DNA of 56,013 bases from Bacteroidota bacterium (lineage in GTDB: Bacteria > Bacteroidota > Bacteroidia > Bacteroidales > WCHB1-69), in assembly GCA_029570835.1 (NCBI GenBank), contig JAKPTX010000041.1:1-56013 (forward strand), in the 5' to 3' direction. This document shows, in pieces, positions 1 through 56,013 of this stretch. A program made the position numbers and the translations under genes. The notes under the pieces were generated by a model, which worked only from the letters and a program-made list of their open reading frames with translations, ran no database searches and was not told where the DNA came from. How positions within the stretch are numbered: position 1 is the first letter of the stretch; each line of letters starts with the position of its first letter.

Positions 1-1290
1 CCGGGTCCCAATGATTCAGGTAGTGCCTCCTCTCCCAATAATGATGGTACTACTGATGCGAATTTACAAGCACTGACCAGTGGGAATTTAACGGGACTCT
101 CCAAATTGGAGTTTGATTTTATGTCGATATCGGGGTATGTACAATTTGAGTATATATTTGCTTCTGAAGAGTATCCTGAGTATGTGTGCTCTAGTTTTAA
201 TGATATATTTGCCTTCTTTTTGACAGGAACTCACCCTGTTACAGGGGTTACCTCCACGTGGAATATCGCATTAATTCCAGGAACAACGCTTCCTGTGGCA
301 ATCAACTCATTGAATCCCGGAGTTCCGGGCAGTTCGGGAAGTGCCAGTGGTTGTTCCGGTCCAAATCAGTCGCTCGCATACTCCAGCTTTTATCAGTCGG
401 TGGCCAGCGGTAGCACCGGCATGCAGTTTGACGGATTTACCAGAATTCCTGCTTCCAGTCCGCACTCTCCATTTGGTATTCCGATGGGATTGCTGGCTAA
501 ATCAAGAATTCTACCCTGTGAAACCTATCACATGAAGTTGGCTATTGCTAATGTAACCGATAATGCCTACGATTCAGGCGTGTTTTTGAAACAAGGTAGT
601 TTTATCACTCCTTCGGAGTTTAAAACCTTCCGTGCACCTACGGTTCCAAGCAATCCTTATTTGATTCCCGGATATAACAGCGATACGGTATATTGCATGA
701 TTATACCTCCCGATTCCACCCGCGAGTACACGATTTTGGCTTTCCCGGATATGACTGAAACTACTGCCGAGTTTGATGTGGATTTTGAAATCTACTATTT
801 GGATGCGATAGGGGATACACTTGTAAAATCCGATACTGTAGTAACTGCATTTCAATTGGGGTTGGGTCAACCGATTACCAAAATGTTGGTGAAAGTAAAA
901 GATGATGCTCAATTCGATGAGGGTGAAGTCAAAGTACTGAAAATGGTCGTAAAAGTGGAGACTTGTCCTAACGCCATTCCCATCGTGGACACTATTTTCT
1001 ACAGTCTGCGGGCTCCCAACGAGGATGAAATAGGGATAGATACGTACGAATTTTCTTCCGTTACAATTTATCCTAATCCTTCCGATGCTATTTTTTATAT
1101 TAAAAATCAAGGGGGGGATCCAATCCGTGAAATCGAACTTTTTGATCTTTCCGGCAAACGGGTTGGGCTCTATACCCAGATCCACTCACCCGAATATAGC
1201 CTGGATCTCAACCATTTGAAAACCGGCATCTATTTCGCCAAACTCAAAATGGACAGATACCATCGGATTGAGAAATTGGTAAAACAATAG
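1..1290 (+). CDS. Choice-of-anchor L domain protein with T9SS C-terminal sorting tail (5' truncated)
   Basis: The frame is open from base 1, so the true start lies outside the window; the first internal ATG is at 106. The N-terminal part matches the choice-of-anchor L domain, with the typical run LEFDF, FASEEYPEYV, FNDIFAFF and NIALIPGT. The last ~75 residues form a type A T9SS sorting domain: VTIYPNPS, then LFDLSGKRV, then LKTGIYFAKL and a basic end. It is therefore predicted to be exported by the Sec system, moved through the T9SS and fixed to or released from the cell surface. PorX, encoded at 40808-42358, fits a T9SS-bearing host. A G7 run (near 1111-1117) lies in the tail-coding part. 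Ligand or substrate is unknown. Confidence 0.88.
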   Translation, partial: PGPNDSGSASSPNNDGTTDANLQALTSGNLTGLSKLEFDFMSISGYVQFEYIFASEEYPEYVCSSFNDIFAFFLTGTHPVTGVTSTWNIALIPGTTLPVAINSLNPGVPGSSGSASGCSGPNQSLAYSSFYQSVASGSTGMQFDGFTRIPASSPHSPFGIPMGLLAKSRILPCETYHMKLAIANVTDNAYDSGVFLKQGSFITPSEFKTFRAPTVPSNPYLIPGYNSDTVYCMIIPPDSTREYTILAFPDMTETTAEFDVDFEIYYLDAIGDTLVKSDTVVTAFQLGLGQPITKMLVKVKDDAQFDEGEVKVLKMVVKVETCPNAIPIVDTIFYSLRAPNEDEIGIDTYEFSSVTIYPNPSDAIFYIKNQGGDPIREIELFDLSGKRVGLYTQIHSPEYSLDLNHLKTGIYFAKLKMDRYHRIEKLVKQ

Positions 1291-1293
1291 CGA

Positions 1294-1317
1294 TTTCGGA
1301 TTTCGGATTTCGGATTT
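1294..1317. repeat. Heptamer tandem repeat ATTTCGG (about 3 units)
   Basis: Three units of ATTTCGG/TTCGGAT begin directly after the stop codon of the preceding gene. The same unit recurs at 11691, 17077 and 23894. Confidence 0.8.
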
Positions 1318-1488
1318 TGACTAGGATTATGATTTCAGGATATAACTTGCTGAAATTCAATTATTTCCAATTTTTTATTTCTTGTTTCTTATTTGGAATT
1401 TTAAATAAATGGGGGGCAGATCATATTTCGCTTTTTCGATATTTCTTTACCCCACTCTGGAATATTACACCTTTTAGGGAATTACACA
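1318..1488 (+). repeat. GGGGGCAG-N30-CCCCACTCTGG intergenic element, copy A (long form)
   Basis: The core is GGGGGCAG at 1412-1419, a 30-nt spacer, and CCCCACTCTGG at 1450-1460. Similarity to copy B (23926-24100) extends over roughly 170 bp on both sides, including TTTCTTATTTGG just before the G run and ACCTTTTAGG after the core. It has no convincing reading frame. It lies between two convergent genes. Confidence 0.75.
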
Positions 1489-1553
1489 AATTACGAATTA
1501 CGAATTACGATGAATCAATTCTAAATTCTGAATTCTAATTTCTAAATTTACTT
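1489..1553. repeat. Heptamer arrays AATTACG then AATTCTA-like
   Basis: About three AATTACG units (to ~1510) are followed by a degenerate period-7 run: AATTCTA, AATTCTG, AATTCTA, ATTTCTA. It ends only a few bases before the stop codon of the convergent minus-strand gene. Confidence 0.75.
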
Positions 1554-1559
1554 CCGAAA

Positions 1560-1787
1560 TCATTTCTCTTCCTCGTGCTGCTTTTTTGCTTGCTCGTAAG
1601 CAATAAACGTCACTGGATAGAAAAAGCCCCACATGAAAAAAGTCTTAAATAAAAAGGTCCTGACAGACCACGGATCATCCAATATCAGGAATACCAAAAG
1701 ATTACAAATAAGAGCTAAAACCAGACTTCCCACTACAAAGAACCAATATTTGTATTTGTCAAGAACCGGAAAAGAAATTTTCTTCAT
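1560..1787 (-). CDS. Small two-TM membrane protein, function unknown
   Basis: The protein has 75 residues and begins MKKISFPVLDKY. It has two hydrophobic segments (about residues 13-33 and 40-62) separated by DDPWSVR and ends in a charged tail, QAKKQHEEEK. The frame is open upstream to 1925, but a good promoter (TTG-N17-TATATTTG at 1811-1838) lies just before the ATG at 1787, so the shorter form is chosen. I do not recognise a family. It is probably a cytoplasmic membrane protein. Confidence 0.55.
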   Translation of the reverse strand: MKKISFPVLDKYKYWFFVVGSLVLALICNLLVFLILDDPWSVRTFLFKTFFMWGFFYPVTFIAYEQAKKQHEEEK

Positions 1788-1810
1788 TGGATTATGTTTT
1801 TTAATTTCTG

Positions 1811-1838
1811 CAAATATATAACTTTTTTGAACGCGCAA
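1811..1838 (-). promoter_or_regulatory. Bacteroidota-type promoter for the small membrane protein
   Basis: On the minus strand, TTG (1836-1838), a 17-nt spacer and TATATTTG (1811-1818, followed by CA) match the -33/-7 pattern of Bacteroidota promoters. This supports the start at 1787. Confidence 0.6.
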
Positions 1839-1914
1839 CCTAATCAATTCTCTACAAACGGCCAACGTCTCTACGATATGGAAATAGATTTTCCAAAAAT
1901 CGGAAATAAAATTA

Positions 1915-1922
1915 TACCTTTG
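1915..1922 (+). promoter_or_regulatory. -7 box TACCTTTG for the flippase operon
   Basis: TACCTTTG followed by CA fits TAnnTTTG. It lies about 58 bp before the ATG at 1981. No clear -33 element is seen. Confidence 0.5.
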
Positions 1923-1980
1923 CAAACTGAATTAATTATAAACAATTTGTTCAAATAATCCGCAATCCGAAATCTAATTA

Positions 1981-3333
1981 ATGTTCAGCAATATTGTTTC
2001 CACGTTTTTCTCCCGAATCTTGACCATCCTGGTGATGCTTTTTGTCATGATTTTCAATTCCAACCAGTTTGGAGCAGAAGGGGTGGGGTCAATCAGTTTG
2101 ATTATATTGAATGTTACTATCATTCAGCTCATTGCAACCTTTATTGGCGGAACAACGTTGGTTTATTTAATACCACGAAGAGATCCTAAACTGTTATTGA
2201 AACTGAGTTTCTATTGGGCACTACTGGCTAATTTATTGGGTGTCACTATTTTACATCTCGCCGGAATGATCCCTGAAGGGTACACTGTTTTGTTGTTCTT
2301 TATGGCACTCTCTGTTACCTTTTTTACTATTAATCTGTCTGTTTTGCAAGCTTACGAGAAGATCAAAGCACTGAATGTTTTTCAAGTGATGCAATCGCTG
2401 ATTTTAATTGCTATGATGGGCGTTTTGCTCTTCTTTTATCGTTACCGGCACTATGCTCTCTCAATAGATATCTACATTGATGCCTATTTTTTCTCTTATC
2501 TTGTACTTTTTTTAATCTCTTTCCGTCTTGTTTTACGTCTCCTTCGTCAACCAACTCAAATAACTGTAAATCAATCAATTGATACTGAAAGGCAACCTTC
2601 GTTAACTTTTTGGGAGCAACTAAAAGAGATGGCTCAACTGGGTTTTTGGGTTCAAATTGCAAACTTGACTCAATTGTTTAATTATCGCTTAAGTTATTAT
2701 TTGATAGAGTTTTATGTGGGGAGAAAACCGTTAGGAGTTTACGATATGGGAACCAAAATCTCTGAGGCGATCTGGGTGCTTCCCAAAAGTTTATCTTTAG
2801 TGCAATATGCTCGTCTCTCCAACACCAACGATAACCAATATGCTCAAAAAATCACCTCTATTTTGGCTAAAATATCTACTTTATTCACCTTTTTTGCACT
2901 CTGTATACTGCTCATTTTACCCTCCTCGCTCTTTGTAGCCATTTTTGGTCCCGATTTTGGAGAAGTCAAGAAGGTGATCCTTGTTTTGGCACCCGGAATC
3001 TTATCCATCTCATTTTTAACGATTATATCTCATTATTTTGCTGCACAAGGACTCTATCGTATCAATGCAATCTCTTCATTGATAGGACTTTGTGTTACTC
3101 TACTAGGTGGATTTTTTTTTATCCCGCTCATGGCTCATTACGGAACATTGCATGCTATTTTAACCGCCGGAGTGGTTACTTCGGTCTCTTACCTAAGCAG
3201 CTTAATCTTTTCTCTAATCATATTTTATCAACGGAATAGAGCCTTACGTTCTGTTTTTATGATTAAACGGGAAGATTTCACTATCTTTGCTACGGAAATC
3301 AAACAAATTCTGAACTTAAAAAGAAAACGCTAA
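1981..3333 (+). CDS. Polysaccharide/lipid-linked oligosaccharide flippase (Wzx/MATE-like)
   Basis: A 450-residue protein made almost entirely of hydrophobic segments, about 12-14 TM helices, in the style of the MOP exporter superfamily (polysaccharide biosynthesis proteins). The N-terminus has SRILTILVMLF and NQFGAEGVGSISL, typical of the first helices of these flippases. The predicted role is moving lipid-linked glycan precursors across the inner membrane. It is followed after 2 nt by a GT4 glycosyltransferase, which supports a role in surface or storage glycan assembly. The exact substrate cannot be read from the sequence. Confidence 0.8.
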   Translation: MFSNIVSTFFSRILTILVMLFVMIFNSNQFGAEGVGSISLIILNVTIIQLIATFIGGTTLVYLIPRRDPKLLLKLSFYWALLANLLGVTILHLAGMIPEGYTVLLFFMALSVTFFTINLSVLQAYEKIKALNVFQVMQSLILIAMMGVLLFFYRYRHYALSIDIYIDAYFFSYLVLFLISFRLVLRLLRQPTQITVNQSIDTERQPSLTFWEQLKEMAQLGFWVQIANLTQLFNYRLSYYLIEFYVGRKPLGVYDMGTKISEAIWVLPKSLSLVQYARLSNTNDNQYAQKITSILAKISTLFTFFALCILLILPSSLFVAIFGPDFGEVKKVILVLAPGILSISFLTIISHYFAAQGLYRINAISSLIGLCVTLLGGFFFIPLMAHYGTLHAILTAGVVTSVSYLSSLIFSLIIFYQRNRALRSVFMIKREDFTIFATEIKQILNLKRKR

Positions 3334-3335
3334 CG

Positions 3336-4505
3336 ATGTTTGTATTGCATATTCCTTCATGGTATACTGATGATACTAAGCCCTTTCATGGCAACTTTAT
3401 CGAACGCCATATTGAAGCTATTGCTCTAAAAACGCCTTCTGTAACCCTAAAAGTGGTGGAAATCAATCAACGAACCGTTCCCCTAACGGTAGAAGAGCTT
3501 TCTCCTAATAATACTCTTTGTACTTACTATGTGAAAAGGAGACGCACTTTATTGGGACGTTTATTGAATAAATTTTTATTTGGATATTATTATATTAGGG
3601 GGGGGCAATTCATCGAGCAGCAGTTCGGCATCCCCTCTCTCATACATCTTCATGTCGCATTTCCGAGAGGGAGTGTGGCAGTACAGTACAAGAAAAGGTG
3701 GAAAGTTCCGTTATTGCTCACAGAGCATTGGAGCGTATATCATGAGCGGAATTATCCTTCGTCGCCTCCGAAGGTTAAAAAAGAGCTCAAAAAAATATGG
3801 GCTCATGTGGACGGAGTTACCACTGTTTCTGAATATTTGTTGAATGAGATCCGTCAGCGTTTTCCGGTTTCTCAAAGTGCGGTAATTTACAATGTTGTGG
3901 ATCATCACTTGTTTCAACCCCAACCCGTTTCCTTCCCCCCAATTAAACTCATTCATATATCCACTTTAGATGAGGATGCTAAGAATTTTCAAGGAATTTT
4001 AGAGGCTGTTTCAGAAGTAAGAAAAAAACGTAATGACTTTGTACTCAATGTAGTCAGTGAATTTGTTAAACCTCAATATGAGCAATGGGTTGTCGACCAT
4101 CAGCTTAGTGATACAGTCTATTTTTTAGGCAGTAAATCCTCTGAAGAGGTAGCAGAATTATTGGCACAACACCACTTTTTAATTCTCTATTCCAACTATG
4201 AAAATCAGCCCTGTGTGATTAGTGAGGCGTTCTCTTGTGGCAAACCGGTGTTGAGTAGTAACGTAGGTGGTATTCCTGAAATTATTTCTTCCGATCGGGG
4301 TGTTATTATCGCACCACATCAAACAGAACTCTTAATTGCTGCTTTAGAGCAGTTTATGGACAATTTTGACACATATAATGCGGAAAATATAAGAGAATAT
4401 GCAATAAATCATTTCTCAAAAGAGGTGATTGCTGAAAAATTTTGGCAATTTTATCAAAAATTTACTATATTTTCGCAGCGCGATAAAAAATGTAGAACTC
4501 AATAA
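3336..4505 (+). CDS. Glycosyltransferase family 4 (group 1)
   Basis: A 389-residue GT-B enzyme. The N-terminal half has LHIPSWYTDDTKPFHGNFI, typical of group 1 transferases. The C-terminal half has the EX7E motif (Glu289-Glu297, context SNYENQPCVISEAF) followed by GKPVLSSNVGGIPEI, which binds the sugar nucleotide. It sits 2 nt after a flippase gene and 13 nt before the glycogen fusion gene. A run of eight G at about 3598-3605 falls inside the frame (Arg-Gly-Gly-Gln codons). Slippage there would shift the frame, so phase variation is possible. Donor and acceptor are unknown. Confidence 0.85.
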   Translation: MFVLHIPSWYTDDTKPFHGNFIERHIEAIALKTPSVTLKVVEINQRTVPLTVEELSPNNTLCTYYVKRRRTLLGRLLNKFLFGYYYIRGGQFIEQQFGIPSLIHLHVAFPRGSVAVQYKKRWKVPLLLTEHWSVYHERNYPSSPPKVKKELKKIWAHVDGVTTVSEYLLNEIRQRFPVSQSAVIYNVVDHHLFQPQPVSFPPIKLIHISTLDEDAKNFQGILEAVSEVRKKRNDFVLNVVSEFVKPQYEQWVVDHQLSDTVYFLGSKSSEEVAELLAQHHFLILYSNYENQPCVISEAFSCGKPVLSSNVGGIPEIISSDRGVIIAPHQTELLIAALEQFMDNFDTYNAENIREYAINHFSKEVIAEKFWQFYQKFTIFSQRDKKCRTQ

Positions 4506-4518
4506 AGAAAAAAACTCT

Positions 4519-7500
4519 ATGAAAAATAAACCGAACTATCTATTTGAAACCAGCTGGGAAGTTTGTAATAAAGTAGGTGGAATTTACACCGTTTTGTCAA
4601 CAAAAGTAAGTACTGCCGTTGAACATTTTCATGATCAATATATTTGTATAGGTCCCGATTTGCCAAGGGAAAATAATCCTGATTTTGTGGAGGATCTTAA
4701 TCTTTTTAAACGTTGGAAAGAGGAGGCAATCAAAGAGGGACTCAAGATTCGTATTGGTCGCTGGAATGTTCCCGGGAATCCCGTTGTGTTCTTGGTTGAC
4801 TTTACACCTTACTTCTCTAAAAAAGATGATATATTTACCTCTTTTTGGTTAGATTTTAAGTTAGACTCTATATCAGGACAGTGGGATTATATTGAACCGG
4901 CTCTGTTTGGGTATGGTGCCGGGAAGGTGATCGAAAGTTTTTACAACTACTACTGTAATGCTCAAGATCACATTTTGGCTCATTTCCACGAGTGGATGAC
5001 CGGAACCGGAATTTTGTATCTCAAAAAACAAACTCCGCAAATCGGAACCATTTTTACTACCCACGCTACAGCGCTAGGGCGTTCTATAGCAGGAAACTTG
5101 TTGCCTTTGTACGATAATATTGAGCAGTACAGTCCGATAGATATGGCCCGTAACTTCAACATTCAGTCGAAATTCTCTCTAGAGTACCTCTCTGCAACAG
5201 AATCAGACGTATTTACAACAGTAAGTGAGATTACCAATGTAGAGTGCCGTCATTTCTTTGATAAACCTGTAGATGTTGTTACTATTAACGGTTTCGATAA
5301 CAGTTTTGTACCTGAAGGAGAAGAGTACACTCAAAAAAGAGCTGCTGCAAGAGCAAAAATATTACAAATTGTTTCTGCATTGACTCAACAAGAGATCAGT
5401 GAGGATGCCCTATTGGTGATCAATAGCGGTAGATATGAGTTTAAAAACAAGGGAATTGACCTTTTTATTGATGCTGTGGCTCAACTTCAACAAGCTAATC
5501 CGAAAAGAGAAGTAGTGGCTTGTATTGCCGTGCCGGCAGGCTGTCGCGCTCCAAAATTAGAGTTGTTGGAAGGAAAACAGTTGTCAGAATCGGTGCTTCA
5601 TGTTTCTGAATATACTACCCACTACTTAGCCAATTTAAACAATGATCCTATTGTGAACCACTTGAAGAAAAATGAGTTGTTCAACAGTGCAGATTCAAAG
5701 GTTAAAGTACTGTTTGTACCGGTTTACTTAGATGGTCAGGATCAGATCTTTAACCTCAATTATTACGACTTTTTAATCGGGTTTGATCTCTCTGTTTTTC
5801 CATCATACTACGAACCATGGGGTTACACTCCGTTGGAGAGTATCGCGTTTGGAATTCCAACCGTAACCACTACTTTGGCAGGTTTTGGAAGATGGATTAA
5901 GGAGAATTTTACTCAGCATCAAGGAGTTACTGTTGTTGAACGAACTGATACCAACGATACTGAAGTGGTTAACGCAATCGCTAATACATTATTGGAATAT
6001 AGCTCCCATACACCTAAGGTTCAAAGCTATTTGAAAAAAGAAGTGCAACAGATTGCACAAAAAGCATTGTGGAAAGAGTTGTACGATAACTATTTAGAAG
6101 CTTATGATAAAGCGATTCAAGCGACTACCTCCAGATATGAGTTATACTACAAAAAAGTCTCACAAATCAACTTATTTACAGAAATAAGCCAACCCCATGA
6201 GCCTTCATGGACTCACATTACAGTCAAATCCAAATTAACTCCTAATCTGAAACCGCTTGAAGAGATTTCACAAAATTTGTGGTGGAGTTGGAATATCGAG
6301 TCCAGAGAACTGTTTGAAGAGATTGCAGGAAAAGAGTTATGGGATGATTGTGGTGAGAATCCAATCAGTGCATTGCAAAGATTGTCCTACGAAAGAATTC
6401 AGCAATTTGACCAAAATAAAGCTTATTTAGAAAAAGTACAAAGAGTATATCGCTGTTTTCAAGATTATATTCATACTCCAAGAACACGCAAAGAGGGTAA
6501 AATTGCCTTTTTTAGCATGGAGTTTGGAATCAGTAACGAGTTGAAAATCTTTTCCGGAGGATTGGGAATGTTGGCAGGTGATTATCTGAAAGAAGCGAGT
6601 GATTCTCATGTCGATATGATTGGTGTGGGATTGCTGTACCGCTACGGTTATTTTACACAACAGATTGGTCATCAAGGAGATCAGATCAACCTTTATCCTC
6701 CTCAAAGCTATTCTAAACTGCCTATTACTCCATTCAGAAATGAGGATGAATCCTGGAAGATGCTCAATATTCCCTTGCCGGGCAGAACTCTCTATGTAAG
6801 AATTTGGAAAGCTATGGTGGGTAGGGTACCACTCTATTTAATGGATACGGACTTCAATGACAATATCCCTGAAGATAGAGCGATCACTTCCAGTTTGTAT
6901 GGTGGAAATTTGGAAATTCGCTTGAAACAGGAGATTCTTTTGGGGATTGGTGGTGTTCGTTTCTTACGTGAAATTGGCGAAGATCCGGTATTGTATCACA
7001 TGAATGAAGGACATGCCGCATTTTTGGGTATTGAGCGTCTCTCTGCTGAGATGAAGTACAATTATCGCACTTTTAAACAAGCTTTGGAGTTAGTCAGAGC
7101 CTCGACCTTATTTACTACGCATACGCCCGTTCCCGCAGGTCATGATAAGTTTTCAGAGGATATGATTCGTGTTTATCTGTCCAATTATCCTCAGTATTTG
7201 AATATTTCCTGGGAAGCCTTTATGGGACTCGGAAGAGTTCATGTTGAGGATCAAAACGAGAAGTTCTCAATGAGTATATTGGCTTGTAAGTTGGCACAGG
7301 AAATTAACGGTGTGAGCCGAATCCATGGTCGCGTATCTCGTGAAATGTTTGCCAATCTCTACGAAGGACATTATCCCAATGAATTGCATATCGGCTATGT
7401 GACTAACGGAGTCCATTATCCGACCTGGACACATAAAAAATGGCAACATTATCATAATCAGCTATTTGGAAAAGAGTTTGCAGAAAATCGTGCCAATCCC

Positions 7501-8739
7501 GAACTCTGGAAACCAATCTATAAAGCAGATGATGAAAAGATCTGGGGATTAAAAGAAGAATTGCGTAAAGAGTTGATGGACAACGTAAAAGAACTCTTAA
7601 CAAAACAGATGATCAATAGAAATGAGTCGCCATCCTTGATTCATAAAACAGTTACATCGCTGGATGATAAGACGTTAACCGTCGGATTTGCAAGACGATT
7701 TGCTACCTACAAAAGAGCACACTTGCTTATGATGAATGAACAAAGATTGGCTCAATTGGTGAATCATCCTGAATTTCCTATTCGCTTTATCTTTGCCGGG
7801 AAAGCGCACCCACACGACAAAGCAGGTCAAGATTTAATCAAGAGAATTATTGAGTTTTCCAGAAAAGAGGAGTTTATTGGAAAAATTATCTTTTTAGAGA
7901 ATTATGATATGATTCTGGCGAAAAAGTTAGTTTCCGGTTGTGATGTGTGGTTAAATAATCCGACAAGACCGCTAGAGGCTTCCGGTACCAGTGGAGAAAA
8001 AGCCGTGATGAACGGAGTGTTGAATTTTAGTGTTATGGATGGCTGGTGGGCGGAAGGTTACAAAGAGGGAGCAGGTTGGGCTATTGAAGAAAAAATCACA
8101 TACGAAAACAACCATCTTCAGGATGAGTTGGATGCCCATGTGCTCTATTCTATCTTCCAGGATCAGATTATACCTACTTTCTACTCACGTAACAATCAGG
8201 GAGTTTCTGAATGTTGGGTGAAAATGATGAAGGAGAACTTCTTCCAAATTGCGCCTCACTATACGATGAAACGTCAATTAGAGGATTACTACTTGAAGTT
8301 TTATAACAAACTGGAGGAAAGAACCAAAGCGTTACGTGCTAATCATGCAGAAAAGCTCAATCAACTCATCAGTTGGAAAGAGAGAGTGATTACAGAATGG
8401 GACAATATTGAGTTTGTGAACCAGGAGTTTGATAATCCAAATGATTTTCTATATTACATTGGAGAAGATGCGCAAATCAGTGTTCAGCTTCGTTTGGGTA
8501 TACTGCAACCTCAAGATGTCAAAATAGAGTTATGTATTTTATCTACGCTTGAAAATACCAATCAACTGTTTGCAAAGTATGAATTGGCTTATGATCATTC
8601 CGAAGATGGAGTACACACCTATAAGACAAAAATAACAGCCTCTTACTCAGGAAGTTGGAAAGTGGCATTGAGATTACAACCCAATCATCCTCTATTGCCG
8701 CATGACTTTGATTTTCACCTGGTTAAATGGCTTGACTAA
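4519..8739 (+). CDS. Glycogen synthase (GT3-like) fused to alpha-glucan phosphorylase (GT35)
   Basis: A 1406-residue two-enzyme protein. Residues 1 to ~555 resemble eukaryotic-type glycogen synthase: FETSWEVCNKVGGIYTVL at 9-26, and an EX7E pair, Glu432-Glu440, in SYYEPWGYTPLES. Residues ~560-660 are DUF3417-like (NLWWSWNIESRELFEE). The rest is an alpha-glucan phosphorylase of the short bacterial type, with the pyridoxal phosphate lysine at Lys1161 in EASGTSGEKAVMNG. The phosphorylase half would release glucose-1-phosphate; the synthase half would extend alpha-1,4-glucan. The frame is open from 4429, but the start at 4519 follows the stop of the upstream gene and gives the expected N-terminus. 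Fusions of this size are known in Bacteroidota. Confidence 0.88.
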   Translation: MKNKPNYLFETSWEVCNKVGGIYTVLSTKVSTAVEHFHDQYICIGPDLPRENNPDFVEDLNLFKRWKEEAIKEGLKIRIGRWNVPGNPVVFLVDFTPYFSKKDDIFTSFWLDFKLDSISGQWDYIEPALFGYGAGKVIESFYNYYCNAQDHILAHFHEWMTGTGILYLKKQTPQIGTIFTTHATALGRSIAGNLLPLYDNIEQYSPIDMARNFNIQSKFSLEYLSATESDVFTTVSEITNVECRHFFDKPVDVVTINGFDNSFVPEGEEYTQKRAAARAKILQIVSALTQQEISEDALLVINSGRYEFKNKGIDLFIDAVAQLQQANPKREVVACIAVPAGCRAPKLELLEGKQLSESVLHVSEYTTHYLANLNNDPIVNHLKKNELFNSADSKVKVLFVPVYLDGQDQIFNLNYYDFLIGFDLSVFPSYYEPWGYTPLESIAFGIPTVTTTLAGFGRWIKENFTQHQGVTVVERTDTNDTEVVNAIANTLLEYSSHTPKVQSYLKKEVQQIAQKALWKELYDNYLEAYDKAIQATTSRYELYYKKVSQINLFTEISQPHEPSWTHITVKSKLTPNLKPLEEISQNLWWSWNIESRELFEEIAGKELWDDCGENPISALQRLSYERIQQFDQNKAYLEKVQRVYRCFQDYIHTPRTRKEGKIAFFSMEFGISNELKIFSGGLGMLAGDYLKEASDSHVDMIGVGLLYRYGYFTQQIGHQGDQINLYPPQSYSKLPITPFRNEDESWKMLNIPLPGRTLYVRIWKAMVGRVPLYLMDTDFNDNIPEDRAITSSLYGGNLEIRLKQEILLGIGGVRFLREIGEDPVLYHMNEGHAAFLGIERLSAEMKYNYRTFKQALELVRASTLFTTHTPVPAGHDKFSEDMIRVYLSNYPQYLNISWEAFMGLGRVHVEDQNEKFSMSILACKLAQEINGVSRIHGRVSREMFANLYEGHYPNELHIGYVTNGVHYPTWTHKKWQHYHNQLFGKEFAENRANPELWKPIYKADDEKIWGLKEELRKELMDNVKELLTKQMINRNESPSLIHKTVTSLDDKTLTVGFARRFATYKRAHLLMMNEQRLAQLVNHPEFPIRFIFAGKAHPHDKAGQDLIKRIIEFSRKEEFIGKIIFLENYDMILAKKLVSGCDVWLNNPTRPLEASGTSGEKAVMNGVLNFSVMDGWWAEGYKEGAGWAIEEKITYENNHLQDELDAHVLYSIFQDQIIPTFYSRNNQGVSECWVKMMKENFFQIAPHYTMKRQLEDYYLKFYNKLEERTKALRANHAEKLNQLISWKERVITEWDNIEFVNQEFDNPNDFLYYIGEDAQISVQLRLGILQPQDVKIELCILSTLENTNQLFAKYELAYDHSEDGVHTYKTKITASYSGSWKVALRLQPNHPLLPHDFDFHLVKWLD

Positions 8740-8740
8740 A

Positions 8741-9892
8741 CTATTTGCATAGCGAAATATAGCAGAAAATAGGGTAGTGGTCTGAAATTTCAATCTCTGT
8801 GGATACGGTGTGTCCGAAAGATTTTAACTCTTTGGAGTGAAATATGTTATCGATTCTGAAATCCGGATAACTGGCATGATGAAAGGTTTTGCCACTTCCT
8901 TTTCCACTTTCACGGAAAGAGTCTTTGAGCTTATGACTGATCTTGTGATAGGAGTAAGATGCCGGTGGATCATTTAAATCACCGCATACAATCACTTTAT
9001 GAGGTGAAGCTTGAATATGTTTAGCCAGAACGATAGTTTGTTCTTCTCTTTTCAAAGCAGCAACCCGCATCTTGTTAAAAAGATTCATCGCCCTTTTGTT
9101 AATCTGTGAATCCTGGATATCATTCTCGAGAATCTGTCTACCGGTCTCATAATCAATAGGTTCCAGATAATTGGATGCCAGATGGATATTGTAATTTCGG
9201 ATGGTGTCTCCCTTGTATTTGAAATCGATGTAAATTCCCGCTATGCTTTGCGAATCAGGCATCCAAACAGGTCCTGAATCCACAATTCTATATTTGCAAA
9301 AGGTAGCATAGCCGTAAAATACTTGATGATTTCTATGATAAGGGAAGTTGGTGTAAAGATAGGGTTTATTTAGAATAGAATCGATCATCTCAGTGGTTGT
9401 AAAGTTCAATTTCCCGGTTTTATCATAAAAATACTCTTGAAAACAGAGAATATCGGGACTCGCTTCTTTAATGTATTGCAAGATCTCGCGCTTCCCCTTA
9501 TTTCGGGTCTCAGGATCTTCGGAATCGTACAATCCAAACAACTTGACGTTGTAGCTCATTACTGTAATACAGTTGCAACAAGATTCCGGTTTGGGTGCGG
9601 CATTCAATTGATAATATCGGTCTATATTGTTGATATTAAGCGTAATAGCAATTAAGGAGATGAGAGTAAAGGATCTTTTCAAAAATAACCATAATATGAT
9701 AAAAGCAAGGTTGGCAAGAATTAAATAGGTAAATCCTAAACCTGAAAAAGCAATCCAAATAGAAGTAGAGGGTTTAATCCATTGGGTTAGAAAAGTAAAA
9801 AGTAGTCCCAATGCAACTAATATATTGAGAATCAACAGAAAAACTTTCCCACTGACTTTAAAAAACAATCCTCTTCTATTTTTTTTTGCCAT
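8741..9892 (-). CDS. Membrane-anchored endonuclease/exonuclease/phosphatase (EEP) family protein
   Basis: A 383-residue protein. Three hydrophobic segments occupy residues ~12-95. The EEP fold follows: MSYNVKLFG (metal Asn), CFQEY (metal Glu), CGDLND (Asp/Asn) and a final EISDHYPIF (Asp-His). These match the catalytic set of DNase I/sphingomyelinase-like phosphodiesterases. The substrate is not known; a nucleic acid, inositol phosphate or phospholipid headgroup is possible. It starts 2 nt after the upstream rhomboid gene and is the last gene of a minus-strand operon with two rhomboids. Its stop lies next to the convergent glycogen gene. Confidence 0.85.
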   Translation of the reverse strand: MAKKNRRGLFFKVSGKVFLLILNILVALGLLFTFLTQWIKPSTSIWIAFSGLGFTYLILANLAFIILWLFLKRSFTLISLIAITLNINNIDRYYQLNAAPKPESCCNCITVMSYNVKLFGLYDSEDPETRNKGKREILQYIKEASPDILCFQEYFYDKTGKLNFTTTEMIDSILNKPYLYTNFPYHRNHQVFYGYATFCKYRIVDSGPVWMPDSQSIAGIYIDFKYKGDTIRNYNIHLASNYLEPIDYETGRQILENDIQDSQINKRAMNLFNKMRVAALKREEQTIVLAKHIQASPHKVIVCGDLNDPPASYSYHKISHKLKDSFRESGKGSGKTFHHASYPDFRIDNIFHSKELKSFGHTVSTEIEISDHYPIFCYISLCK

Positions 9893-9894
9893 TT

Positions 9895-10827
9895 TTATTT
9901 TTTTTGCTGAAAGAGAAATTCTTTCTCCTCTTTACTTAACGCATCATATCCATGTTTTGATATCTTATCCAGGATAATATCTATCTTTTTTTCATTTTCT
10001 GCCCTTCTTTGATTAAATTCTGCATCCGTTTCCGGACGGGAATGAGGTTGATAATTTCTGGAAGTGGCGTATTTCATTCTTTGCTTCTTTTTTCTTTTAG
10101 GTTTACGGAAAAGATGTGCTTTTTTATAGTAAGCCGGTGCAATAAAAAATCCATAAATTACTCCACCCAAATGCGCAATATGTCCACCGGCATTGCCTTT
10201 AGGAATACTCAGAAAGTCAACCAATACAAAGAAAAGTGTAATCCAGATCAGCTTGACATCACCCAGGAGAATCAATCTGATTCTGTGGTTAGGCCGATAG
10301 ATCGAGATCAGTGCCATGATCGCCATAATGGAACCGGATGCCCCAATAGCCACAGAACTGTTCACAACAGGTTGAAATACCGGGAAGAGGTTATAGGCAA
10401 GCATATAAACCAGATTGCCAAAGATTCCCCCAAATATGTAGGTTATCAGTAATTGTTTGTCATTTAAGAAAATACGAAACTGACTTCCAATCACATAGAG
10501 CATAAGCATATTGAAGAAAATATGCCAGAAACTCTCATGCATAAAGAGAGAAGTAAAAATGCCCCATGGACGGAATAGTAGCGCTGAAAAACTGGCAGGA
10601 CAAGAGAAGAAATGTACAATATGTTGACTAACAAAACCGGAAAGTCCGGGTATTTCAAATAAAAATCCAATCAGTCCAAAAATTGCCTTTAAGAGTAGAA
10701 TCACTACGAAAACTCCTATGTTAATTGCGATGAGTTGTGTCAAACGGGAACTCCACTTAAAGTAGTGCTTCAAGAAGTTTTTAAAACTAAGTGGTTCTCT
10801 TTGAAATGGTGATTGCTGAAAAAACAT
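9895..10827 (-). CDS. Rhomboid family intramembrane serine protease with C-terminal cytosolic extension
   Basis: A 310-residue protein with six or so TM helices. The catalytic serine is in GASGSIMAIMAL and the histidine in GHIAHLGGVIYG, the canonical rhomboid dyad. After the last helix comes a basic linker (KPKRKKKQ) and a conserved end, ILDKISKHGYDALSKEEKEF, of the type found at the C-terminus of Bacteroidota rhomboids (DUF6576-like). It cleaves membrane proteins within or near a TM segment; the substrate is unknown. A second rhomboid gene lies 10 nt upstream in the same operon. Confidence 0.9.
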   Translation of the reverse strand: MFFQQSPFQREPLSFKNFLKHYFKWSSRLTQLIAINIGVFVVILLLKAIFGLIGFLFEIPGLSGFVSQHIVHFFSCPASFSALLFRPWGIFTSLFMHESFWHIFFNMLMLYVIGSQFRIFLNDKQLLITYIFGGIFGNLVYMLAYNLFPVFQPVVNSSVAIGASGSIMAIMALISIYRPNHRIRLILLGDVKLIWITLFFVLVDFLSIPKGNAGGHIAHLGGVIYGFFIAPAYYKKAHLFRKPKRKKKQRMKYATSRNYQPHSRPETDAEFNQRRAENEKKIDIILDKISKHGYDALSKEEKEFLFQQKK

Positions 10828-10837
10828 AGTGATAATT

Positions 10838-11653
10838 TTAGAAATAAACTCGTTTCTTTCTCCAGTATAGAATTAAAAAGAAACCAAATATCATCCCTCC
10901 CAGGTGAGCAAAGTGCGCTACACCATCATTGGATCCAAAAACACCTAAGCTAAGTTCTAATAATCCATACAAAAGAACAAACCATTTTGCTTTGATGGGG
11001 AAGAGGAAGTAAATATAAATTTGAGCATTGGGATACATCATTCCAAATGCCAACAGGATACCAAAAACAGCACCGGAAGCACCAACTACATTAAATTGGT
11101 TCAAGAAAGATGCCTTAATTGAAGAGGTAACGCTCCATAATTCTGAAATAGAGATCCCATTTTGTTGATAAACGATGTAATTTCGTAGTAGTACATCTTT
11201 CAAACGAGAAGAATGAACCTCGTTGGCTAACACATCATAATGTTCAATAGTGGGGTTAGCTAAAAATTGATTCAGAAGATTCAAATCAGGAGCAATCTGA
11301 AAATAGATCACCAAATAGTGAGTTATTGCAGCTCCAATACCGGTTACAAAGTAGTAAAAGAGAAATCTACCGGAACCCCATCGATTTTCTACAACACCTC
11401 CAAACATCCATAAGGCGAACATATTAAAGAAAAGATGAGTAAAGTTACCATGCATAAACATGTAAGTAATCGGTTGCCAAATTTTAAAATCAGGAGCTGA
11501 AAAGAAGTGAAGTCCAAAAAGAGAGTACAAATCTATATTGTAAGATTCTCCAAATACTATGGTGGCAATATAGAATAAAACGTTGATAATCAATAAGTTC
11601 TTAACAGCAGGGGGAAGCATGCTATACCCGCCAAATCTCACAGTATCATTCAT
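10838..11653 (-). CDS. Rhomboid family intramembrane serine protease
   Basis: A 271-residue protein with the catalytic serine in GASGAVFGILLAFG and the histidine in VAHFAHLGGMIFGF. HGNFTHLFFNMFALWMFGG is the conserved loop-1/TM2 region with the HxxxN pattern. A larger soluble insert follows the second helix (about residues 115-175). It is the first gene of the rhomboid-rhomboid-EEP operon. A TATCTTTG box at 11676-11683 stands about 23 bp before the ATG and supports this start. Confidence 0.9.
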   Translation of the reverse strand: MNDTVRFGGYSMLPPAVKNLLIINVLFYIATIVFGESYNIDLYSLFGLHFFSAPDFKIWQPITYMFMHGNFTHLFFNMFALWMFGGVVENRWGSGRFLFYYFVTGIGAAITHYLVIYFQIAPDLNLLNQFLANPTIEHYDVLANEVHSSRLKDVLLRNYIVYQQNGISISELWSVTSSIKASFLNQFNVVGASGAVFGILLAFGMMYPNAQIYIYFLFPIKAKWFVLLYGLLELSLGVFGSNDGVAHFAHLGGMIFGFFLILYWRKKRVYF

Positions 11654-11675
11654 AGGTTTTCGCTTTTACAACCTG

Positions 11676-11683
11676 CAAAGATA
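11676..11683 (-). promoter_or_regulatory. -7 box TATCTTTG for the rhomboid operon
   Basis: On the minus strand this reads TATCTTTGCA, the extended form seen at many starts in this window. It is 23 bp before the start codon. Confidence 0.55.
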
Positions 11684-11690
11684 CAATGAA

Positions 11691-11719
11691 ATTTCGGATT
11701 TCGGATTTCGGATTTCGGA
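11691..11719. repeat. Heptamer tandem repeat ATTTCGG (4 units)
   Basis: Four near-perfect ATTTCGG units lie directly upstream of the rhomboid promoter. This begins a 380-bp gene-free island (11654-12033) that contains only repeats and palindromes. Confidence 0.8.
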
Positions 11720-11803
11720 AGTTTTAAGTAAGAAATGTGAAGTAAGAAATATGAAATATGCTAAATTTGAACATAACACTTTGATAATCAACATTATAAA
11801 TTG

Positions 11804-11859
11804 CCACGACTTTTAAGTCGTGGATCGGATTATCCCCTTGAAACAAAGGGCTTTAGCCC
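11804..11859. repeat. Pair of REP-like palindromes
   Basis: A perfect hairpin, CCACGACTT-TT-AAGTCGTGG (11804-11823), is followed 24 nt later by GGGCTTTAGCCC (11848-11859). Paired palindromes of this type resemble REP sequences mobilised by IS200-like (RAYT) transposases. No transposase gene is present in the window. Confidence 0.65.
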
Positions 11860-11874
11860 AAATTTACAAATTGT

Positions 11875-11981
11875 GACCTCCCCCTGCCCCCTCCGAAGGA
11901 GGGGGTGCTCTTTGGTTCTTCGGGAGATTTTTTCAAAAGAGAGAAGATTGTTCCCCTCCTTTGGAGGGGCTAGGGGAGGTC
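11875..11981. repeat. Compound inverted repeat with GACCTCCCC ends
   Basis: The ends are GACCTCCCC and GGGGAGGTC. Inside each arm is a further hairpin: CCCCCTCC-GAA-GGAGGGGG on the left and CCCCTCC-TTT-GGAGGGG on the right. About 107 bp in total. A half copy occurs at 29773-29802. It looks like a small non-autonomous element. Confidence 0.65.
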
Positions 11982-12033
11982 TAATTCGTAATTCGTAATT
12001 GGATTCCGCCCTCCGCCTTCCGCCTTCCGCCTT
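11982..12033. repeat. Heptamer arrays TAATTCG and CTTCCGC
   Basis: TAATTCG units are followed by about four CCTTCCG/CCCTCCG units. The run touches the stop codon of the tlyA gene. Confidence 0.75.
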
Positions 12034-12831
12034 CTATTTGAGTTTACTTCTTAAGGTTTTGATCTCCGCTAAAAGTGAACCAAAATCGACTGTAAAGTTG
12101 CTTTTTTGCTGTTTGAAATGTGCCAGAAACTCTACATTTTTATGCTTTTCCCATAAGGTTGAGATGCTCAATCCGTGAAGGAAGTAGTGATGACGTTCCG
12201 CTTTCTGAACTACTCGCTCAATGGCTATTTTATATCCTTTAGAATCTGAAAGTATCCCGCTTTTATTCAAGAGTTTAGGTCCGACCTCAAACTGAGGCTT
12301 AATCAACAATAACAGTTCGCTTTGAGGATGAATAAAGGGCGCAATGGAGCCTAAAATGTACGTTAAAGAGATAAAAGAGAGATCGGAAACAACCCAGTCG
12401 AAGGGAAGATGAGCAACCTGGTTGGGATCTAATTCTCTAAAGTCGCAATTTTCAATGCTTTGCACCTGAGGATGCTCTTTCAACGACGGATCTAATTGCT
12501 GATCTCCCACATCCACACCGCATACAAAGGAAGCACCATGTTGTAGCGCACAATCGGTAAAACCACCCGTAGATGCGCCAATATCCAGCACCTTCTTGCC
12601 GACAAAATCCAGGTTGAAGTCCGCAATCCCTTTTTCTAATTTTAAACCGCCACGACTGACATAACGATTAAATTGATCTCGTATAGTTATCGTGGCGGTT
12701 TCTGATATATTTTTGGATGGTTTGTCAACAACAACACCATCTACTAAGACACACTTTTGTAGAATCTCAAATTGAGCTTTTTCTCTGGAGGGATAAAATC
12801 CTTTTTCTACTAAAAGCTTATCGAGTCGCAT
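12034..12831 (-). CDS. tlyA: TlyA family rRNA 2'-O-methyltransferase
   Basis: A 265-residue protein. Residues 1-60 are an S4 RNA-binding domain (MRLDKLLVEKGFYPSREKAQ). The remainder is an FtsJ-like Rossmann methyltransferase with the SAM motif VLDIGASTGGFTDCAL, then DWVVSDLSFISLT and LLLIKPQFE. TlyA proteins methylate ribosomal RNA and are also described as haemolysin-like; rRNA modification is the likelier role here. It starts 3 nt after the pepD stop codon, so the two are probably co-transcribed. Confidence 0.88.
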   Translation of the reverse strand: MRLDKLLVEKGFYPSREKAQFEILQKCVLVDGVVVDKPSKNISETATITIRDQFNRYVSRGGLKLEKGIADFNLDFVGKKVLDIGASTGGFTDCALQHGASFVCGVDVGDQQLDPSLKEHPQVQSIENCDFRELDPNQVAHLPFDWVVSDLSFISLTYILGSIAPFIHPQSELLLLIKPQFEVGPKLLNKSGILSDSKGYKIAIERVVQKAERHHYFLHGLSISTLWEKHKNVEFLAHFKQQKSNFTVDFGSLLAEIKTLRSKLK

Positions 12832-12834
12832 GGA

Positions 12835-14298
12835 CTATTTTTGAGGAATATGTTTTAAAGTTTCCACTAAATAGTCATAGAATTTTCCAACGCTGGCAAT
12901 TTCCACTTTTTCGTCTGGAGAGTGTGGGAATTGGATTGTCGGTCCAAAGGAGATCATATCCCAATGAGGATAAACCTGACTGAAAAGACCACACTCTAAT
13001 CCGGCGTGGATAGCACTGATTTTAGGCTCTACACCATATTTTTTGAGGTAAACCTCTTTCATGGTTTTGAGGATAGGAGAGTCCATGTTGGGTTTCCAAC
13101 CGGAATAACCACCTGTCAGACTGCATTGTACGCCGGCTAATTCAGCAATAGCTTTCATTTTTTGTCCTACAGCCTCTTTAGCGCTTTCTACAGAGCTTCT
13201 CATCAAGTTTCCTATGGTTCCTTTGCCATCAGCAATTTTTACAGTCGCTAAGTTAGTAGAAGTTTCTACCAATCCGGGCATGCTGTCACTCATTCTCAAA
13301 ACTCCGTTAGGAATAGCAAATACCAAACTGATAATTTTTTGTTGCCAATCGCTAGTAATCAGAGTTTTTGGAGTATCTTGTTTCTCTAATTGAAGGCTCA
13401 TTTGAGGCTCAGTACCACTAAATTCAGCAGTAATGCACTCTGCAAATTGGTTAAAATATTTCTCAAAAGGAGCTACTTGATCTTGTGGAACAGCAAGTGA
13501 TACAAACGCTTCTCTTGGGATTGCATTTCTTAAACTACCTCCATTGATAGTGCTGATTCTAACACCAAACTGCTCTGTTGCTTTCTTTAGGAAGCGAGCC
13601 ATTACTTTGTTGGCGTTAGCTCTGCCCAACACGATATCCATTCCACTGTGTCCCCCTTTAAGTCCGGTTACAGCAAATTGATAACCTACCATACCTTCTT
13701 TTGCTGGTTCAGTTTTGTAATCAAACTCAAAAGTAGCATCCAAACCGCCGGCACAACCTACAAATAGTTCGCCTTCCTCTTCAGAGTCTAAGTTAATTAG
13801 GATTTCAGCATTCACAAAACCACTCTTTAAGCCGAAAGCACCGGTCATTCCGGTTTCTTCGTCAACAGTGATGAGTACTTCAATCGGACCATGTTGAGCT
13901 TTGTCGTCAATCAACACAGCCATAGCAGCTGCTACACCGATTCCGTTATCAGCACCCAAAGTGGTTCCGGAAGCGCGTACCCAACCATCATCACCTACAA
14001 CAGGACGAATAGGATCGGTTAAAAAGTCATGCTTTACATCACTATTTGCTTGAGGTACCATATCGATGTGTGCTTGCAATACTACAGGAACGCGATTTTC
14101 CATTCCGGGAGTAGCAGGCTTGCGAAATAGAATATTGCCTGTTTCGTCTTGAGCATAATCTATTTTATTTTCTTTTGCCCACTCTTTCAACCACGCTAAA
14201 ATTTTTTCCTCGTGTTTAGAAGGATGGGGATGAGCACAAATGTTAGCAAAAATGTTCCATAAAGGAGCAGGATACAATTGATTCAAATTTTTTGACAT
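12835..14298 (-). CDS. pepD: Aminoacyl-histidine dipeptidase (M20, PepD-like)
   Basis: A 487-residue cytosolic metallopeptidase of the usual PepD length. Metal ligands appear in VVLQAHIDMVPQ, in LGADNGIGVAAAMA and in ITVDEETGMTGAFGL (catalytic Glu pair), with a second set near NLDSEEEG. The C-terminal part has SAIHAGLECGLF, which carries the final metal histidine region. It hydrolyses Xaa-His and other dipeptides. Its ATG follows a TATCTTTGCA box by about 40 bp. It leads a two-gene operon with tlyA. Confidence 0.9.
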   Translation of the reverse strand: MSKNLNQLYPAPLWNIFANICAHPHPSKHEEKILAWLKEWAKENKIDYAQDETGNILFRKPATPGMENRVPVVLQAHIDMVPQANSDVKHDFLTDPIRPVVGDDGWVRASGTTLGADNGIGVAAAMAVLIDDKAQHGPIEVLITVDEETGMTGAFGLKSGFVNAEILINLDSEEEGELFVGCAGGLDATFEFDYKTEPAKEGMVGYQFAVTGLKGGHSGMDIVLGRANANKVMARFLKKATEQFGVRISTINGGSLRNAIPREAFVSLAVPQDQVAPFEKYFNQFAECITAEFSGTEPQMSLQLEKQDTPKTLITSDWQQKIISLVFAIPNGVLRMSDSMPGLVETSTNLATVKIADGKGTIGNLMRSSVESAKEAVGQKMKAIAELAGVQCSLTGGYSGWKPNMDSPILKTMKEVYLKKYGVEPKISAIHAGLECGLFSQVYPHWDMISFGPTIQFPHSPDEKVEIASVGKFYDYLVETLKHIPQK

Positions 14299-14337
14299 AT
14301 AATTATAATTTTAAAGTGAATATTCAAACAGAACTTG

Positions 14338-14345
14338 CAAAGATA
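14338..14345 (-). promoter_or_regulatory. -7 box TATCTTTG for pepD-tlyA
   Basis: The minus strand reads TATCTTTGCA, 40 bp before the pepD start. No clear -33 element was found. Confidence 0.5.
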
Positions 14346-14402
14346 CAAAAAAATCATGTAAGAGAATCGAACAAATGAGCCAATATTTTAAAATTTTTAT
14401 GC

Positions 14403-14410
14403 TATTTTTG
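14403..14410 (+). promoter_or_regulatory. -7 box TATTTTTG for the lamin-tail protein gene
   Basis: TATTTTTG fits TAnnTTTG and lies 41 bp before the ATG at 14451. It is divergent from the pepD promoter. Confidence 0.45.
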
Positions 14411-14450
14411 TGTTTACTATTTTTACTCACATTACTCATTGTTACTCACC

Positions 14451-17072
14451 ATGAAGAACGCTTTATTTTTTTGGATCACTCTGATCTTTTTCGCGATTAA
14501 TTCCTTTACGGGAACTCTTTTTAACCCCCTTTTTTCACAAATTACCGATTCCTTTACAGATGGGGATTTTTCCCACAATCCGACATGGATAGGGGATACT
14601 CTAAATTTTAAAGTTAACTCAACTTTCCAGTTGCAATTGGATGCTCCGGCTGCCGGTAAGTCCTATTTGATGGTTCCGACAACCTTTTCTGCTGAGCAGA
14701 TGGAGTGGCAGATGAGCATCAAGTGTACTTTTTCTCCATCGGGGAACAATTTTACGCGGTTTTATCTGATTTCAGCGCAGCAAAACCTAAAAGATCCCAA
14801 TAATCAGGCGATTTTTCTGCAATTGGGTGAAAATTTGTCTCAGGATGCGCTGGAGCTTTTTTATCAGGAGGGAACGACGCTTACCACTATCTGTCGTGGA
14901 AAAGCAGCAACTATAGCTAAACCGTTTGATATCCGCGTTAAAGTGCGCTACACGGCGCCCGGTTTGTGGGAGCTTTTTCTGGACTCTCTGAAAACGGGTC
15001 AGTTTTACCAGGATGCTTCTGCGATGTTTGTGCAATTGCCTCAGCAACAGGGTTTTGGAGTTTCTACAACCTATACCGGCTCCAATATCCGCAATTTCTA
15101 TTTTGACGATTTCTACTTCGGTCCTCACTATATCGACACGGTTCCTCCGGAAGTGACGCAGTTGATACCACATTCTCATGGGCGTAGTATCGAGATTTGC
15201 TTTTCGGAACCGATTAATCCTTTGAGTGCACTTCAGCCTTCCCCTTATTTAATTGATGATTCTTTTTTTCCTGATACTATAAATATTTGGGGGGCAGATC
15301 GCGATCGGGTCCTCTTGAATTTTATCGCCCCACTCGCAATCGGTGAACACTCCATTGCCATTTCGGGGATCAGAGATGATGCGGATAACCTCTCCTCTCC
15401 CTTTTTTTCTTATTTTCAGATCAAGAGAGTGCAAAGAAATGAACTGCTCATCACCGAGATTATGGCAGATCCGACACCTCAAGTGGAACTGCCTGCTGTT
15501 GAGTACGTTGAGTTGTACAATCCTTCGCAATGGGATACTGTGCAACTGAATAACTGGAGTTTGCGACTGGGCAGCTCTATCAAAAAGATAACCTCAATGC
15601 TCTTGCCTCCACAAACTTATGGATTGATCATTCCTCAATCGGAAATTCTGCTCTTTGAACCCTTTTGTGATCTGATATATGGTGTTTCCTCTTTGGGAAT
15701 TACCAATGGCGGACAAGAGGTTACGCTTTTAAATGAGGAAAATGAAGTGATCCATGTTGTTGATTTTAAGGTAGATTGGCACAGTAACCTCTTCAAACGC
15801 GATGGAGGCTGGTCGCTGGAGATGATCGATTTGGAGAATCCTTGCAGTGAGGAATCCAACTGGGATTCTTCGGAAGACCCATCGGGAGGAACTCCCGGGA
15901 GAGCCAATTCGATTGCAGGAGCCAATCCTGATAGTGAACTTCCTTACTTAGAGAAGGTTACCTATCTTGACTCCACGCAGATCATATTACATTTTAATGA
16001 AACAATTCTGATGCAACCCGATCTCATCCCGATTCGGATTGTTCCGGAAATCCCAATTGTGAGCGTTACACTTGTACAACCGCAACAAAAACAGATTCGG
16101 GTGCAATTGGGTACACCTTTGACTAAAAAGCAAGTTTACAGGGTGATTATCAGCGACACTATCTACGATTGTGTTGGGAATCAGGTTGTCATTGAGAGCG
16201 AGGGCAGGGTAGGAGTGCCCGAAAAAGTGAACTATTTTGATCTGATAATCAATGAGATACTGACCGACTCCTACCAAAGTACGGTTGCAGATTTCGTTGA
16301 AATAGTGAATCGTTCCGACAAAATTATAGATTTGGGCAAAATCTATATCGGAGATGGCACGCTTGAAAAACCGGAGCGTCTCGTTCCGATGGTCAGATCA
16401 GGCTATCTGCTTTTCCCTCAGGAATATATCGCAATTTGCAAAAATCGAAAATTAACCCTGGAGCAGTATAATCCGATCTATCCGGAACGGCTGGTACAGA
16501 ATGACTCGCTGCCCAACTTCCCCAATAGTGAAAGTGTGATCTATATCACCGACTGGGCTTATCAAGTTGTTGATTGGTTGCATTATACGGCTGATTTCCA
16601 CTCTTCTTTTCTCAGCAGTACCGATGGTGTTTCATTGGAAAAGATTGCTATTGATCTGCCAACTCAAAACCGGAATCATTGGAAATCAGCCGCTCAGACA
16701 GCCGGTTTTGGCACTCCGGGATATCTTAACTCACAAACGACTCAAATTCTCCCTGAAAAGTCAAAATTAGGGATTGATCCTCCCGTTTTTTCTCCCAATG
16801 GAGACGGATATCAGGATTTTGTGATGATTAGTTACCAAAGTACAACTTCAGAAGGACGAATTTCAATCTATATTTACGATAAAGAGGGAATGTTAATCAA
16901 ATTGTTGGTCAACAATGAGATAATCACTCCCAACACCATTTACACGTGGGACGGCTCCACTTTAGACGGCACCATTGCCCCCACCGGAATCTATCTTATC
17001 CGCGCCGAATACTGGGATTTGGAAGGCAAACGGGAATGGGAAAAAGGAGTGGTAACATTGTATAGAGAATAG
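14451..17072 (+). CDS. Large exported protein with lamin-tail domains and a FlgD-like C-terminal Ig domain
   Basis: An 873-residue protein starting at the ATG at 14451 (the frame is open from a TTG at 14439). A signal peptide covers residues 1-~22 (MKNALFFWITLIFFAINS). Two lamin-tail-like regions are visible: one with LLITEIMADPTPQ...EYVELYNPS and one with LIINEILTDSYQSTVADFVEIVN. Ig-like segments with DRVLLNF and GNQVVIES type strands flank them. The C-terminus (FSPNGDGYQDF, then TYTWDGSTLDGTIAPTGIYLIRAEY) resembles the FlgD-type Ig domain. The protein is probably surface or periplasmic. Bases 15289-15335 match the core geometry of the intergenic GGGGGCAG element. Confidence 0.82.
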   Translation: MKNALFFWITLIFFAINSFTGTLFNPLFSQITDSFTDGDFSHNPTWIGDTLNFKVNSTFQLQLDAPAAGKSYLMVPTTFSAEQMEWQMSIKCTFSPSGNNFTRFYLISAQQNLKDPNNQAIFLQLGENLSQDALELFYQEGTTLTTICRGKAATIAKPFDIRVKVRYTAPGLWELFLDSLKTGQFYQDASAMFVQLPQQQGFGVSTTYTGSNIRNFYFDDFYFGPHYIDTVPPEVTQLIPHSHGRSIEICFSEPINPLSALQPSPYLIDDSFFPDTINIWGADRDRVLLNFIAPLAIGEHSIAISGIRDDADNLSSPFFSYFQIKRVQRNELLITEIMADPTPQVELPAVEYVELYNPSQWDTVQLNNWSLRLGSSIKKITSMLLPPQTYGLIIPQSEILLFEPFCDLIYGVSSLGITNGGQEVTLLNEENEVIHVVDFKVDWHSNLFKRDGGWSLEMIDLENPCSEESNWDSSEDPSGGTPGRANSIAGANPDSELPYLEKVTYLDSTQIILHFNETILMQPDLIPIRIVPEIPIVSVTLVQPQQKQIRVQLGTPLTKKQVYRVIISDTIYDCVGNQVVIESEGRVGVPEKVNYFDLIINEILTDSYQSTVADFVEIVNRSDKIIDLGKIYIGDGTLEKPERLVPMVRSGYLLFPQEYIAICKNRKLTLEQYNPIYPERLVQNDSLPNFPNSESVIYITDWAYQVVDWLHYTADFHSSFLSSTDGVSLEKIAIDLPTQNRNHWKSAAQTAGFGTPGYLNSQTTQILPEKSKLGIDPPVFSPNGDGYQDFVMISYQSTTSEGRISIYIYDKEGMLIKLLVNNEIITPNTIYTWDGSTLDGTIAPTGIYLIRAEYWDLEGKREWEKGVVTLYRE
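15289..15335 (+). repeat. Intragenic match to the GGGGGCAG-N30-CCCC core
   Basis: GGGGGCAG (15290-15297), exactly 30 nt, then CCCCACTC (15328-15335), inside the lamin-tail gene and in frame with normal-looking protein sequence. The TGG end of the CCCCACTCTGG box is not kept. This could be coincidence or a captured copy. Confidence 0.4.
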
Positions 17073-17076
17073 TATT

Positions 17077-17185
17077 ATTTCGGATTTCGGATTTCGGATT
17101 TCGGATTTCGGATTTCGGAATGATTCAATTACGAATTACGAATTACGGGTTTTACAAGGTAGAAGGTAGAGGGTAGAAGGTAGAA
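17077..17185. repeat. Heptamer arrays ATTTCGG, AATTACG and GGTAGAA
   Basis: Six ATTTCGG units (17077-17119), three AATTACG units (17127-17147) and four GGTAGAA/GGTAGAG units (17158-17185) follow one another downstream of the lamin-tail gene. All have period 7. The gene-free stretch 17073-17452 holds only these arrays, the next array and element copy E. Confidence 0.82.
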
Positions 17186-17249
17186 TGATTTTGCATTTAT
17201 TTGAATATCAAGAAGATATAATAAATGATTTTCAATTTTCAATCACTTT

Positions 17250-17326
17250 CACCTTCCGACTTTCGACTTTCGCCTTTCGCCTTTTTTTCATTCCGCCTTT
17301 CGCCCTCCGCCTTCCGCCTTTTTTGC
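17250..17326. repeat. Heptamer array CTTTCGC/CTTCCGC (degenerate)
   Basis: Units such as CTTCCGA, CTTTCGA, CTTTCGC, CCTCCGC and CTTCCGC follow each other with period 7, broken once by a T run. A frame open across this region (17225-17437) translates to a low-complexity repeat and is not taken as a gene. Confidence 0.75.
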
Positions 17327-17342
17327 ATTCCGAACTCCGAAA

Positions 17343-17440
17343 TTATTCCAGAGTGGGGAAGTGAAATAACAAAAAAGGGAGATCCGTTCTGCCCCCATAT
17401 TTTTTTATTTCAAAATAAAGAAAAAAATAGAAAATAAAGG
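17343..17440 (-). repeat. GGGGGCAG-N30-CCCCACTCTGG intergenic element, copy E
   Basis: Minus orientation: CCAGAGTGGGG at 17348-17358, a 30-nt spacer, CTGCCCCC at 17389-17396. The flank reads (reverse complement) TTTATTTTGAAATAAA, as in the other copies. It lies between convergent genes. Confidence 0.72.
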
Positions 17441-17452
17441 GATTCTATCCCC

Positions 17453-17911
17453 TTAATCAAATTTACCCTCTTTTATTAAGTTTGAAATGATATAACTTCC
17501 TATTTTAGTTGTATCATTAATCGGTTTATTATTGATCTCATCAAAATCAGAATATACTGCGTAAAAAACTACAGCACCGCTCTCTTGATAATCCCAATGT
17601 ATGCGTTTACTACAAAAATCCTCTTCTCCAATATATTTTCTAAAGTTGACAGAATCAGTAATATAACACGCATATACATCACAAGTAGTTGCACCACCAC
17701 CACCTGATAATACTTTGTATTTTTCTATATATAAAGATGTGTCCAGACTGAATGTGGATGTGTGATTTTCTTTAGAATATTTTGAATATGTCGGATCTTC
17801 AGCATGATCTGAGAATGAAAAACAAGAAAAATCAACCAATATTACAAATAGGATCAGAATGAGATAAAAAAAACTATTCATATTGGTTTTTGAAATTTGA
17901 TATATTGTCAT
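17453..17911 (-). CDS. Hypothetical exported protein (possible lipoprotein)
   Basis: A protein of 152 residues, or 142 if the Met at residue 11 (base 17881) is the start. The latter gives a clean export signal: MNSFFYLILILFVILVDFSC, with a cysteine that could be lipidated although the lipobox is poor. The mature part has SGGGGATTCDVYACYI, with further cysteines, and no family I recognise. It lies 17 nt after another exported hypothetical gene, so the two are likely one operon. Both have low GC compared with their neighbours. Confidence 0.55.
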   Translation of the reverse strand: MTIYQISKTNMNSFFYLILILFVILVDFSCFSFSDHAEDPTYSKYSKENHTSTFSLDTSLYIEKYKVLSGGGGATTCDVYACYITDSVNFRKYIGEEDFCSKRIHWDYQESGAVVFYAVYSDFDEINNKPINDTTKIGSYIISNLIKEGKFD

Positions 17912-17928
17912 AAAGGTGTGTTTTTATT

Positions 17929-18747
17929 CTAAAACAGAATTCCAATATAAAAGCCATTCTGGTAAATAGGAGTTATTCGGTTGTGATAGTAAAAGAAAGG
18001 TTTTTTAACAGGGTACATCGTTTCATGAGAAATTCTATTCATTGTAACTTCCTTATTGTCAGTAAGATTGTATTCAATAATAAGCTCGTCTCCAACTTTG
18101 GGTAGTTCTCCTACATATTTTCCATCCACATAATCCAATATTTCTTCGGTGCATTTACATTCATCGAGTAAAAATTCCCATGTGTCGCCTTCCTGAATTT
18201 TTCGATAAAAATAGGGTTCCTTAGAACACTTTCGAGTTATTCCTTTTTTATATAGTTCTCCTTCTAAATATTGATATGATAAACTTGCATAATCAGGTAT
18301 TTTACAACCTATTATTGGAACGTTTTTTTGATAATAAAAATCCTTTGAAGAATTATTATTTGACACAAAAAAATGATCTACAGAGCTATTTGAACGAACT
18401 ATTACCAAAATATCATTATGATAAAAAAAACCTCTTTTTTTTGCTGTTTTGAGATTAAACTCCCAAAATGTACAATTATCTTGTTTAATACCAACTGAAA
18501 TCTCAATGGTTGAATCTTTTTTTATTAAATAAAAATCGTAAAAATAGGGTTTATTCAGAAGACAAAAAATACACTCTTCAGAAAGCATATCCAAACTATC
18601 CAACAAACTATATATTACAGGATTCTTGATTTCGTATTCAGGAAGTTTTAATACGAGTTTATCATTATCTCCTGTTTGGGAATATAACATGAACCCATTC
18701 AGTAAAATTCCCATGCAAAAAAATAATATTTTCAAATGCTTCATCAT
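17929..18747 (-). CDS. Hypothetical exported protein
   Basis: A 272-residue protein with a signal peptide (MMKHLKILFFCMGILLNGFMLYSQ, cleavage probably after YSQ). The rest is rich in Lys, Asn, Tyr and Phe and includes a cluster of cysteines (SEECIFCLLNK, and later DECKCTEEIL). No family is recognised. A TACCTTTGCC box at 18786-18793 is suitably placed as its promoter. With the following gene it forms a two-gene unit that may be specific to the lineage. Confidence 0.55.
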   Translation of the reverse strand: MMKHLKILFFCMGILLNGFMLYSQTGDNDKLVLKLPEYEIKNPVIYSLLDSLDMLSEECIFCLLNKPYFYDFYLIKKDSTIEISVGIKQDNCTFWEFNLKTAKKRGFFYHNDILVIVRSNSSVDHFFVSNNNSSKDFYYQKNVPIIGCKIPDYASLSYQYLEGELYKKGITRKCSKEPYFYRKIQEGDTWEFLLDECKCTEEILDYVDGKYVGELPKVGDELIIEYNLTDNKEVTMNRISHETMYPVKKPFFYYHNRITPIYQNGFYIGILF

Positions 18748-18785
18748 GATAAAAATATTGATTTTGACTTTTGAGAATCACTTGG

Positions 18786-18793
18786 CAAAGGTA
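18786..18793 (-). promoter_or_regulatory. -7 box TACCTTTG for the hypothetical exported pair
   Basis: The minus strand reads TACCTTTGCC, about 39 bp before the start at 18747. It sits between the NUDIX gene end and this pair, suggesting independent transcription. Confidence 0.45.
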
Positions 18794-18814
18794 AAGAAAA
18801 AATCCGAAATCTTT

Positions 18815-19270
18815 TTATTCTTTCAATAAAGCATTTATAGTTTTCTCTGATTCATTCCAGAGTTCTTGTAAAGTTTTGTAACTGGAAGTTAAGAGTGTTT
18901 TAACTTCCTGAATGGGAACCCACTTTACCTCTGTAATCTGCTCCTCGATTTGAGGTTTGAGCGAATTGGATTTAGGGGCTCTCATCAGGTACCAGCGTGT
19001 CTCCTTAAGGATTTCGCTGTTGTATTCAGTGTAGGTATGATAGGTAGTTGGCAATGCGGAATGTAATGTGAGACCGGTTACACCGGTCTCCTCGATTACT
19101 TCCCGCATCGCTCCTTTTTTTTCATCTTCACGATAATAGAGCTTACCTTTTGGAAAATCCCAACGACCCTTTCTAAAGATCATCAAAACCTCGTTTTCCT
19201 CATTTAAAACAATCCCACCGGCAGCCTTAATGATCTCTAACTCAACTCCTTCTTCAAATTCTTCTTTCAT
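18815..19270 (-). CDS. NUDIX hydrolase
   Basis: A 151-residue protein with a complete Nudix box: GKLYYREDEKKGAMREVIEE followed by TGV, i.e. GX5EX7REUXEEXGU with no substitution. This family cleaves nucleoside diphosphates linked to another moiety; the substrate cannot be told. The preceding GGIVLNEENEVLMIFRKGRWDFPKG is the usual lead-in. It starts 12 nt after the M16 protease stop codon, so it is probably co-transcribed with that gene. Confidence 0.88.
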   Translation of the reverse strand: MKEEFEEGVELEIIKAAGGIVLNEENEVLMIFRKGRWDFPKGKLYYREDEKKGAMREVIEETGVTGLTLHSALPTTYHTYTEYNSEILKETRWYLMRAPKSNSLKPQIEEQITEVKWVPIQEVKTLLTSSYKTLQELWNESEKTINALLKE

Positions 19271-19282
19271 TGTGTTCCAATA

Positions 19283-22192
19283 TTAATATCCGAAAATATC
19301 TTCCAACTTAACTTTCTTTACAGGTCCAAATTGCTTTTCAATAGCATTAAAATCAAGATCCTTTTCATCTGCAACAATCATATAACGTTTGGGTTTATTT
19401 TTGATATATTGCTCATTGAATTGAACGATATCTTGTAGGGTGAAATTCTTTAATTGCTCATAGATTGCTTTTCTATAATCCTCTTTGATTCCCATTTTCC
19501 TGGCAGTGCGGAACATACTGAAAATGGCATTTTTAGTGATACGGTTGGTTTCAATGGATGACATCGCTCCCTCTTTGGCCAGATCGAAAGCAGGCTGAGA
19601 TTGAGGCATTTGGTTGAAAAGCTCATCAAAAGCTGTGAAAGCATCGATCACTTTATCATTTTGTGTAGCAATATAGCTGAAGTTATAATTGTCTTTATTG
19701 AGTTCATTGGCAGGAACATATCTCGACTGTGCAGTATAAGCCAAAGATCTTTTCTCTCTCATCTCCTGGAATACAATAGCGTTCATACTACCTCCAAAAT
19801 ATTGATTATACATATTGATAATAGGTAATTCATTTACGTTAAAAGGAGTTCCATAGGAGTAGGTATATAAACGAGATTGTTTGGCTTCATACTGAACAAA
19901 AAGAACATCATTTTCTTTGATTTTAAGAAGTTTAAATTCTTTTGCTTTTCCCGGAGTTTTATAACTTTTAGGGAATAGATAAGTCTCTTCAATCTTCTTT
20001 TTAAGTTGATCCATTTTCTCAGGTCCATAATAGTAGATTTCCGGCATGTAATTGAATGTTTCCTTGATAGTTTCAATCAATTGTGTCGAGGTGAGAGCTT
20101 TTAATTGGTCAAATGAAAGTTGATATTTAACTAATTCCGGATCATATATACCGTAACTTAACATTGCGTATGTGATCGCACTTTGATTACTTTTAGCCTC
20201 ATTTCTGCTTTGTATTTGATCTGCTATCACATTTTGTAGCGCTTCTTCATCAGCTTTCATATCCTGAATCAGGTGAATAGATAATTCAAGTGCTTTTTCA
20301 AAGTTTTCACTCAGTCCTGAGACATATAAATAGGTGTTTTCATCATCTGTACTAAAGGATGAGTTACAAGCCAAATTATAGAACTCTTCTTTCAATTGTT
20401 CAGCACTATATTTGGATGTTCCCAAATAGGATAAATAGTCGGATGCAATAGGCAACAATAAATTATTCAATTCCCCAACTTTAAATTGAAAACTGATATT
20501 AAAAGTTTGGTTTTCAACATTTTGAATATAGTAAATCGGAGCCTTCTTAACCTCAGATGTGAGAATAGCTTTGTCAAAATCAACGAATTGTGGATCAATA
20601 GAAGGAACTTTATTGGCACGAAGTGTTTTGAAGAAATCTGATTCGGCATCTCTATTGAGTTCTATCGGAGTAATAGGTGGTTTTGCTACTTTCTCAATAT
20701 CATCCGGAGTACCTTGCTTTTTATAAACCAGGAAGTAATTGTTTTTAAAATACTTATTTGCAAAATCAACAATATCTTTCTTAGTAATGGCGGAGTATCT
20801 CTCGATTGATTGAGAAGCTTCGCTCCATGGAATATCATTCACAAAAGCGTTCGACATCATTCTTACTCTGGAACCATTGCTTTCCAACTGTTTCATCTCA
20901 CTCAAACGCATGTTATTAATTGCAGAGATGAGGAGTTTTTCATCAAATTGTCCCTTTTTTAAAAGTTCTATTTGTCCTAAGATAATGTCGCGAACCTCTT
21001 CCAGGGTTTGTCCTTCTTTAGGTTTTCCATAAAAATAGAGAGAAGAATTGTCATCCAATACGTAGGGATAAGCGGCAACCATATAAGCCAACTGTTTGTG
21101 GTTCACATTAAGATCCAATAAACCTGCTTTTCCGTTGTATAATACTTTAGCTAACATATTGAGAGTATAGATCTCTTTAGAGTTGGCAGGTTGATCAATA
21201 CGGAATGCCATGTTGAAAAATTCAGCCTCTAAACCGACAACTGAACTTTCTGTAGGAGTAGTGGCCGGAACTTCAGGAACAACTTTAAGTTCAGGTACTT
21301 CTTTTCTTTTGAGATGTCCAAAATATTTGTCGATAATTTGAATCGCTTCATCATATTCGAAATCTCCGGATAAGATAACAGCCATATTATTGGGAACATA
21401 GTATTGATCAAAGAAGTTTCTGATATTCTTCATCGAAGGATTTTTTAAGTGCTCCTGAGAGCCCAATGTAGTTTGTTGTCCGTAAGGATGGTTAGGGTAG
21501 AGTAGTTCCATTAAACGTTCGTTAGCTTTTCTGCTATCGTTTGTGAGTGACATGTTTTTCTCTTCATATACAGTTTCCAACTCGGTATGGAACAAACGAA
21601 GAACGGGAGTTGTAAATCTCTCACCCTGAATCATAGCCCAATTTTCCAATTGATTGGATGGGATATTTTCAATATAAACGGTGTAGTCATTTGCTGTTCC
21701 TGCATTAGTTCCTTGGGAACCAATAAATTTCATAATTTTGTCATACTCATTAGGAATAGCGAGCTTGCTGGCTTCATAGGAAACACTGTCAATTTGGTGA
21801 TAGATTGCCGCTCTTTGATCTGGATCGGTGGTTACACGATACACTTCAAAAAGATCCTCAATCTGTTGAATCAGCACTTTTTCTTTTTCCCAGTCCTGAG
21901 TTCCTAATCGGGGTGTTCCTTTAAACATCATGTGTTCAAAATAGTGTGCCAATCCGGTAGTTTCCGCAGGGTCATTCTTACTGCCCACTTTCACGGAAAC
22001 ATAACATTGGATGCGAGGCGCATCTTTGTAAGGCGATAAATAGACCTTCAGTCCATTAGGTAGAGTGTAGATTCTTACATTGAATGGATCATTGGGTACA
22101 GTTTCATATTTATAAACCGGTCTCTGTGCCTGAGCTATTCCAAGCATTAAAAAAGCGATTAAAAACAGGAAACTTCTTTTTAAATGTTTCAT
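19283..22192 (-). CDS. M16 family (insulinase/pitrilysin) zinc metalloprotease
   Basis: A 969-residue protein with a signal peptide (MKHLKRSFLFLIAFLMLGIA-QA). The zinc motif HxxEH is complete (His83-Tyr-Phe-Glu86-His87, in GLAHYFEHMMFKGTPRLG), and the downstream zinc glutamate region is ELETVYEEKNMSLTND. Four M16 subdomains fit this length, with a second catalytically inactive half (RLYTYSYGTPF and MNAIVFQEMREKRSLAYTAQ). It is predicted to degrade peptides in the periplasm or at the outer membrane. It is followed by the NUDIX gene and preceded by the sigma factor operon. Confidence 0.9.
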   Translation of the reverse strand: MKHLKRSFLFLIAFLMLGIAQAQRPVYKYETVPNDPFNVRIYTLPNGLKVYLSPYKDAPRIQCYVSVKVGSKNDPAETTGLAHYFEHMMFKGTPRLGTQDWEKEKVLIQQIEDLFEVYRVTTDPDQRAAIYHQIDSVSYEASKLAIPNEYDKIMKFIGSQGTNAGTANDYTVYIENIPSNQLENWAMIQGERFTTPVLRLFHTELETVYEEKNMSLTNDSRKANERLMELLYPNHPYGQQTTLGSQEHLKNPSMKNIRNFFDQYYVPNNMAVILSGDFEYDEAIQIIDKYFGHLKRKEVPELKVVPEVPATTPTESSVVGLEAEFFNMAFRIDQPANSKEIYTLNMLAKVLYNGKAGLLDLNVNHKQLAYMVAAYPYVLDDNSSLYFYGKPKEGQTLEEVRDIILGQIELLKKGQFDEKLLISAINNMRLSEMKQLESNGSRVRMMSNAFVNDIPWSEASQSIERYSAITKKDIVDFANKYFKNNYFLVYKKQGTPDDIEKVAKPPITPIELNRDAESDFFKTLRANKVPSIDPQFVDFDKAILTSEVKKAPIYYIQNVENQTFNISFQFKVGELNNLLLPIASDYLSYLGTSKYSAEQLKEEFYNLACNSSFSTDDENTYLYVSGLSENFEKALELSIHLIQDMKADEEALQNVIADQIQSRNEAKSNQSAITYAMLSYGIYDPELVKYQLSFDQLKALTSTQLIETIKETFNYMPEIYYYGPEKMDQLKKKIEETYLFPKSYKTPGKAKEFKLLKIKENDVLFVQYEAKQSRLYTYSYGTPFNVNELPIINMYNQYFGGSMNAIVFQEMREKRSLAYTAQSRYVPANELNKDNYNFSYIATQNDKVIDAFTAFDELFNQMPQSQPAFDLAKEGAMSSIETNRITKNAIFSMFRTARKMGIKEDYRKAIYEQLKNFTLQDIVQFNEQYIKNKPKRYMIVADEKDLDFNAIEKQFGPVKKVKLEDIFGY

Positions 22193-22245
22193 TTTTATAA
22201 GTTTTTAGTTAATATTTAATTAATATTTATTTTATTTTTTCAAAA

Positions 22246-22902
22246 TTATTCACAATCTTCATCAAATTGATTTAAAATTTCTTCCAGATTTTTAAGGTGT
22301 TTGCTATAAAATTGTCTGACCCAAAGTGCTACGAAAAGGATGGCGAGCAATGTAAAAAGCACGACGCAACCGAGAGCTATAAAATAGACGTAATTCTCAG
22401 GGATAAAGCTGCCGGGGAGATCCATCAGACATTGGAATATGATTTCAGATTTTCCTTTGGATAAGATAATAAAAAGGAGAATAAAAGTGTAGGGGATAAG
22501 AACATAGTTTACTGTTTTATAAATCCGAATCATATTTTTTAATTCATAGTATATTTTGGACACAGAACGGTAACTATTATATTGAATTCCGGCACTTTTT
22601 TTATAGTAGGAATAAAAATTGATATAGCTTGGGAGCGTACTTACTACCATTAAAAAGAGTACAACATAATAGATTAACTCAGAGATTCCCGATATTTGGT
22701 ACACTTTTAAAAAGGGAACAATAATTAAAAAAAGAATTGCTGCTACAATAACATGAAGTTCAATCATCACATTTCTCCGAATTTTTTCGATAGGATTTTT
22801 AGCTTTTTTCAAGCAAGACAAATCTTCCGGTATAGGAATTGTCGGATCTTGTTGATTCCACTCTTTTTGAATCTCTTCTAAATTAAATTTTCCTTTACTC
22901 AT
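22246..22902 (-). CDS. Four-TM membrane protein coupled to an ECF sigma factor (possible anti-sigma factor)
   Basis: A 218-residue protein. Its start (ATG at 22902) overlaps the sigma factor stop codon as ATGAGTAA, a typical translational coupling arrangement; a longer frame from 22920 is less likely. A soluble N-terminus of ~60 residues (FNLEEIQKEWNQQD) is followed by four hydrophobic segments, about residues 63-80, 90-110, 133-155 and 173-200. I see no known anti-sigma domain. The role is inferred from position: it may hold the sigma factor at the membrane. It is conserved in layout rather than in any motif I recognise. Confidence 0.65.
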   Translation of the reverse strand: MSKGKFNLEEIQKEWNQQDPTIPIPEDLSCLKKAKNPIEKIRRNVMIELHVIVAAILFLIIVPFLKVYQISGISELIYYVVLFLMVVSTLPSYINFYSYYKKSAGIQYNSYRSVSKIYYELKNMIRIYKTVNYVLIPYTFILLFIILSKGKSEIIFQCLMDLPGSFIPENYVYFIALGCVVLFTLLAILFVALWVRQFYSKHLKNLEEILNQFDEDCE

Positions 22903-23404
22903 AGCCTTTCTGAATGACAATCTTTTGTAATTTACTAATCGTACGATTTAATTTTACTCTGGCATTTCCTTCGGAAATTCCCAGGTTTGCTGCAATCTCT
23001 CTGTGTGGTAATCCTTCCAGATAAAGAAAAATCAACGCCTTCTCCACCTTATTGAGCTCTTGTACTGCCTTGTAAAAGTAATTCAGTTGATTTTCCTTTT
23101 CCAAAGCATCAGAACCATCACTTTTTACCTCGTATGCTTCCTCATTCAATTGAGTTTCTACTTGCGCTTTTCGATTCCCTTTTTTAAATTGTGTCAATAC
23201 GGTGTTTAACGCAACACGATACATCCACGTTGAGAATTTGCTCTTCCCTTCAAAACTCTGATATGAACTCCATAACTGATACACAATCTCCTGACGAAGC
23301 TCTTCCTGTTCCTCTTCGTTATCTTCATACATCCTGGAAATTTTATACAAAATTCCTTTGTGTTGTTCCAGCAATGTTAAAAACTCTTTCTCTTTATTCA
23401 TCAA
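22895..23404 (-). CDS. RNA polymerase sigma factor, ECF family
   Basis: A 169-residue protein. Region 2 covers residues ~10-75 (LYKISRMYEDNEEEQEELRQ, then FSTWMYRVALNTVLTQFKK). Region 4 is C-terminal, with an HTH at LPHREIAANLGISEGNARVK. There are no regions 1 or 3, as expected for ECF sigma factors. The next gene encodes a membrane protein whose start overlaps this stop codon. A palindrome, AGCTCA-AA-TGAGCT, lies at 23430-23443, 26 bp upstream of the start. The regulon is unknown. Confidence 0.9.
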   Translation of the reverse strand: MMNKEKEFLTLLEQHKGILYKISRMYEDNEEEQEELRQEIVYQLWSSYQSFEGKSKFSTWMYRVALNTVLTQFKKGNRKAQVETQLNEEAYEVKSDGSDALEKENQLNYFYKAVQELNKVEKALIFLYLEGLPHREIAANLGISEGNARVKLNRTISKLQKIVIQKGYE

Positions 23405-23429
23405 AGCAACGTACAGGCGTGAAACATGG

Positions 23430-23443
23430 AGCTCAAATGAGCT
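23430..23443. promoter_or_regulatory. Perfect palindrome upstream of the ECF sigma factor gene
   Basis: AGCTCA-AA-TGAGCT is a 14-bp perfect dyad at about -26 from the ATG. It could be an operator for the sigma operon; there is no direct proof. Confidence 0.3.
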
Positions 23444-23575
23444 ATATCAGGGTAGTTATCAAGGTGAACAGAGAGATTAATATTGCAATAATTGAAATCA
23501 TACTTTTTCTTTTTATTTAGTAAGTAAAATTTAAAGCAAAATGTTACAATATAACTGCAATATAAATCTAAATGA

Positions 23576-23788
23576 CTACTTTTTAATCAGTTCACGAGCT
23601 CTTTCCAAATCTTTTTCGTCAACTAATATTTGAACATCTCCCGGTTCACCGGTATTGGATGGGAAAATAGTTGCACTACTCTCACCGGTAATATAGGATT
23701 CAATTCCGGCATTATCCAGAACTCCTTTTAAAATATTGGCTTCAATGGCATCTTTGCAGTGAATTAAAACAACAGGTTCCATGATCAT
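23576..23788 (-). CDS. DUF2007 domain protein (putative signal-transducing protein)
   Basis: A 70-residue protein matching the small DUF2007 fold: VVLIHCKDAIEANILKGVLD, then GIESYITGESS, then DVQILVDEKDLERARELI. This domain is structurally related to PII-like/ACT-type ligand binders, but its role is not established. The start may be Met1 or Met3 (MIMEPV). A promoter (TTTG-N23-TACATTTGCA at 23845-23879) precedes it. It appears to be monocistronic. Confidence 0.8.
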   Translation of the reverse strand: MIMEPVVLIHCKDAIEANILKGVLDNAGIESYITGESSATIFPSNTGEPGDVQILVDEKDLERARELIKK

Positions 23789-23844
23789 AAGTATTTAAAG
23801 TCTATAAACAGTATATAGCATTTTACTATCACGGTTTACATCTG

Positions 23845-23879
23845 CAAATGTAACGAAATTTTAAGAAAAAAAGGTCAAA
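23845..23879 (-). promoter_or_regulatory. Promoter for the DUF2007 gene
   Basis: The minus strand reads TTTG (23876-23879), 23 nt, then TACATTTG (23845-23852) followed by CA. The spacer is at the long end of what is accepted for Bacteroidota promoters. Confidence 0.45.
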
Positions 23880-23893
23880 TTAATGGGATTTTT

Positions 23894-23921
23894 ATTTCGG
23901 ATTTCGGATTTCGGATTTCGG
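23894..23921. repeat. Heptamer tandem repeat ATTTCGG (4 units)
   Basis: Four units open the 386-bp gene-free island 23789-24174. They are followed by element copy B, in the same order as at 1294-1512. Confidence 0.8.
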
Positions 23922-23925
23922 AAGT

Positions 23926-24100
23926 TGACTAAGATTTATAATTATAGGATATATCTTTCTAAAATTCAATCATTTACAATTTCATATTTCTGATTTCTTA
24001 TTTGGTATTTTAAATAATTGGGGGGCAGGATTTGAGGTGTCTCTTTTGATATTCCATCACCCCACTCTGGAATGTTTGACCTTTTTGAACATGTGTAATC
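23926..24100 (+). repeat. GGGGGCAG-N31-CCCCACTCTGG intergenic element, copy B (long form)
   Basis: GGGGGCAG at 24021-24028, a 31-nt spacer, and CCCCACTCTGG at 24060-24070. Alignment to copy A by eye continues from GACTA near the left end (AGGATATA, AAATTCAAT, TTTCTTATTTGG) to the ACCTTTT block on the right, while the spacer itself differs. It is downstream of gap. Confidence 0.75.
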
Positions 24101-24174
24101 AATTACGAATTACGAATTACGAATTACGAATTACGTTTTAATTTATTCCGAAATCCGAAATCCGAAATCCGAAA
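24101..24174. repeat. Heptamer arrays AATTACG (5 units) and TCCGAAA (4 units)
   Basis: AATTACG x5 at 24101-24135 and TCCGAAA x4 from 24147 to the stop codon of gap. The second array is the reverse complement of the ATTTCGG type, so the island is framed by the same unit in opposite orientations. Confidence 0.8.
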
Positions 24175-25197
24175 TCAATTCTGTTTATTTGCAACAATGT
24201 TATCCCAATTGTTAATCAGGTCCACAATGCGGTTGGAGTATCCACTTTCATTGTCGTACCATGCCAAAATCTGGATAAACCGATTGCCGAGCACACGGGT
24301 TGAAAGGGCGTCAAAAATGGCTGAGTGCCGATTTCCTTTGATATCGCTACTTACAATGGGGTCTTCAGTATAGTCCAAATAAGGTTTTAAACTTCCTTCA
24401 GAAGCCTCTTTAAATGCCTGATTAATCGATTTTACAGTGCAATCCGATTGCAAAATGGCTGTTAACTCAACAAAAGAGCAATCTGAAACCGGTACACGGG
24501 TTGCAAAACCGTCAAAACGACCATTTAGATCCGGAATAATCTGCTGAATTGCTCTAATAGCACTGGTCGTTGTCGGGATAATATTGTCCACAATTCCACG
24601 CGCCCTGCGAAAATCAGGGTGATAGCCATCCTGAATGTTTTGATTGTTGGTCATCGGGTGAACGGTGTTCATAAATGCTTTTTCGACCCCAAATTTTTGA
24701 ATCAGAGCGGTTAAAACAATTCCCACACAATTGGTTGTACAGGAAGCATTTGATATCAGATAATCACTTTCCTCCAATATATGCTCATTACATCCCAGTA
24801 CTATCATTTTATTGATAGAAGAATCTAAGGGGGGGGCACTTAATATCACCCTCTTAACATTACCTCTATAGTGGCGCTCCAACAATTCGCGTGTGCGGTA
24901 CTTTCCACTGGATTCAACCACCCACTCAACGCCACTGGTCTCCCAAGGGATTACAAAGTTGTTCATCTCATTGGTAACCATTATTTTATTTCCTTCGACA
25001 TAAACATATTGCTCATCAAAAGTAATTTTTTTGTCGAAAATACCGTGAATGGAGTCATATTTTAGCAGGTGGGCAATCATGTGAGGAGTCATTTTATCAT
25101 TGATATGAGCCAACTCCAGATTGCCGTTACTCAACAGTAAACGGGCTACATATTTTCCGATTCTTCCAAATCCGTTTATTCCAATTTTTGTTGCCAT
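24175..25197 (-). CDS. gap: Glyceraldehyde-3-phosphate dehydrogenase, type I, divergent
   Basis: A 340-residue NAD-binding dehydrogenase. The Rossmann motif INGFGRIGKYVARLL and Asp34 (HIND) point to NAD. The catalytic Cys153 is in SNASCTTNCVG and the catalytic His is His180. It departs from typical GAPDH at several conserved places: HPMTNNQ instead of HxYTxDQ, IIPTTTSAIRA instead of IIPxSTGAAKA, and SAPPLDSSI instead of SAPSKD-type. It may be a second, specialised GAPDH paralogue. It starts 19 nt after folD, at the end of the thrS-ffh-folD-gap run. A run of eight C (24829-24836 region) lies in frame. Confidence 0.85.
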   Translation of the reverse strand: MATKIGINGFGRIGKYVARLLLSNGNLELAHINDKMTPHMIAHLLKYDSIHGIFDKKITFDEQYVYVEGNKIMVTNEMNNFVIPWETSGVEWVVESSGKYRTRELLERHYRGNVKRVILSAPPLDSSINKMIVLGCNEHILEESDYLISNASCTTNCVGIVLTALIQKFGVEKAFMNTVHPMTNNQNIQDGYHPDFRRARGIVDNIIPTTTSAIRAIQQIIPDLNGRFDGFATRVPVSDCSFVELTAILQSDCTVKSINQAFKEASEGSLKPYLDYTEDPIVSSDIKGNRHSAIFDALSTRVLGNRFIQILAWYDNESGYSNRIVDLINNWDNIVANKQN

Positions 25198-25216
25198 TTC
25201 GGTTTTTTGCTAAGTT

Positions 25217-26170
25217 TTAGTGAGCACAATCACAGTGAGGATCGGAAATACAATCACAGCCGGTTTCGGCCATGGGGTAGGAGCGATCCTCAAAAATTTT
25301 ATAAGCTCTTAAAGTATTGAGTAGCAGACAGCTCATAGTTACTGATCCTACTCCTCCCGGAACGGGGGTAATGGCAGAAGTAAGCGGTGCTACTTCATTA
25401 TAATTCACATCCCCACAGATGCGATATCCTTTGGTTGCTGTTTCATCTTTCACCCGATGGATTCCCACATCAATCACTACAGCTCCCTCTTTAACATACT
25501 CTTTTCCAATCATTTCGGGTTTTCCCATAGCAACCAATAAAATATCTGCTTCGCGAGCGATTTCAGGTAAATTCTGCGTTTTACTGTGTGCCAGCGTTAC
25601 GGTAGCATTAGCATCATCTTTATTCTGAGCCAATAGTAATGCCAGCGGTTTCCCTACAATATTACTTCTACCGATTACCACCGCTTTTTTACCTATTGTA
25701 TCGATTTTTGAACGTTTCAAAATCTCCATACAAGCCATCGGTGTTGCCGGAGAGAAATTATTTTTTCCTAAAACCAGATTACCCATATTGATTGGGTTAA
25801 AACAATCTATATCTTTTTCAGGATCAACACGTTGTGCTACCTCTTCAGTGGAAATGTGCTGGGGTAACGGCAGTTGGATAATATAGCCATCCACCTCCGG
25901 ATCTTGATTTAAGAAGTCAATTGACTCAAAGAGTTCCTCTTGAGTAATTGTGGAAGGGTAGTGGTACACGGACGAGGTGATTCCCACCTCTTGAGATTTT
26001 TTCTGTATGCTTTCAACATACGTTTTTGATGCGCCATCATCACCTACAAAGATCACTGCTAAATGGGGTGCCCTTTTCCCTGCATCAATCAACTTTTCAA
26101 CTTTTTCAGCTATCTCTTTGTAGATATCTTTAGCGATCTGTTTTCCGTCTAAAATCTGTGGTTTACTCAT
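25217..26170 (-). CDS. folD: FolD-type methylene-THF dehydrogenase/cyclohydrolase with altered active site and Cys-rich tail
   Basis: A 317-residue protein, about 25 residues longer than usual FolD. The fold is clear: YIIQLPLPQHI (Gln99), GRSNIVGKPLALLL, and TPVPGGVGS. However, the residue aligned with the catalytic Lys56 of the human enzyme is Ile55 (TYVESIQKKSQEVGI; normally YVxxK). The usual KDVDGFHP is KDIDCFNP, and GGVGP is GGVGS. The last 13 residues contain CDC, H, CDC and H (4 Cys, 2 His), a possible metal site. Dehydrogenase activity is plausible; cyclohydrolase activity is doubtful. It lies between ffh and gap. Confidence 0.85.
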   Translation of the reverse strand: MSKPQILDGKQIAKDIYKEIAEKVEKLIDAGKRAPHLAVIFVGDDGASKTYVESIQKKSQEVGITSSVYHYPSTITQEELFESIDFLNQDPEVDGYIIQLPLPQHISTEEVAQRVDPEKDIDCFNPINMGNLVLGKNNFSPATPMACMEILKRSKIDTIGKKAVVIGRSNIVGKPLALLLAQNKDDANATVTLAHSKTQNLPEIAREADILLVAMGKPEMIGKEYVKEGAVVIDVGIHRVKDETATKGYRICGDVNYNEVAPLTSAITPVPGGVGSVTMSCLLLNTLRAYKIFEDRSYPMAETGCDCISDPHCDCAH

Positions 26171-26190
26171 TTTGCTTTCATTTGGTTATT

Positions 26191-27525
26191 TTATCTTTTT
26201 CCATGAGAGGATAGAGCTTGCATCAGGTGTTTTGCTTTTCCGCTATTTACCATTTTCATCATCTTACGCATATCCTCATATTGTTTGATTAGTCTGTTTA
26301 CTTCTTGAACATTGGTTCCACTTCCCTCTGCAATTCTTTTTTTTCTGCTGTTGTTAAGAATTTCCGGTTGTGATCGTTCCTGAGGAGTCATAGAAAGAAT
26401 AATCGCTTCTACACCTTTAAAGGCATCATCATCAATATCCACATCTTTGATCATTTTTCCCATTCCCGGAATCATGCTCATCATATCTTTTAAGTTGCCC
26501 ATTTTTTTAATTTGTGCAATTTGTGCAAGGAAGTCATTGAAGTCAAATTGGTTTTTTGCCAATTTTTTTTGCAACTTCATCGCTTCCTCTTCATCGAACT
26601 GCTCTTGTGCTTTTTCAACGAAAGAACGGATATCACCCATGCCCAGAATACGCTCTGCTAAACGATCAGGATGGAAAACATCCAGCGCATCCATTTTTTC
26701 TCCAACACCAATAAATTTAATCGGCTTATTCACAACCGCTTTAATGGAGATGGCAGCTCCACCTCGGGTATCTCCATCCATTTTGGTTAGGATTACCCCG
26801 TCAAAGTCTAATATATCGTTAAAAGCTTTGGCTGTGTTCACGGCATCCTGACCGGTCATTGCGTCCACAACAAAAAGGGTCTCATGCGGATTGACCGCTT
26901 TTTTGATATTGCCGATCTCATCCATCATCATTTGGTCAATCGCCAAACGTCCGGCAGTATCGATGATCACCACATTGTGTCCCCAATCTTTCGCGTGTTT
27001 AACCGCTTTTTTAGCAATGTCAACAGGATTTTTATTTCCTTCTTCAGTATAAACATCAACTTCAATTTGTTCTCCCAATAGTTTTAACTGATCAATCGCC
27101 GCAGGTCTGTACACGTCACAAGCCACCAAAAGAGGTTTTTTATTGCGTTTGTTTTTGAGTAACTTCGCCAATTTAGCAGCATGAGTCGTTTTTCCGGAAC
27201 CTTGTAACCCGGACATTAAAATAATCGAAGGATTAGCTTTGATATTGATATCTTCAGCTGTTTTACCCATCAATTCAATCAGCTCGTCATAGGTGATTTT
27301 AATTAGTAACTGACTGGGTGACACGGCTTTTAATACATTTTGACCTAATGCTTTGTTCTTCACATTATCTGTGAATTCCTTTGCAATTTTATAGTTGACA
27401 TCCGCATCCAGAAGTGCTTTACGTACCTCCTTCATCGTTTCAGCCACATTAATCTCGGTAATGTAACCCTGTCCCTTTAATATTTTAAACGCTCTTTCAA
27501 GTTTGTTACTTAAATTTTCAAACAT
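26191..27525 (-). CDS. ffh: Signal recognition particle protein Ffh
   Basis: A 444-residue GTPase of normal length. The N domain is followed by the G domain with GLQGSGKTTHAAKLA (G1), DTAGR (G3) and TKMDGD (G4). The methionine-rich M domain has MMSMIPGMGKMIKDVD and ends with RKMMKMVNSGKAKHLM. It binds the SRP RNA and signal sequences of nascent membrane proteins. It starts 15 nt after the thrS stop codon and ends 20 nt before folD. Confidence 0.95.
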   Translation of the reverse strand: MFENLSNKLERAFKILKGQGYITEINVAETMKEVRKALLDADVNYKIAKEFTDNVKNKALGQNVLKAVSPSQLLIKITYDELIELMGKTAEDINIKANPSIILMSGLQGSGKTTHAAKLAKLLKNKRNKKPLLVACDVYRPAAIDQLKLLGEQIEVDVYTEEGNKNPVDIAKKAVKHAKDWGHNVVIIDTAGRLAIDQMMMDEIGNIKKAVNPHETLFVVDAMTGQDAVNTAKAFNDILDFDGVILTKMDGDTRGGAAISIKAVVNKPIKFIGVGEKMDALDVFHPDRLAERILGMGDIRSFVEKAQEQFDEEEAMKLQKKLAKNQFDFNDFLAQIAQIKKMGNLKDMMSMIPGMGKMIKDVDIDDDAFKGVEAIILSMTPQERSQPEILNNSRKKRIAEGSGTNVQEVNRLIKQYEDMRKMMKMVNSGKAKHLMQALSSHGKR

Positions 27526-27540
27526 AATCTAATCTCCTTA

Positions 27541-29475
27541 TTATTCTAATTCAGTAGCAATTCTTTCTTTTATTAATTCTATAAATTGGGGGAGCGAAAC
27601 TGTACCTTGGTCCCCTTTTCCATGCTCTCTAACGGACACGGATTGTTCAGCTTCCTCTTTCTCTCCAACGATAAGCATAAATGGGATTTTCTGCATCTCT
27701 GCATCTCTGATTTTTCTACCTGCTTTTTCGTTTCTTTCATCCACAATAGCCCTGATATCCTGTTCGCTGAGTAGGTTTTTCACCTGATAAGCATAATCGA
27801 GATACTTTTCGCTGATAGGTAATACGATTACTTGTTCCGGGGTTAACCAAACCGGGAATTTACCGGCGGTATGTTCCAGTAATACAGCTACAAAGCGTTC
27901 CATAGAACCGAAAGGTGCTCTGTGGATCATAACGGGTCTTCTCTTTTGTTGATCCGCATCAACATACTCTAATTCAAAGCGTTCTGGTAGATTGTAATCC
28001 ACTTGAACAGTTCCTAACTGCCACTTTCTTCCTAAAGCATCTTTTACCATAAAGTCCAACTTAGGACCATAGAAAGCAGCTTCTCCGGTTTCTGTAACTG
28101 TCTTTAATCCACGCTCAGCAGCAGCCTCAATGATAGCTTGTTCAGCTTTATCCCAATTCTCATCACTTCCAATATATTTCTCTTTGTTGTTAGGATCTCT
28201 CAATGAGATTTGAGCAGTATAATCTTCAAATTTTAAAACTTTGAAAATATAGAGAATAATATCGATTACCTTGATGAACTCCTCTTTTAATTGATCGGGA
28301 GTACAGAAAATATGCGCATCATCTTGTGTAAATCCTCTCACTCTGGTTAATCCGTGCAACTCACCACTCTGTTCATATCTGTACACGGTACCAAATTCAG
28401 CATATCGGATAGGCAATTCACGATAGGAGTGTGGTTTATTGGCGTAAATTTCACAATGGTGAGGACAATTCATCGGTTTCAGCAAGAAACTTTCGCCATC
28501 TTGTGGAGTGGTGATAGGATGGAAGGAATCCGCCCCATATTTTTGGAAGTGTCCGGAGGTTTTATAGAGGTTAATATCGCCAATATGAGGAGTTATAACT
28601 TGCTCATATCCATATTTTTTCTGGATTCTTTTTAAAAATTGTTCCAGTAAGTCTCTCAATTGAGCACCTTTTGGTAACCAAAGAGGCAAACCCAAACCTA
28701 CATTTTGAGAAAAAGTAAAAAGCTCCATCTCTTTGCCCAATTTTCTGTGGTCTCTCTTTTTAGCTTCTTCCAACATGGTTAGGTAATCATCCAAATCTTT
28801 CTTTTTGGGGAAAGAGATACCATAAATACGGGTCAATTGTTTTCTTTTTTCATCACCTCTCCAGTAAGCGCCGGCAGTATTTAACAGTTTAACCGCTTTA
28901 ATCGGGGCAGTATTGAAAAGGTGTGGTCCACGACAAAGGTCGACAAAGTGATCTGTTTGGTAAAAAGTGATAGTTCCATCGTCCAAATCATTGATTAACT
29001 CTAGTTTATACTCATCACCTTTTTTGTTAAAATACTCTAAGGCTTCTGCTTTAGAGACCTCTTTGCGAATAAATTCAGGTTTTTCTTTAATGATTTCCAT
29101 CATTTTAGCTTCAATTTTTGGAAAATCATCAGAAGAAATCGAGTAATCCATAAAATCTATATCGTAGTAAAATCCGTTTTCAATATCAGGACCAATTCCA
29201 AATTTCACACCGGGATAAAGTGCCTCAATGGCCGCAGCCATGATGTGCGAAGAGGAGTGCCAATAGGTTGCTTTTCCCTCTTTATCCTCCCATGTATAAA
29301 GTTGAAAGTCAGTATCTTCGTTAATCGGAGTGTTGAGAGAAACAACATCTTCTCCCACGCGTGCCGCCAATACATTACGCGCCAATCCTTCACTTATTGA
29401 AAGAGCAATTTCATACGGAGTAATCCCTTTTTGAAACTGTTTCACAGAGCCATCAGGTAAAGTTATATTTATCAT
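27541..29475 (-). CDS. thrS: Threonyl-tRNA synthetase
   Basis: A 644-residue class II synthetase of full length. It has the TGS domain (residues 1-60), the editing domain with [10 protein letters not shown], catalytic motif 2 around [17 protein letters not shown], zinc ligand MNCPHHC, and the C-terminal anticodon-binding domain. It charges tRNA-Thr. In many bacteria infC-rpmI-rplT follow thrS; here ffh, folD and gap follow instead. A TAATTTTGCA box at 29520-29527 lies 45 bp before the ATG. The downstream genes are spaced 15-20 nt apart and probably share this promoter. Confidence 0.96.
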
Positions 29476-29519
29476 ATCTGTTTATAAATTAAATTATCAT
29501 TACAAAATTTTAGAACCTG

Positions 29520-29527
29520 CAAAATTA
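29520..29527 (-). promoter_or_regulatory. -7 box TAATTTTG for the thrS operon
   Basis: The minus strand reads TAATTTTGCA, 45 bp before the thrS start. No T-box-like leader is visible. Confidence 0.5.
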
Positions 29528-29570
29528 CAAAAAAAAGGATTAGGATCGGTAGGATTTGAGGATTCGTAAA

Positions 29571-29636
29571 ATTTAGAGTTTAGAATTTAGAATTTAGAAT
29601 TCAAATTCCGCCTTCCGACTTTCGATTTCCGCCTTT
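29571..29636. repeat. Heptamer arrays TTTAGAA and CTTCCGC-like
   Basis: TTTAGAG/TTTAGAA units (29571-29611) are followed by CTTCCGA, CTTTCGA and TTTCCGC (to 29636). This opens the 712-bp gene-free island 29476-30187, which holds two element copies, palindromes and heptamers but no gene. Confidence 0.75.
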
Positions 29637-29639
29637 ATT

Positions 29640-29740
29640 TCTAATTTCTGTTTTTATTTTGAAAAAGAAAAAAAAGGGGGCAGCATGGTTTTCCCATTTC
29701 TATTATTTTATTTCCCCACTCTGGAATGTTAACCTTTTAG
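29640..29740 (+). repeat. GGGGGCAG-N30-CCCCACTCTGG intergenic element, copy C
   Basis: GGGGGCAG at 29676-29683, a 30-nt spacer, CCCCACTCTGG at 29714-29724, then the ACCTTTTAGG block. The left flank is a degenerate TTTTATTTTGAAAAAG. Confidence 0.73.
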
Positions 29741-29753
29741 GATATGCAGGATT

Positions 29754-29771
29754 AATTACGAATTACGAATT
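29754..29771. repeat. Heptamer repeat AATTACG (2.5 units)
   Basis: It follows the right end of element copy C, as in copies A and B. Confidence 0.7.
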
Positions 29772-29772
29772 A

Positions 29773-29802
29773 GACCTCCCCTAGCCCCTCCAAAGGAGGG
29801 GG
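29773..29802. repeat. Half copy of the GACCTCCCC compound repeat
   Basis: GACCTCCCCTAG followed by the hairpin CCCCTCC-AAA-GGAGGGG. It corresponds to one arm of the element at 11875-11981. Confidence 0.6.
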
Positions 29803-29833
29803 ACAATCAATGAAAAAAGAACATGGTCGTAGA

Positions 29834-29851
29834 GACAGGGCATGCCCTGTC
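29834..29851. repeat. Perfect palindrome GACAGGGCATGCCCTGTC
   Basis: An 18-bp perfect dyad preceded by GTAGA, of the kind dispersed between genes in several Bacteroidota and cyanobacteria. Confidence 0.6.
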
Positions 29852-29947
29852 CCCATGATGTAATTATGCGATACCATTTATATTTATAGTAAACATTTGA
29901 TAATCAAGAAATTATAAATCATAAAATTAGATTAACCGCAATTGTAG

Positions 29948-29968
29948 GGGCAGGGCTTGTCCCTGCCC
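29948..29968. repeat. Hairpin GGGCAGGG-N5-CCCTGCCC
   Basis: A perfect 8-bp stem with a 5-nt loop (CTTGT), preceded by GTAG. It abuts element copy D, whose core begins 5 nt later. Confidence 0.6.
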
Positions 29969-30062
29969 TTTTCCAGAGTGGGGAAATAAAACAACCTAAG
30001 AGAAATACCTATCCTGCCCCCTAATTTATTTTATTTCCAAAAAGAAGAAAAATAGAAATATA
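29969..30062 (-). repeat. GGGGGCAG-N30-CCCCACTCTGG intergenic element, copy D
   Basis: Minus orientation: CCAGAGTGGGG at 29973-29983, a 30-nt spacer, CTGCCCCC at 30014-30021, then the reverse complement of TTTTTGGAAATAAAATAAAT. It faces copy C across about 250 bp. Its right flank is replaced by the hairpin at 29948. Confidence 0.73.
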
Positions 30063-30103
30063 ACAAAAAAACTATTTTTGAATAATTCTGAATTTAAAAC
30101 CCG

Positions 30104-30148
30104 TAATTCGTAATTCGTAATTGATTCCGCCCTCCGCCTTCCGCCTTT
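30104..30148. repeat. Heptamer arrays TAATTCG and CCTTCCG
   Basis: TAATTCG x3 (30104-30123) then CCCTCCG/CCTTCCG (30125-30148). It is the same pair, in the same order, as at 11982-12033, and again lies at the 3' end of a minus-strand gene. Confidence 0.75.
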
Positions 30149-30187
30149 TTGAATTAACTTCCTTACCTTAAAATATAACAAGGTACA

Positions 30188-30562
30188 CTATGAGTTTGTC
30201 TCAAAGAAGGCTTTGATAGCAGCTTGGTCATTTTCAATTTGTGCAATTAACTCTTCGATGGAGTTAAATCTTTGATCCCCCCTTATTTTTTTTAAAACAT
30301 AAAATTGAATCTGAATACCATATATACTACGGTTGAAATTAAAGATGTGGATCTCTACTGATCTTTTTGATAAGTTGAGGGTAGGTCTGGTGCCAACGTA
30401 CAACATGCCTTGGTGTTTTTCATTATCAAGTGTCAATTCAGTTGCATAAACTCCCGGTTCGATAGTTGCATCAGTTTGATCTAAAAGTATGTTAGCAGTA
30501 GGAAATCCGAACTCTTTTCCTCTTTTCAATCCATGAATTACAATTCCGGAAAATGGTGTCAT
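30188..30562 (-). CDS. Stand-alone riboflavin kinase
   Basis: A 124-residue protein equal to the C-terminal half of RibF. FSGIVIHGLKRGKEFGFPTA has the riboflavin kinase motif GxxxGFPTAN with the Thr-Asn pair, followed by GVYATEL, GMLYVGTRPTL, VEIHIFNF and GIQIQFYVLKKIR. It phosphorylates riboflavin to FMN. The FAD synthetase half normally fused to it in bacteria is absent, and the upstream sequence is a promoter region rather than remnants. A TACTTTTG box at 30586-30593 supports the start. It diverges from dnaA. FAD synthesis must be encoded elsewhere. Confidence 0.85.
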   Translation of the reverse strand: MTPFSGIVIHGLKRGKEFGFPTANILLDQTDATIEPGVYATELTLDNEKHQGMLYVGTRPTLNLSKRSVEIHIFNFNRSIYGIQIQFYVLKKIRGDQRFNSIEELIAQIENDQAAIKAFFETNS

Positions 30563-30571
30563 ATTTTTTTG

Positions 30572-30579
30572 TATTTTTG
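30572..30579 (+). promoter_or_regulatory. Candidate -7 box TATTTTTG toward dnaA
   Basis: TATTTTTG followed by CA fits the extended consensus. It would give dnaA a leader of about 200 nt, which includes the inverted repeat at 30630-30655. Confidence 0.4.
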
Positions 30580-30585
30580 CAACTA

Positions 30586-30593
30586 CAAAAGTA
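30586..30593 (-). promoter_or_regulatory. -7 box TACTTTTG for the riboflavin kinase gene
   Basis: On the minus strand TACTTTTG lies 24 bp before the ATG at 30562. It overlaps the region of the divergent dnaA promoter. Confidence 0.45.
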
Positions 30594-30629
30594 TAATTTT
30601 TTTATTACTTTGAGTATGAAGTAGTTTAA

Positions 30630-30655
30630 AAATCAGGGTCAGTTTTTGCTGATTT
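30630..30655. promoter_or_regulatory. Inverted repeat in the dnaA leader
   Basis: AAATCAG and CTGATTT (7-bp perfect arms, 12-nt gap) between riboflavin kinase and dnaA. It may be a leader hairpin or a protein site. No DnaA boxes of the TTATCCACA type are seen in 30563-30791. Confidence 0.3.
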
Positions 30656-30791
30656 CCCTATATACAAATATTTCAATTAATCAAGTCAAAAATGAGTTTT
30701 TTTATAACTTTATTTTGTTGATATTTGTCGGAAGAAAAGGAAGAGAATAAAATTTTCATAATTGATTTATATTGAGCTTGTTAATTGTAAG

Positions 30792-32258
30792 ATGATGGAT
30801 TTAGCTATGGCAAATAAAGGAGCAAAAGATTGTAAAGTTGTGTGGGACAACTGTTTAGCAGTAATTAGAGATAATGTTGATGAACTCTCTTTTAAAACTT
30901 GGTTTGAGCCGATTGTTCCTATAGGGCTTAATAAGAGCACTTTAATTATCCAGGTTCCATCACAATTTTTTTATGAATGGTTAGAGGAGCACTATGTTAA
31001 TATTTTACGTAAAGTAATTCATAAAGAATTGGGGAGTAGTGGTAAATTGCAATATAAGGTGGTGATTGAAAAACAGAATGATGCGGAAATGTCCAAAAGT
31101 GTCAATTTACCTTCCAGTAACAGACCGGCTGTTGCCAATCCACCCACCAAAATTCCTATTGATGTTTACCATTCTCCAAACCGTGAGATCCCCAATCCTT
31201 TCATATTGCCCGGACTCAAAAAACACAAAATTCCTTCCAATTTAATTCCATCGCTTAATTTTGAAAATTACATTGAAGGGGATTGTAACCGTTTAGCCAG
31301 AACTGCCGGATGGGCGGTAGCCAAAGCTCCCGGAAAAACAGCTTTTAATCCTTTGTTTATATATTCAGATGTGGGATTAGGTAAAACTCACCTGGCACAT
31401 GCTATCGGTCTGCAAACTAAAATAAATTTTCCTGATAAAACAGTTGTTTATGTTAATTCTAACCTCTTTTACAATCAGTTTATGGAGGCGGTAAAAAATG
31501 ATAACAAAAATGACTTTATTCTGTTTTATCAATCTGTAGATGTTATTATTATTGATGATATTCAATATTTGGCTGGTGGGAAAGTATCAACCCAGGAGGC
31601 CTTTTTCCATATTTTTAATCATCTTCATCAAAAAGATAAACAGTTAATCATTACTGCTGACAAATCTCCCGTTGAAATTGCAGGTTTTGAAGCTCGTTTG
31701 CTTTCTCGCTTCAAGTGGGGATTAACAGCTGATCTGACAGTTCCCGATTTGGAAACCAGAATTGCAATTTTACGCAAAAAGCTTGAAAATAATGGCGTTG
31801 AGTTTCCCGATGATGTGGTTGACTACATCGCTTTAAGAATCACTTCCAATACCCGTGAAATGGAGGGAGCAATGATTGCTATTTTAGCACAAGCTTCTTT
31901 GAATAATAAGAAAATTACTATCGATTTGGCGAAAGAGATGATCGATAAGTATGTTAAAAGCACTGCAAAAGAGATTTCCATCGAATTTATTCAAAAAGTA
32001 GTTTCCGATTATTTCAAGATTCCTATTGAGAGAATCAAGATGAATAAAAGGGAACGTGCTATTGTTCAACCTCGCCAAATTTGTATGTATTTTGCAAAAA
32101 AATATACTAAACTTCCTTTGGCTACCATTGGTGCTCATTGTGGAAATAGAGATCATGCCACTGTTTTACACGCTTGTAGAACTATCTCCAATCTGTATGA
32201 AACAGATAAGAAAATGAGAGAGGCAATTGATGAAATAGATAAGAAAATCAAAATTTAA
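30792..32258 (+). CDS. dnaA: Chromosomal replication initiator DnaA
   Basis: A full-length DnaA. Domain I begins CKVVWDNCLAVIRDNVDELS (~residues 14-33). Domain III has Walker A VGLGKTHLAHAIG and Walker B VIIIDDIQYLAGG. Domain IV carries the DnaA signature CGNRDHATVLHACRTI preceded by RQICMYFAKKYTKLPLATIG. The frame is open from a TTG at 30762; ATG codons at 30792, 30795 and 30807 are possible starts, and 30792 is chosen without strong proof. A hairpin at 32285-32306 follows the stop. Confidence 0.95.
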   Translation: MMDLAMANKGAKDCKVVWDNCLAVIRDNVDELSFKTWFEPIVPIGLNKSTLIIQVPSQFFYEWLEEHYVNILRKVIHKELGSSGKLQYKVVIEKQNDAEMSKSVNLPSSNRPAVANPPTKIPIDVYHSPNREIPNPFILPGLKKHKIPSNLIPSLNFENYIEGDCNRLARTAGWAVAKAPGKTAFNPLFIYSDVGLGKTHLAHAIGLQTKINFPDKTVVYVNSNLFYNQFMEAVKNDNKNDFILFYQSVDVIIIDDIQYLAGGKVSTQEAFFHIFNHLHQKDKQLIITADKSPVEIAGFEARLLSRFKWGLTADLTVPDLETRIAILRKKLENNGVEFPDDVVDYIALRITSNTREMEGAMIAILAQASLNNKKITIDLAKEMIDKYVKSTAKEISIEFIQKVVSDYFKIPIERIKMNKRERAIVQPRQICMYFAKKYTKLPLATIGAHCGNRDHATVLHACRTISNLYETDKKMREAIDEIDKKIKI

Positions 32259-32284
32259 GTTTTGTTTATCTTTTCTTCTCTTTA

Positions 32285-32306
32285 AATACCTGAATTATAA
32301 GGTATT
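32285..32306 (+). terminator. Candidate terminator after dnaA
   Basis: AATACCT-GAATTATA-AGGTATT (7-bp perfect stem, 8-nt loop) followed by an AT-rich run with several T. The stem is AT-rich and therefore weak. Confidence 0.4.
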
Positions 32307-32372
32307 ATATTATTTTATTAATTTATTTTAAAACATTTTAAGATTTATTGATTTTCCCATTTCTTTTTTTAG

Positions 32373-32380
32373 TATATTTG
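32373..32380 (+). promoter_or_regulatory. -7 box TATATTTG for recJ
   Basis: TATATTTG followed by CG, with TTG at 32348-32350 upstream (22-nt spacer). The short distance to 32399 decides the recJ start. Confidence 0.5.
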
Positions 32381-32398
32381 CGTGCCAAAAAGTGTGCA

Positions 32399-34162
32399 AT
32401 GGAAAAGAGATGGATTTTTAAAGATACCCCCGATATACAAGAGGTTCAGAGATTAAGCGAAGAGCTTAATATTGAGCAGCCTCTTGCTGCTCTTTTGTTG
32501 CAAAGAGGTTTCAGTGAACTTGAAGAAATAGATGATTTTTTCGATCCTAAAATAGAAAAATTACATGATCCATTCCTTATGTTGGATATGGACAAAGCGG
32601 TTCAACGGCTTTCTCAAGCGATTGAAAACAACGAAAAAATCATGGTTTATGGTGATTATGATGTAGATGGAACCTCTGCTGTTGCTTTAATGTACTCTTT
32701 CCTCAGAGAGTTGATAGGATCTGATCATAAAAAATTCATCGAATATTATATTCCGGACCGTTACAGTGAAGGATATGGGATTTCCGAAAAGGGAATTCAA
32801 TATTGCATAGATAACAACTTCACCCTTTTAATCTCATTGGATTGTGGTATTAAGGCCAATGAGATTATTGATTATGCACAATCTAATGGTGTTGATGTTA
32901 TTGTTTGTGACCATCACCTGCAAGGAGATGAGTTGCCTAATGCTGTCGCTATTTTAGACCCCAAAAGGGATGCGTGTACCTATCCGTACAAAGAATTGAC
33001 AGGTTGTGGAGTTGGTTTTAAATTAATTCAAGCCTATTGTAATCACTTTGAATTACCTGACCAACTTTGGCTTTCACTCTTAGATCTTGTCGCTATTAGT
33101 ATTGCATCAGATATTGTTTCTATTACCGGTGAAAATAGAATTTTAGCTTACTATGGCTTGATTATTATCAATCGCTTCCCTCGAATGGGAGTGAAATCGA
33201 TTATTGAACAAGCAAATATCAGAATTCAATACCCACCGAAAAAGAATACTATTTTTAGTAGACAGATCACTATTTCTGATTTAGTCTTTTTTATTGGACC
33301 TAAAATCAATGCTGCCGGAAGAATGAAATCGGGTAAAGAATCGGTTCGTCTCTTGGTTTGTGATGATGAGGATAAGTCTAAAGAGATTGGTGAAAATATT
33401 GAGGAACAAAATAAGGAACGAAAGGAACTGGATAAGAAAGCAACCGAGGAAGCGGTAAACCAATTTGTCTCATTAGAAAGCAACAAAGATAAGAAGTGTA
33501 TTGTGGTGTATAATCCCGACTGGGTTAAGGGAATTATTGGGATTGTTGCATCTCGTTTGGTAGAGGAGTTTTACAGACCTGTAGTGGTTTTTACCGATTC
33601 CACTGATGGATTGCTTACCGGATCAGCCAGATCTATTAAAGAGTTTAATATTTATGATGGAATTGACCATTGTTCTCATTTGTTAGAACACTTTGGAGGA
33701 CATAAATATGCTGCCGGTCTTTCACTTAAAAAAGAAAACTTAGAAGCATTCAAAGAACAGTTTGAACAATTTGTCGTTGATCACATACAGGAAGATCCAT
33801 TGGTTCCGGAAATTGAGATCGACTTAAAACTTGATCTTTCAGAAATAACTCAATCTTTTGTGGATAACCTGATGAGATTTGCGCCTTTTGGTCCGGGCAA
33901 CATGTCTCCATTGTTTCTTTCATCTCATGTTTCTGAAGCGGGAAATCCTAAAATTGTGGGTGAAAGACACCTCAAAATGACCGTTTTTCAAAGAGAAACA
34001 AAGCATGTACCTTTAGATGTGATTGCTTTTAATCAAAAGGAATATTTTGAACCTATACTGAAAAATAACGATTTTAACATAATATATCATGTTGAAAAGA
34101 ATACATGGAATAATGTAACCAATACCCAATTGAATGTGAAGGATATTAAAATCAATGAATAG
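32399..34162 (+). CDS. recJ: Single-stranded-DNA-specific exonuclease RecJ
   Basis: A 587-residue protein starting at the ATG 32399 (MEKRWIFKD). The frame is open further upstream from 32348, but that part overlaps the promoter. DHH-family motifs are present: VYGDYDVDGTSA (Asp86, Asp88, Asp90), SLDCG, VCDHHLQGDELP (Asp171-His172-His173) and the DHHA1 motif EHFGGHKYAAGLSL. The OB-like C-terminal part has FAPFGPGN. It degrades single-stranded DNA 5' to 3' in recombination and repair. It is followed 2 nt later by a glycosyltransferase gene. Confidence 0.95.
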   Translation: MEKRWIFKDTPDIQEVQRLSEELNIEQPLAALLLQRGFSELEEIDDFFDPKIEKLHDPFLMLDMDKAVQRLSQAIENNEKIMVYGDYDVDGTSAVALMYSFLRELIGSDHKKFIEYYIPDRYSEGYGISEKGIQYCIDNNFTLLISLDCGIKANEIIDYAQSNGVDVIVCDHHLQGDELPNAVAILDPKRDACTYPYKELTGCGVGFKLIQAYCNHFELPDQLWLSLLDLVAISIASDIVSITGENRILAYYGLIIINRFPRMGVKSIIEQANIRIQYPPKKNTIFSRQITISDLVFFIGPKINAAGRMKSGKESVRLLVCDDEDKSKEIGENIEEQNKERKELDKKATEEAVNQFVSLESNKDKKCIVVYNPDWVKGIIGIVASRLVEEFYRPVVVFTDSTDGLLTGSARSIKEFNIYDGIDHCSHLLEHFGGHKYAAGLSLKKENLEAFKEQFEQFVVDHIQEDPLVPEIEIDLKLDLSEITQSFVDNLMRFAPFGPGNMSPLFLSSHVSEAGNPKIVGERHLKMTVFQRETKHVPLDVIAFNQKEYFEPILKNNDFNIIYHVEKNTWNNVTNTQLNVKDIKINE

Positions 34163-34164
34163 GA

Positions 34165-35292
34165 ATGAAGATTGCAGTCAATACACGACTACTCATTAAA
34201 GGGAAATTGGAAGGAATTGGTTGGTTTAGCTACGAAACTCTTAAGAGAATAACTCAAAATCATCCTGAACATCAATTTTATTTTATTTTTGACAGACCTT
34301 ATCATCCGGATTTTGTGTTCGGAGAAAATATCATTCCTCTAACAGCCTATCCACCTGCTAAACATCCTTACTTATGGTATTTCTTTTTTGAGTGGGGAGT
34401 TCCTTATCAATTAAGAAAAATAAAACCTGACCTCTTTTTCTCTCCTGATGGATGGGTTCCTTTAACCAAAAAGGTTAAAATGGTCAATGTGATTCATGAC
34501 CTTAATTTTGAACATCATCCCGAATTTATTGCTCCCACACCGCTCAAATATTATCAAAAATATTTTCATCAGTTTGCACAATATCCTGAACGTATAGTTA
34601 CAGTTTCAGAGTTTTCCAAAAATGATATTTCAGAACTATATGGCGTTGATAAAGAACGAATTGATGTAGTTTATAATGGTTCGAATATGCTTTATCGTCC
34701 ATTAACAGATATTGAAAAAGAGCAGACAAAAGGGAAATACTCGTTTGGTTATCCCTATTTTTTATTTGTTGGATTAGTACATAAACGGAAAAACTTACAG
34801 CGTATTCTGGAAGCTTTTGATCGATTCAAGGAACAAGATCAGGAACAGTATAAAATGGTAGTAGTAGGGGAATTAAAATATATGGATGAAGAGACCAGGG
34901 AGAGTATAGAGAATATGAAGTTTAAAGATGATGTCATCTTTTTGGGTAGAAAACCAATTGATGAGCTCATTATGATTACAGGAAGTGCCACTGCAATGGT
35001 ATATACCTCTCTGTTTGAAGGTTTTGGGATTCCTATTGTGGAAGCATTTCAAGCCGGGACTCCGCTCATTACATCCAATGTTACTTCGATGCCTGAAATT
35101 GCCGGTGATGCAGCTTTGATTGTAGATCCTTACCAAGTGCAAGAGATCGCAAACACGATGATCAAGATCACAAAAGAACCTGAATTAGTAAAAGAATTAA
35201 TTGAAAAGGGGAAAAAGCGAGCTACGCTATTCTCTTGGGATTTGACCGCTGAAAGAGTATGGCGATCAATTGAAAAAGTACTCTATTCTTAA
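34165..35292 (+). CDS. Glycosyltransferase family 4 (group 1)
   Basis: A 375-residue GT-B transferase. The N-terminus is MKIAVNTRLLIKGKLEGIG with GW, followed by FSPDGWVPL and VNVIHDLNFEHHPE. The C-terminal half has FLFVGLVHKRKNLQRILEAF and the EX7E motif in SLFEGFGIPIVEAFQAGTP. It resembles mannosyltransferase-type enzymes in this family, but the acceptor cannot be told. It is 2 nt from recJ and its end overlaps the end of the convergent hflX gene by 4 bp. Confidence 0.88.
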   Translation: MKIAVNTRLLIKGKLEGIGWFSYETLKRITQNHPEHQFYFIFDRPYHPDFVFGENIIPLTAYPPAKHPYLWYFFFEWGVPYQLRKIKPDLFFSPDGWVPLTKKVKMVNVIHDLNFEHHPEFIAPTPLKYYQKYFHQFAQYPERIVTVSEFSKNDISELYGVDKERIDVVYNGSNMLYRPLTDIEKEQTKGKYSFGYPYFLFVGLVHKRKNLQRILEAFDRFKEQDQEQYKMVVVGELKYMDEETRESIENMKFKDDVIFLGRKPIDELIMITGSATAMVYTSLFEGFGIPIVEAFQAGTPLITSNVTSMPEIAGDAALIVDPYQVQEIANTMIKITKEPELVKELIEKGKKRATLFSWDLTAERVWRSIEKVLYS

Positions 35293-36479
35293 TAAAGAAA
35301 GTTATTATAAGGGTAAATTTGAATGTGGAGCTTTTTGATCTCCTCATACATTTTTTCTCTTAACTGTTCAACATTTTCCTTTGTTTTGGCAGAAATAAAG
35401 AGAGTGTCATTGTTCAGTTTTCCCATCCAGGTTTGTTTCAAATCATCTATGGAGAGATTGATTTTTTCCTTAGGTGTAAGGTCATCCTCATCTTTTTCCA
35501 CCCAATGGTATTGATCAATTTTATTAAACACTGTAATGGTTGGTTTGTCGGCAGCGCCAATTTCAGCCAATGTTTTATTGACAACTTCAATCTGTTCCTC
35601 AAACTCAGGGTGACTAATGTCGACAACATGCAACAGGAGATCTGTTTCTCTGATCTCATCCAGGGTCGATTTAAAGGACTCAACCAATCCGTGTGGCAAT
35701 TTGCGAATAAAGCCAACCGTATCGGAAAGGAGGAAGGGGAGGTTGTCGATAACCACTTTTCTTACAGTAGTATCTAAAGTCGCAAATAGCTTATTTTCAG
35801 CGAATATATCTGACTTGCTCAACAAGTTCATTAAGGTAGATTTTCCCACATTGGTATAACCAACCAAAGCAACCCGGATAAACTGCTCCCTGTTACTTCG
35901 TTGTGTTTTTTTCTGAACGTCAATCTCCTTTAGCTTAGCTTTGAGCAATGAAATTCTATCCCGTACAATACGCCTGTCAGTTTCAATCTCTTTTTCTCCA
36001 GGTCCACGCATTCCAATACCTCCACGTTGTTTTTCCAAGTGGGTCCACATTCCGGTCAAGCGAGGTAAAAGATATTGATATTGAGCTAGTTCTACCTGAA
36101 CTTTAGCATGGGCAGTTTGAGCTCTTTTAGAAAAAATATCTAAAATCAAACGTGTACGGTCTATCACCATAATACCCAGAAAAGACTCAATATTCCGAGT
36201 TTGAGAAGGAGATAACTCATCATCAAAAACAGCGATATCGACCTGATTATCTTCAATATACTCCTTCACTTCTCTTAATTTTCCTGACCCCAGGTATGTT
36301 CGAGGATCAGGGTGGGGGAGATTTTGAATAATTTTTCTAACGGCAACTCCTCCGGCAGTATCAACAAGAAAAGCCAACTCAGTCAAATACTCATTCATTT
36401 TTTCAAATGGAGTATCCGGAGTTGCTACACCAATCAATACTGCTCTTTCGTGTCGGATATCAGTTGTTAAATCAATCAT
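35289..36479 (-). CDS. hflX: GTPase HflX
   Basis: A 396-residue GTPase. The N-terminal HflX domain includes TAGGVAVRKIIQNL and DPRTYLGSGK. The middle coiled region precedes the glycine-rich GGIGMRGPGEKEIETDRR. The G domain has GYTNVGKSTLMN (G1), DTVGFIRKLPHGLVE (G3) and FNKID (G4). It binds the 50S ribosome and acts in ribosome rescue or splitting under stress. A TATTTTTGCA box 21 bp upstream supports the start. Confidence 0.94.
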   Translation of the reverse strand: MIDLTTDIRHERAVLIGVATPDTPFEKMNEYLTELAFLVDTAGGVAVRKIIQNLPHPDPRTYLGSGKLREVKEYIEDNQVDIAVFDDELSPSQTRNIESFLGIMVIDRTRLILDIFSKRAQTAHAKVQVELAQYQYLLPRLTGMWTHLEKQRGGIGMRGPGEKEIETDRRIVRDRISLLKAKLKEIDVQKKTQRSNREQFIRVALVGYTNVGKSTLMNLLSKSDIFAENKLFATLDTTVRKVVIDNLPFLLSDTVGFIRKLPHGLVESFKSTLDEIRETDLLLHVVDISHPEFEEQIEVVNKTLAEIGAADKPTITVFNKIDQYHWVEKDEDDLTPKEKINLSIDDLKQTWMGKLNNDTLFISAKTKENVEQLREKMYEEIKKLHIQIYPYNNFLY

Positions 36480-36499
36480 TTGCCTGTCATTTGAGCCTG

Positions 36500-36507
36500 C
36501 AAAAATA
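36500..36507 (-). promoter_or_regulatory. -7 box TATTTTTG for hflX
   Basis: The minus strand reads TATTTTTGCA, 21 bp before the hflX ATG. It is divergent from the next promoter. Confidence 0.55.
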
Positions 36508-36517
36508 CAGATAAAAA

Positions 36518-36544
36518 TTGATTCGTTTTTTTATATTATCTTTG
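36518..36544 (+). promoter_or_regulatory. Promoter for the alpha/beta hydrolase operon
   Basis: TTG (36518-36520), 16 nt, then TATCTTTG (36537-36544) followed by CA. It lies 38 bp before the GTG start at 36582. Confidence 0.55.
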
Positions 36545-36581
36545 CATGTTGATAGTTACAATAATAATTAAACTATAACAG

Positions 36582-38003
36582 GTGAGAATCAGATACTTAT
36601 ATCTTTTCTTTTTTACTCTTTTTTTTAGTTCCCATTTTTTTTTGGGAGCTCAAAATGAACAGGCTTTTGGGGAACGTTACTGGGAGGGGATTTTGTATCC
36701 AACTCAAACAGACTCTTTGCGTATAGGCTTGACTCTTTTTTACAGCAATGATTCATTGGTTAAAGCAGAGTTGGATTCTCCGGATCAATATGTTTATGGA
36801 ATTGAAGCATCTTCAGCGAAGTTCAAAAATGACACCTTAATAGTGGTCATAAAAAAGCTAAAGGCTCACTTTATTGGGACTCTCGATGACAAAGGAGCCT
36901 ATCAAGGGGTTTTTGTGCAAAATAATAATAGAATAGCTCTGAATTTGCTCCCCCTTGATTTTAAATATCAAATAAAAAGACCACAAGAACCGCATGAACC
37001 GTATCCATATCAAGTAACAGAACTCAATATTCCTGATTTAAAAGGAAACCCGTTGATTAATGGAACTTTGACATACCCTGAAGAGAGTTTAAAGGGAACA
37101 ATAATTCTGATTACCGGCTCAGGTTGGCAAGACAGAGATGAGACGATTATGGGACATAAACCTTTTAAAGTGATTGCGGATTACTTGACTCGTGCAGGAT
37201 ATGCCGTGTATCGATATGACGACGCTGAACCCCTTCGTTTTCAAAAGATGACTACGATTGATTTTGTTCAAGATGTGCAAACTATTGTAAGCTATTTAAA
37301 AGATCAAGAATCTCATAATCAACATCCTATCGGATTATTGGGACATAGTGAAGGGGGATTGGTTGCATTGATTACCGCTGTAGAAAATAGCGATATTAGC
37401 TTCATTATTTCATTAGCCGGAATGGGAGAAGATATTACACAAACATTACTTTACCAGGCAGAATTGTACGCAAAAAACGGAGGTCTGTCTGATCAAGAAG
37501 TAAAAGCGACACTGGAAGTATCAGGCAAAATATATAGGTTGGTTACTAAAGAGAAAGATCCGGAAAAATTAGGAAAAAAGTTTGATAAATTAATTGCACA
37601 ATACACTCAAAAGATGACTGAAGAGGAGAAAAAACGGTTAGGACTAACCCCTTTAGAGGTATATCAAAAGCGAGTTTCTTTACTTTCTCCCTGGTTTATG
37701 ACGATTTTTAAAATCGACCCTGAACAGTATCTAAAGTTTCTAAAAGTTCCATTTTTTGCTCTGAATGGAGATAAAGATACGCAAGTAAAAGGGAAAACGC
37801 ATCTGCCTGTTTTTGAGAAATATAGGAAGAGTAGTTCACCCTTAAGTCAGGTTAAGTTGTATCCCAATTTAAACCATCTTTTTCAAGAATGTGAGACCGG
37901 ATTTTTGGAAGAATATGGTCAAATTGAACAAACCATATCGCCTGAAGTACTGGAAGATATAGTACAATGGTTAAATCTAGTATGTCGAGAAAATAAAAAA
38001 TAA
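36582..38003 (+). CDS. Exported alpha/beta hydrolase
   Basis: A 473-residue protein with a GTG start; no in-frame ATG gives the signal peptide (MRIRYLYLFFFTLFFSSHFF, cut near LGAQ). The first ~130 residues form a beta-rich domain. The hydrolase part has ILITGSGWQDRDE (oxyanion side), nucleophile Ser256 in GLLGHSEGGLVA, acid in FALNGDKDTQV and histidine in YPNLNHLFQ. It is probably a periplasmic esterase or peptidase of the type common in Bacteroidota; the substrate is unknown. It heads a four-gene run with SDR, aminotransferase and YjbQ. Confidence 0.87.
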   Translation: MRIRYLYLFFFTLFFSSHFFLGAQNEQAFGERYWEGILYPTQTDSLRIGLTLFYSNDSLVKAELDSPDQYVYGIEASSAKFKNDTLIVVIKKLKAHFIGTLDDKGAYQGVFVQNNNRIALNLLPLDFKYQIKRPQEPHEPYPYQVTELNIPDLKGNPLINGTLTYPEESLKGTIILITGSGWQDRDETIMGHKPFKVIADYLTRAGYAVYRYDDAEPLRFQKMTTIDFVQDVQTIVSYLKDQESHNQHPIGLLGHSEGGLVALITAVENSDISFIISLAGMGEDITQTLLYQAELYAKNGGLSDQEVKATLEVSGKIYRLVTKEKDPEKLGKKFDKLIAQYTQKMTEEEKKRLGLTPLEVYQKRVSLLSPWFMTIFKIDPEQYLKFLKVPFFALNGDKDTQVKGKTHLPVFEKYRKSSSPLSQVKLYPNLNHLFQECETGFLEEYGQIEQTISPEVLEDIVQWLNLVCRENKK

Positions 38004-38008
38004 TACTT

Positions 38009-38773
38009 ATGAGAAAAATTGCATTAGTTACCGGAGCAACTGCCGGATTTGGAAAAGCGATTGCTGTCAGTTTGGCAAAATTGAATTATGATTTAATTTT
38101 AACCGGAAGAAACAAAGAAAGACTGAATCAAGTCATACAAATTATTAAAAATCAATATGATGTGGAGATCTTTCCCCTCATTTTTGATGTTCGGAATTAT
38201 GATGAGTGTGAAAAAGCTTACTTGTCAATTCCTGAAAAATTGAAACAAATTGACCTGTTAGTCAACAATGCCGGATTAGCTTTGGAAATGGAGCCAATCC
38301 ATACCGGTTCCTTAGAGGATTGGGAGTTGATGATTGACACCAATATCAAAGGATTATTGTATATGACCCGTTTGGTAACTCCCATGATGGTTGAACGTAA
38401 AAAAGGGCACATTATTAATCTGGGCTCCATATCAAGTAGGGAGGTGTATGTTGGAGGCAATGTATATTGTGCCACTAAACATGCTGTATTGGCACTCTCT
38501 CAGGGAATGCGTATGGATTTAATTCCACATAATATTAAAGTTACTCAACTATCTCCCGGCGCGGCTGAAACGAACTTCTCAATCACTCGTTTTCATGGGG
38601 ATGAAGAGAAAGCTAAAAAGGTATATGATGGATTTATCCCCTTGTCTGCAGAAGATGTTGCAAATGTTGTTGAGTATGTCGTAACCGTTCCTGAACATGT
38701 ATGCATTAACGAGATTATCTTGACCAGTACGGCACAATTTAACGGAATTATTCACAGAGATCAAAAAAAATAG
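38009..38773 (+). CDS. SDR family NAD(P)-dependent oxidoreductase (YdfG-like)
   Basis: A 254-residue short-chain dehydrogenase. The cofactor motif is LVTGATAGFGKAIA, with TGRN at the end of beta-2 suggesting NADP. NNAGLALE, the catalytic Ser in GSISSREVY, and YCATK (Tyr-x3-Lys) are present. It resembles the 3-hydroxy acid/serine dehydrogenases of the YdfG group. It ends directly at the start codon of the next gene (TAG-ATG), so it is in an operon with the hydrolase upstream and the aminotransferase downstream. Confidence 0.9.
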   Translation: MRKIALVTGATAGFGKAIAVSLAKLNYDLILTGRNKERLNQVIQIIKNQYDVEIFPLIFDVRNYDECEKAYLSIPEKLKQIDLLVNNAGLALEMEPIHTGSLEDWELMIDTNIKGLLYMTRLVTPMMVERKKGHIINLGSISSREVYVGGNVYCATKHAVLALSQGMRMDLIPHNIKVTQLSPGAAETNFSITRFHGDEEKAKKVYDGFIPLSAEDVANVVEYVVTVPEHVCINEIILTSTAQFNGIIHRDQKK

Positions 38774-39961
38774 ATGAAAAAGTCATTATTAGATCGTTTT
38801 TATATGCATGTTGGGCAAACCTCCTCTGAACCGGTGGCAATTCAGGTTGAGAGGGCAGAGGGTGCCTATTTCTTTGATCACAATGGGAAACCCTATCTGG
38901 ATTTGATTGCCGGGATTTCTGTGTGCAACTTAGGACATGGCAATCCACTCATCCGTCAAGCGGTTAAAGAACAGGTAGATCGCTATATGCATGTGATGGT
39001 ATATGGGGAGTTGGTTCAAACTCCTCAAGTCGAGTTGGCAGACCTATTATGCCAGCATTTACCTGACCCATTAGATTCTGTTTTTTTTGTTAATTCAGGA
39101 TCAGAGGCGGTAGAAGGAGCCTTAAAATTAGCCAAAAGGGCTACCGGAAGATCGGAGATTATCCACTTTGAGAACTCTTACCATGGAGCTACTCATGGTG
39201 CTATGAGCGTAATGAGTAGTCCGGAATATAAAAATGCATTTCAACCGTTGCTACCTGAAACCCGCTCTATCAGGATGGGAATAGCTGAAGATTTAGAGTA
39301 TATAACTAACAAAACTGCTGCAGTTATTGTGGAACTAGTGCAGGGTGAAGGGGGTGTCAGATCGGCCCATGCGGTTTATTGGAAAATGCTACGTGAGAAA
39401 TGTGATGAAACCGGCACTTTATTGATTGTGGATGAGATTCAAACCGGATTAGGAAGAACCGGAAAACTATTTGCTATTGAACATTACGATTTGGTTCCGG
39501 ATATCTTGCTGTTAGCCAAAGCTTTTGGAGGAGGTATGCCGTTGGGAGCTTTTGTTGCATCTCAAAAACTGATGGTAGAGTTGACACATCATCCGGTATT
39601 GGGACATATCACCACTTTTGGCGGACATCCGGTTTCTTGTGCTGCTGGATTATCTCATCTTCAACAGATTATCGATGGAAAATATTGGGAAAATGCTACT
39701 CAAATCGGAATTGAGATGAAAAAGATCTTCAATTCTTTTCCTCATGTAAAAGAGATTCGCAATCTGGGAGCACTGATGGCTGTTCAGTTTGATAATAGTA
39801 CTACCAATTTTAAAGTTTTACACCAATTTTTAAATGTTGGACTCTTTTCAGATTGGTTTTTATGGTGCGATTCAGCATGTCGTATAGCACCACCCCTTAT
39901 TTTCGATGAACTCTGTTTCAAAGACCTCAATTATAAATTAGCCTTAATTACTAAAGAATGA
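38774..39961 (+). CDS. Class III aminotransferase (aspartate aminotransferase family)
   Basis: A 395-residue pyridoxal phosphate enzyme of fold type I, subgroup III. It has [17 protein letters not shown], the [14 protein letters not shown] region, [15 protein letters not shown], and the cofactor lysine Lys249 in [15 protein letters not shown]. It resembles acetylornithine/4-aminobutyrate transaminases, but the specificity cannot be told. It begins directly after the SDR stop and overlaps the start of yjbQ by 4 bp (ATGA). Confidence 0.88.
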
Positions 39962-40374
39962 AAACTTATAGAAAAGAACTTTTTTTTAATATTCCTCAGA
40001 GAAGAGGATTGAAAAATATTACCTCCATTGTTCAGGATGCCATCAGAGAAAGTGGTGTTCAGGAAGGACTGGTTTTGGTTAATGCCATGCACATCACGGC
40101 ATCCGTATTTATCAACGATGATGAATCAGGACTACATCATGATTATGAGGTATGGTTGGAAAAATTAGCTCCGGAAAAACCTTATTCCCAATACAGACAT
40201 AATGGATATGAGGATAATGCCGATGCACATCTCAAACGTACTATTATGGGTAGGGAGGTGGTTTGTGCTATCACAAAGGGTAAACTGGATTTTGGTCCTT
40301 GGGAGCAGATCTTTTACTACGAAATGGATGGCATGCGTGAGAAACGAGCTCTCATCAAAATTATTGGAGAGTAG
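39958..40374 (+). CDS. YjbQ family protein (UPF0047)
   Basis: A 138-residue protein of full family length. The conserved pieces are [35 protein letters not shown] and [18 protein letters not shown], which carry the three conserved histidines and acidic residues of the YjbQ fold. Family members show weak thiamine phosphate synthase activity. The 4-bp overlap with the aminotransferase suggests translational coupling. It converges on yraN. Confidence 0.9.
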
Positions 40375-40378
40375 TTTC

Positions 40379-40744
40379 CTACCAGGTGGGAGTGAAAGCT
40401 CCCGGAAGATGTTCAAGGGTAACTTTGTCTCCTTTAATTAAGACTGAAATAATGTCAAAGCGGGCTTCTAAGTCAATTCCGTTCCTGCAAATATAATTGT
40501 GAGCTGCTTTGATAATATTGCGTTGTTTGGCTTTATTTACAGCCATTTCAGGAGTTCCAAACCAATCTGAGGTTCTGGTTTTGACTTCACAAAATACAAT
40601 CGTATCCTGATTGCGTGCAATGATGTCAATCTCTAAATGTCCGTAAATCCAGTTGGTTGCTAGAATTAGATAATGGTTCTGAAGATAAAAGTTAATAGCG
40701 TGATCTTCGCCTTGTTGACCGGTAATTTGTTTGTCTGTTTTCAT
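40379..40744 (-). CDS. YraN family protein (UPF0102)
   Basis: A 121-residue protein with the restriction-endonuclease-like core of this family: GEDHAINFYLQNHYLILATN, GHLEIDIIARNQDTIVFCEV and KTR. Asp, Glu and Lys are placed as in PD-(D/E)XK nucleases. Function is uncertain; a role in processing DNA intermediates has been proposed for the family. It lies between convergent yjbQ and porX. Confidence 0.9.
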   Translation of the reverse strand: MKTDKQITGQQGEDHAINFYLQNHYLILATNWIYGHLEIDIIARNQDTIVFCEVKTRTSDWFGTPEMAVNKAKQRNIIKAAHNYICRNGIDLEARFDIISVLIKGDKVTLEHLPGAFTPTW

Positions 40745-40807
40745 TGATAAGTTGTGTTAGTTGTGTTAGTTATTTTAGATATATGGAGTCAGAAAATAGA
40801 AATTTTA

Positions 40808-42358
40808 TTACTTAGGAGATAACTTGACAAAAGGAATCATCATCTCTTCCATTGAGATACCCCCATGTTGGAAAGTGTTTTTATAGTAATTCACGTATTG
40901 ATTGTAATTGTTAGGGTACGCGAAGAAATCAGACTCTTTGGCAAAGATAAATCGGTGGGTAATGCCCTCTTTGGGTAAGAATATATCTTCAGGTTCTTTT
41001 ACTTCAAATACCTGTTGAGCCGGATACTCCATAGTTCTGCCTACTTTATATCTTAGATTAGAGTTAATGTTTTTGTCACCTATTACTTTAATAGGTTTTG
41101 CTATTTTGATTGCTCCGTGGTCTGTGGTAATGAAAATAGGAATCTTCTTGGCTGACAAGTACTTGATCATTTCCAGCATAGTAGAGTTTTCAAACCAGGA
41201 TGCAACAACACTACGATATGATTTTTCATCATCTGCTAATTCTTTAATTATGTCAACATCTAGCCGGGCATGAGAAAGCATATCAACAAAATTAAAAACA
41301 ATCACATTGAGTTCATTTTGCATTAAAGTGTGGAAATTTTCATATACTTTTTTCCCAAAATCATGATTGAGAACCTTTGAGAATGAAAGTTTTACATTTT
41401 TTCCATATCTTTTTAAATATTCCTCTAGGAGCGCTTGTTCATGTTGATTTTTCCCTCCCTCTTCAGATTCTCCAACCCAATATTGAGGATATTTCTTTGA
41501 GATCTCTAAGGGCATCAACCCTGCAAATAGGGCATTTCGCGCATATTGTGTTGCAGTAGGTAAGATGCTGTAGAAAATCTCTTCAGATTCAATACGATAA
41601 TACTCGCTGATAAGAGGGAAAATGATCTTCCATTGATCATATCGCAAATTATCAATTAAAAAAAGGAATGTGGTTTCTTTTTCCTTTAGAGTGGGAAATA
41701 GACGTTCCTTTAAAATTGTGTGAGACATCAATGGTTTTTCCAGACTTTTACCTGTAAGCCAATCTTGATAATTTTGAGTAATGTATTTTCCAAAGAGTGT
41801 ATTGGCTTCCTGTTTTTGTTCAGTAAGAATGGATGCTATTCCGCTATCTTCAATTTTATCCAATTCTAATTCCCAAAATACCAGCTCATTATAAAGTATG
41901 TTCCACTCCTCTATAGAAAGTGCATCGGAAATTTTCATTGAAATATCTCTAAAGGCTTGTTGGTAAGCCATTGTGCTTTTCTCAGTTACAATTTTTTTGT
42001 TATCGATATTTTTTTTAAGGGAAAGCAATATCTGGTTTGGATTCACCGGTTTAATCAAATAATCTGCAATGTTACCCCCTATGGCATCATCCATAATATG
42101 TTCCTCTTCACTCTTGGTAATCATCACAATAGGAATGTGATTATATCTGGGCTTGAGGAGCTTCAAGGTCTCAATTCCGCTTAATCCCGGCATGTTTTCG
42201 TCTAAAAAGATAATATCTACAACCTCTTTTTCCAGTTCTTCCAATGCTTCATTCCCCGATACAACGGGAATTACACGGTATCCTTTTTGTTCCAAAAATA
42301 GAATATGTGGTTTTAGCAAATCAATCTCATCATCCGCCCATAAAATTGTTGTTGGCAT
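40808..42358 (-). CDS. porX: PorX: response regulator with PglZ phosphatase domain (T9SS regulator)
   Basis: A 516-residue protein. Residues 1-120 form a CheY-like receiver with acidic pocket WADDE, phospho-acceptor Asp53 (IIFLDENMPGLSG), Thr81 and Lys103. From about residue 155 comes a PglZ domain of the alkaline phosphatase superfamily: FLFIDNLRYDQWK (metal ligand), NVIVFNFVDMLSHAR and ITTDHGAI. This matches PorX, which with the kinase PorY and a sigma factor controls T9SS genes. No PorY is encoded in the window. It diverges from kamA. Confidence 0.93.
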   Translation of the reverse strand: MPTTILWADDEIDLLKPHILFLEQKGYRVIPVVSGNEALEELEKEVVDIIFLDENMPGLSGIETLKLLKPRYNHIPIVMITKSEEEHIMDDAIGGNIADYLIKPVNPNQILLSLKKNIDNKKIVTEKSTMAYQQAFRDISMKISDALSIEEWNILYNELVFWELELDKIEDSGIASILTEQKQEANTLFGKYITQNYQDWLTGKSLEKPLMSHTILKERLFPTLKEKETTFLFLIDNLRYDQWKIIFPLISEYYRIESEEIFYSILPTATQYARNALFAGLMPLEISKKYPQYWVGESEEGGKNQHEQALLEEYLKRYGKNVKLSFSKVLNHDFGKKVYENFHTLMQNELNVIVFNFVDMLSHARLDVDIIKELADDEKSYRSVVASWFENSTMLEMIKYLSAKKIPIFITTDHGAIKIAKPIKVIGDKNINSNLRYKVGRTMEYPAQQVFEVKEPEDIFLPKEGITHRFIFAKESDFFAYPNNYNQYVNYYKNTFQHGGISMEEMMIPFVKLSPK

Positions 42359-42467
42359 ATCAAAAAATAAAATGTAATTACTATGAATTTTACACTTTCA
42401 ATAACGTAAATCAGTTTTTAATATTGTAATTATTACGATATAATCCTATTTATTAAAAAAATAATTG

Positions 42468-42475
42468 TAACTTTG
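42468..42475 (+). promoter_or_regulatory. -7 box TAACTTTG for kamA
   Basis: TAACTTTG followed by CA, 54 bp before the kamA ATG. Confidence 0.55.
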
Positions 42476-42528
42476 CAGATTGATTTAAATATTAAAAACA
42501 ATAAGTAATAAACCCTAAATAAAACACC

Positions 42529-43770
42529 ATGGCGAGTAGAAGATTTGAATTATTTCCCGATGCAACCGATGAACAATGGAACGATTGGAAATGGCAAGTT
42601 AGAAACAGAATTGAAACTCTTGATCAGTTAAAAAAATATATTTCATTAACACCGGAAGAAGAAGCGGGTGTTAAAGAATCATTAGCTGTTTTGAGAATGG
42701 CAATTACGCCGTATTATCTGAGCTTAATTGATCCTAATAATCCCAATTGTCCTATTAGAAAGCAATCAATTCCGACAGCAAAAGAGACTCACCTGGCAGC
42801 AGCTGATTTAGTGGATCCACTAAGTGAAGATGAGGATTCTCCGGTTCCGGGATTAACTCATAGATATCCTGACCGTGTACTATTTCTCATTACTGATATG
42901 TGTTCCATGTATTGTCGTCACTGTACCAGACGTCGTTTTGCCGGTCAGACAGATGGAAGTGCTCCAAAAGATCTAGTACAGCAAGGGATCGATTATATCG
43001 CTCGTACTCCTCAAGTGCGTGACGTTCTTCTTTCAGGCGGAGATGCACTGATGGTGAGTGATGCTACTTTAGAATCTATTATCCAAAGATTAAGAGCCAT
43101 TCCACACGTTGAGATTATCAGAATTGGAACACGTGTTCCTGTTGTTTGTCCTCAAAGAATCACTGATGATTTGGTAAATATGTTGAAGAAATACCATCCA
43201 ATATGGTTGAATACTCACTTTAACCACTCTAATGAAATAACTCCTGAATCTTCAGCAGCTTGTGCCAGATTGGCAGATGCAGGCATTCCAATCGGAAACC
43301 AATCAGTACTTCTCAGAGGAGTGAACGATTGTCCATTTATTATGAAAAAACTGGTACACAATTTGGTTAAAAATAGAGTTAGACCTTATTATATATACCA
43401 ATGTGACTTGTCATCAGGAATAGAGCACTTTAGAACCAGTGTATCTAAAGGAATTGAGATTATAGAAGCACTTAGAGGACATACTTCCGGATATGCTGTG
43501 CCTACTTTCGTTGTTGATGCTCCGGGTGGTGGTGGAAAAATACCTGTTATGCCCGATTATTTGATCACTCAAGGTACAAATAGGGTCGTATTGAGAAACT
43601 ATGAAGGTGTAATCACTACTTATACAGAGCCTAAAGATTATGTAAGTGATTGTCAATGTGAAGATTGCAAAGCAGGTAAAGAGGTAGAAGGTGTGGCTGC
43701 ATTGCTTAATGGACAACATTTGGCCATTGAACCTTCAAACTTATCAAGAAAAAAGAGAAAGAGTAAGTAA
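42529..43770 (+). CDS. kamA: L-lysine 2,3-aminomutase
   Basis: A 413-residue radical SAM, pyridoxal phosphate enzyme. The iron-sulfur cluster cysteines are Cys125, Cys129 and Cys132 (MCSMYCRHCTRRRF). The PLP lysine is Lys337 in DAPGGGGKIPVM. Asp293 and Asp330, which hold the substrate amino group in the Clostridium enzyme, are present at the same numbers, as are the zinc cysteines 268, 375, 377 and 380. This argues for true lysine specificity rather than EpmB. It makes L-beta-lysine. A KamB-like gene follows after 6 nt, but no kamC, kamD or kamE is in the window. Confidence 0.94.
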   Translation: MASRRFELFPDATDEQWNDWKWQVRNRIETLDQLKKYISLTPEEEAGVKESLAVLRMAITPYYLSLIDPNNPNCPIRKQSIPTAKETHLAAADLVDPLSEDEDSPVPGLTHRYPDRVLFLITDMCSMYCRHCTRRRFAGQTDGSAPKDLVQQGIDYIARTPQVRDVLLSGGDALMVSDATLESIIQRLRAIPHVEIIRIGTRVPVVCPQRITDDLVNMLKKYHPIWLNTHFNHSNEITPESSAACARLADAGIPIGNQSVLLRGVNDCPFIMKKLVHNLVKNRVRPYYIYQCDLSSGIEHFRTSVSKGIEIIEALRGHTSGYAVPTFVVDAPGGGGKIPVMPDYLITQGTNRVVLRNYEGVITTYTEPKDYVSDCQCEDCKAGKEVEGVAALLNGQHLAIEPSNLSRKKRKSK

Positions 43771-43776
43771 TCTAAA

Positions 43777-44817
43777 ATGCCATTTATTGATGAGATCTTA
43801 AAATATAGGACTCTTGCCATTATCGGCATGGAGAAAAATACCGGTAAGACTGAGTGTTTAAACTATATTTTAGAACGGATTCATCAACGAAATCGGACTC
43901 AAAACAGTTCCATTCAATTAGCTGTAACTTCTATTGGCATTGATGGTGAACGTATTGATCAGGTAACACAGACTGATAAACCGGAAATAAGACTTGAAAA
44001 AGGGACTATTTTTGTTACATCTGAGTCATTTTATAGATCTAAACGCCTAACATCTCAAATTTTAGATCTTTCCGATAGAAAAACAACAATGGGCCGATTG
44101 GTGATGGCGCAAGTTGAGCATCCCGGTGAAGTGATTCTTTCAGGCCCTAATACGACTCAATGGCTTTCGGAAATGGTAGAAGCGCTAGAGCAGTATCAAG
44201 TAGATTTGACCATTTTAGATGGTGCTTTGTCGAGGAAATCTTCCGCTTCACCGGCTGTTGCTGATGCGTTGATCCTTACGACAGGAGCTGCTGTTTCACC
44301 TTATATGCCGGAACTAATTCAAAAAACCAAGTTTGTTTTACAATTAATCCATCTTCCTGTTTATAAAGCTGAAACAGATTGTCTATTAAAGCAACACTTA
44401 AGTAATATTGAGACCGGATTACATGCTATTACAGAGGATGGGAGAGTAGTTGATCTTCAAATCCCCTCCACATTGTTGATCGAAAAGTATAAGGAACGAC
44501 TGTATGAACATGGAACAACTTTTTATATTCCGGGAGTGATCACGGATCAAATTCTGAAGATATTTACTTTACAAAAAGAGATCAAGAAAACGAAGCTCAT
44601 AGTTCGGGATTTTACCCGTTTTTTTTGTACTCCTTTTTATTTTAATGAATTTATAAAATCAGGGGGGAAGGTTGTTCTGTTGCACCAAACCCGTCTGATT
44701 GCGTTGTGTGTTAATCCTACCTCCCCGGCAGGATATAATTTGGATTCTCATACTCTTTGTGAAACCTTAGAAAAGGAACTTCAAGTTCCGGTATATGATA
44801 TTAAACAGGAAAACTAA
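43777..44817 (+). CDS. P-loop protein next to lysine aminomutase (KamB-like)
   Basis: A 346-residue cytosolic protein. Near the N-terminus is a P-loop, IIGMEKNTGKTECLNYIL. Later features are VTSIGIDGERID and LTILDGALSRKSSASPAVAD, which look like the switch/Walker B part of a small-molecule-type NTPase. Its position 6 nt after kamA and its general layout suggest KamB, a proposed reactivase subunit for lysine 5,6-aminomutase. That assignment rests mainly on context. It precedes a thiamine diphosphokinase gene by 11 nt. Confidence 0.5.
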   Translation: MPFIDEILKYRTLAIIGMEKNTGKTECLNYILERIHQRNRTQNSSIQLAVTSIGIDGERIDQVTQTDKPEIRLEKGTIFVTSESFYRSKRLTSQILDLSDRKTTMGRLVMAQVEHPGEVILSGPNTTQWLSEMVEALEQYQVDLTILDGALSRKSSASPAVADALILTTGAAVSPYMPELIQKTKFVLQLIHLPVYKAETDCLLKQHLSNIETGLHAITEDGRVVDLQIPSTLLIEKYKERLYEHGTTFYIPGVITDQILKIFTLQKEIKKTKLIVRDFTRFFCTPFYFNEFIKSGGKVVLLHQTRLIALCVNPTSPAGYNLDSHTLCETLEKELQVPVYDIKQEN

Positions 44818-44828
44818 AAACTATTGAT

Positions 44829-45473
44829 TTGAAAGCAGTTGTTATCGCCAATGGAGAGATTCCATCACATCCTATTCCGCTCAAGGTATTACAAAATGCG
44901 GATCATATTGTCTGTCTGGATGGAGCAGTAGAGCAGTTGCTCGCCTTGGGATATGAACCCGATGTCATTGTCGGTGACCTGGACTCTATCACCCCCCTTT
45001 ATTTTAATAAATATAAAAATATAATAGTAAAAGATGACAGTGAAGAGTACAATGATTTGCAAAAAGGGATCAAATATTGCATTTCAAAACAATGGTATGA
45101 AATTGATATTATTGGTGCGTTTGGTTTAAGAGAGGATCATTCCCTGGCCAACCTTTCCATTCTTTTGTACTACGCCAATCCAAATCACAACTTATCAGAC
45201 AAAGAGTTGAAAATCAGAATGGTAACCAACTCAGGTGTTTTTACCCCCATTTTCTCCACTACCGCTTTTCATTCATTTCCAAAACAGCCGGTTTCCATAT
45301 TTAGCCATTCTGCTCAAACTGAACTCACTTTTTACGGATTAAAATATCCCGTTCAAAAAGCTACTTTTTCTTATTTTTGGGAAGGAAGTTTGAACTCGGC
45401 AATAGGGGATGTGTTTGTTATAGAGTTCGAAAAAGGAGAGGTTTTAGTGTACCAATCTTTTGATATGTTGTAG
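44829..45473 (+). CDS. Thiamine diphosphokinase
   Basis: A 214-residue protein. The start is a TTG; no in-frame ATG lies near, and MKAVVIANGEIPSHP is the expected N-terminus. Motifs of thiamine pyrophosphokinases are seen: CLDGAVEQLLALGYEPDVIV followed by GDLDSI, then EEYNDLQKGIKYC, and IIGAFGLREDHSLANL. It transfers pyrophosphate from ATP to thiamine. It is the last gene of the kamA run. A 238-bp gap follows that contains the phosphate promoter of the porin gene. Confidence 0.88.
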   Translation: MKAVVIANGEIPSHPIPLKVLQNADHIVCLDGAVEQLLALGYEPDVIVGDLDSITPLYFNKYKNIIVKDDSEEYNDLQKGIKYCISKQWYEIDIIGAFGLREDHSLANLSILLYYANPNHNLSDKELKIRMVTNSGVFTPIFSTTAFHSFPKQPVSIFSHSAQTELTFYGLKYPVQKATFSYFWEGSLNSAIGDVFVIEFEKGEVLVYQSFDML

Positions 45474-45641
45474 AATCATATATTTAATAATGATTAGGTA
45501 TAACACAAATGTTCTTCCACAAAATAGCGAGTGTATCGTTCAACTGAGTCAAAAGGCGATGCAACAGGATATAGATTGAGCATAAAGCATTAGAAATTTT
45601 TGATTTTATATCTCCTAATATTTTCTAAATTTTAAAACAAC

Positions 45642-45676
45642 CTTAACCGGTGCGTAACATGTCCAGGATAATTTCG
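45642..45676 (+). promoter_or_regulatory. Candidate Pho box and -7 box of the phosphate porin gene
   Basis: CTTAACCGGTGCGTAACAT (45642-45660) holds half-sites TTAAC (45643) and GTAAC (45654), 11 bp apart. A -7 box TAATTTCG begins at 45669, exactly 15 bp after the second half-site. There is no -33 element, as expected for an activator-dependent promoter. The same arrangement precedes pstS. Confidence 0.65.
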
Positions 45677-45711
45677 CCGGAGTTATTTAATCAATAATTA
45701 AATTTAAAAAC

Positions 45712-47013
45712 ATGAAATCAAGACTACAAATTTTAACAAGCACATTATTGCTTATTGCAGGTTTAGCATTATTGGGAATTACTCCGACCTATGCACAAGA
45801 TTCAGATTCACTTCGTATTGATGAATTGGAAGGAAGAGTAAAAAAACTTGAAGTTTTAAAAGGACTCAAAGTTTCGGGTTACATTCAAGGACAGTACCAA
45901 TACGGAGATGTGGATGCTTCCTTAAACGTAGGGTCAAAAAACACAAGCAAAGATGAAGGTTATCATCGTATGGGTATTCGTAGAGGTCGTATCAAATTTA
46001 CTTATGACAAAAGTATTGCTTCAGCAGTTTTTCAATTGGACCTTACTGAAAAAGGTGTAAGTTTTAAAGATGTGTACATGCAAATTAAGGATCCAAAATT
46101 TAGTGCAAGTTCTATTAAAGTTGGGGTTTTTGACCGTCCTTTTGGTTATGAAATTACCTATTCTTCTTCTTCAAGAGAAACTCCTGAGAGATCACAAATC
46201 TTCCGTACATTATTCCCTAATGAAAGAGATTTGGGAGTAATGGTAACATTGCAACCTAAAAAAGGTTCAGCTTGGAATATCTTAAAATTAGATGCTGGTT
46301 TATTTGCCGGTAATGGTATTAAAAAAGATATCAAAAATAGAAAAGATTTTATCACAAGATTATCTGTAGACAAAAAATTTAAAGAGATCATTAGATTAGG
46401 TGTAGGTGTTTCTTACTACAACGGTGGTGTGTATCAAGGTAGCCCCAATATTTATACCTTCGACAAAGAAGGATTTGTACTAAAAAGCGACACAGCGTTT
46501 ATTGGTAAATATGCTAAAAGAGAATATTTCGGTGTTGATGCTCAATTTAGAGTAATTACCCCATTAGGAGTAACCACAATTGCAGGAGAATATCTTATGG
46601 GTACTCAACCAGGTATAGAACTCGAAAGCAAAAGTCCTAATGCTGATGCGGTAACTGATAAAGATACTTATATTAGAAATTTTAACGGTGGTTATGTGGT
46701 TTTGGTTCAAGATATGGGTGTTGTACCTTTATCAGCAGTAGTAAAATATGATTGGTACGATCCAAATACTAAAGTTGCCGGTAAACAAATAGGGGACTTG
46801 GGTAAAGAAGATGACTTTAAAAAGACAAGTATAGGAGATATTGCGTACAATACTGTTGGTTTTGGTCTAATATGGAATATCAATAGTGTACTGAGAGCCA
46901 CTGCTTATTATGAAATCATTGCCAATGAAACTTCTGAAAAACTTTCCGATTTTAAATTTAATAAAGATCTTAGGGATAATGTATTTACCTTCAGAATTCA
47001 GTATAAGTTCTAA
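45712..47013 (+). CDS. Phosphate-selective porin (OprO/OprP family)
   Basis: A 433-residue outer membrane protein. The signal peptide is residues 1-~28 (ending TYAQ). A short coiled segment (SLRIDELEGRVKKLEVLK) is followed by a beta-barrel with alternating strands such as GLKVSGYIQGQYQYGD, RMGIRRGRIKFTYD and VGVFDRPFGYEITYSSSSRE. It ends with an aromatic strand FTFRIQYKF, the signature for outer membrane assembly. Its Pho box and the pst operon next to it support a role in phosphate or polyphosphate uptake under starvation. Confidence 0.88.
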   Translation: MKSRLQILTSTLLLIAGLALLGITPTYAQDSDSLRIDELEGRVKKLEVLKGLKVSGYIQGQYQYGDVDASLNVGSKNTSKDEGYHRMGIRRGRIKFTYDKSIASAVFQLDLTEKGVSFKDVYMQIKDPKFSASSIKVGVFDRPFGYEITYSSSSRETPERSQIFRTLFPNERDLGVMVTLQPKKGSAWNILKLDAGLFAGNGIKKDIKNRKDFITRLSVDKKFKEIIRLGVGVSYYNGGVYQGSPNIYTFDKEGFVLKSDTAFIGKYAKREYFGVDAQFRVITPLGVTTIAGEYLMGTQPGIELESKSPNADAVTDKDTYIRNFNGGYVVLVQDMGVVPLSAVVKYDWYDPNTKVAGKQIGDLGKEDDFKKTSIGDIAYNTVGFGLIWNINSVLRATAYYEIIANETSEKLSDFKFNKDLRDNVFTFRIQYKF

Positions 47014-47016
47014 TTC

Positions 47017-47073
47017 CTTAACCGAATTGTAACAGAATCTCAATTCTATTGTAATATAGTAAGCGTACTTTCG
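47017..47073 (+). promoter_or_regulatory. Candidate Pho box array and -7 box of the pst operon
   Basis: CTTAACCGAATTGTAACAG (47017-47035) has TTAAC at 47018 and GTAAC at 47029, 11 bp apart. A further GTAAT at 47051 keeps the phase (22 bp on). The -7 box TACTTTCG starts at 47066, again 15 bp after the last half-site. The first 8 bases and the GTAACA block are identical to the porin box. Confidence 0.65.
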
Positions 47074-47119
47074 CGTCAAAATTAAATAGAAAAATAACCA
47101 ATTAAAACAAATAGAAAAA

Positions 47120-47935
47120 ATGAGAAGATTAATTTTATTAGCATTAGCAGTTGTATTCGGAATGTCTCAACTAAGTGCACAAAAAATCAAAGGTTCAGAA
47201 ACTGTTTTACCTATTACTCAAAAAGCAGCTGAACTATATCTGAAAGTGAATCCTAAAGCTCAAGTAAGTGTAACCGGTGGTGGTAGTGGTGTTGGAATTG
47301 CTGCTTTAATTGATGGTACAACAGATTTAGCACAAGCATCACGTAAAATTAAATTTGACGAAAGACAAAAAATTCAACAAAGTGGTAATACTGTAAAAGA
47401 GGTAGCCATCGCTTATGATGCATTAGCAATTATTATCAATCCCGGTAACAAAGTTACCAATTTGACAAGAGAACAAGTTGAAGGAATGTTCACCGGTAAA
47501 ATCAAAAACTGGAAAGAAGTAGGTGGTGAAGATATGAAAGTTGTTCCTTATTCTCGTGAAACTTCTTCAGGAACTTATGAGTTCTTCAAAGAAAGTGTTT
47601 TGAAAAACAAAAATCACATGTCAGGAATTATGAGTATGCCAGCAAACGGAGCTATCATCCAATCAGTTAAACAAACTAAAGGAGCTATTGCTTATGTTGG
47701 ATTAGCTTATGTTAACAAAGATGTAAAAGCAGTACATATCTCTTATGACAAAGGTAAAACCTATGTAGAGCCTTCTGTTAAAAATGCAGTAAATAAAACC
47801 TATCCTATTGTTAGACCTCTTTATTTCTACTACCTAAGAAAAAATGAGTCAAAAGTTAAAGCTTTTGTTGACTATATCCTTTCACCAGCAGGACAAGAAA
47901 TAGTAAAAGAGGTTGGCTATGTTAACGTAAAATAA
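47120..47935 (+). CDS. pstS: Phosphate ABC transporter substrate-binding protein PstS
   Basis: A 271-residue periplasmic protein of the short PstS type. The signal peptide ends at LSAQ (residues 1-21). Phosphate-binding regions are KGSETVLPITQ, VTGGGSGVGIAAL, and SRETSSGTYEFF, the latter with the Ser/Thr/Arg ligands. Residues 107-143 (NKVTNLT... NWKEVGGEDMKV) resemble a segment of the neighbouring PstC. It is the first gene of the pstSCAB-mgsA-phoU run, 45 nt before pstC. Confidence 0.93.
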   Translation: MRRLILLALAVVFGMSQLSAQKIKGSETVLPITQKAAELYLKVNPKAQVSVTGGGSGVGIAALIDGTTDLAQASRKIKFDERQKIQQSGNTVKEVAIAYDALAIIINPGNKVTNLTREQVEGMFTGKIKNWKEVGGEDMKVVPYSRETSSGTYEFFKESVLKNKNHMSGIMSMPANGAIIQSVKQTKGAIAYVGLAYVNKDVKAVHISYDKGKTYVEPSVKNAVNKTYPIVRPLYFYYLRKNESKVKAFVDYILSPAGQEIVKEVGYVNVK

Positions 47936-47980
47936 CATAATCTCCATATTAATAAGTTTAACTATTAGATATAGAGAGAT

Positions 47981-49183
47981 ATGTTGAAGAAGTTTTCAAA
48001 TTTTACTATAAAGTCGTTATTAATATTTAGTGGTGCCTTCGCGGGCATCACTATATTGTTTATATCGATCTTTCTTTTTAAAGAAGGGTTAGGTTTTTTC
48101 AAAAAACCGGCAGTGGAAGAGGGATATTCTCTATTTGTAAATTCAAAAAATAAGGTTGAGGATTTCGATTCTAAAAAGATAAAAGAAATTTTCGATCACG
48201 AAATTACAAACTGGAGTGAATTGGGAGGCGAAGATGTAGAGATCCTTCTTTTTAGAATGGATAATATTTTTGATTATTATTCTGATGAAGAGCTTGGAGA
48301 AGAGTACGAATTTCTAGCAGAAAAGTTAGCTGAGGTAATAAAAGCTGAAGAGGGTATCATTGCATTTGTTCCTCACCAATATTCTCCGGCAGAATATTCC
48401 GGAGTTAAAGAGTTGTCGGTACCCAATATTACTCCTTCTGATTTCTTTACCGGTAAAGACTGGCTTCCAACTGCAACACCGTCACCATTGTTTGGTACAT
48501 TACCCATGTTGTTGGGAACTTTACTAGTGAGTTTGGTTGCTATACTTTTTGCACTTCCTCTTGGATTAGGAGTTGCCATCTATCTGTCAGAATTAGCTCC
48601 GGAAGGCATAAGAAAATTTTTAAAACCAATCATTGAGTTATTGGCAGGTATCCCTTCGGTGGTTTACGGATTCTTTGGATTGGTGGTGTTAGCACCGTTA
48701 GTTCAAAAGACATTTAATCTTCCGGTTGGTGAAACAGCATTAACAGGGAGTTTAATCTTAGCTATTATGGCATTGCCTACTATTATTTCTATCGCTGAAG
48801 ACGCCATGCGAAACACTCCAAGAGCTATGAAAGAAGCGAGTTTAGCGCTAGGAGCAACACATTGGCAAACTATTTACAGAGTGATTATTCCATATTCTAA
48901 ATCAGGAATATCAGCAGCTGTAGTTTTAGGAATAGGACGCGCTATTGGAGAAACTATGGCAGTACTTATGGTTACCGGTAATGCTGCATTGATGCCTACT
49001 TCACTATTCGATCCGGTTAGAACTATACCGGCAACTATTGCAGCCGAATTAGGAGAAGCTCCTTCAGGTGGAGCACACTATCAAGCACTCTTCTTACTTG
49101 GTGCTATACTCTTTATAATTACACTGTTCATTTCTATTGCTGCAGAAATGATCTCGAAAAAGAAGAACTACAAAGATATGTAA
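47981..49183 (+). CDS. pstC: Phosphate ABC transporter permease PstC with a PstS-like periplasmic insertion
   Basis: A 400-residue permease, about 80-100 longer than E. coli PstC. TM1 is residues ~12-33. Residues ~49-150 are an extra soluble segment facing the periplasm. TM2 onward is typical PstC: GTLPMLLGTLLVSLVAILFA, ELLAGIPSVVYGFFGLVVL and the EAA loop EASLALGATHWQTIYRVIIP. In the insertion, NSKNKVEDFDSKKIKEIF then NWSELGGEDVEI lines up with PstS residues 107-141 (about 13 of 40 identical by eye), and EEGIIAFVPHQY with PstS KGAIAYVGLAY. The insertion looks like a degenerate lobe of the binding protein. Confidence 0.92.
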   Translation: MLKKFSNFTIKSLLIFSGAFAGITILFISIFLFKEGLGFFKKPAVEEGYSLFVNSKNKVEDFDSKKIKEIFDHEITNWSELGGEDVEILLFRMDNIFDYYSDEELGEEYEFLAEKLAEVIKAEEGIIAFVPHQYSPAEYSGVKELSVPNITPSDFFTGKDWLPTATPSPLFGTLPMLLGTLLVSLVAILFALPLGLGVAIYLSELAPEGIRKFLKPIIELLAGIPSVVYGFFGLVVLAPLVQKTFNLPVGETALTGSLILAIMALPTIISIAEDAMRNTPRAMKEASLALGATHWQTIYRVIIPYSKSGISAAVVLGIGRAIGETMAVLMVTGNAALMPTSLFDPVRTIPATIAAELGEAPSGGAHYQALFLLGAILFIITLFISIAAEMISKKKNYKDM

Positions 49184-49185
49184 AA

Positions 49186-50040
49186 ATGAATAAGAGAACA
49201 AAACAAAAATTTGCATTTTTTTTCTTTCGTTTGTTTAGTATAATTATCGTTGGTATTCTGATAGCCATTTTAGGATTTATAGCAGTCAACGGTTTAAAAG
49301 TAATCAACTGGGAGTTTTTGTCTGGCATGCCCAAAGAAGGGATGACAGAAGGAGGGATTTTTCCTGCTATTGTCGGTACTTGTTACCTCATTATAGGAAG
49401 TTTGATTTTTGCTGTTCCTTTGGGTGTTATGGCCGCCATCTACACCGTAGAATATGCAGGGAATGGGAAAGTTGTTCGCTTTATTAGAATGATGACCAAT
49501 AACCTTGCAAGTATTCCTTCTATTGTTTTCGGATTGTTTGGGATGGCATTATTTGTCAAGGGATTAGGTTTTGGAGATTCCATTATAGCGGGTTCTTTAA
49601 CATTAGGGTTATTAACTTTGCCTATCATTATTAGAACGTCTGAAGAGGCTTTAAAAGCGGTACCGGAATCTTATAGAACCGGTAGTTATGCTTTAGGTGC
49701 TACTAAATTACAAACAATTAGAAAAGTAGTCTTCCCATGTGCACTACCCAATATTTTGACCGGGATTATCCTTTCTATAAGCCGGGTATCAGGAGAAACT
49801 GCACCAATTTTATTCACAGTGGCTGCCTATTTCTTGCCTAGTTTACCGGATTCTATTTTTAGTCAGGCTATGGCCTTGCCTTACCACCTTTATGTGTTGG
49901 CAACGAGCGGAACAGATATTGAAGCTTCACGACCCATGGCTTATGGAACAGCATTAGTGTTGGTTGTTATAGTACTTTTCTTCAATTTAACAGCAACACT
50001 TTTAAGACAGAGATTAAGTAAAAATATGAAAAACAAATAA
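49186..50040 (+). CDS. pstA: Phosphate ABC transporter permease PstA
   Basis: A 284-residue membrane protein with six TM helices. It has NNLASIPSIVFGLFGMALFV, RTSEEALKAVPESYRTGSYA and LGATKLQTIRKVVFPCALPN, the permease EAA loop that contacts PstB. SRVSGETAPILFTVAAYF is typical of PstA. It starts 2 nt after pstC and ends 6 nt before pstB. Confidence 0.94.
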   Translation: MNKRTKQKFAFFFFRLFSIIIVGILIAILGFIAVNGLKVINWEFLSGMPKEGMTEGGIFPAIVGTCYLIIGSLIFAVPLGVMAAIYTVEYAGNGKVVRFIRMMTNNLASIPSIVFGLFGMALFVKGLGFGDSIIAGSLTLGLLTLPIIIRTSEEALKAVPESYRTGSYALGATKLQTIRKVVFPCALPNILTGIILSISRVSGETAPILFTVAAYFLPSLPDSIFSQAMALPYHLYVLATSGTDIEASRPMAYGTALVLVVIVLFFNLTATLLRQRLSKNMKNK

Positions 50041-50046
50041 TAAGAA

Positions 50047-50793
50047 ATGATTGTAACGAAAAATATAAACTTCTACTACGGCACATTTCAAGCATTGAAA
50101 AATATCAGTATGACAATGGAAGCCAACACAGTTACTGCTTTTATTGGACCTTCAGGCTGTGGTAAATCTACTTTTTTGAGATTATTCAATCGAATGAATG
50201 ACTTGATTGATGGTACAAGATTAGAAGGCGAATGTTTAATAAAAGGTAAAGATATTTATGATAAATCGATCAATATCGATGCTTTGAGAAAAGATATAGG
50301 AATGGTGTTTCAAAAACCCAATCCTTTTCCAAAATCTGTCTTTGAAAATGTGGCTTATGGGCTGAGAGTAAATGGAATTAAGGATAAAAAGTTCATCGCT
50401 GATAAAGTGGAAGAGACACTTAAAGCTGCTGCATTGTTTGATGAAGTTAAGGACAAACTCAATAAATCAGCTTTTGAGTTGTCAGGTGGACAACAACAGA
50501 GGTTGTGTATTGCAAGAGCTCTGGCTGTTGAGCCTTCTATTCTTTTGATGGATGAGCCCGCTTCTGCACTAGACCCAATATCAACATCCAAAATTGAAGA
50601 ACTGATTCATGATCTCAAAAAAAAGTACACTATTGTAATTGTAACACATAATATGCAACAAGCTGCAAGGGTTAGTGATAAAACAGGGTTCTTTATGTTG
50701 GGTGAATTGATAGAATATAACGATACTAAGAAAATGTTCTTGAATCCTGATAAAGAAATAACTCAAAATTACATTACAGGAAGATTTGGATAA
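50047..50793 (+). CDS. pstB: Phosphate ABC transporter ATPase PstB
   Basis: A 248-residue ABC ATPase. Walker A is GPSGCGKST, the Q-loop region is [16 protein letters not shown], the signature is [16 protein letters not shown] and Walker B is [13 protein letters not shown], followed by the switch His in [18 protein letters not shown] is characteristic of PstB. It energises phosphate import with PstC and PstA. Its last 8 bp overlap the start of the methylglyoxal synthase frame. Confidence 0.96.
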
Positions 50794-51286
50794 GATTCTA
50801 AATAAACAAGAAGTGAAAAAAAGAAAGAAAATAGCTCTTGTAGCTCATGATAACTGCAAGAAAGATCTGTTGGAATGGGTGGAGTTTAACTGGAAACTTC
50901 TCGCTCAAAACGATCTAACCTGTACAGGAACAACAGGTCAATTGGTTGAGAAAAAAATAAATGAATGTATAGAGCACTATGAAGAGGATATAGAAGTAAC
51001 TATTGAAAAATTAAAATCAGGACCCTTAGGAGGCGACCAACAGTTGGGAGCTCTAATATGTAATAAGGAAATCGATATATTAATTTTCTTTTGGGACGCT
51101 TTAGAACCTCAACCTCACGATGTGGATATTAAAGCACTGCTACGTTTAGCAACTTTGTATAATATCGTTTATGCTTGCTCAAGAGCAACTGCTGACTTTG
51201 TTATTTCTTCACCTTTATTTAAAGAAAATTATAAATCAAAATTAAACGAACAGATTGATCATTATAAAAAAAGAGAATTGATATGA
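50786..51286 (+). CDS. mgsA: Methylglyoxal synthase within the pst-phoU operon
   Basis: A 166-residue protein closely matching E. coli Mgs[43 protein letters not shown] (catalytic Asp84), [20 protein letters not shown] and [10 protein letters not shown]. The enzyme turns dihydroxyacetone phosphate into methylglyoxal and phosphate. No ATG is available; the start is a TTG at 50786 or a GTG at 50813. About 11 extra residues ([10 protein letters not shown]) lie before the catalytic loop. It overlaps pstB upstream and phoU downstream (ATGA), so it is a full member of the operon. Confidence 0.93.
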
Positions 51287-51954
51287 AATACAATGAAAAA
51301 GAAATGAAGTTTCTTAGAGACGAGGTAAATGAAATGTGGAAATTGGTTATTTCTCAAATAGAAAAAACCAAAAAAGCATTACTAACCAATGATGTTGAAT
51401 TAGCATTGGAAATTGTGAGCCTCGAAAAAAAAGTAGATGCATACGAATTAAGGCTGGATAGCAATTGTGAACACTACATTGCACTCTATAATCCGGTGGC
51501 TATTGACTTACGCTTAGTGTTATCCATTATGAAAATTAGCATCACCTTGGAAAGAATAGCAGATTATGCAGCAGGTGTTGCTAGGTATGTCCTGGAAGCT
51601 GAATGTCAGCCTTTTACTGATAAAATGAAAGAATCCTTAAGATTGGAAAAAATGTTTGATGCTCTGTTGAGTATGATGACAACAAGTTTAGTCTCATTTA
51701 ATTCTGAAAATGTGAAGAATGCAAGTAAGATTTTAGCAAAAGACAAAGGAATTGATGAGATTTATCATAGCTCTATTAATCTGCTTTCAGAACAAATAGG
51801 CAAAGATAGCACTGATGCAAGATGTGGATTAGAAATGATGATGGTAATTAGAAAATTGGAAAGAATTGGAGATCATTGCAGCAATATTGTTGAAGAAATC
51901 GTATTTTACATAGAGGCAAAAGTGTTAAAACATAAAGGGAAAAGAGAAATTTAA
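51283..51954 (+). CDS. phoU: Phosphate transport regulator PhoU
   Basis: A 223-residue all-helical protein with two PhoU repeats. The conserved metal-binding type motifs are EKKVDAYELRLDSNCEHYIA, PVAIDLRLVLSIMKISITLE-RIADYA in the first repeat and MMVIRKLERIGDHCSNIVEE in the second. It links the Pst transporter to the PhoR kinase. It overlaps mgsA by 4 bp and is followed by a PhoB-like regulator. Confidence 0.94.
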   Translation: MKYNEKEMKFLRDEVNEMWKLVISQIEKTKKALLTNDVELALEIVSLEKKVDAYELRLDSNCEHYIALYNPVAIDLRLVLSIMKISITLERIADYAAGVARYVLEAECQPFTDKMKESLRLEKMFDALLSMMTTSLVSFNSENVKNASKILAKDKGIDEIYHSSINLLSEQIGKDSTDARCGLEMMMVIRKLERIGDHCSNIVEEIVFYIEAKVLKHKGKREI

Positions 51955-51969
51955 TTCATAAAAAAAGAT

Positions 51970-51977
51970 TATCTTTG
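51970..51977 (+). promoter_or_regulatory. -7 box TATCTTTG before the PhoB-like regulator
   Basis: TATCTTTG followed by TG lies in the short gap after phoU, 26 bp before the ATG at 51996. It may give the two-component genes some expression independent of pst. Confidence 0.4.
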
Positions 51978-51995
51978 TGGCTAGAAAACAAATAT

Positions 51996-52703
51996 ATGAG
52001 TAAACATATTTTGATCGTTGATGATGATGTTAGTATTACTGAAATTTTAGAGTTCAATCTCAAGAGTGAAGGTTATGAAGTGGAAACTGCCGTGTCAGCA
52101 GAGGAGGCTTTGAAAAAGGAACTTGATAATTTTGATTTAATACTATTGGATGTAATGATGGGAGGGATGTCAGGGTTTAAGATGGCGGAGAAAATACGAA
52201 TAGAAGGGGTTTTAACACCCATTATATTTCTGACAGCAAAGGATACCGAAAACGATATGTTGACCGGATTTTCGGTTGGAGGAGATGATTATATTGCAAA
52301 ACCATTCTCAATCAAAGAAGTTAGTGCAAGAGTGAAGGCTGTTCTGAAAAGAACAGAAAAGGATGAAAAAAAAGATAGTGATGAGAATCAGTTGGTTCAC
52401 GATAATTTTGTTTTCGATTTTAATATGAAAGAACTGACTGTTAATGATGAAAAAATCCCATTAACTAAGACAGAATTTGAATTGCTTACACTACTAGCTA
52501 GACATCCTGAGAAAATGTTGTCGAGAAAAAATATAATAGATCAATTGTGGACCGACACTCCCTATGTTACAGAAAGAACTGTTGATGTACATATAACACG
52601 CATAAGGAAAAAATTAGGAAACTATGCATCTGTGATTTCAAATAAAATAGGTTATGGATATAGATTTGATATAGAAGAATTACACAACATCCTTAATCAG
52701 TAA
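51996..52703 (+). CDS. OmpR/PhoB-family response regulator
   Basis: A 235-residue regulator starting at ATG 51996 (MSKHILIVDDD). The receiver has Asp9-Asp11 acidic residues, phospho-acceptor Asp52 (LILLDVMMGGMSG), TAKD and the DYIAKPFS lysine. The C-terminal winged-helix domain has KTEFELLTLLARHPEKMLSR and ERTVDVHITRIRKKLG. Its place after phoU and before the kinase suggests it is the PhoB counterpart and probably binds the 11-bp repeats before the porin and pstS genes. Confidence 0.9.
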   Translation: MSKHILIVDDDVSITEILEFNLKSEGYEVETAVSAEEALKKELDNFDLILLDVMMGGMSGFKMAEKIRIEGVLTPIIFLTAKDTENDMLTGFSVGGDDYIAKPFSIKEVSARVKAVLKRTEKDEKKDSDENQLVHDNFVFDFNMKELTVNDEKIPLTKTEFELLTLLARHPEKMLSRKNIIDQLWTDTPYVTERTVDVHITRIRKKLGNYASVISNKIGYGYRFDIEELHNILNQ

Positions 52704-52773
52704 AAAACTTAACCAAATAGTTAAACAATAAAATTAACTCATTGATCGTTAGCAACAAACAAAAATAAAAGAA

Positions 52774-54498
52774 ATGAAACTAGATTATAGGCAAAAACTG
52801 TTTCTCTATTTTGGTTTGTTGTTTACTTTTTTTACGGTTGGTATTGTTGTATTTGAACAAGTTAGGGAAAGAAACTATAAAACAGAAGCATTAATTGAAA
52901 AACTGGAGACATATACGGATATTATCCAAATTGCAACAGTAGATGTTCAGGATAGTTTGACTCCTGTAATTAGTCAATTGGAAAAAATTTTACCCAACGA
53001 ACTTAGAGTTACAATTATTACTCAAAGTGGAAAGGTGCTGTTTGATAATTCCATTGATAACTACACAAATCTCGACAACCATATAGAAAGACCTGAAATT
53101 ATTCAAGCACAACAAAAAGGTACAGGATCAGATATACGTCAGTCTGATTCCAACCAGCAAAAATATGTTTATTTTGCAAAAAAAGTGGATGGTAAGTTCA
53201 TACGCGTAGCCTTACTTTACAATATCAGGATACACAAATTTTTAAAACCGGATAATGCATTTCTTTATTTTATTATTTTATTCTTTGCCGTTTTTATTTT
53301 CTTCATTCATATCACTACCAAAAGATTGGGTAACACCATCAAACAATTGCGTGATTATGTTTTAAATTCTGATAAACAAAATCTTGACCAATTAAATTTT
53401 CCGAATGATGAAATTGGTGAGATTGGAAGTAAAATAGCCGATAATTATTTTAAACTCAAAGAGAGCCAAAAGACTATTTTAATGGAAAAGCAAAAACTAT
53501 TACAGCATATTCAAGTTTTAGAAGAAGGTATCTGCTTTCTTTCTCCACAGCATAAGGTGGAATATCATAATGGCTTGTTTATTCAATATCTCAATACTAT
53601 AGCAGATGAGCCTACCAGCGATCCTTCCATCATTTTAAAAGATGAAAATTTTATAGAACTTCAGGAGTTCTTAGCTCAAAATGAAGAATATTACTTTGAT
53701 AGAACGATTTGTAAACAAGGAAAAATATTCGCAGTGCGAGCCAATCTTTTTGAAGATGGAAGTTTTGAAGTAATTCTAAGTGATATTACAAAAAAAGAAA
53801 AAACCAAACAGCTAAAACAGGAGATGACAGGTAATATTGCTCATGAACTTCGTACACCTATAACCAGTATTCGTGGTTATTTAGAAACCCTCCTAAGTCA
53901 GCCCTTAAGCGACGAAAAGAAACAATATTTCATTGAAAGAGCTTTTCAACAAACTATTGCTCTATCGGCAATAATACAAGATATGAGTTTGATTACCAAA
54001 ATGGAGGAAGCACCGGATCTGTTTGTTATAGAAAAGATAAATATTGGGGAGTTACTCGACAGAGTTATAGAGGAGTTTGCTCTTCAATTACTTGAGAAAA
54101 ACATTAAGATAAGATGGCAAATTCCGGAGGATTTAGAGTTGCTTGGAAATGAAAATTTACTCTACTCATTATTTAGAAATCTGACCGACAATGCCATCAG
54201 ATATGGTGGTGAAGATCTTATTATTAATATCAGTGTTTATAATAATGATGCGGATTTTTACTACTTCTCATTTTATGATACAGGTGTTGGAGTAAAAGAA
54301 GAAGCCCATTTGAATCGTATTTTTGAACGTTTTTTCCGTGTTGGTGAAGGACGTACACGAGATGACGGTGGCAGTGGATTGGGTTTATCTATAGTAAAAA
54401 ATGCGGTCTTGTTCCACAAAGGAAATATTAGTGTAAAAAATAGAAAAGAGGGTGGATTAGAGTTTTTATTTACACTGAAAAAGAATTGGAAAAAATAA
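52774..54498 (+). CDS. Sensor histidine kinase (PhoR-like)
   Basis: A 574-residue membrane kinase. TM1 is residues ~9-27 and TM2 ~162-181, enclosing a periplasmic domain of about 130 residues. A PAS-like segment (EEGICFLSPQHKVEYHN) follows the linker. HisKA has His357 in TGNIAHELRTPITSIRGYLE. HATPase motifs are NLTDNAIRYGG (N box), YDTGVGVKEEA (G1) and GGSGLGLSIVKNAV (G2). It is 70 nt after the regulator. Despite the periplasmic domain, context points to phosphate control through PstSCAB-PhoU. Confidence 0.9.
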   Translation: MKLDYRQKLFLYFGLLFTFFTVGIVVFEQVRERNYKTEALIEKLETYTDIIQIATVDVQDSLTPVISQLEKILPNELRVTIITQSGKVLFDNSIDNYTNLDNHIERPEIIQAQQKGTGSDIRQSDSNQQKYVYFAKKVDGKFIRVALLYNIRIHKFLKPDNAFLYFIILFFAVFIFFIHITTKRLGNTIKQLRDYVLNSDKQNLDQLNFPNDEIGEIGSKIADNYFKLKESQKTILMEKQKLLQHIQVLEEGICFLSPQHKVEYHNGLFIQYLNTIADEPTSDPSIILKDENFIELQEFLAQNEEYYFDRTICKQGKIFAVRANLFEDGSFEVILSDITKKEKTKQLKQEMTGNIAHELRTPITSIRGYLETLLSQPLSDEKKQYFIERAFQQTIALSAIIQDMSLITKMEEAPDLFVIEKINIGELLDRVIEEFALQLLEKNIKIRWQIPEDLELLGNENLLYSLFRNLTDNAIRYGGEDLIINISVYNNDADFYYFSFYDTGVGVKEEAHLNRIFERFFRVGEGRTRDDGGSGLGLSIVKNAVLFHKGNISVKNRKEGGLEFLFTLKKNWKK

Positions 54499-54511
54499 TA
54501 AGTATGTAGAA

Positions 54512-55135
54512 TCACTCTTTTGATGTGCTAATCCCCAGAAATTGATCTATTGATATCATTTCAAAAGATTTAATGCCTTCCGGAGTGAGCAACATATATA
54601 GCAAGTTACTTATATATTTCAATGATTGATCTCTATCCAATTGAGTGTGGAAGGGATCTTTCTGTTTATCAGGATAATAAAAAAGGTGAAAAAGATTAAA
54701 AATGATACCGATGGCATAAATTTTGGGATCTATCTTAGATTTAAACAACCCTTGTTCAATTCCTTCTTTAATCAGATATTCAACAATATGAACAAAAAAA
54801 TGATCTTGCAACAAGGCTGGTTTCAAGTATTCCTTTTCTTCTAATCTAAAAAAAACCTGTTCTTCCACAATACTCTTCTTGAATTGATCAACAAAATAGA
54901 GCAATGCTTCAATTTGATTATTGGCGTGGGCCATCTTCCATTTAAAAGTAGTATAGAAGCAATGTTTCCAGTATTCAATAAGTTGATTTTCAAGATTTTG
55001 TCTTGATTGGTAACGATTAAATAAAGTTTTTTTACTGATCTTACAATGCATAGCAATCTGTTCAGTTGTCAGTTGCTCCCCCTCGTTTAAAAAGAGTTGA
55101 TATAACTGTTCAATCCCTTTAATCTTTACTCTCAT
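54512..55135 (-). CDS. TetR-family transcriptional regulator
   Basis: A 207-residue protein starting at the ATG at 55135 (MRVKIKGIEQLYQLF). The HTH is TTEQIAMHCKISKKTLFNRY, ending in the TetR-type Tyr. The C-terminal part is all-helical and probably binds a ligand. A longer frame from a GTG at 55159 overlaps the promoter and is rejected. It converges on the phoR-like gene with a 13-nt gap and diverges from the aminopeptidase gene, which it may regulate. Ligand unknown. Confidence 0.8.
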   Translation of the reverse strand: MRVKIKGIEQLYQLFLNEGEQLTTEQIAMHCKISKKTLFNRYQSRQNLENQLIEYWKHCFYTTFKWKMAHANNQIEALLYFVDQFKKSIVEEQVFFRLEEKEYLKPALLQDHFFVHIVEYLIKEGIEQGLFKSKIDPKIYAIGIIFNLFHLFYYPDKQKDPFHTQLDRDQSLKYISNLLYMLLTPEGIKSFEMISIDQFLGISTSKE

Positions 55136-55158
55136 GCTGAATAGTTGAATAGGATCCA

Positions 55159-55166
55159 CAAAGATA
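55159..55166 (-). promoter_or_regulatory. -7 box TATCTTTG for the TetR gene
   Basis: The minus strand reads TATCTTTGTG, 24 bp before the start at 55135. It rules out the upstream GTG as start codon. Confidence 0.5.
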
Positions 55167-55212
55167 TATAAAAAATGCTAAAAAGCTGATTTAATCAATC
55201 TAATTAAATTTG

Positions 55213-55220
55213 TATCTTTG
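55213..55220 (+). promoter_or_regulatory. -7 box TATCTTTG for the Xaa-Pro aminopeptidase gene
   Basis: TATCTTTG followed by CA, 42 bp before the ATG at 55262. Confidence 0.5.
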
Positions 55221-55261
55221 CAAATTATATCTCTAGATTTATAATTTAAAAGAAAAATGAT

Positions 55262-56013
55262 ATGAAGTATACACCTTTAGCAGTTGATTTTTACAAGCAG
55301 AATCGTGCGCAATTAATCTCCGAATTAGATACCCAATCCGCGGCAATCTTAACCTCACATGATGAATATCCCAGATCAGGGGATACCACCTTTCCATTTA
55401 GACAAAACTCTGAATTACTGTATCTTACGGGGATTGATCAGGAAGAGACTTTCCTTATTTTAGCCCCATGGCATCCTAATCCCAGCTACCGTGAAATTTT
55501 GTTTATCAAAAATCCTTCTCCTGAAATGATTGTATGGTTTGGACATCGTCTTTCCAAGGAGGAAGCTACTGTTATTTCCGGGATTGAACAAGTTTTTTAT
55601 ACAGAGCAGTTTGAGTCTGTATTACAGGATGTTATGGTGCATTCAAAACAGATCTATCTGCATATTCCGGAGAGTTCTCGAATGAGAAATATGCATCCAA
55701 CACAAGAGATTCGTTTTGCTGAAAAGTTAAAAAAAGAGTATCCACTTCATACATATCGTCGATTGGCACCCATCTTATACCCAATGCGAGCAGTGAAACA
55801 TCCTGAGGAGATCCGTGCGCTGAAAAAAGCATGTGAAATTACGGAAAAGGCGTTCGGCAGGGCACTACAGGCGGTTTCTCCCCTTAAATATGAATACGAA
55901 ATAGAAGCAGAATTAATATATGAAATGATTCGTAACGGATCATCAGGGCACTCATTTGCTCCCATTGTGGCATCCGGGAAGGATACTTGTATCTTGCACT
56001 ACATCAAAAATGA
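55262..56013 (+). CDS. Xaa-Pro aminopeptidase (M24B), 3' truncated
   Basis: The frame stays open from the ATG at 55262 to the window end (250 codons plus 2 bases). An ATG at 55257 is followed almost at once by a stop and is not used. The N-terminal aminopeptidase P domain has AILTSHDEYPRSGDTTFPFR and NSELLYLTGI. The start of the pita-bread metallopeptidase domain has MRAVKHPEEIRALKKACEIT and SFAPIVASGKDTCILHY with the first active-site His. The metal ligands are beyond the window. It removes N-terminal residues before proline, presumably in the cytosol. Confidence 0.88.
   Translation, partial: MKYTPLAVDFYKQNRAQLISELDTQSAAILTSHDEYPRSGDTTFPFRQNSELLYLTGIDQEETFLILAPWHPNPSYREILFIKNPSPEMIVWFGHRLSKEEATVISGIEQVFYTEQFESVLQDVMVHSKQIYLHIPESSRMRNMHPTQEIRFAEKLKKEYPLHTYRRLAPILYPMRAVKHPEEIRALKKACEITEKAFGRALQAVSPLKYEYEIEAELIYEMIRNGSSGHSFAPIVASGKDTCILHYIKN

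Follow-up and report, generated by a model that had tools for sequence, protein, structure and literature searches.

A genus-restricted family of dispersed intergenic repeats with tightly spaced boxes, possibly of mosaic origin, in Bacteroidales

The window analyzed here (the whole stretch of 56,013 nucleotides, contig C55) belongs to the 2.92-Mb draft genome of a Bacteroidota bacterium assembled in 277 contigs (G000). Five copies of a short element lie in it, each consisting of two boxes with a spacer between them. A pattern search recovered these copies at the positions and on the strands given in a preliminary description, which had been made from the letters of the window, with spacers of 30, 30, 31, 30, and 30 nt. 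The features are as follows.

1292-1317, plus strand: ATTTCGG heptamer array, outer left of the copy-1 unit
1389-1408, plus strand: AT-only inverted repeat TTATTT-N8-AAATAA upstream of box 1, the left-flank module of copy 1
1412-1460, plus strand: copy 1, with box 1 (GGGGGCAG) at 1412-1419, a 30-nt spacer at 1420-1449, and box 2 (CCCCACTCTGG) at 1450-1460
1489-1510, plus strand: AATTACG heptamer array, right flank of copy 1
8739-8741, no strand: empty site, two convergent open reading frames (ORFs) with 1 bp between their stops
17348-17396, minus strand: copy 2, with box 2 at 17348-17358, spacer at 17359-17388, and box 1 at 17389-17396
24021-24070, plus strand: copy 3, with box 1 at 24021-24028, a 31-nt spacer at 24029-24059, and box 2 at 24060-24070
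29676-29724, plus strand: copy 4, with box 1 at 29676-29683, spacer at 29684-29713, and box 2 at 29714-29724
29973-30021, minus strand: copy 5, with box 2 at 29973-29983, spacer at 29984-30013, and box 1 at 30014-30021

Copies 4 and 5 form a convergent pair. The left module of copy 1, the AT inverted repeat, was found again in other copies, and the alignment of copies 1 and 3, first put at about 170 bp, extends over 224 columns with 80% identity.

The anatomy of the core was derived from 182 collected copies, which come from the source genome and from a relative of the same genus, Bacteroidales bacterium UBA5429 (G096; its contig C15 is record DIRT01000029.1), together with one copy from L132, two from L160, one from L168, and the intragenic match of G096. 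With spacings of 27-34 nt allowed, 129 copies had 30 nt between the boxes, 37 had 31, 13 had 29, and three had 32, so that 166 of the 182 fall at 30-31. Free variation of the spacing elsewhere had been named beforehand as a result that would speak against the element; all 182 copies lie within 29-32 nt. The 30-31 bp spacing would fit two protein sites on one helix face, as had been proposed.

Box 2 proper is CCCCACTC, followed by a variable tail (TGGAA, GGNAA, CCA, and similar). TCTGG, previously taken as an invariant part of box 2, is present in 142 of the 182 copies, a set enriched for it because most loci were retrieved using TCTGG; the others mostly have CCCCACTCGGNAA, CCCCACTCTCC, or CCCCACTCGC. 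Nor does the view of the spacer as free and unconserved hold. The 30-nt spacer has a consensus, with C at position 12 in 96% of copies, G at 19 in 90%, A and T at 22 and 23 in 92%, and T at 28 in 91%. Scored against a profile derived from these very copies, the 182 spacers had a mean of +22.3 versus -24.6 for shuffled letters of the same spacers. Copy 1 scores 26.5. A score of 8 is reached by 153 of the 182 copies and by none of 41 box matches in viral contigs, whose scores are at chance level. At the same time the 182 copies carry 175 distinct spacers.

Several candidates were rejected. A box-1/box-2 match with spacing 30 at 15290-15335, inside the gene 14439-17072 and kept in G096, has a spacer score of -11.2, and G096:C19:68562 (-11.7) and G096:C25:139 (-21.1) likewise have spacers near chance (95th percentile of shuffled spacers, -8.6). 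We do not count these three as members of the family, and they are still contained in the raw counts of the relaxed pattern given below. The site G096:C19:68562 and its G000 counterpart near C40:122570 carry GTGGGG (GCGGGG in G000) and CTGCCCCCC followed by a long T run; it looks both terminator-like and core-like, with an atypical spacer. A coding element, suggested by an ATG ahead of box 1 and by the open frame of copy 1, was rejected from the sequence because the frame is lost at spacings of 29, 31, and 32 and an ATG is absent from many copies. Rejected as well was the spacer as a guide to its own locus: in 24 tests on 145 of the 182 copies, sharing of k-mers with the own flanks did not exceed that with permuted loci, the permutation fraction being 0.09 at the lowest.

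Upstream of the core lies an AT inverted repeat of two main types, TTATTTGGTATTTTAAATAA and TTTTTGAAATAAAAATAA. On the downstream side the core is followed by an AT-rich stretch or is adjoined at once by a palindrome, for example GGGCAGGGACAAGCCCTGCCC. The units are surrounded by tandem heptamers. We counted 408 arrays of period 7 in the flanks and 276 of period 14, the double of 7, versus 23 at most for any other period from 4 to 15. Nearly all heptamer units read GAANNNN on one strand, and arrays of the GAATTAC pattern were detected in 10 of 103 family genomes.

In the window itself, heptamer arrays were seen at 1292-1317, 1489-1510, 11691-11719, 17077-17119, 23894-23922, 24101-24135, 24147-24176, and 29754-29772, and the intergenic types were GAATTAC, GAAATCC, GAAGGCG, GAATTTA, GAAAGTC, and GAAGGTA. 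Palindromes of the families GGGCAGGGACAAGCCCTGCCC, GAGACGCAACGCATTGCGTCTC, and GGACAGGTCGCGACCTGTCC adjoin the core as separate modules (window, about 29790-29970; L006 and L007).

Placement relative to genes was judged from ORFs defined simply as the longest frames, and it covers copies flanked by an ORF on either side in the stretch retrieved. This was the case for 144 copies, of which 140 are outside any ORF of 100 aa or more. The statement that all copies sit near gene 3′ ends is right to the extent that 126 of these 140 have at least one adjacent 3′ end, yet so do 104 of 121 ordinary neighboring gene pairs from the window and the G096 stretch (p 0.34). Convergent gaps hold 46 of the 140 copies versus 17 of the 121 gene pairs (p 0.0005), and divergent gaps hold 14 versus 17. 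When only gaps of at least 150 bp serve for comparison, the convergent excess is gone (46/140 versus 6/25, p 0.49), and divergent gaps are rarer for copies (14/140 versus 7/25, p 0.02). Cores at most 1.2 kb apart are themselves convergent in 21 of 22 pairs (p 4e-12 against 1/4), at least three of the 21 being orthologous repeats of others, so that the true number is smaller. A unit with inverted ends accounts better for this rule than conversion would on its own.

How far does the element extend beyond the five copies? The exact pattern has 70 copies in the 2.92-Mb genome and none in the reversed-pattern control. With one G removed from box 1, we found 70 in G000, 71 in G096, and none in the remaining 102 of the 104 family genomes. 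The relaxed pattern GGGGGCAG-N27-34-CCCCAC, searched in five genomes, gave 126 matches in G000, 156 in G096, one in G001 (another genus), and none in G097 or G002, with reversed controls at zero. Restriction of the genome to the five copies had been named beforehand as a refuting result; the search of the genome and its relatives that had been proposed as a check returned far more (70 exact, 126 relaxed). G097, which is without the element, is assigned to the same genus and is 65% complete. A sequence model search of 103 genomes, with 39 candidates scored per genome, was positive in the same three (G000, G096, and G001).

The copy in G001 has a spacer score of 19.9 and lies about 600 bp from GAATTAC array matches, on the contig that holds both such matches of this genome, which suggests transfer or contamination; G001 also has a weaker sequence-model match of 30.6 bits. 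Among the matches listed, two metagenome-assembled genomes labeled as other phyla, L132 and L160 (Gastranaerophilales and Bacillota), contain copies. Long stretches of L160 match this genus at 95-97% identity, and its copies are probably a case of bin contamination; L132 had no match over 400 bp in the same test. At gathering scores, Rfam matched nothing in the window. Identity with the end of a known insertion sequence, the last of the refuting results named beforehand, was not seen in the genomes compared, and searches of open-licence literature, including a text search for the box strings, listed no description of the element. The element is a genus-restricted dispersed intergenic family with tight box spacing.

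Syntenic blocks of G000 and G096 are mostly 87-97% identical. The element is present in both species at 22 orthologous sites: 15 intergenic pairs (a first set of 16 from which the intragenic match was dropped) and 10 hand-picked from a contig comparison table, three being in common. The 15 pairs were taken from G096 loci chosen for holding the core and so give no evidence on conserved occupancy. The spacer was kept at nine of the 22 sites, intermediate at three, and replaced at 10, replaced spacers having the identity level of unrelated copies (random pairs: mean 0.60, 95th percentile 0.80). Nineteen of the 22 pairs could be scored as kept or replaced, with cut-offs set by us, in each of the three parts (left flank, spacer, right flank); of the eight possible combinations, seven occur. 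The three parts change separately, with junctions at the boxes.

The window copies illustrate this. Copy 3 and its G096 ortholog have an identical core and spacer, and both flanks differ; copy 4 kept the left flank and its spacer was replaced; copy 5 has a spacer 0.97 identical and a replaced left flank; and the G096 gap corresponding to copy 2 holds a copy in the same orientation with spacer identity 0.80. Clean cassette swaps were found in L026/L129 (flank segments 0.92-0.96, spacer 0.63) and in G000:C40:62352/G096:C19:10077 (flank segments 0.83-0.96, spacer 0.68). At G000:C40:130022 the spacer differs in its right part only, at C40:106702 the G096 gap measures about 3.3 kb, and at L055 a third record, L160, has yet another spacer at the same site.

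On contigs compared whole or nearly whole, 10 intergenic G000 copies are flanked by synteny on either side, and each of them corresponds to a G096 copy that has the same orientation and both boxes intact; these contigs were picked for some already known shared cores, so that this occupancy is less biased rather than unbiased. Copies with one-sided synteny were left out (window 1412; C40 605, 7138, 10469, and 176853). On the compared contigs, G000 lacks the G096 copy at C19:13942 and a G096 pair at position 8740 of the window. At this latter, empty site, G096 has about 520 bp with two convergent cores and inverted ATTTCGG arrays at the bounds. Elsewhere in the window, at the gap 25197-25217, G096 has about 515 bp more, in which a putative glutathione-peroxidase-like gene was recognized by eye.

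Similarity between copies of one genome was also evaluated part by part. In G000 (75 copies) the parts of the left flank go together (r 0.13-0.15), as do the two ends of the spacer (S1-S3, r 0.15) and the parts of the right flank (D1-D2, r 0.39); neither box 1 (U1-S1, r -0.02) nor box 2 (S3-D1, r -0.03) is crossed by such a link. G096 (74 copies) has weak links across the boxes (U1-S1, r 0.06; S3-D1, r 0.10; U1-S2, r 0.12; S1-D1, r 0.10), each equaled in one to eight of 200 permutations. Both genomes have a link between left and right flank (U2-D1, r about 0.1), and in neither is there a link between S2 and S3, which adjoin each other in the spacer. The nearest paralog of a spacer, searched for 82 and 97 spacers as part of the 126 and 156, has a median identity of 0.83, and identity of at least 0.9 is reached by only 16 of 82 and 23 of 97. 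Close donors for the replaced spacers were thus mostly not found, which may reflect fast local mutation or mosaic conversion.

We give a probability of about one half to the following reading: the element is a genus-restricted mosaic intergenic repeat of BIME/BOX-like kind, with copies exchanging their interiors through recombination. It would consist of three exchangeable modules, namely the left flank with its AT inverted repeat, the 29-32-bp cassette between the constant boxes, and the right flank. Turnover would proceed by recombination among dispersed copies (ectopic gene conversion or template switching) over very short tracts, and the boxes would provide the shared homology. Their constancy might be due to homogenization, to a putative DNA-binding protein seeing both boxes about three helical turns apart, or to both. 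We regard the element as probably selfish or close to neutral, and as tolerated in intergenic DNA. Against this reading count the length of the boxes, since 8-11 bp is short for homologous recombination of the ordinary kind, the weak links across the boxes in G096, the U2-D1 link and the missing S2-S3 link in both genomes, and the scarcity of close donors. The boxes might instead be recognition sites of a dedicated, undescribed cassette-exchange enzyme that swaps or rewrites the 30-bp interior at more than 100 fixed addresses; that nearly every address has its own interior (175 distinct spacers in 182) can be cited for such an enzyme, which we nevertheless consider improbable.

Readings at the level of RNA fare worse. 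The preliminary description had suggested an RNA with GGGG:CCCC pairing and a CAG:CTG pseudoknot, and both pairings can indeed be written, with GGGG:CCCC present in 41 of 60 minimum-energy folds. However, the consensus fold of the core contains GGGG:CCCC only, no covariation was detected, the spacer ends have no complementarity beyond the subfamily signal, Rfam (see above) gave no match in the window, and in a 60-copy sample the core folds no better than its shuffles (mean z -0.06 on the plus strand, -0.33 on the box-2-side strand). The plus strand with flanks has a mean z of -0.71, with 27% of the 60 copies below -2, which we attribute to palindromes that some of the right flanks contain. A small RNA, structured or pseudoknotted, is accordingly very improbable. 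A transcription terminator or 3′-end RNA element read from the box-2 side, with GGGG:CCCC followed by a T-rich tract, is rated somewhat higher and is still quite doubtful: the T-rich tract does follow CTGCCCCC on that strand, and co-directional genes tend to read that sense (49 versus 31, p 0.057). But the loop would be at least 30 nt, the stem has no compensatory change, the median distances between the core and the presumed reading gene are 222 and 279 bp, and in core pairs the T tracts point outward, beyond the whole unit. Of the two marks of an intrinsic terminator, a stable GC hairpin and a U tract, the T tract is present and the hairpin is no more stable than shuffles.

The strongest competitor, tentative and on balance unlikely, is a MITE-like non-autonomous transposon, whose terminal inverted repeat would be left flank plus core, with ATTTCGG heptamers as bounds and a lost or remote transposase. 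The convergent orientation of 21 of 22 close pairs and the empty site, with its inverted ATTTCGG ends in G096, keep such an origin in play, and the homology of copies over 224 columns agrees with it. Against it, no target-site duplication is evident at this single empty site, all 10 two-sided syntenic G000 copies are common to G096, many units have a single core, and no transposase was recognized by eye in ORFs between cores 0.6-3 kb apart. Y1_Tnp (PF01797) has two matches in G000 and none in G096, which is 98% complete and has more copies of the element (156 pattern matches). Y1_Tnp and RVT_1 (PF00078), the two families searched as candidate mobilizers, were surveyed in 59 genomes, and neither tracks the element. 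Constant boxes, their spacing of 30-31 in most copies, and addresses common to both species would also suit a structural DNA site of a nucleoid or chromosome-organizing protein that spans both boxes and is selected at fixed addresses. The restriction to two genomes of one genus and a lone copy elsewhere, together with the absence from the incomplete G097 of the same genus (65%), makes this doubtful, and the protein is hypothetical.

The mosaic repeat that we favor resembles several known families. Like REP/BIME it is intergenic, has more than 100 copies, and forms module mosaics and inverted pairs, as far as the descriptions of those families go (PMC3733652, PMC2817692). REP/BIME are described as palindromes with GTAG and CGTC tags and a link to RAYT (PMC3733652), whereas the core here is non-palindromic and its consensus carries neither of the tags described there. 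A RAYT (Y1_Tnp) is lacking in G096, and palindromes here adjoin the core as separate modules.

Another comparison is offered by the BOX element, which is built as boxA-boxB-boxC. The BOX, RUP, and SPRITE elements of Streptococcus pneumoniae are likewise, in the description available, small interspersed repeats with extensive secondary structure, limited to close relatives and proposed to be parasitic and slow-moving (PMC3049150). Unlike BOX as so described, the core here has no stable RNA structure (z values and covariation as above). A short element with tandem repeats, in a host of the same phylum, is reportedly present in Porphyromonas gingivalis, a likeness by description alone. This one is characterized in its source as a MITE with an internal minisatellite (PMC4596501). 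The heptameric tandem repeats of Nostoc and Xanthomonas, in the part of their description considered here, share with our arrays the period of 7, the intergenic position, and a partly fixed unit, and they lie mostly between the same genes in related genomes with varying sequence (PMC4692102). Their units differ, however, being of the GGGAATC type (PMC4692102), and the GAANNNN arrays here are neighbors of the core, not the core itself.

New here are addresses common to two species at which the borders stay constant and the short interior between them is replaced as a block. The small intergenic repeats of bacteria have mostly been described as units copied whole. If confirmed in strains, the family would offer a natural assay of very short-tract recombination in bacteria, or a pointer to an undescribed exchange enzyme.
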